DNA from: a bacterium
Lineage (GTDB): Bacteria > UBP18 > UBA7526
Direction of reading: 5' to 3'
Assembly (NCBI GenBank): GCA_030615855.1
Contig: JAUWYL010000022.1
Span: 1-22,650 of the forward strand
Length of the DNA stretch: 22,650 nt
The position numbers were made by a program, and so were the translations under genes. A model generated the notes under the pieces. That model was not told the DNA's origin. It searched no databases and saw only the letters and a list, made by a program, of their open reading frames with translations. Below, one piece after another: positions 1-22,650 of the stretch. Each line of letters opens with the position of its first letter. The stretch's first letter is position 1.

Positions 1-246
1 GACCAGGATTGCACCAGTCAGCCCAATTAAGGGTGCGACTAAGAAACCGGTTCTCCTGCTCCCTTCTGGTAATATGGTCTCTTTACTTAAGAGCTTCAAG
101 ATGTCAGCAAAGGGCTGGTACCAGGGGGGTCCCACCCTCCATTGGATCTTGGCGGTCAGTTTTCTATCTATCCAGGTGGAGAGTAATCCCACTATAGCGG
201 TAAAGATAAAGCCAGGAAAGATAATAAAGTAAAAGATTATTTTCAT
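1..246 (-). CDS. Complex-I subunit-1-like membrane protein (NuoH/HyfC/EchB family), 3' end cut off
   Basis: This is a partial gene that starts at the ATG at 246 and runs off the window at position 1, leaving 82 residues. Residues 3-25 form a hydrophobic membrane helix. They are followed by RVGPPWYQPFADILKLLSKE (37-56), the cytoplasmic loop typical of the subunit-1 family that forms the quinone/ion-channel interface in complex I and in group-4 membrane hydrogenases. The PPWYQPFAD wording is closer to hydrogenase-type members (HyfC, EchB, MbhM) than to classical NuoH, but this is a judgement from memory. A GAGGGA sequence precedes the start. It follows the polyferredoxin gene by 37 nt on the same strand, so the pair probably belongs to one membrane-bound hydrogenase or ferredoxin-oxidising complex whose other genes lie outside the window. 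Confidence 0.82.
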   Translation of the reverse strand, partial: MKIIFYFIIFPGFIFTAIVGLLSTWIDRKLTAKIQWRVGPPWYQPFADILKLLSKETILPEGSRRTGFLVAPLIGLTGAILV

Positions 247-268
247 CTTCACTTTCCCTCTATTAAAT

Positions 269-283
269 CCGCGTCATCCGTGG
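269..283 (-). repeat. Short oligomer-repeat remnant in spacer
   Basis: The 37-nt gap contains CCGCGTCATCCGTGG on the plus strand. This is the same class of near-repetitive (N)CGTCATC(N)GTGG sequence that fills several ribosomal-protein spacers (8943-9057, 14819-14854). It is a single unit, so the assignment rests on similarity only. Confidence 0.35.
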
Positions 284-760
284 TTATTCCTTCCTCCAGG
301 GTGTGAGATGGACGAGGAGGTTCTCGCCCACCAGATATTTATTCTTCTTCTCTGTCTCTCTAAACTCTCCATATTTCAAAGCACCATAGGGACAGCTCGG
401 GATACATACTGGCTTCTTTCCGTCTGCCCGATCGATACAGAAGTCACACTTTGAGACAAGATAGGGAATGACCTCGGGATATATGATGCCAAAGGGGCAG
501 GCTAAAGCGCAAGAGCCACAGCCGGTACAGAGTAGATTGCTTCTCTTCAAGGCCCCATCATTCTCCTTCTTCAGGGCTTCCTGGGGGCAAGAGGTGACAC
601 AAGGGGCCTCCTCACATTGGCGACAGACCAAGGCAAAGCTTGCTACTTCTCTTATGGAATCTATTCCCCTGTTGTCAGGATGATAGAAGTAACTACAATC
701 AATGACGCATTCTGGGCACTTAGAGCAGATATCGAGATCGATGAATAATCTCTTTTTCAT
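284..760 (-). CDS. Polyferredoxin-type electron-transfer subunit with four [4Fe-4S] sites (HycB/CooF/DmsB-like)
   Basis: The product is a 158-residue protein with sixteen cysteines in four groups: C12/15/18/22, C46/49/54/58, C78/81/84/88 and C105/108/119/123. This is the layout of the HycB/HydN/CooF/DmsB electron-transfer subunits, which wire a catalytic subunit to a membrane or soluble partner. It has no signal peptide, so it is cytoplasmic. The ATG directly follows the TAA of the TPR gene (no spacer), which implies translational coupling. With a hydrogenase-type membrane subunit just downstream and a diaphorase-like pair upstream, it probably passes electrons inside one redox complex. The family gives the fold with confidence; the partner is inferred. 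Confidence 0.88.
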   Translation of the reverse strand: MKKRLFIDLDICSKCPECVIDCSYFYHPDNRGIDSIREVASFALVCRQCEEAPCVTSCPQEALKKENDGALKRSNLLCTGCGSCALACPFGIIYPEVIPYLVSKCDFCIDRADGKKPVCIPSCPYGALKYGEFRETEKKNKYLVGENLLVHLTPWRKE

Positions 761-1513
761 TTAGAAGAACTTCCCTCGTAATTCTCTCAAGGTCTGGAGG
801 TTGCGGGCAGACTGCTTATCCTCAGGATCGATCTCTACTGCCTTTTTGAAGTGTTCCATAGCCTTATCTATGTCTCCCTTATAATAATAAGCGACCCCAA
901 TATAATGGTGGGCAGGAGCCATATCAGGATCCAGGGCTAAGACCTTATTGTACTGCTCAATAGTTTCTTCCAGAAGGCCCTTCCTGGCCAGGGCTGCGGC
1001 CAGATGATAGTGGATGATCTTGAATTCCGGGGCTTTCTTCTCAAAGAGTTTATACATCTCGATGGCTTTATCTAGATCGCCCTTATAGTAATTGACCAGG
1101 CCCAGTCTGAAGTAGGCGATATCGAGGTCGGGGTCTATCTTTATTGCCTTTTGGTATTCAGATAGAGCCTTATCCAACACACCTGCCCTATAGTATACCG
1201 AGCCCAGCTCATAGTGGGCGATGGCAAAGTTAGGATCGAGCCTTATCGTTTTCTTATAATCCCTGATTGCTTTACCCAGTTTCCCCTGATGGTAATAGAC
1301 GTTAGCCAGATCCTTATGAGCTAAGGTATTCTTGGGCTCTATCTCTATCGCTTTCTTATATTCTATAGTAGCCTCCTTTAACTTGCCTACCCGAATATAG
1401 CCCGAGGCTCTATCCATGTAGATTCGCGCACTTGCCTCCTTTAGTTTTGCACCACATTCCTTACAGAACTTGGCATCCCTTGGATTCTTTGTCTTACACC
1501 TGGGACATTTCAT
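761..1513 (-). CDS. Zinc-ribbon plus tetratricopeptide-repeat protein
   Basis: The 250-residue protein opens with a short zinc ribbon (C3, C6, C17, C20; CPRC then CKEC). It is followed by about six 34-residue TPR units from roughly residue 30 to 240, recognisable by recurring A-Y-LG-VYY-KG-LDKAI-Y-KA-IDP. TPRs bind protein partners, so a scaffold or assembly role is plausible, but no substrate can be read from the sequence. A perfect AGGAGG lies 6 nt before the ATG. It sits between two iron-sulfur electron-transfer genes in the rex-led unit, which is unusual company for a zinc-ribbon TPR protein and suggests a role in assembling or docking that complex. That last point is inference. Confidence 0.85.
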   Translation of the reverse strand: MKCPRCKTKNPRDAKFCKECGAKLKEASARIYMDRASGYIRVGKLKEATIEYKKAIEIEPKNTLAHKDLANVYYHQGKLGKAIRDYKKTIRLDPNFAIAHYELGSVYYRAGVLDKALSEYQKAIKIDPDLDIAYFRLGLVNYYKGDLDKAIEMYKLFEKKAPEFKIIHYHLAAALARKGLLEETIEQYNKVLALDPDMAPAHHYIGVAYYYKGDIDKAMEHFKKAVEIDPEDKQSARNLQTLRELRGKFF

Positions 1514-1528
1514 CTTTCTACCTCCTTT

Positions 1529-2416
1529 TCAAACAAAGGGGTTGGGAACCTCCTTGATCTGACTATATTTAAAGACCGGCCCATCCTTACAGACATAGTA
1601 TCTTCCAATCATGCAGTGGCCACACTGGCCCAATCCACAGGACATATTCCTCTCCATGGAGAGATAGGTATTTTTTGGTGAGTATCCAAGGTCGATGAGC
1701 TTTAGGGTAGTAAACTTCATCATAATGGGTGGGCCACAGACAATGGCAATAGACTTCTTAAGATCGAGAGTAAGATTATTCAATAAGGTGGTAACCAGAC
1801 CAACCCTGCCCCTCCACTTCCTATCCCCCTTATCTACCGTAATGCGCAGCTCCACCCTTTCCTCTTCCCCCCATTTTCTCAGGCCCTTCTTATAGATTAG
1901 GTCTTTCGGGGTGCGAGCTCCATAACAGAGTAGGATCTCTTTATACCTATCTATATCATGCAAAAGGGTCAAGAAGAGGGATCTCAAGGGAGCAAGGCCC
2001 ACCCCTCCTCCTACAATCAGAATCTCCTTCCCCTTAAACTCATCCAGGGGATAGCCAGTACCATAAGGACCCCTCAGGCCAACCTTCTGACCCTTCTTCA
2101 GCTTATGTAATGCTTCGGTAACCCGGCCAACTTTCATTACCGTTACTTCCAGGGTCTCTTTCTCATGGGGAGAAGAGGAAGGAGTAAAGGGGGCTTCCCC
2201 GACACCGGGAACAGTTAGCTGGACAAACTGGCCTGCTTTGAACTCCAGAGGTTCTCTGGGGGATAGGAGGAAAGTCTTTATCTCTGGGGTCTCTCTAATA
2301 ATCTCCTCAATCCTTGCTTCAATGGGCAGGTAAACCTCGTTAGAAGTAATCCGTCCCTTTCGGGATCGGATGCCTCGCCTTTGACGAGGACTTCTAACGG
2401 GGTAAAGATTCCTCAC
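1529..2416 (-). CDS. FAD/NAD(P)-binding oxidoreductase with [2Fe-2S] site (sulfhydrogenase gamma / PyrK-like)
   Basis: The product is 295 residues. An FAD-binding barrel (about 32-125, with an APFTPSSS flavin loop at 75-82) is followed by a Rossmann NAD(P) domain with GGGVGLAP (136-143) and CGPP (227-230). A C-terminal [2Fe-2S] motif uses C260, C265, C268 and C276. This matches the HydG/ShyC and PyrK electron-transfer subunits that exchange electrons between NAD(P)H and iron-sulfur partners. The start is GTG at 2416, overlapping the TGA of the upstream gene as GTGA. Residues 2-28, rich in Arg and unlike the family, are encoded by a palindromic element (2335-2402). No in-frame ATG follows it before the conserved domain, so the element appears to be translated. 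It most likely pairs with the 2413-3435 product as a diaphorase module. Confidence 0.88.
   Translation of the reverse strand: MRNLYPVRSPRQRRGIRSRKGRITSNEVYLPIEARIEEIIRETPEIKTFLLSPREPLEFKAGQFVQLTVPGVGEAPFTPSSSPHEKETLEVTVMKVGRVTEALHKLKKGQKVGLRGPYGTGYPLDEFKGKEILIVGGGVGLAPLRSLFLTLLHDIDRYKEILLCYGARTPKDLIYKKGLRKWGEEERVELRITVDKGDRKWRGRVGLVTTLLNNLTLDLKKSIAIVCGPPIMMKFTTLKLIDLGYSPKNTYLSMERNMSCGLGQCGHCMIGRYYVCKDGPVFKYSQIKEVPNPFV
2335..2402 (-). repeat. 68-nt cloverleaf-like palindromic element inside a coding region
   Basis: The outer arms 2338-2347 and 2390-2399 pair perfectly over 10 bp, and extend to 2335/2402 with one G-T wobble. Inside are two further hairpins: 2349-2371 (ATCCG and TCCC pairing with GGGA and CGGAT around a TTTC loop, one bulge) and 2373-2389 (CCTCG/CGAGG, 7-nt loop). 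Together they make a three-way junction. The element lies in frame at the 5' end of the oxidoreductase gene and carries no stop codon in that frame. Confidence 0.8.
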
Positions 2417-3435
2417 TTGCTCTCCTCTAATTTCTTGAGTACTTCTCTCATGTCTATCTTGCCCAAACAGCCTTCAACGCACCTTCCGCATCCGGTACAC
2501 ATATAGAGACCAAAGTCATCCTTAAAGTAGTCAAGTTTATGTAAATAGCGATGGCGTAGCCTTTCAGCCAGCCTCGCCCTGGGATTGGCGCCTCCGGCTA
2601 CCTGGGCAAATCCTATATATTGGCAGGAGTCCCACATCCTCATACGATTGAAAGCCCTCTTCTCTTTCTCATCGTATAATAAATAGCAGTGGCAGGTAGG
2701 GCAGATATTGGTGCAGAGTCCGCACTCCACACAATCTCCGGCCTCCTCTTCCCAGAGAGGCGAATCATAATTCTTCTTAACTATCTTTTGATAGGACTTT
2801 TTAGTCTTAAAGGAAGTGTTGGTAGCCTTAAGTAAATTCAAGGTTTTCTTTCTATTCTCCTTCTGCTCCTCTATTTGCTCTCCTGATGGTCGATTAAAGA
2901 AATCCTTAAATCGGGAGATAAGTTCCTCCCCTTTTTCGCTTCCCACTTCAACTAAAAAGCTCTCTTTTAGGGGGGAAAGGTTGAGATCGAAGCCCTTTCT
3001 CGGATAGGGCTCAAGATCTACTAGATTGCAGAAACAGGCATCCTTGGGTTTAGTACAGTCACTACTTATTAGGATGGTGTTCTTCCTCTCTTTTAGATAG
3101 AAAGGCTCTTTATATTCGCCCTCTATAAATACCTTATCCAGGATCTCCAGGGATTGTAAATCGCAGGCCTTCACCCCCAGGAAAATTCTTAGGCCTTCAC
3201 CCTTTTTTATTCTGGAAGGAGAAGGATAAGTAGCCACCCTCTGATTGAGGGAAAAGAAGTAAACCTTCAGGGGCCCAATGGTCCTCACTTCTCCTAAGAT
3301 TATCTCCTCCTCAGATATAAACTTTTGATAGACGAGGTTGCCATTAATCTCTTTTGGATGGTAGAGGGGAGCTTCCTGGGATAGCCTCTCTACCCAGCGC
3401 CTAAAATTTATTTTAGAAAGATAATGAACATCCAT
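2413..3435 (-). CDS. 4Fe-4S dicluster protein, sulfhydrogenase/hydrogenase beta-subunit-like
   Basis: The product is a 340-residue soluble protein. Its C-terminal half holds two ferredoxin-type clusters, C235/238/241/245 (DCVECGLCTNICP) and C313/316/319/323 (CTGCGRCVEGC). Between them, around 263-296, lie conserved Arg/Trp/Asp segments (RMRMWDSCQY, NPRARL). The N-terminal half carries further cysteines at C91 (GVKACDL) and C127/C134/C136. This layout is that of the HydB/ShyB beta subunit of sulfhydrogenases and related anaerobic reductases, which relay electrons between the FAD subunit and a hydrogenase. The neighbouring FAD gene overlaps by 4 nt, as in known hydB-hydG pairs. No [NiFe] large or small subunit is inside the window. 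Start choice is moderate: only AAGAGA lies upstream, and a nearby ATG in another frame exists. Confidence 0.85.
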   Translation of the reverse strand: MDVHYLSKINFRRWVERLSQEAPLYHPKEINGNLVYQKFISEEEIILGEVRTIGPLKVYFFSLNQRVATYPSPSRIKKGEGLRIFLGVKACDLQSLEILDKVFIEGEYKEPFYLKERKNTILISSDCTKPKDACFCNLVDLEPYPRKGFDLNLSPLKESFLVEVGSEKGEELISRFKDFFNRPSGEQIEEQKENRKKTLNLLKATNTSFKTKKSYQKIVKKNYDSPLWEEEAGDCVECGLCTNICPTCHCYLLYDEKEKRAFNRMRMWDSCQYIGFAQVAGGANPRARLAERLRHRYLHKLDYFKDDFGLYMCTGCGRCVEGCLGKIDMREVLKKLEESK

Positions 3436-3483
3436 AAAAGTCTCTTTCGAAATAGTCTGTGCTTTTTGGAGTCTTTTCCAAAA

Positions 3484-3505
3484 GCAACGTTAAGTTTAAC
3501 GTTGC
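3484..3505 (-). terminator. Perfect 10-bp hairpin between rex and the next gene, terminator- or attenuator-like
   Basis: GCAACGTTAA and TTAACGTTGC form a perfect stem with a 2-nt loop. On the minus strand it is followed by TTTT and then GG, so the U-tract is short. It begins 16 nt after the rex stop codon. It could limit read-through from rex into the electron-transfer genes, or process the transcript. A second, bulged hairpin (3461-3485) overlaps its foot, so the two could be alternatives. Confidence 0.5.
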
Positions 3506-3521
3506 CATTTTTTCACAAACT

Positions 3522-4154
3522 TTATCTTCCTCTCCTACTTAAAAAGAATGAGAGATTCTCAAGTTTTAAGGAAAGATCGACATTACTCAGTCTGACATCT
3601 TTAGGTACGGATATTCTTGCGGGAGCAAAGTTTAAAATGGCCTTTATTCCTGCCTTGGTTAATAGATTAGCCACCTCCTGGGCTGCAGGAGCAGGCACGG
3701 TAATGATCCCTATCTCGGTTCTTTCCTTTCGGATGATGGGCTTTAACTGGGTGATATCGTGGATCACTATTCCTGCCCACTTTTTACCAATCTTCTTGGG
3801 ATCGTTATCGAAGACAGCAACGATATAAAATCCCTGTCTTTTAAAGCCTTTATAGGCCAGAAGAGCGCTCCCTAAATTTCCCACCCCTATCAGGGCTACC
3901 TTCCACTTCCTGGTCAGGCCCAGAATCTTCTGGATCTCTCTCTTAAGCTTTGTTGTTTCATATCCCATCCCTGGTTTACCGAACTGGCCAAAAAGGCTTA
4001 AGTCCTTCCTCACCTGGCTATCGTTTATATCCAACTCCTCTGCTAACTGATAGGAGGCAGTATTATCAAAACCCATCCTCCCCAGTTCATCTAAGACCCG
4101 GAGATAACTGGATAATCGAGCAATGGTTGTTTCTGGTATTTTGGTTTTCCTCAC
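3522..4154 (-). CDS. rex: Redox-sensing transcriptional repressor Rex
   Basis: Rex senses the NADH/NAD+ ratio and represses fermentative, hydrogenase and respiratory genes when NADH is low. The protein has an N-terminal winged helix (recognition segment around VRKDLSLFG) and a Rossmann NAD(H) domain with GVGNLG, followed by FDNDPKKIG, which binds the adenosine ribose. I place the start at GTG 4154 (210 residues). It is preceded at 8 nt by GGTGAGG, and the resulting N-terminus (RKTKIPETTIARL) matches the family. The longer ATG start at 4184 has no Shine-Dalgarno and sits 2 nt from a Rex operator. Two operators upstream imply autoregulation, and the downstream redox genes on the same strand are probable targets. 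Confidence 0.93.
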   Translation of the reverse strand: MRKTKIPETTIARLSSYLRVLDELGRMGFDNTASYQLAEELDINDSQVRKDLSLFGQFGKPGMGYETTKLKREIQKILGLTRKWKVALIGVGNLGSALLAYKGFKRQGFYIVAVFDNDPKKIGKKWAGIVIHDITQLKPIIRKERTEIGIITVPAPAAQEVANLLTKAGIKAILNFAPARISVPKDVRLSNVDLSLKLENLSFFLSRRGR

Positions 4155-4186
4155 CAACTTTTCCTCACCAGTATCCTTCCCCATAG

Positions 4187-4206
4187 TTTGTGAATTTTTT
4201 CACAAA
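4187..4206. promoter_or_regulatory. Rex operator, proximal site
   Basis: TTTGTGAATTTTTTCACAAA has perfect 8-nt arms (TTTGTGAA/TTCACAAA) around TTTT. This matches the established Rex consensus TTGTGAAWWWWTTCACAA. It lies 32 nt before the preferred rex start. Confidence 0.9.
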
Positions 4207-4224
4207 GTTAGGAAAAAAGAAGAG

Positions 4225-4244
4225 TTTGTGAAATTTTTCACAAA
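4225..4244. promoter_or_regulatory. Rex operator, distal site
   Basis: TTTGTGAAATTTTTCACAAA has perfect 8-nt arms. It is 38 bp from the proximal site, and both are followed by GTTAGGAAAAA, so the operator and its flank form a tandem duplication. It lies just downstream of the possible -10 at 4253-4260. Confidence 0.9.
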
Positions 4245-4258
4245 GTTAGGAAAAAATA

Positions 4259-4284
4259 TATATTGACTTAGGTAAGTCAATATA
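4259..4284. promoter_or_regulatory. 26-nt palindrome, operator-like, owner unknown
   Basis: TATATTGACTTA and TAAGTCAATATA are perfect 12-nt arms separated by GG. It is not a Rex site. It contains a -35-like TTGACT on the minus strand (4275-4280), followed at 14-16 nt by TATATT or TATTTT. Its position between two promoter-like elements and the Rex sites suggests a binding site for another dimeric regulator. Confidence 0.6.
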
Positions 4285-4288
4285 AATA

Positions 4289-4317
4289 ACATTAACATAC
4301 TATTTGGGGTTTGTCAA
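4289..4317 (-). promoter_or_regulatory. Candidate rex promoter
   Basis: On the minus strand TTGACA (4312-4317) is followed after 17 nt by TAATGT (4289-4294). The -35 sits in a small GGGGTT-TGTC-AACCCC dyad (4306-4321). The region is AT-rich and non-coding between the M23 gene and rex. A second overlapping promoter may use TTGACT at 4275-4280. Confidence 0.5.
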
Positions 4318-4453
4318 CCCCGTTTAGAAATTTTTTTAAAATGTTGTATTCTAATGCGACACTTTGCTCAAGGTCAAATTGCAAATCATAAGATTTAACC
4401 TTAGATCACATAAGAATTTCTACCGGGGTTAAGAACAAAGTTAAAGTTCTTAT
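4318..4453. other. AT-rich spacer downstream of the M23 gene
   Basis: No ORF or RNA gene is recognisable. A weak 6-bp stem (AAGAAC 4431-4436 with GTTCTT 4446-4451) lies just after the M23 stop but lacks a U-tract on the minus strand. The termination point of the upstream unit is therefore not evident here. Confidence 0.4.
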
Positions 4454-5656
4454 TCAAGGTTCAGGAAGGGTCTCAAGTTGGGCGAGGCGGGTCTCTTTTA
4501 TTTTATTGAACTCTTTTAGGTACTCTTTCTTGACCGATTTTACTGGGGGGAACTTTAATCTCAAGAAGTTGATGTATCTTCCGTTCTTAATTATTCTGAA
4601 GTCTAAATGGGGGCCGGTGGAGAGGCCACTTGAACCGACATAGCCGATGACCTGGCCCTGGTGCACCTTTGCTCCAGTTCTTATTCCTTTAGCGTATCTC
4701 CTCAGATGGCCGTAGGTGGTATAATATCCTTTTTTGTGCTTTATCTTGATAAACTTCCCGAAGCCCCCCTTCCACCCCTTATAGACCACCCTCCCCTCTC
4801 CAATACTTCTTACCGGTGTTCCGATGGGGGCGGCATAATCGATACCTGGATGAGGACGATAGACCTTCAAGATGGGATGGAACCTGCGATATGAGAAGTA
4901 GGAGCTTATTCTCCTATAACTTAGAGGGGACCTTAAGAATTGCTTCCTTAGAGATTTCCCTTCTTCTGTGAAGTAGCCCCTATGGCCTTCAGGATCCTCG
5001 AAGTAGATGGCGGTATGGGTCTTGTGTCTATTGATATACTGGGCAGCGAGTATCCTGCCATCCGCTAACTTCTTCTCATCCTGCCAGTATTCTTCCCATA
5101 CCAGCCGGAAAGTATCTCCTGGTCGGGGCTCGGTCAAGAAGTCTATCTCCCAGTCGAAGATATCGGCAAAGTCCATGGTCAGAGAAGGCTTCTGACCAGC
5201 GGCTATCATGGCCTCATAAAGGGAGGCCTCTATTCTCCCTTCTACCCTGGCGATCCTCTTCTCAACCGGCAATCTCTCCTTCTTTGCTACTAACTTTCCA
5301 GACTCGTCTTTCTCTATAAGATAGAAGTCGATGGGGCTTACGGTAGTGTAGTATTTAAAATTTTTAAAGTGCCCTTCTAAGTTCCTCTCCAGTTCATAGC
5401 GATCACCGATCTGGGATCTTCTGACATCGAAGACTGGTTTGAGAGCCTTCTCTAAAAGGATTATCTTATCCTTCGGTATCCCTTCCCTTACCAGGGCGAG
5501 GTACAAGGACTCCCCTTTTCTGATCTCTCCCGCCACCACCTCAGTCAGGGAGGAGATGAGTTCCTCCTGGCGGAGATGCTCTACCTTCCTTAAGATAAAA
5601 AGAAAGGCAACGATCACTAGAAAAAGAACAAAAAGGAAAAAAAATCTTTTTCTCAT
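4454..5656 (-). CDS. Membrane-anchored M23-family peptidoglycan metallopeptidase
   Basis: The product is 400 residues. A single N-terminal hydrophobic segment (about 5-22) with a basic start anchors it in the inner membrane. An extended region (30-240) resembles the OapA/Csd3-type inhibitory and LysM-like domains. The M23 (LytM) domain spans about 245-365. Zinc and catalytic residues visible are H269 and D273 (HPGID), H317 (YGHL) and H350 (GPHLDF). The usual HxH motif reads H350-L-D352, so the third ligand would be Asp. The family cleaves peptide cross-links of peptidoglycan in the periplasm. The gene starts 9 nt after the terminator that follows rplQ and has no good Shine-Dalgarno. Family assignment is firm; activity is not, given the altered motif. 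Confidence 0.88.
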   Translation of the reverse strand: MRKRFFFLFVLFLVIVAFLFILRKVEHLRQEELISSLTEVVAGEIRKGESLYLALVREGIPKDKIILLEKALKPVFDVRRSQIGDRYELERNLEGHFKNFKYYTTVSPIDFYLIEKDESGKLVAKKERLPVEKRIARVEGRIEASLYEAMIAAGQKPSLTMDFADIFDWEIDFLTEPRPGDTFRLVWEEYWQDEKKLADGRILAAQYINRHKTHTAIYFEDPEGHRGYFTEEGKSLRKQFLRSPLSYRRISSYFSYRRFHPILKVYRPHPGIDYAAPIGTPVRSIGEGRVVYKGWKGGFGKFIKIKHKKGYYTTYGHLRRYAKGIRTGAKVHQGQVIGYVGSSGLSTGPHLDFRIIKNGRYINFLRLKFPPVKSVKKEYLKEFNKIKETRLAQLETLPEP

Positions 5657-5665
5657 TTTCTTAAC

Positions 5666-5690
5666 AAAAAACCCCCGAGATATGGGGGGC
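5666..5690 (-). terminator. Intrinsic terminator after rplQ
   Basis: On the minus strand GCCCCCC, a 7-nt loop (ATATCTC) and GGGGG are followed by TTTTTT. The hairpin sits 38 nt after the rplQ stop and ends the ribosomal-protein transcript. It finishes only 9 nt before the M23 start codon, so it may act as an attenuator for that gene. Confidence 0.85.
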
Positions 5691-5727
5691 TTTGGTTAGG
5701 AAGCCTTTCATTCTAATTCGGACCCTC

Positions 5728-6207
5728 TCACCTAAACCGGAACCATTTCTTAAAGAATGGTTCTTTCTTTGCTACTGGAGGTTTTTTCTCTTCTGGCTTT
5801 GGTTTTACTTCCTTAATTTCCCTAGGCTTTTTCTCTACCTTCTCTTTTTTCTTTTCGACTACTGGGGCGACCTTTTCCACCAATTCTATCAGAGCCAGGG
5901 AGGCATTATCCCCCCTTCTCTGCCCCAATCTGAGGATTCGGGTATAACCACCAGATCTTTCCTTAAATTTGGGGCCGATCTGGGAGAAGAGTTTCTTCAA
6001 AATTTCCTTATCTTTGATTACCTTCCCCGCTTCTCTTCTCGAGGCCAGGGTATCCTTCTTTGCCTTACTAATTAGCCTTTCTACCACTCCCCTCACCTCC
6101 TTTGCTCTGGGAAGGGTGGCGGTGATTCTCTCATAACGCAGAAGGGAGGTGGCCAGATTGGAAAGCATGGCCTTCCTATGGGAGGAGGTGCGTCCCAGTT
6201 TCCTCAT
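5728..6207 (-). CDS. rplQ: 50S ribosomal protein L17 with a long charged tail
   Basis: The L17 core occupies residues 1-113 (RKLGRTSSHRKAMLSNLATS through RRGDNASLALIELV), which is normal for this large-subunit protein at the exit-tunnel side. A further 46 residues rich in Lys, Glu and Pro (EKKKEKVEKKPREIKEVKPK and onward, ending FFKKWFRFR) extend beyond the usual length of about 115-130. The tail is low-complexity and probably disordered. The ATG overlaps the rpoA stop as ATGA, so translation is coupled. It is the last gene of the ribosomal super-cluster, followed by a strong terminator. Confidence 0.96.
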   Translation of the reverse strand: MRKLGRTSSHRKAMLSNLATSLLRYERITATLPRAKEVRGVVERLISKAKKDTLASRREAGKVIKDKEILKKLFSQIGPKFKERSGGYTRILRLGQRRGDNASLALIELVEKVAPVVEKKKEKVEKKPREIKEVKPKPEEKKPPVAKKEPFFKKWFRFR

Positions 6208-7193
6208 CTCTTTATCCCCGGAGATAGCCCATAGCTTGTTAAAATCTTCTTTATCTCCTCTAAGGACTTCTTGCCGAAGTTCCTTATCTTCAAGAGTTCT
6301 TCCTCGCTCTTCCTGGCCAGTTGACCGATGGTCTTTATCTGGGTTACTTTAAGGCAGTTGGCGCTGCGCACAGAGAGTTCCAGTTCCTCAATGCTCTTAT
6401 TCAGAATATCATCTATCTTTCTCTCTTCTTCTTTCACCTCAACCTCCTCTTCCTCTTTAGGTTCGGGGAAAGTGATAAAGAGATCGAGGTGGTTCTTCAA
6501 TATCTTGGCAGCAAAGGCCACCGCATCATCTGGCCTGACGCTTCCATCTGTCCAGACCTCTAGGATAAGCCGATCATAGTCTGTGATCTTTCCCACCCTG
6601 GTATTCTCTACCCGGTAACTCACCTTCTTTATGGGAGTAAATATGGAGTCTATGGGAATGGTCCCGATGGGATTATTCTCTTTTTTATGTCTCTCTGCAG
6701 TAATATATCCCCTACCCACATTTACCGCGATCTCCATATTCAGTTTACCCTTTTCATTTAAGGTGGCGATATGGAGGTTAGGATTCAGGATCTCGACATC
6801 GGCATCCTTGGTGATGTGGGAGGCCTTGACCTCTAAAGGCCCTTTGACCTTTAGATACAGGGTCTTGGGCTTTGCTTTATATAGTTTTAGGAGTAGCTGC
6901 TTGAGGTTCAGGATGATCTGGGGAACATCCTCCACTATCCCAGGAATGGTGGAGAACTCATGCTGAACTCCTTGAATCTTGATGCTGGTTACTGCTGCTC
7001 CAGTTAGGGAGGAGAGGAGTATCCGGCGCAGAGAGTTTCCAATGGTTATTCCATAGCCCCTCTCCAAGGGTTGAGCGATGAATTTACCATAGGTATTAGA
7101 GAGGATCTTCTTGTCCCACTCTATCCTCTTGGGTTTGATGAACCCCTTCCACTGGATGCTTATATCCTGCACTTCTCTTTTGGCCTTTGCCAT
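6204..7193 (-). CDS. rpoA: RNA polymerase alpha subunit
   Basis: The product is 329 residues with normal domain order. The N-terminal domain (about 15-240) dimerises and nucleates polymerase assembly (RGYGITIGNSLRRILLSS at 45-62). An acidic linker (245-258) leads to the C-terminal domain (262-325), which has the helix-hairpin-helix segment used for UP-element and activator contacts (RSANCLK, TIGQLARKSEEELLKIRNFG). A strong AGGAGG precedes the ATG by 6 nt. This fits the fact that the gene is separated from rpsD by an unusually long repeat-filled spacer and so cannot rely on translational coupling. Confidence 0.98.
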   Translation of the reverse strand: MAKAKREVQDISIQWKGFIKPKRIEWDKKILSNTYGKFIAQPLERGYGITIGNSLRRILLSSLTGAAVTSIKIQGVQHEFSTIPGIVEDVPQIILNLKQLLLKLYKAKPKTLYLKVKGPLEVKASHITKDADVEILNPNLHIATLNEKGKLNMEIAVNVGRGYITAERHKKENNPIGTIPIDSIFTPIKKVSYRVENTRVGKITDYDRLILEVWTDGSVRPDDAVAFAAKILKNHLDLFITFPEPKEEEEVEVKEEERKIDDILNKSIEELELSVRSANCLKVTQIKTIGQLARKSEEELLKIRNFGKKSLEEIKKILTSYGLSPGIKR

Positions 7194-7517
7194 CTATTCC
7201 TCCTTTTTAATCACAGATATTCACAGATTGTTTACAGATAGACACAGATAACAGATGAAATTCGAAATTCTAATATCGAAAGCCCAATGCGCTTTGCTTG
7301 CATTGGAGAGAGTATAAATTTTAAACTCTGACTAAACAATGTCTAAATTCAAATCTCAAAATTCTAAACTGGGAAATCTTTTGTTTTGGTCATTTGGACT
7401 TTAAATATTTGGATTTGTTTCGGATTTAGGATTTCGTGCTTAGGATTTTAAAATCCAGCTGCTACTAAATATCTGTGATCTGTGAGAATCTGTCTTGAAT
7501 CTGTGGCCATCTGTGTA
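7194..7517. repeat. 324-nt spacer built of inverted oligomer arrays
   Basis: There is no gene here. At the left edge CACAGAT-like units recur (7212, 7222, 7233, 7243, 7250). At the right edge ATCTGTG-like units recur (7470, 7478, 7488, 7499, 7509), so the two arrays are inverted relative to each other. Between them lie AAATTC(G)AAATTCT-type units on the left and GGATTTAGGATTT-type units on the right, again in opposing sense, around a core near 7370-7400. The whole looks like one large imperfect foldback. The array reaches the rpsD stop codon. Copy A of a dispersed palindrome sits at 7283-7317. Confidence 0.65.
7283..7317 (+). repeat. Dispersed 35-nt palindromic repeat, copy A
   Basis: CCAATGC (7284-7290) and GCATTGG (7300-7306) form a 7-bp stem, followed by AGAGAGTATAA. 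A second copy with three mismatches lies at 17161-17195 on the opposite strand. Confidence 0.75.
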
Positions 7518-8147
7518 TTAACGAGAGTAGTATTCTACAATGAGCTGTTCTTGGATGGGGAGAGCAATCTCTTCCTTCTTTGGTAATCTCACTACCTTCC
7601 CTTTGAGGTTCTCCTGGTCTATCTCAAGCCAGGGAACTTTCTCTCTATCCTGGGAAAGCTTCATAGCCTCTCTTATTCCTACTATCTCTCTACTCTTGGT
7701 CCTGAGAGAGATCTCGTCCCCCACTTTGCAGGAATAGGAAGGGATGTTTACCTTCCGGCCGTTGACTAAGAAGTGACCATGACGCACCAATTGGCGGGCA
7801 CTGGCCCTGGTGAGAGAAAAACTCAGTCTGAAGACGATATTATCGAGTCTTTTTTCCAGAAGCAAGAGGAGATTCTCTCCGGTCATCCCTTTAGCCCTCT
7901 TGGCCTCTGCGAAGTATTTTCTAAACTGCTTTTCCAATACCCCATAGATCTTCTTTACCTTCTGCTTCTCTCTCAATCGCAGGCCATAGTTTGATATCTT
8001 TAGGCGCCTGCTCTTTCCGTGCTCCCCTGGCCTATAGTCCTTCCTAACCAGAGCGCATTTTTCGTTATAGCATCTCTTTCCTTTCAAAAATAGCTTCATC
8101 CTCTCTTGACGACATAGCTTACAACTCGAACCAATCAACCTCGCCAT
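7518..8147 (-). CDS. rpsD: 30S ribosomal protein S4
   Basis: The product is a 209-residue primary 16S rRNA-binding protein that nucleates 30S assembly. It is the zinc-binding (C+) form: C9, C12, C26 and C31 sit in the N-terminal segment. The S4 RNA-binding domain (about 97-160) includes RLDNIVFRLSFSLTRASARQ and the GHFLVNGRKVNIPS signature. The ATG overlaps the rpsK TAA by one base (TAATG), and GAGGG stands upstream. In many bacteria S4 represses the alpha operon by binding a leader pseudoknot; no such leader was identified here. Confidence 0.98.
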   Translation of the reverse strand: MARLIGSSCKLCRQERMKLFLKGKRCYNEKCALVRKDYRPGEHGKSRRLKISNYGLRLREKQKVKKIYGVLEKQFRKYFAEAKRAKGMTGENLLLLLEKRLDNIVFRLSFSLTRASARQLVRHGHFLVNGRKVNIPSYSCKVGDEISLRTKSREIVGIREAMKLSQDREKVPWLEIDQENLKGKVVRLPKKEEIALPIQEQLIVEYYSR

Positions 8148-8524
8148 TAAACCCTCCTTCTCTTCCTGGCACGGCAGCCATTGTGGGGAATGGGAGTGAC
8201 ATCCTTAATTGCGGTAATCACCAGTCCTACCGCCTGGAGGGAGCGGATGGCCGTCTCCCTTCCCGAACCTGGTCCTTTGACATAGACCGCCACTTCCTTC
8301 AAACCTTTCTCCATGGCTTTCTTTGCCGAGTTCTCAGCTATTAGCCCAGCAGCAAAAGGAGTAGACTTCCTAGTTCCCTTAAACCCCAGACTACCTGCAG
8401 ATGCCCAAGAGATGACATTTCCCTGAGTATCAGTAATGGTAACGATGGTATTATTGAAAGTAGCCTGGATATGGGCAATCCCTTTCTCTACCCCTCTCTT
8501 TTGGGTTTTCTTCTCCTGAATCAC
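8147..8524 (-). CDS. rpsK: 30S ribosomal protein S11
   Basis: The product is 125 residues, the platform protein lining the E-site mRNA path. It is recognised by [45 protein letters not shown] and the C-terminal [18 protein letters not shown]. It starts with GTG at 8524, overlapping the rpsM stop as GTGA, so it is translationally coupled to S13. Length and sequence are ordinary. Confidence 0.98.
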
Positions 8525-8928
8525 TTCTTCCTCTCCTCTCTCAGGGTCATTCTCTTCGTTTTCTCCCTAACAACGCCCACTGTCTTGCGTGGCCCCTTCC
8601 TTGTCCGAGCATTGGAGTGTGTCCTCTGCCCTCTCACCGGTAGGCCCTTCCTATGCCTCAGGCCCCGATAGCTCCCGATCTCTATGAGCCTCTTAATATT
8701 CTGGGCAACCTCGGTCCTCAGATCTCCCTCTACCCTATGTTCCTTGCTGACCACAGCGTTCAGCTTTCCTACCTCCTCCTCTGTCAGATCCTTCACCCTG
8801 GTATTTGGATGGACATTGGCAGTTGATAGAATCTTGTTGGCTAAGGTTCTTCCTACGCCATAGATATAGGTAAGGGCGATCTCTATCCTCTTATCCCGCG
8901 GTAGATCAACTCCTGCTACTCTTGCCAT
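8521..8928 (-). CDS. rpsM: 30S ribosomal protein S13
   Basis: The product is 135 residues, the head protein contacting the P-site tRNA and 50S bridge. It is recognised by [20 protein letters not shown], the helix-two-turn-helix region, and the basic tail with [15 protein letters not shown] and [10 protein letters not shown]. It is slightly longer at the C-terminus than the common ~122 residues. AAAGGAG precedes the ATG. It opens the alpha cluster (rpsM-rpsK-rpsD-rpoA-rplQ). Confidence 0.98.
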
Positions 8929-8942
8929 ACATTTCTCCTTTC

Positions 8943-9057
8943 AAACGCTGATACTCAACGCACTTCGTTTGCCTTGAGGCTTATCCGCTGATCTTTTTAT
9001 CTGCGCTAATCTGCGTCCTTTTATTTTTTCTCCTTGCTATCTGCGATAATCTGCGTA
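8943..9057. repeat. CTGCG/CTGAT oligomer array between rpsM and rpmJ
   Basis: Degenerate units ACGCTGATA, CCGCTGATC, ATCTGCGCTA, ATCTGCGTCC, ATCTGCGATA and ATCTGCGTA follow one another. Near 8955-8981 a small hairpin-like stretch (CTCAA with TTGAG around an ACTTCG-containing loop) interrupts them. The array ends exactly at the rpmJ stop codon. Confidence 0.65.
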
Positions 9058-9171
9058 TTAGCCCTGGCGCTGCTTATGTCTTGGGTTACGGCATATGACC
9101 ATGACTACCCCTCTTCTTTTTATTATCTTACAGCTCTTGCATATTCGCTTAACAGAACTACGAACCTTCAT
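9058..9171 (-). CDS. rpmJ: 50S ribosomal protein L36
   Basis: The product is 37 residues, beginning [20 protein letters not shown] and ending NPRHKQRQG. It is the zinc-binding form with C11, C14, C27 and H32, which stabilises the 23S rRNA near the L7/L12 base. The position between infA and rpsM is classical. The GAGG Shine-Dalgarno 5 nt before the ATG is part of the palindrome at 9177-9192. The gene is short enough to be missed by length-filtered gene callers. Confidence 0.97.
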
Positions 9172-9176
9172 TCCAA

Positions 9177-9192
9177 CCTCGCTTACGCTCGG
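9177..9192 (-). promoter_or_regulatory. SD-carrying palindrome before rpmJ
   Basis: CCGAGCGTAAGCGAGG on the minus strand: its last four bases are the rpmJ Shine-Dalgarno. The arms CGAGCG/CGCTCG-type can fold on themselves or on sister copies. A GTTTAC...GTAAAC array (9196-9229) lies directly upstream. Confidence 0.65.
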
Positions 9193-9234
9193 TTCGTTTA
9201 CCGTGAACGGTTAACGGTTAATCGTAAACCATCA
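9193..9234. repeat. GTTTACCGT/ACGGTTAAC array before rpmJ
   Basis: Units GTTTACCGTGAACGGTTAAC and GGTTAATCGTAAAC repeat with inversion, so the outer GTTTAC and GTAAAC can pair. The same oligomer family recurs at 16202-16250 and 22070-22090. Confidence 0.55.
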
Positions 9235-9456
9235 TTACTTATGTCTATAAGTAATCCTTCCCCTGGTCAGGTCATAGGGAGAGAGCTCGACCGTCACCTT
9301 GTCTCCGGGCAGGATCTTGATATAGTACATTCTCATCTTACCCGAGACATGGGCAAGGATCTTATGCCCGCCTTCAAGCTCTACCCGAAACATGGCATTG
9401 GGCAGGGTTTCAATCACCGTACCTTCTACAACAACCGGCTCTTCCTTCTTAACCAT
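9235..9456 (-). CDS. infA: Translation initiation factor IF-1
   Basis: The product is a 73-residue single OB-fold protein that binds the 30S A site. The start at 9456 ([16 protein letters not shown]) fits the family and has GGAGTG just upstream. A longer reading from 9501 would add a repeat-encoded stretch and is rejected. Conserved segments are [30 protein letters not shown] and the C-terminal [19 protein letters not shown]. The start MVKKE replaces the common MAKKD. Its place between map and rpmJ is standard. Confidence 0.97.
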
Positions 9457-9472
9457 CTTCACTCCACTCAGA

Positions 9473-9558
9473 TTGAACAATGAACAAGTAACATTGAACA
9501 ATGAACAATTTTTCCAGCCTCACTTTTCACTTCTTACTTTTTACTTGCTACTTGCTAC
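9473..9558. repeat. GAACAATGAACAA / TACTTGC oligomer arrays between map and infA
   Basis: From 9474 GAACAATGAACAA occurs twice, separated by GTAACATT. From 9521 CACTTTTCACTTCTTACTTT and then TACTTGC units follow, ending at the map stop codon. The two halves use different motifs. No ORF of its own is supported. Confidence 0.6.
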
Positions 9559-10305
9559 TTATAATGCAGTAAGTATCCAGGGCCCCTTCCTCGTTATTGC
9601 TACAGTATGTTCAAACTGAGCAGAGAGAGACCTATCTGAAGTAACTACCGTCCAGTTATCTCTTTTGACCTTCACCCTGAAGTCGCCGGCATTCACCATG
9701 GGCTCGATGGCTAAGACCATCCCCTCCTTCAATCTCGGCCCCCTCCCTGGAGGACCGAAGTGGGGAACTGGAGGATCCTCGTGCATCTTTTGACCGAGGC
9801 CATGGCCCACGTAATCCCGGACCACAGAGTATCCCCTTCCCTCAACATAGGATTGTATGGCATGGGAGATATCGCTTAATCTATTTCCAATGACCGTCTT
9901 CTTTATTCCTTTATATAGTGCCTCTTCCGTTACTTCCAATAATTCCTTTACCTGGGAAGAGATCTCTCCTACGGGATAGGTCACTGCATAGTCCCCACAG
10001 TAGCCATTCAACCTCACTCCAATATCGATCCCAATAATATCCCCGTTAGATAGTCTCCTTTTGCCCGGGATACCGTGAACTACTTCTTCGTTGATGGCGG
10101 TGCAGATATGGGCGGGAAAGCCATGATAACCCAGAAAGATGCTCTGAGCATGCTTCTTTTTTAATAAAGAAGCAACCAATTCATCCAGTTCTTTTGTAGT
10201 TATTCCTGGTCGAAGGTGCTGCTCGACGAGAGCGTGGGCCTCTGAGACCAGACGGCCGGCCTCCCTCATAAGCAGAAGCTCTTCTTCTGACTTCAGGATG
10301 ATCAT
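9559..10305 (-). CDS. map: Methionine aminopeptidase, type I
   Basis: The product is a 248-residue enzyme that removes N-terminal Met from nascent proteins in the cytoplasm. All dinuclear-metal ligands are visible: D94, D105, H168, E201 and E232, plus the substrate-contact H77 (EEVVHGIPG). There is no N-terminal extension, so it is the type Ia form. The ATG overlaps the adk stop as ATGA, implying coupled translation. The adk-map pair next to secY is a common bacterial arrangement. Confidence 0.98.
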   Translation of the reverse strand: MIILKSEEELLLMREAGRLVSEAHALVEQHLRPGITTKELDELVASLLKKKHAQSIFLGYHGFPAHICTAINEEVVHGIPGKRRLSNGDIIGIDIGVRLNGYCGDYAVTYPVGEISSQVKELLEVTEEALYKGIKKTVIGNRLSDISHAIQSYVEGRGYSVVRDYVGHGLGQKMHEDPPVPHFGPPGRGPRLKEGMVLAIEPMVNAGDFRVKVKRDNWTVVTSDRSLSAQFEHTVAITRKGPWILTAL

Positions 10306-10928
10306 CTTACGCTTCCTAAAAGATTCTTAGTAACCTCTTCTTTGCTTCTCCCACCATCGATGATAATCAAGAGTCCTTTCTTCCTATAATACTTAATTAA
10401 GGGTTGAGTCTCTTCTCTATAGACTTCTAACCTCTTTAGGATGGCCTCTTTTTTATCATCCTCCCGAATGATTAACTCTCCCCCACACCTATCGCATATC
10501 CTCTCTCTCTTGGGAGGAAGGTAGATAATGTGGTACAGGGCCCCACATCCCTTACAGGTCCTTCTCCCAGATAGCCTCTCAATGGCTACCTCATCCTCTA
10601 CTTTTAGATTAATGACCTTATCTATATTGGATATCTTCTCCAAAGCCTCTGCCTGAGGTATGGTCCGGGGAAAGCCATCAAATAAGAACCCCTTCTTACA
10701 ATCCTCTCTCTTTATCCTCTCTTTGATTAGGTCTATGATTAGATCATCGGGAACGAGATGGCCCTTATCCATGTACTCCTTTGCCTTGAGCCCCAGGGGA
10801 GTTCTATCTTCTGAGGCCTGGCGCAGTATATCCCCGGTTGAGATATGGGGGATATTCAGTTCCTCGGCTAGGATCTTGGCCTGAGTCCCCTTCCCTGCTC
10901 CAGGAAGACCGAGCAAAATAATCCTCAC
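10302..10928 (-). CDS. adk: Adenylate kinase with zinc-type lid
   Basis: The product is a 208-residue enzyme catalysing ATP + AMP to 2 ADP. The P-loop is GLPGAGKGT (7-15), the AMP-binding segment HISTGDILR (28-36), and FDGFPRT (83-89) is the family signature. The lid carries C125, C128, C145 and C148, the four-Cys zinc form common in Gram-positive bacteria and thermophiles. It follows secY after a 288-nt repeat-rich spacer, so it may be read from the same transcript but must initiate translation independently. Only a weak AGGAGT-like sequence lies upstream. Confidence 0.98.
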   Translation of the reverse strand: MRIILLGLPGAGKGTQAKILAEELNIPHISTGDILRQASEDRTPLGLKAKEYMDKGHLVPDDLIIDLIKERIKREDCKKGFLFDGFPRTIPQAEALEKISNIDKVINLKVEDEVAIERLSGRRTCKGCGALYHIIYLPPKRERICDRCGGELIIREDDKKEAILKRLEVYREETQPLIKYYRKKGLLIIIDGGRSKEEVTKNLLGSVR

Positions 10929-11216
10929 TCTTAACTCCTACGGATTACGTCAAACGGTTGCCCTTCACTTCATTCAGGATACCTCGCAGGAGTGAAGTAT
11001 CCCGAGCTAATGGCGAGGGGCGGTTGCGAGGCTCGTATTGAATGATACGTCGCAATATCAAAAATCAAAATGTAAAAATTAAAATGATCCGTCTGAAACG
11101 GACAAAATACAAAATTTTAAATTTTAATTTGTAATTTTAATATTTAATTCTTAATACTTGATTTCTCAGCGTAGACGAAACGAGCAGCGTAATTGATAAA
11201 CGAATGACGATCTTTT
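10929..11216. repeat. Repeat-rich spacer between secY and adk
   Basis: No gene is visible. From 10962 CTTCAC...GTGAAG and GGATAC...GTATCC nested pairs form a hairpin around a CTCGCAGGAG loop. At 11027-11051 there is a CGTAT...ATACG stem. At 11052-11165 AT-rich units of the type ATCAAAAATCAAAATG and TTTTAATTTGTAATTTT face each other across a small hairpin TCCGT-CTGAA-ACGGA (11088-11102). The last 50 bases hold no recognisable feature beyond spacer for secY termination. Confidence 0.55.
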
Positions 11217-12539
11217 TTAGAACCTGGCCTTTATCTTCCCCTTCTTTATGAAGCCTTCGTAGTGGCGCATGAGTAGGTGATTCTCAATCTGCTTCACAGT
11301 ATCTAAGGCTACCCCCACCACGATGAGCATCCCGGTCCCCCCATAGAAGCCAGCCAGAAGAGCCGAGACTCCCAGTCTGGTATTGACCACGTCTGGAAAG
11401 AGGGCGATGGCCGCCAGGGCAACGGCTCCCGCCAAGGTAATCCTAGAGAGGGTGCGCTCGATATATTCCGAGGTTGATCTTCCCGGCCTTATCCCGGGGA
11501 TGAAGCCCCCGTACCTCTTCATATTATCTGCTAAGTCCAGGGGGTTGAAGATCATGGCGGTATAGAAATAACAGAAGAAGATGATCAAGATAGCATAGAG
11601 GATGGAATAGAGGAGATGTCCTGGGGAAAGCCATACCCCAATCCCCTCCATAAACTCCAGCCTGGTGAAGGTAGCGATGGTGGCCGGGAACATGAGAATG
11701 GAGGAGGCGAATATTATGGGGATGACTCCTGGGGTATTGACCCTTATGGGGATAAAGGTGCTCTGTCCCCCATACATCCTCCTTCCCACGATTCTTTTAG
11801 CATACTGAACGGGAATCTTTCTCTGGCCCTCAGTGATGATCACTATTCCGGCAATGACTAGAGCCATCAAAGCCAGCATGAAGGCCAGTTTCACAGGGGA
11901 GAGCACCCCACTTTTCAGTTGCGCTGCGGTCTGGATCCCTGCCTGGGGGAGACGGGCTACGATCCCGGCAAATATGATGAGTGAGATTCCGTTCCCAATT
12001 CCCCTCTCCGTAATCTGCTCTCCCAGCCACATGATGAAGATGGTGCCGGCGGTCATGGTTAAGACAGTGATTAAAAGGAAAGAGGGGCCGGGTGAGGGGA
12101 CAACGGATATGCCTGTCGTCTCGGTCTTTAGATGCTGGAGCCAGACGGCGAGGCCTGAACCCTGGATGAGGCAGATGAAGACCGTGGCATATCTGGTATA
12201 CTGGTTGATCTTTCTCCTTCCTGCCTCTCCCTCCTTCTGCAGCCTTTCAAGCTGCGGGATGGTGGGGATGAGTAAGGAGAAGATGATGGAGGCCGTGATA
12301 TAGGGCATGATGCCCAGGGCGAAGACCGTGGCCCTCCCCAATGCTCCTCCAGTAAACATGTCGAAGTAGGTGAGGAGGGTTCCCTTGGCCTCAGCGAAGA
12401 ACTGGCCGAGAGCAGCTCCATCGATCCCTGGGGTTGGGATGTGCCCCCCTATCCGATAGACAACGAGTATGGCAAAGGTGAATAGGATCCTTTTCTTTAA
12501 TTCTGGTATCTTGAAGGCATCCCTAAAGGCTCTTAACAC
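11217..12539 (-). CDS. secY: Protein translocase subunit SecY
   Basis: The product is a 440-residue inner-membrane channel of the SecYEG translocon with ten predicted membrane helices, which receives unfolded precursors from SecA or the ribosome. Recognised segments are [20 protein letters not shown], the helix-2 plug region, [17 protein letters not shown] and the cytosolic loop with [20 protein letters not shown]. The C-terminus ([19 protein letters not shown]) is normal. It overlaps rplO by 7 nt, placing its initiation within the L15 coding region and implying coupling, as usual in spc clusters. Confidence 0.98.
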
Positions 12540-12976
12540 TTGATCACCTCTATCTCTCCCCCAGCCTCCTTTATTCTTTCTATTGCTTTCTGAGAGAAGG
12601 CATGAGCACTCACCTTCAGTCCTTTGGTCAACTTCCCCTCACCCAGGATCTTTATCCTATCCCTCTTTCTCGCCAGGCCCTTCTTCACTAAGAAGTCTGG
12701 AGTAATTTTACTCCCTTCCTTGAACCTCTCTAAATCCCTAACATTCAGGATAGCGTATTCTTTCTTAAAGATGTTGACGAAGCCCCTCTTGGGGAGCCTC
12801 CGGGAGAGGGGCATCTGTCCTCCCTCAAAGCCCGGTCTCACCCCGCCTCCGCTGCGCGCCTTCTGTCCCTTATGGCCCCGGGTGGAGGTCTTCCCATGGC
12901 CACTAGATCTACCCCTTCCCACCCTCTTGGGTCTTTTTTTACTCCCTCTAGGTACTTTTAACTGGCTTAACTTCAT
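12533..12976 (-). CDS. rplO: 50S ribosomal protein L15
   Basis: The product is a 147-residue late-assembly protein of the 50S. The glycine- and arginine-rich N-terminus ([20 protein letters not shown], then [13 protein letters not shown]) and the [18 protein letters not shown] signature are typical. GGTGAGGATAG precedes the ATG. It begins 29 nt before the end of rpmD, an overlap longer than elsewhere in the cluster, and ends inside secY. Confidence 0.98.
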
Positions 12977-13142
12977 CTATCCTCACCATATAAGATACCC
13001 TAGCTATCATTCCCCTTATCTGGGGATTATCTTCTTTAATTACTGAGGAGCCTATCCTCTTCAAGCCCAGGGCCTTGATGGTCCTTCTGTGCCTCTCTTT
13101 CTTTCCGGCCAGGCTCCTGATCAATGTTATCCTTATCTTCAC
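12948..13142 (-). CDS. rpmD: 50S ribosomal protein L30
   Basis: The product is 64 residues with the start set at GTG 13142 ([20 protein letters not shown]). AGGAG stands 4 nt before this GTG, and the family begins here. An upstream ATG would add 18 non-conserved residues lying in a palindromic leader. The core [20 protein letters not shown] and [15 protein letters not shown] is standard. The last nine residues overlap rplO in another frame. Start codon and SD lie beside a hairpin (13162-13214) whose arm could also pair with the start. Confidence 0.95.
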
Positions 13143-13161
13143 CCCGCTCCTTTTGTTATTC

Positions 13162-13214
13162 ACCCCGCACTTTTCCGCTACGAAAGGATACTTCAAATGT
13201 AAAAGGTGCGGGGT
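13162..13214 (-). promoter_or_regulatory. Leader hairpin upstream of rpmD
   Basis: CCCCGCAC (13163-13170) pairs perfectly with GTGCGGGG (13206-13213), and TTTT (13171-13174) with AAAA (13201-13204) after one bulge. The minus-strand CCCCGC arm can also pair with GCGGGG overlapping the rpmD start (13142-13147), which would cover the GTG and the SD. Two alternative pairings are therefore possible. Confidence 0.5.
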
Positions 13215-13244
13215 TCACTCTCGCTCCTCTTTGAGGGGTGGGGT

Positions 13245-13769
13245 TCAAAGGATCTCCTCCTCTTTCTTACCCCGCCGGCGGGCAACTTCTTTAAGCTCCT
13301 TCAGCTGGGAGAGGGCAAGGAGGGTGGCCTTTACCATATTGTGGGGATTGGAGCTTCCTAAAGATTTGGTCAGAATATCCTTTATCCCACAGGCCTCGAT
13401 CACCGCTCGCACCGGCCCTCCAGCAATCACCCCAGTGCCCAACGAAGCAGGACGAAGGAGAACTTTTCCCGCCCCGAACTTTCCTATGATTCTATGGGTA
13501 ATGGTCCTTCCCTTCATGGGAACAGTGATCATATTCTTCTCCGCTCTATCATGGGCCTTCCTAATGGCCTCTGGAACATCATGGGCCTTGCCCTTTGCTA
13601 CCCCCACCTTTCCCTTTCCATCGCCCACTACTACTAAGGCAGAGAAGGAGAACCTCTTTCCTCCTTTAACCACCTTAGAGACCCGGTTGATGGAGACCAC
13701 CCTCTCAATCAGCTCCTCTTCTTTCTTCCCTTCGATCCTCTTTTCTAATTTCTTCCTCACCCGTTCCAT
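13245..13769 (-). CDS. rpsE: 30S ribosomal protein S5
   Basis: The product is 174 residues, a fidelity protein at the mRNA entry channel. The double-stranded-RNA-binding-like N-domain carries [20 protein letters not shown] and [20 protein letters not shown]. The C-domain holds [19 protein letters not shown] and the helix with [19 protein letters not shown] precedes the ATG. It is ordinary in length. A 13792-13819 oligomer array (TTCGCGATGATTCGCGTC) separates it from rplR. Confidence 0.98.
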
Positions 13770-13791
13770 TATTCTATATCCCTCTTCTTAG

Positions 13792-13819
13792 TATTCGCGA
13801 TGATTCGCGTCTTTGCGTC
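13792..13819. repeat. ATTCGCG oligomer array between rplR and rpsE
   Basis: TATTCGCGATGATTCGCGTC and TTTGCGTC repeat a TTCGCG(T/A) unit with a period of about 11. The same unit recurs at 14204-14246. Confidence 0.55.
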
Positions 13820-13820
13820 T

Positions 13821-14183
13821 TCAGAACTTAAGTCCCCCTTTACGTGCTCCTTCTGCTAAGGCCTTCACCCTTCCATGGTAGAGATATCCTCCTCGATCAA
13901 AAGCCACCTTTTCTATTTTCTTGGCAAGTGCCTTCTGAGCAAGAAGTTCTCCCACGGCATAAGCACTCTTTATGTTCCCACCCCTTTTAATCCTATCTCT
14001 TATCTCTTTAGAGAGGCTAGAGGCAGCAACCAATGTCTCACCCTTAAGGTCATCTATGATCTGGGCGTAGATGTGGTTGAGGCTACGAAAGACAACCAGG
14101 CGTGGCCTCTTGAGAGTGCCCAAGATCCTCTTTCTTACTCTCTTATGCCTTCTCTCTCTGGCCAGTTCTTTTTTTACAACCAT
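13821..14183 (-). CDS. rplR: 50S ribosomal protein L18
   Basis: The product is a 120-residue 5S rRNA-binding protein. It is recognised by [20 protein letters not shown], the [15 protein letters not shown] strand and the C-terminal [20 protein letters not shown] signature. Length and order (rplF-rplR-rpsE) are typical. Both flanking spacers carry ATTCGCG-type oligomer arrays. Confidence 0.98.
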
Positions 14184-14203
14184 ACCCTACTCTCTCTAAA
14201 AAA

Positions 14204-14246
14204 ATTCGCGTCAATTCGTGTCTTTTAATTCGCGTTGATTCGCGTC
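14204..14246. repeat. ATTCGCGT oligomer array between rplF and rplR
   Basis: AATTCGCGTC, AATTCGTGTC, AATTCGCGTT and GATTCGCGTC follow with a period of 10-12. The array ends at the rplF stop codon. It is related to 13792-13819 on the other side of rplR. Confidence 0.65.
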
Positions 14247-14801
14247 TTAAGTTCCTACCGGTCCAGTGACCGCTGCCTTCCCTACCTTGCGTTTTATATA
14301 CTCCCCTTTATACCTGATCCCCTTTCCCTTATAGGGTTCGGGTGGCTTGAGGGCCCGGATGTTAGAGGTGACCTCACCAACAAGCCCCTTATCCCCGCCC
14401 GAGACAATAATCTGGGTTCCCTTCTCCACCTTTATCCCTATTCCCTTGGGAATAGGGAACTCTACGGGATGAGAGAGACCCAAGGATAGCATGAGCTTAT
14501 CACCCTTTAGATTAGCCTTATAGCCCACCCCGATAATCTCCAGGGATTTAGAAAAGCCTTCGTTCACCCCTTTGATCATATTGGCCAGGAGGGAGCGGGA
14601 GAGGCCGTGGAGAGATTTATGGGGTTTTGCACTGGAAGGCCTCTTAATTATGATCTCCTTCTCTTTTACCTCTACCTTTATTTCAGAAGGGATCTTCCTT
14701 GTTAACTTTCCTTTCGGGCCCTCCACAGTAAAGGTATTACCTTCTATCTGGACTTTCACCCCTTCTGGTACAATAATGGGTCTTTCTCCAACTCTCGACA
14801 T
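14247..14801 (-). CDS. rplF: 50S ribosomal protein L6
   Basis: The product is a 184-residue two-domain protein near the sarcin-ricin loop. It is recognised by MSRVGERPIIVPEGVKVQIE, the internal NMIKGVNEGFSKSLEIIGVG and the C-terminal EPYKGKGIRYKGEYIKRKVG signature. GAAGGGAAAGCGAG precedes the ATG. It is ordinary apart from the repeat arrays in both neighbouring spacers. Confidence 0.98.
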   Translation of the reverse strand: MSRVGERPIIVPEGVKVQIEGNTFTVEGPKGKLTRKIPSEIKVEVKEKEIIIKRPSSAKPHKSLHGLSRSLLANMIKGVNEGFSKSLEIIGVGYKANLKGDKLMLSLGLSHPVEFPIPKGIGIKVEKGTQIIVSGGDKGLVGEVTSNIRALKPPEPYKGKGIRYKGEYIKRKVGKAAVTGPVGT

Positions 14802-14818
14802 CTCGCTTTCCCTTCAAA

Positions 14819-14854
14819 CGCTGATTACCGCTGATAATCTGCGGTCATCTGCGT
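14819..14854. repeat. CTGAT/CTGCGG array between rpsH and rplF
   Basis: CGCTGATTACCGCTGATAAT is followed by CTGCGGTCATCTGCGT. Units of about 10 nt, ending at the rpsH stop codon. It is the same oligomer family as 8943-9057. Confidence 0.65.
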
Positions 14855-15253
14855 TTACCAAATGTGGCAGATAACCTCTCCCCCAATCCTTCTCTTCCTA
14901 GCCTCCTTATCCGTCATTATTCCCTGAGAAGTGGAGAGTATGGCTACGCCCAATCCGCCCAAGACCCTGGGAACCTCACTCGCCTTGGCGTAGTGTTTCA
15001 GGCTGGGCTTGCTAATCCTCTTTATACCACTAATTACCTTTTCCTTCTTTGAGGTGTACTTGAGATAGATCCTCAGTATCCCCTGCCTTCTATCCGAGAT
15101 CACCCTAAAGTTCTTAATATAACCTTCCTCTTTTAGGATTCTGGCGATCTCCTGTTTCATCTTTGAAGAAGGGATATCCACCCTATCCTTCTTTGCCTGA
15201 TTGGCATTTCTGATCCTGGTGAGCATCTCAGCAATTGGGTCAGTTACCGTCAT
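14855..15253 (-). CDS. rpsH: 30S ribosomal protein S8
   Basis: The product is a 132-residue primary 16S rRNA-binding protein of the central domain, and in E. coli the repressor of the spc operon. It is recognised by [39 protein letters not shown] and the C-terminal [23 protein letters not shown] region. The GAGG Shine-Dalgarno, 9 nt before the ATG, lies in the palindrome 15263-15277. Whether it binds an rplE-region site, as in E. coli, cannot be judged here. Confidence 0.98.
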
Positions 15254-15369
15254 TTTTAAAAACCTCGCTTTACTCGGTTTTAGTTCGGAGCACGCTCGGC
15301 TTTGCCTCGCTTGAGTTCGGTGTTTTTTGTCTCCGAACTCCGAACTGAGATATCTGCAGTCATCTGTGG
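15254..15369. repeat. Spacer with SD palindrome and GTTCGGAG inverted array
   Basis: CCGAGTAAAGCGAGG (15263-15277, minus) carries the rpsH SD. A rearranged copy lies at 15294-15310. AGTTCGGAG (15282-15290) pairs perfectly with CTCCGAACT (15331-15339), and GAGTTCGG (15313-15320) with CCGAACTC (15333-15340), so these hairpins are mutually exclusive. A CTGCAG/CTGTGG remnant (15350-15366) abuts rpsN. Confidence 0.6.
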
Positions 15370-15555
15370 TTACCAGCTAGACTTGGTCACTCCCGGGATT
15401 TGGCCTTCACTGGCCAACTTCCTGAAACATATCCTGCAGATCTTGAACTTCCTCATATAGCCCCTTCTCCTCCCACAGATCTGACATCTATTATATGTCC
15501 TTGTCTTATACTTTGGCTTTCTCTTCTGCTTTGCTATCCAGGACTTTTTAGCCAT
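15370..15555 (-). CDS. rpsN: 30S ribosomal protein S14, type Z (zinc)
   Basis: The product is 61 residues with C24, C27, C40 and C43, the short zinc-binding S14 found in many Gram-positive, thermophilic and candidate-phylum bacteria. The end is [11 protein letters not shown]. Two ATGs stand in tandem; I choose the second (15555), which gives MAKKSW as in the family and a 6-nt spacing from GGAG. The first overlaps the rplE TGA. It is coupled to rplE. Confidence 0.97.
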
Positions 15556-16106
15556 CATTCACTCCTCTCGCGTTTAAGGGGGAAGCCGAAGGCGGAGAGG
15601 AGTTCCCTTGCCTCCTCATTCGATTCCGCAGTAGTTACAATAGTAATATCCATGCCATGGATGAGGGGTACCTTATCATAGTCTATCTCTGGAAATACGA
15701 TCTGTTCCGTTATCCCTATGGTATAATTCCCCTTCCCATCGAAGGAGTCAGGAGAGAGACCCTTAAAGTCCCTTATCCTGGGTAGGGCGACATTTATGAG
15801 CCTATCCAGGAATTCGTACATCCTCTCTCTTCTCAGAGTCACCTTACAGCCGATCTTCACTCCTTTCCTCAGTTTGAAGGAGGCGATGGCTCTCCTTGCC
15901 TTGGTGATGAGCGGTCTTTGGCCCGTAATCTGGGCCAGTTCGTCTACTGCGGCATCCAATAATTTGGAATCGCTTAGGGCCTTTCCCATACCAACGTTGA
16001 TCACCATCTTCTCTATCCTGGGAACCTGATAGAGGTTGGTGTAATTGAACCTCTTCATCAGAAGGGGCACAATCTCTTTTTGATATCTCTCCTTCAATCT
16101 AGCCAT
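15555..16106 (-). CDS. rplE: 50S ribosomal protein L5
   Basis: The product is a 183-residue 5S rRNA-binding protein at the central protuberance, contacting the P-site tRNA. The start at 16106 ([20 protein letters not shown]) fits the family and has ACGAGG upstream. A GTG at 16133 would add nine residues from the repeat-rich spacer and is rejected. Conserved parts are [40 protein letters not shown] and the C-terminal [20 protein letters not shown]. Confidence 0.98.
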
Positions 16107-16267
16107 AAATCCTCGTTTACTGTTGAGCGGCACGTTTTACTTGCCCCGCTGATGAATAACTATTATTCAATTTGCCCGCTCCTCACCTTGTTCGTCGCTG
16201 TTTACCGTTTACGGTAAAAAATATTATACCGTAAACCGTTAACCGTAAACCTTTGCTAACTAATATC
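16107..16267. repeat. Spacer between rplX and rplE with two hairpins and a GTTTACGGT array
   Basis: TGAATAA (16153-16159) pairs with TTATTCA (16163-16169), flanked by TTGCCCCGCT and TTTGCCCGCT as a near direct repeat. GTTTACGGTA (16207-16216) pairs perfectly with TACCGTAAAC (16227-16236), inside a longer array of GTTTACCGT and CCGTTAACCGTAAAC units that runs almost to the rplX stop. No ORF is supported. Confidence 0.65.
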
Positions 16268-16594
16268 TCATTCCTTATCTATGGTCTCCCCGCATTTCTT
16301 ACAGACCCTCAATTTCTTTCCCTTCTCCACTACTTTATAATATCCTATCCTGGTAGGCTGATTACATCTGGGGCAGATGAGCATAACGTTTGAGATGGCT
16401 AAAGGAGCCTCCTTCTCTATGATCCCAGAGGGCTTTCCTTCGCCCCTTGGCTTAGTATGCCTCTTAATGAAGTTAAGGCCTTGAACAAGCACCCTCTCCT
16501 CCTTGGGAAAGAGGCCCAGGACCTTCCCTTCCTTCCTCCGCTCTTTCCCAGCGATGATCCTTACCTTGTCTCCCTTTCTTATCTTAAAACCCAT
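16268..16594 (-). CDS. rplX: 50S ribosomal protein L24
   Basis: The product is a 108-residue assembly-initiator protein at the tunnel exit. The KOW segment (KGDKVRIIAGKERRKEGKVL) is followed by GLNFIKRHTKP and a C-terminal zinc-ribbon-like region with C74, C77, C98 and C101. GGAGTG lies 5 nt before the ATG. Length is normal for the bacterial form with the Cys-containing tail. Confidence 0.98.
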   Translation of the reverse strand: MGFKIRKGDKVRIIAGKERRKEGKVLGLFPKEERVLVQGLNFIKRHTKPRGEGKPSGIIEKEAPLAISNVMLICPRCNQPTRIGYYKVVEKGKKLRVCKKCGETIDKE

Positions 16595-16614
16595 TGTTCA
16601 CTCCGTTCGCATTT

Positions 16615-16980
16615 TCAGACGACCTCTGGAGCAAGAGAGATTAGTTTAGCAAACTTCTCCTTCAGCTCACTGGCTACTGGCCCGAATATTCTGGTCCCCA
16701 GTAGCTCCCCCTGGGCAGTGACCAAAACGCAGGCGTTCTCATCAAACTTTATATAGGAGCCATTCTCTCTTCTGGCCTCCTTCTTCATTCGCACGATAAC
16801 CGCCCGTACCACAGACCCCTTCTTTATCTCACTGGTGGGAATGGCCTCCTTGACGCTAGCCACGATAATATCCCCTAGCCGGCCATATCTTCTCTTGCTC
16901 CCACCCAGGACCCTGATACACATGACCCTTCTCACCCCAGTGTTATCCGCAACCTCTAGGACAGTTCTCTCTTGAATCAT
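16615..16980 (-). CDS. rplN: 50S ribosomal protein L14
   Basis: The product is a 121-residue protein at the intersubunit bridge and RsfS-binding face. The start at 16980 gives [20 protein letters not shown], as in the family. The open frame continues 41 codons upstream, but that stretch ([11 protein letters not shown] and similar) is translated oligomer repeat. The AGCGAGGAG Shine-Dalgarno is part of the palindrome at 16985-17000. Conserved parts are [18 protein letters not shown] and [20 protein letters not shown]. Confidence 0.98.
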
Positions 16981-16984
16981 CTCT

Positions 16985-17000
16985 CCTCGCTTTGCTCGGA
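16985..17000 (-). promoter_or_regulatory. SD-carrying palindrome before rplN
   Basis: TCCGAGCAAAGCGAGG on the minus strand ends in the GAGG that, with the following AG, forms the rplN Shine-Dalgarno 4 nt before the ATG. Confidence 0.65.
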
Positions 17001-17277
17001 AGTTATCAGTTAATAGTAAAAATAAGATCCAATAACCAATGACCAATAACCAAACAATAACCAATGACCAATAACCAATCACCAAACTGTTTTGTCCGAC
17101 CACCTATGGTGGACGGATTGAATTTGGATATTGGAATTTGTTTGACCAATGCTTAATTATTTATGCTCTCTCCAATGCCAGCGAAGCGCATTGGGTATTG
17201 TATCTTGTATCTTGGTGTTTAATCACTAGAATTTCGGAACTATAAACTGGTTACTGGTTACTTTAAAATATACTTTC
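17001..17277. repeat. Long spacer between rpsQ and rplN with CCAATAA arrays and two hairpins
   Basis: Between 17029 and 17085 units CCAATAA and CCAATGA recur at least seven times with a period of 7-8. A hairpin follows at 17095-17117: TCCG-A-CCACC, TAT loop, GGTGG-A-CGGA. Copy B of the dispersed palindrome lies at 17161-17195. Further on, ACTGGTTACTGGTTAC (17247-17262) is the opposite-sense counterpart of the left array. No gene is supported; the only ORF is translated repeat. Confidence 0.65.
17161..17195 (-). repeat. Dispersed 35-nt palindromic repeat, copy B
   Basis: On the minus strand CCAATGC and GCATTGG (17188-17194 and 17172-17178) form a 7-bp stem, with GCTTCGCTG as the loop, followed by AGAGAGCATAA. 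It matches copy A (7283-7317) with three differences over the 35 nt. Confidence 0.75.
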
Positions 17278-17520
17278 TTACTTGGCCTTTTCTAATATCT
17301 TGGCTACCCGCCATCTCTTATCCTTGGAGAAGGGTCGGGCCTCGACAATCTCTACCCTATCCCCAATCCGGCACTCATTCTTCGGGTCATGAGCCTTGAA
17401 GCGCTTGGCGCGCTTTATTACCTTACCATAGAGGGGGTGGCGAAATGTTCTTTCCACTCGGACCACTACCGTCTTATCCATCCTGTTACTAACTACTCTT
17501 CCCACTCTCACCTTTCTCAC
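17278..17520 (-). CDS. rpsQ: 30S ribosomal protein S17
   Basis: The product is an 80-residue OB-fold protein that binds 16S helices 7 and 11. It is recognised by [20 protein letters not shown] and [20 protein letters not shown]. It starts with GTG at 17520, overlapping the rpmC stop as GTGA. It ends the S10-type group; the long repeat spacer before rplN follows. Confidence 0.98.
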
Positions 17521-17717
17521 TTGCTCTCTCCTCTTCTTTCCTGTAGGATGGTTTTGGCCTTTGCCATCTCCCTGCGCCGTTGGCGAATGGTCAAGGGATT
17601 GGCAAGTCCTCCGGTGGACTTCTTCGCCTTGAGGTTGAATAGCTCCTCTTTTAGAGAGGAGATCTTTACCTCAAGCTCTGGGATGCTCAATTCTCTTAAA
17701 TCCTCTTTCTTGGGCAT
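17517..17717 (-). CDS. rpmC: 50S ribosomal protein L29
   Basis: The product is a 66-residue helical protein near the tunnel exit and signal-recognition-particle site. It is recognised by [20 protein letters not shown] and the Arg-rich [15 protein letters not shown] segment. It begins one base after the rplP stop codon and overlaps rpsQ by 4 nt. There is no oddity in length or composition. Confidence 0.97.
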
Positions 17718-17718
17718 A

Positions 17719-18126
17719 TTATCTTCTCTGAACGAACTTCGTCTTCAGGGGTAGCTTACGGGCAGCGCGCTCCATGGCCTCCTGGGCAATTGATTCTGAT
17801 ACCCCAGCCAGTTCGAATAGCATTCTGCCCGGCTTGACCACCGCCACCCAGATCTCAGGGGCTCCCTTCCCCTTTCCCATCCTGGTTTCTAAAGGCTTCT
17901 TGGTCACTGGTTTATCGGGAAAGATCCTGACCCAGATCTTTCCTCCTCTTTTGATAAAATGGGTGAGGGCCACCCTCGCTGCCTCTATCTGGCGGGTGGT
18001 TACCCAGGAGGGCTCCAGGGCCTGGAGGCCATACTCTCCGAAGCTCACCCTAGAGCCCCGAAAGGCCTTCCCTCTCATCCTGCCTCTCTGCTGCTTTCTA
18101 TGTTTTACTCTCTTAGGCATTAACAT
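17719..18126 (-). CDS. rplP: 50S ribosomal protein L16
   Basis: The product is a 135-residue protein organising the A-site and 5S rRNA region. It is recognised by [20 protein letters not shown], the [20 protein letters not shown] segment, [20 protein letters not shown] and the C-terminal [19 protein letters not shown] includes the arginine-methylation/hydroxylation neighbourhood known in L16. It lies 6 nt after rpsC on the same strand. Confidence 0.98.
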
Positions 18127-18132
18127 AATTAC

Positions 18133-18771
18133 TCACTCTTCGTTTTCTTTGGGCTTCCCTTCCTTGAATATCCAAACCTTTACCCCAATCCTTCCATATG
18201 TCGTGTGGGCCTCACTGAACCCATAATCGATATCTGCCCTCAGGGTATGTAAGGGAACTCTTCCTTTTCTATACCACTCTGTTCTAGCAATCTCCGCTCC
18301 CCCCAGGCGACCACTGCAGGCGATCTTTATTCCCTTGGCTCCCGCCTCCAGGGCATTCTCCACCATCCTCTTCATGGCCCTTCGGAAGCCGCGCCTTTTC
18401 TCAAGTTGGAGGGCAACGCTCTCTGCTACTAACTGGGCATCTAGGAAGGGGGTTTCTATCTCCTGGATGTTGAGATAGATCTCCTTACTCGTTATTTTAG
18501 AGAGGTCCTCCTTTAATCTCTCCACCTCCGCCCCTTTTCTTCCGATGACGATCCCAGGGCGAGCAGCGAAGATATTGATTCTCAGGCGCTTTCCTGCCCG
18601 GTAGATCTCTATCTTAGAGATGCCGGCGCGATGCAGCCTCTCCTTTATGAACTTGCGAATCCGAAAGTCTTCCAACAGTAGGTCGCCGTAATCCTTTTTG
18701 GCAAACCACTTGCTCTTCCAGTCCTTTACGATCCCGATTCGGAAGCTAAGGGGATGAACCTTCTGTCCCAT
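18133..18771 (-). CDS. rpsC: 30S ribosomal protein S3
   Basis: The product is 212 residues, with the start set at ATG 18771 ([13 protein letters not shown]); the open frame ten codons upstream is spacer. It lines the mRNA entry channel. The KH domain carries [20 protein letters not shown] with the GxxG loop (GRKG), and the C-domain carries [20 protein letters not shown]. The GAGGG Shine-Dalgarno 5 nt from the ATG is the end of the palindrome 18778-18792. Confidence 0.98.
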
Positions 18772-18777
18772 AATAAC

Positions 18778-18792
18778 CCTCGCTACGCTCTG
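18778..18792 (-). promoter_or_regulatory. SD-carrying palindrome before rpsC
   Basis: CAGAGCGTAGCGAGG on the minus strand; its GAGG is the rpsC Shine-Dalgarno. It differs from the rpsJ copy only at the outer end, which breaks the last base pairs of the palindrome. Confidence 0.6.
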
Positions 18793-18890
18793 TAAAATCA
18801 AATATTAAAATTTAAATATTAAAATTCAAAAAGTTTCGTAATTTTGATTTGTCACTTTGATTTTTGATTTTTAATTTTTGATATCCCTTC
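18793..18890. repeat. AATCAAAAAT-type inverted array spanning the rplV stop
   Basis: AAATCAAATATTAAAATTTA on the left faces TTTTGATTTTTGATTTTTAA on the right across a short core near 18830. The right arm overlaps the last codons of rplV (18852-18890). A similar AT-rich array lies at 11052-11165. Confidence 0.65.
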
Positions 18891-19214
18891 TCCCTCTTCC
18901 CGCTCTTTCAGCACGATAGTGATATGGCTTGTTCTCTTCCTTATCCTGGTCGCCCTTCCAAAGGCACGTGGCCTCCACCTGGGTAGGGTGGGACCCTGAT
19001 CACAGGTCGCCTGGGCCACATAGAGGTTCTCCTTTACCTTGGCATTGGCCAGGGCGGAGCGCAGGAGCTTCTCCAAGATAGGAGATACCCTTCCTGGAGT
19101 AAACTTTAGGATGCTTAGAGCCTCTTCTGTCTTCTTGCCTCTGATGAGGTCCAGAACCCTCCTCGCCTTGCGGGGAGCGATCCTGATAAATCGTGTCTTT
19201 GCCTTGGCTTCCAT
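18852..19214 (-). CDS. rplV: 50S ribosomal protein L22 with repeat-encoded C-terminus
   Basis: The product is a 120-residue protein whose beta-hairpin lines the peptide exit tunnel. It is recognised by [20 protein letters not shown] and the C-terminal [24 protein letters not shown] region. The last eleven residues ([11 protein letters not shown]) are encoded by an AT-rich oligomer array that runs on past the stop codon, so the natural end of the protein has apparently been replaced or extended by repeat DNA. It starts 7 nt after rpsS. Confidence 0.98.
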
Positions 19215-19221
19215 TCCTGCC

Positions 19222-19506
19222 TCACTTAATGGCGGTTATTCTCTCCGTGTGGGCCCCATGGGCCCGGAATATCCTGGTGGGTGAGAACTCACCCAGCTTC
19301 TGGCCCACCATCTCCTCTGTGATGTAGACTGGGATGAACCTCTTTCCATTATAGACCGCTAAGGTATGGCCTACCATCTGGGGGAATATGGTTGAGGAAC
19401 GAGACCAGGTCTTGATCACGGCCTTCTTTCCTGTCTTATTCATGGCCTCAATCTTTTTCAATAACTTAGGATCGATAAAAGGTCCTTTCTTTATTGACCT
19501 ACCCAT
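19222..19506 (-). CDS. rpsS: 30S ribosomal protein S19
   Basis: The product is a 94-residue head protein that contacts S13 and the A-site finger. It is recognised by [40 protein letters not shown] and the [13 protein letters not shown] signature. The ATG overlaps the rplB TAA by one base (TAATG), so it is coupled. Length is ordinary. Confidence 0.98.
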
Positions 19507-20327
19507 TACTTCCTCCTCTTGATGATTAATCTATCAGAGGGCTTCTTCTTCCTTGTCTTATATCCCTTAGTGGGCTTTCCCCAGGGAGTTACCGGATGTC
19601 TCCCTCCAGAGCTCTTCCCCTCCCCACCACCATGGGGATGGTCAACAGGGTTCATGGCCACTCCCCTTACCTTGGGACGATAGCCAAGATAACGGGACCT
19701 TCCGGCCTTCCCCAAAGAAATGCGCCCCCAGTCGACATTCCCCACCTGTCCGATGGTCGCCAGGCAGTCCAGAAGGACCTTTCTTATCTCCCCTGAAGAT
19801 AGCCTCAGGTGGGCATACCTCCCCTCCTTGGCCAAGACTTGGGCAAAGGTGCCTGCTCCCCGTGCCATCTGTCCGCCTCTGCCTTTGGTGAGCTCAATGT
19901 TATGGATGGTGGTCCCTAAGGGGATATGCTTGAGAGGCAAAGAGTTCCCAATCCTGATATCAACATCCTCACCAGATATTACCTCATCCCCCACCTTCAA
20001 GCCCTGAGGAGCAATGATATATCTCTTCTCCCCATCCCTATAAGATAGAAGGGCGATGTAGGAGGTGCGATTGGGATCGTACTCAATGGAGACCACCCTG
20101 GCTGGGATATGGAACTTATTTCTCTTAAAGTCAATGACCCGATATCTTCTCTTATGACCTCCTCCCCTCCAGCGGATGGTAATCCTTCCCTCCCTGCCTC
20201 TACCTGCCCTCTCCTTTAAGGGCCTGAGGAGGGGTTTGTGGGGTTTGACCCCGGTGAGCTCTACAAAGGTTGCCCCAGTTGTCGATCTTCTCGATGGGGT
20301 AGTCGGCCTATATTTTTTGATAGCCAT
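19506..20327 (-). CDS. rplB: 50S ribosomal protein L2
   Basis: The product is a 273-residue protein required for subunit association and peptidyl-transferase centre assembly. The start at 20327 ([18 protein letters not shown]) fits the family and has GGAG at 7 nt. The longer frame from 20366 is spacer. The conserved [20 protein letters not shown] (228-247) includes H230, the counterpart of the E. coli His229 important for peptidyl transfer. The basic tail [19 protein letters not shown] is normal. Confidence 0.98.
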
Positions 20328-20485
20328 GAATTTGCTCCATTCCCAAAAATCGTAATCAATCAGCAATTATCAATGCAAAATTAGCAATGAAAAAGTAAAA
20401 ATTCTTTTTTTATACTGTATTGTTTAATAGTCCAATCGCCTTAAATTTTGCATTTTTCATTTTGTATTTTAAATTGTTATTTATC
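20328..20485. repeat. AT-rich foldback spacer between rplW and rplB
   Basis: AATGCAAAATT (20372-20382) pairs perfectly with AATTTTGCATT (20444-20454). Around it lie further units such as CAATCAGCAATTATCAATGC on the left and TTTTTCATTTTGTATTTTAA on the right in opposing sense. A T-run (20405-20411) sits between the arms. No ORF is supported. Confidence 0.6.
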
Positions 20486-20776
20486 TTAGGTTCCCTCAAA
20501 TAACTCTATCTTCTCTCCCTCCTTCAGGGTGAGGATGGCTTTCTTCACATCCGGGGTCTTGCCGCTATGTCTGCCTACCCTCTTTACTTTACCCCTCAGA
20601 TAGGAGGTATTGACCGCCAGGACCTTCACCTTGAATATCTCCTCAATCGCTCTCTTAATTTCATCCTTATTTGCCCGGCTATCGACAAGGAAGGCATACT
20701 TATTCTCTCTTTCCTTCAGTATGGTGCTCTTCTCTGTTATCAAGGGGGTCTTTATGATATCGTAGGGACTCTTCAT
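20486..20776 (-). CDS. rplW: 50S ribosomal protein L23
   Basis: The product is a 96-residue tunnel-exit protein that docks trigger factor and SRP. It is recognised by [40 protein letters not shown] and [15 protein letters not shown]. The ATG overlaps the rplD TAA by one base. Length is ordinary. Confidence 0.98.
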
Positions 20777-21399
20777 TATCCCAAGTTCTCTTCTAATCTC
20801 GTTAGGGCCTCTTTAGTGACGATCAATCTATCATGGCTTAATAAGTCGTAGACGTTCAGAGAATTGGGTGATAGCACCTTTACCCCCTCAATATTGCGTG
20901 CCGAGCGGCGAACCATCTCATTCTTCTCTTCAATAATCAGCAGGGGCTTTTTGCCACTTCTCAGCTTAACCAATATACTGGCCATCCTCTTCGTCTTGGC
21001 CTCCTTCAGATCCATTCTATCCAGGATCAGGATCTTCTTCTCCTTAAACTTAGCGGAGAGGGCACACCGGAGAGATTTCCTCCTCGCCTTCTTGGAAAGG
21101 GAGTAGGAGTAGTCCCTAGGGTGGGGGCCGAATGTCGTCCCCCCTCCCTTCCATATTGGAGAGCGGATGGAGCCTGCCCTGGCCCTCCCGGTTCCTTTCT
21201 GCCTCCAGGGCTTCCTCCCTCCACCGCGAACCTGGCCTCTCTCCTTGGTAGAGGCGGTTCCCCGCCTCCAGGAAGCGAGTCCTCGCCTTAGCGCCTCATA
21301 GAGCAAGGCCTCATTCACCTTCGCCCCGAATACCTTGCTACTCAGAGAGAGCTCTCCTATTCTCTCCCCCTCTATATTGTGAAGGTTTAACTTAGGCAT
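20776..21399 (-). CDS. rplD: 50S ribosomal protein L4
   Basis: The product is a 207-residue protein with a tunnel-constriction loop ([20 protein letters not shown], then [12 protein letters not shown]). In E. coli it also represses its own operon. The ATG lies inside rplC (8-nt overlap), implying coupling. The C-terminal part ([20 protein letters not shown]) is typical. No S10-leader target is visible, since the leader would lie before rpsJ or further upstream. Confidence 0.98.
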
Positions 21400-22006
21400 A
21401 TTTCTTCTTTAGGGCCTCCTTGATAATAAGATAGCCTTCCCTTGCTCCAGGAATCGCGCCCTTTACCAATAAGAGGTTCTTCTCTGATTCCACCTTCATC
21501 ACCTTCAGGTTCTGAACCGTGATCCTATCTCTCCCCATCCTTCCCGGCATCTTCTTTCCCTTCAGAACCCGAGAGGGGAAGGCGCTACCACTGCCGATGG
21601 AACCCACCCTCCTGTGGGATTTAGAACCATGGGAGGCTGGCCCGCCAGCAAACCCCCATCTCTTCATGACTCCCGCAAATCCCTTCCCCTTGCTCATTCC
21701 CGTGATATCGAGATAATCCCCTTCCTTGAAGATATCTGCCTTGATCTCCTGGCCGAGGGTATACTTCTCATCACTAGAAATAGGGATTTCCCTCAATATT
21801 CTAACCGGCTCTACTTTGGCCTTTGCCAGGTGTCCCTTAAGGGACTTCTTAACCTTCTTCGTTCTCCCGAATCCGAGCTGGATGGATCTCTCCTTAATCT
21901 GGGTAACGAAGCAGGGGCCGGCCTGGATGATGGTTACCGGGATGCTTTTCCCCTCCTCATCATAAATCTCTCCCATACCCAGCTTCTTTCCTAAGATACC
22001 CTTCAT
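21392..22006 (-). CDS. rplC: 50S ribosomal protein L3
   Basis: The product is a 204-residue protein that helps initiate 50S assembly and reaches the peptidyl-transferase centre. The start at 22006 (MKGILGKKLGMGEIYDEEGK) fits the family. The 28 codons upstream include a hairpin and a GTTTACGGTTTACGGTT array and are rejected. Conserved parts are GFAGVMKRWGFAGGPASHGS and GSIGSGSAFPSRVLKGKKMP, including the Gln/Gly loop near the active centre. A GGAAG-like SD precedes it. Confidence 0.98.
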   Translation of the reverse strand: MKGILGKKLGMGEIYDEEGKSIPVTIIQAGPCFVTQIKERSIQLGFGRTKKVKKSLKGHLAKAKVEPVRILREIPISSDEKYTLGQEIKADIFKEGDYLDITGMSKGKGFAGVMKRWGFAGGPASHGSKSHRRVGSIGSGSAFPSRVLKGKKMPGRMGRDRITVQNLKVMKVESEKNLLLVKGAIPGAREGYLIIKEALKKKYA

Positions 22007-22047
22007 TATTTCACTTACTTCCTTAATGTCAGCTATTCGTTTACCCA

Positions 22048-22065
22048 TCCCGACATCCGTCGGGA
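22048..22065. repeat. Perfect hairpin in rpsJ-rplC spacer
   Basis: TCCCGAC (22048-22054) and GTCGGGA (22059-22065) enclose ATCC. There is no U-tract, so it is not a terminator. Next to it GTTAACCGTAAACCGTAAACC (22069-22089) belongs to the GTTTACGGT oligomer family seen at 9193-9234 and 16202-16250. Confidence 0.65.
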
Positions 22066-22096
22066 CTGTTAACCGTAAACCGTAAACCATTAAGGC

Positions 22097-22408
22097 TTAT
22101 AGCTTTATTTCCACATCTACCCCAGCAGGAAGATCGAGCCTCATCAGGGCATCTATTGTCTTGGGGGTTGGTTCCAAGATATCCAAGAGCCTCTTATGGA
22201 TCCTTATCTCAAACTGTTCCCTCGACTTCTTATCCACATGGGGCGAACGCAGGACGGTATACTTTGAGATCTTGGTTGGTAGGGGGATGGGGCCAGAGAC
22301 CTTGGCACCCGTCCGCTTCGCTGTCTGGAGTATCTCTTGAGCAGACTGATCTAAGAGCCGGTGGTCATAGGCCTTCAATCTAATTCTTATTCTTTCTCTT
22401 CTGGGCAT
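22097..22408 (-). CDS. rpsJ: 30S ribosomal protein S10 (NusE)
   Basis: The product is a 103-residue head protein that also binds NusB in antitermination. It is recognised by [40 protein letters not shown] and the C-terminal [20 protein letters not shown]. It begins the S10 group directly after tuf, a common order. The GAGG Shine-Dalgarno 6 nt before the ATG is the end of the palindrome 22415-22429. Confidence 0.98.
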
Positions 22409-22414
22409 CTTATA

Positions 22415-22429
22415 CCTCGCTACGCTCGG
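22415..22429 (-). promoter_or_regulatory. SD-carrying palindrome before rpsJ
   Basis: CCGAGCGTAGCGAGG on the minus strand, the clearest copy of the motif; its GAGG is the rpsJ Shine-Dalgarno. CCTCGCTACGCTCGG is its complement, and the arms can form a small stem. Confidence 0.65.
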
Positions 22430-22507
22430 TTAGTTTACCAGTTTGCCGGTTTTCCGGTTTGTTGGTTTGTCTTGACTAACTGGCCAACTGGCCAACTGAC
22501 TGACTGT
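22430..22507. repeat. CCAGTT/CCGGTTT oligomer arrays between tuf and rpsJ
   Basis: ACCAGTTTGCCGGTTTTCCG and GGTTTGTTGGTTTG on the left are followed by AACTGGCCAACTGGCCAACT and GACTGACTG on the right. The two arrays are in opposing sense (CAGTT against AACTG), as in other spacers. The second reaches the tuf stop codon. Confidence 0.6.
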
Positions 22508-22650
22508 TCACTGTATAATCTCTGTCACCACCCCAGCACCCACCGTCTTTCCTCCCTCTCTGATGGCAAAGTTCTGCTCGGGTTCTAAGGCGATGGGGAT
22601 GATGAGCTCTATCTCCAGATCCACATTGTCTCCAGGCATGACCATCTCCA
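22508..22650 (-). CDS. tuf: Elongation factor Tu, C-terminal 46 residues
   Basis: The gene is cut by the window edge; 46 codons plus the stop TGA (22508-22510) remain. The visible part, from [16 protein letters not shown] through [12 protein letters not shown] and [13 protein letters not shown], is the end of domain III, the tRNA-binding barrel of EF-Tu. The position before rpsJ matches the str-S10 arrangement. EF-G and S7/S12 would be expected further upstream, outside the window. Confidence 0.97.

Follow-up and report, generated by a model that had tools for sequence, protein, structure and literature searches.

A palindromic element inserted in frame in an oxidoreductase gene and its probable relation to very small elements encoding a GIY-YIG nuclease

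Results

The element at 2335-2402 and its host gene

The window analysed here, i.e. the whole stretch of 22,650 nucleotides of bacterial DNA, harbors on its minus strand (positions 1529 to 2416) a gene for a FAD/NAD-binding [2Fe-2S] oxidoreductase subunit, which was recognized by its open reading frame, its Pfam domains, and an orthologue without insert in the same-genus genome G002. The Pfam matches PF00970, PF00175, and PF10418 (FAD-binding, NAD-binding, and DHODB-type Fe-S domains) agree with the protein type given in the initial annotation. Near the start of this gene and on the same strand, a palindromic element of 68 nt is located at 2335-2402, which was assigned to a family of mobile elements with CCCCGTTAGA ends by its folding, its further copies, and a flanking 4-bp duplication. 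Its shape is a three-way cloverleaf built from the outer arms and two inner hairpins. Read on the plus strand, the terminal inverted repeats are CCTCGTTAGAAGT (2335-2347), with one mismatch to the family end CCCCGTTAGAAGT, and ACTTCTAACGGGG (2390-2402), identified by arm pairing. The perfect 10-bp arms (2338-2347/2390-2399) and the two hairpins described before were found in place, and the pairing reaches 13-14 bp with one mismatch. On the same strand, the hairpins at 2349-2371 (ATCCG.../...CGGAT) and 2373-2389 (CCTCG...CGAGG) follow from the predicted fold, and their stems covary among cloverleaf members. The calculated fold has an energy of -37.8 kcal/mol for RNA (z -6.1) and of -23.6 kcal/mol for DNA (z -7.5), and none of 200 shuffles was as good in either case. 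An exact TAAA abuts both edges (2331-2334 and 2403-2406) and indicates a target duplication, and the limits proposed beforehand are exactly those of the element. Its identity to other copies in this genome and the wider family is 81-90%. An Rfam search of the elements gave no match at E <= 5.

The frame of the host gene is open across the whole element, and the GTG start codon lies upstream of it and overlaps the stop codon of the preceding gene, as had been annotated. Regarding the translation of the element, the annotated coding in frame was correct, whereas the extent of about residues 5-27 has to be revised: residues 6-29 (PVRSPRQRRGIRSRKGRITSNEVY) are encoded, and element plus one TAAA amount to 72 nt, corresponding to 24 residues (P6-Y29) gained after Tyr5. 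Because these 72 nt contain no stop in frame, the insertion adds an Arg-rich peptide of 24 residues and does not destroy the gene. Examples of insert-spanning peptides are ...NLYPVR... and ...ITSNEVYLPIEAR. Removal of the element in silico restores GTG AGG AAT CTT TAC CTG CCC (MRNLYLPIEARIEE) and an N-terminus in which MRNLY is directly followed by LPIEARIEE. The orthologue from G002 is uninterrupted (MKNIYLPQLGKIKRV, MKN-IYLPQL...) and starts at the equivalent position, with ATG AAG AAC instead of GTG AGG AAT. The GTG start is therefore older than the insertion, which rules out the alternative that the element carried a new start codon into the gene. The palindrome is a mobile element that inserted into the oxidoreductase gene without breaking its reading frame.

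Further copies in the genome and the phylum

Two more cloverleaf copies with 81-83% identity were detected in the genome of the window, one in a gene for a YjeF NAD(P)H-hydrate enzyme and the other in a polysaccharide deacetylase gene. Both are translated in the same frame, as NPIGSPRQRRG... and NPVRSPRCKRG..., respectively. Both sites are empty in the relatives G001-G004 (8/8 alignments), which have a single copy of the target region each, and the nearest relative of the YjeF protein, that of G002, is 98% identical as protein and lacks the insert. The same end family is further represented in this genome by less similar copies on contigs C23, C30 (three sites), C35, C2, and C37, and all six genomes of the phylum examined carry copies. 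The earlier proposal, according to which the palindrome is mobile, resembles the palindromic elements of Rickettsia, and is accepted at the end of a protein, is supported by the further copies, the 4-bp duplication, and the empty-site orthologue.

Besides this family, a 51-nt palindrome with a second type of ends (CCCCGCACTTTT...AAAAGGTGCGGGG) was observed at 13163-13213 in the interval between the S5 and L30 ribosomal protein genes, flanked by exact TTCA at 13159-13162 and 13214-13217. A single arm of the same kind, preceded by TTCA (TTCA followed by CCCCGCTCCTTTT), is located at 13138-13160. In its minus-strand reading (AAAAGGAGCGGGG followed by TGAA), this arm appears to provide the L30 gene, which begins with GTG AAG ATA AGG ATA ACA (MKIRIT), with its GTG start as well as with AAGGAG, a Shine-Dalgarno-like sequence. 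Nested insertions were seen twice, namely a CCCGCACC-type palindrome within a CCCCGTTAGA cloverleaf (L027, G001:C71) and a CCCCGCCCC-type element within a CCCCGCACC-type element (G000:C30:90108-90225). Other inverted repeats of the window (TTTGTGAA...TTCACAAA, repeated at 4187-4244 and 3500-3520) look like Rex operators; they lie beside the gene at 3522-4184, which by its sequence resembles the redox repressor Rex.

Distribution and target site duplication

Species-level genomes were scanned with the exact pattern CCCCGTTAGA-N(20-50)-TCTAACGGGG, which occurred in at least 116 stretches; the matches listed comprise 122 distinct sites found by exact 10-bp arms. Assemblies of uncultured organisms make up nearly all data of this analysis. 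Among the matches listed are Patescibacteria, Omnitrophota, Planctomycetota, Cloacimonadota, Bacteroidota, Nitrospirota, Nitrospinota, Elusimicrobia, Riflebacteria, and deltaproteobacterial lineages. Rickettsiales were absent from the matches listed, the contig collection being sampled once. In a set of 193 genomes that covers the domain mostly with a single genome for each family, elements were present in 14 and the reversed control pattern in one.

An exact 4-bp duplication stands directly outside the element at 74 of the 122 sites among the matches listed, the other 48 having none. For the first 85 listed sites, 47 exact duplications of 4 bp compare with an expectation of about 0.5, and no comparable excess was found at k=3 or k>=6. 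The favored target among the matches listed is TNNA (TTTA, TAAA, TTCA, TGAA).

Reading-frame preservation and conserved shape

The length of the element equals 2 mod 3 at 80 of the 122 sites among the matches listed (p 6e-13), and such a length together with the 4-bp duplication keeps the frame. Within open reading frames of at least 150 aa, 56 of 57 listed copies belong to this class, whereas no bias is visible in contexts with open reading frames below 80 aa (25/21/17 copies for 2/1/0 mod 3; Fisher p 3e-13 for the difference, among the matches listed). There is some circularity in this coding test, as a frameshift would terminate the reading frame. Independent support for in-frame insertion comes from the empty sites and from Pfam domains that span inserts, i.e. 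residues 12-431 of EPSP synthase (insert 152-172), the 5'-3' exonuclease domain 46-231 of Pol I (insert 169-185), and the RACo C-terminal domain 385-662 (insert 453-470). Palindromes of this kind can thus lie in frame within genes, a behavior they share with Rickettsia palindromic elements. Five inserts (L064, L074 twice, L083, L150) precede the pseudopilin-type motif GFTLVEL and end in LTG, which restores the glycine before FT and results in GFTPLE...LTGFTLVEL. Since the TTTA target can be contained in GFT, this motif is a hot spot. A further element (L019, G001:C104) was noticed at the junction of the Memo and AMMECR1 domains within one open reading frame and may have contributed to their fusion or separation.

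In the 62-nt cloverleaf members, 96% of the inner pairs are kept and 11 of 14 inner positions vary on both sides, compared to 80% of pairs (maximum 95%) after partner shuffling; these figures are descriptive, as the set was selected for pairing. Different stem sequences do show the same predicted shape in different phyla.

Full-length elements encoding a GIY-YIG nuclease

The full-length relatives have 268-301 bp, the same ends (YCCCGTTAGA...TCTAACGGGR around the GIY-YIG gene), and a single gene for a GIY-YIG nuclease of about 90 residues. An example is a 277-bp element of a Parcubacteria genome (L119) with an exact CTCA duplication, in which one reading frame runs throughout, so that the arms are translated as PVR... 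and ...SLTG of the nuclease. PF01541 was matched above the Pfam cut-off in 5/5 nucleases scanned (E 7e-13 to 9e-17), and the catalytic residues Y9, Y11, Y22, R32, and E68 are invariant. The nearest solved relatives are the UPF0213 proteins (1zg2, 1ywl) and SLX1.

Nucleases of this type were found in 57 of 66 genomes, a set that consists almost entirely of element-bearing genomes and counts one genome twice (G004 = G079). Inverted ends (12 nt, at most one mismatch) flank 25 of 30 strong homologues compared to 4 of 311 shifted windows (p 6e-29), and ends plus an exact 4-bp duplication occur at 10 of 30 and 0 of 311, respectively. In ten contiguous stretches of about 0.77 Mb in total (two contigs of the window's genome and eight from other genomes), all three elements of at least 150 bp with ends and duplication are GIY-YIG elements. 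No DDE gene was found between the same ends in these stretches or in the scanned loci (0.83 Mb), and an insertion sequence of the DDE type was discarded since, in the scanned stretches, each element of this size class with ends and exact duplication held a GIY-YIG gene. Across 193 genomes, elements and strong nuclease matches co-occur (p 5e-9; outside the window's family p 5e-5).

The ends fall into several families (GTTAGA, GTTAAATA, GTGARATA, GCCC, GCAC, and ACAC types), which track the nuclease tree with 9 changes compared to a shuffled mean of 14.4 (0/200 shuffles as low); 9 changes were also obtained after trimming the arm-coded residues from the input. The interiors of the cloverleafs show no visible derivation from the nuclease gene, and a scan of viral_contigs for GIY-YIG gave 49 pattern matches and no confirmed relative.

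In the window's genome, no intact GIY-YIG gene with GTTAGA ends was found. A 92-nt element at C30:139241 apparently retains the C-terminal end of such a gene, and a decayed GIY-YIG element is present in the window's own family (G003, L178). The best GIY-YIG gene of the genome (G000:C35:39241-39498, L181) has inverted ends of the CCCCGCAC type and no exact duplication. The cloverleaf copies of this genome may rely on the enzyme of a relative or on a past one. Separately, the L181 gene is a possible partner of the second element family with CCCCGCACTTTT and AAAAGGTGCGGGG ends.

Discussion

Our favored explanation, to which we assign a probability of roughly 0.8, is that the palindrome at 2335-2402 represents a MITE-like, non-autonomous member of a family of GIY-YIG nuclease transposons, which are very small with a full length of about 270-300 bp. 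This derivation from a nuclease transposon is suggested by the identical ends and the same TNNA-type duplication in long and short forms, by deletion derivatives, and by ends following the nuclease phylogeny. Like bacterial MITEs, the elements are short and non-autonomous and show terminal inverted repeats (in the window copy, arms of 13 bp that pair with one mismatch), a target duplication of fixed length (4 bp, with a single copy at empty sites), and a full-length relative with the same ends and duplication (the GIY-YIG elements of 268-301 bp). Unlike bacterial MITEs, this relative encodes a GIY-YIG nuclease and not a DDE or HUH transposase, the interior often forms conserved hairpins, and many copies are located in frame in genes.

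Mobilization by the nuclease, as we infer it from the sequences, would start when the enzyme acts in trans on the inverted ends. It may recognize them in the form of extruded hairpins, as is suggested by SLX1, one of the nearest solved relatives, which is structure-specific. The nuclease would make a 4-nt staggered cut at the TNNA target, the element would be joined at the cut, and the gaps would be filled. Frame-shifting insertions would then be lost from genes, so that the in-frame length classes remain. GIY-YIG enzymes are known as hydrolytic nucleases, and thus the joining step counts against the nuclease-transposon explanation.

The most serious rival, though an unlikely one, regards the GIY-YIG gene as a passenger or homing-type parasite of elements that are moved by a separate unseen transposase, which would use the CCCC-type ends in trans. 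GIY-YIG nucleases commonly ride within other mobile elements, and the element-bearing genomes G130, G201, G252, and G003 (decayed there) are without a strong GIY-YIG match. On the other hand, the 0.77-Mb stretches and the 0.83-Mb loci revealed no gene of another type between these ends with an exact duplication, the nuclease is the sole gene of each full-length element examined, and the end sequence tracks the nuclease phylogeny across several end families. A homing endonuclease proper, with one conserved homing site and no duplication, is ruled out by the many unrelated sites with a 4-bp duplication. The enzyme resembles GIY-YIG homing endonucleases, UPF0213/YhbQ, and SLX1 (PF01541) in its catalytic domain with conserved Tyr/Tyr/Arg/Glu; it differs from them in that its gene is part of a unit of about 270-300 bp, which is bounded by inverted ends and a 4-bp duplication and occurs at many unrelated sites.

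Copying of the element RNA or of a hairpin single strand at a GIY-YIG nick, by a reverse transcriptase in trans or a host polymerase, appears improbable. The strong RNA folds, the covarying hairpins, and the GIY-YIG nuclease of the full-length form would suit such a retro-type process, the more so as Penelope-like elements are mobile and use a GIY-YIG endonuclease as well. The clean inverted termini and the constant 4-bp duplication, however, better fit an end-recognized insertion of DNA, and in contrast to the eukaryotic Penelope-like elements, which have a reverse transcriptase, no such gene was seen between the ends in the loci and stretches scanned.

Rickettsia palindromic elements (Ogata et al. 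2000, 2002) are described as about 150 bp long, present in many copies, and inserted in frame in unrelated genes (PMC10969869). The family presented here shares this behavior, i.e. short multi-copy palindromes in frame in unrelated genes that provide the protein with an extra peptide (56 of 57 long-frame copies among the matches listed). A membership in, or direct relation to, the palindromic elements of Rickettsia and Wolbachia is nevertheless very doubtful: the CCCCGTTAGA elements among the matches listed lie in other phyla, and the ends, the 4-bp TNNA duplications, and the GIY-YIG full-length form would set them apart, as would the length of 40-98 nt, the described value of about 150 bp (PMC10969869) being over twice the 68 nt of the window copy. 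Finally, an immobile palindrome, be it an ancient extension of the N-terminus or a chance inverted repeat subject to selection for RNA structure, would explain the strong folding but is refuted by the empty-site alignments and can practically be discarded in view of homologous copies elsewhere and exact 4-bp duplications.

Other known systems were compared as well. REP/REPIN sequences with their RAYT enzymes (Y1 HUH) are also palindromic, dispersed, and linked to a small nuclease; membership is ruled out by the exact 4-bp duplications, which to our knowledge are not known from RAYT/REP systems, and by an associated enzyme of PF01541 instead of Y1 HUH. Integron attC sites are excluded since their simple-site order is opposite (RYYYAAC ... 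GTTRRRY, here GTTAGA ... TCTAAC), and the direct 4-bp duplication stands outside the GTTAGA ... TCTAAC ends. No earlier description of these elements was found in the open-licence literature. In a study of a 77-bp repeat of Porphyromonas gingivalis, CCCCGTTAGA belongs to a synthetic oligonucleotide and seems to be unrelated (PMC3969353), and the MITEs of Thiomargarita belong to a different family, with 10-bp direct repeats at the hupL MITE and TATA ends at the dsrA MITE (PMC4853749).

Conclusions

The spread of the family and a full-length form with the GIY-YIG gene alone point to an undescribed type of transposon. We consider it fairly probable that this is a new bacterial transposon superfamily, whose sole protein would be a GIY-YIG nuclease of about 90 residues and which would combine coevolving ends, TNNA duplication, palindromic derivatives, occurrence in many candidate phyla, and in-frame insertion remodelling proteins. 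The known enzymes of prokaryotic transposition comprise DDE, HUH, tyrosine or serine recombinases, and Cas1. If true, a transposon equipped with a GIY-YIG nuclease alone would form an additional class and, with about 270-300 bp, would be among the smallest autonomous transposons known. The family accounts for the Arg-rich inserts PVRS...SNG and TPLE...LTG that occur in proteins of uncultured phyla, among them those at the recurrent pseudopilin site, and offers a concrete candidate explanation for the spread of protein-coding palindromes in Rickettsia.
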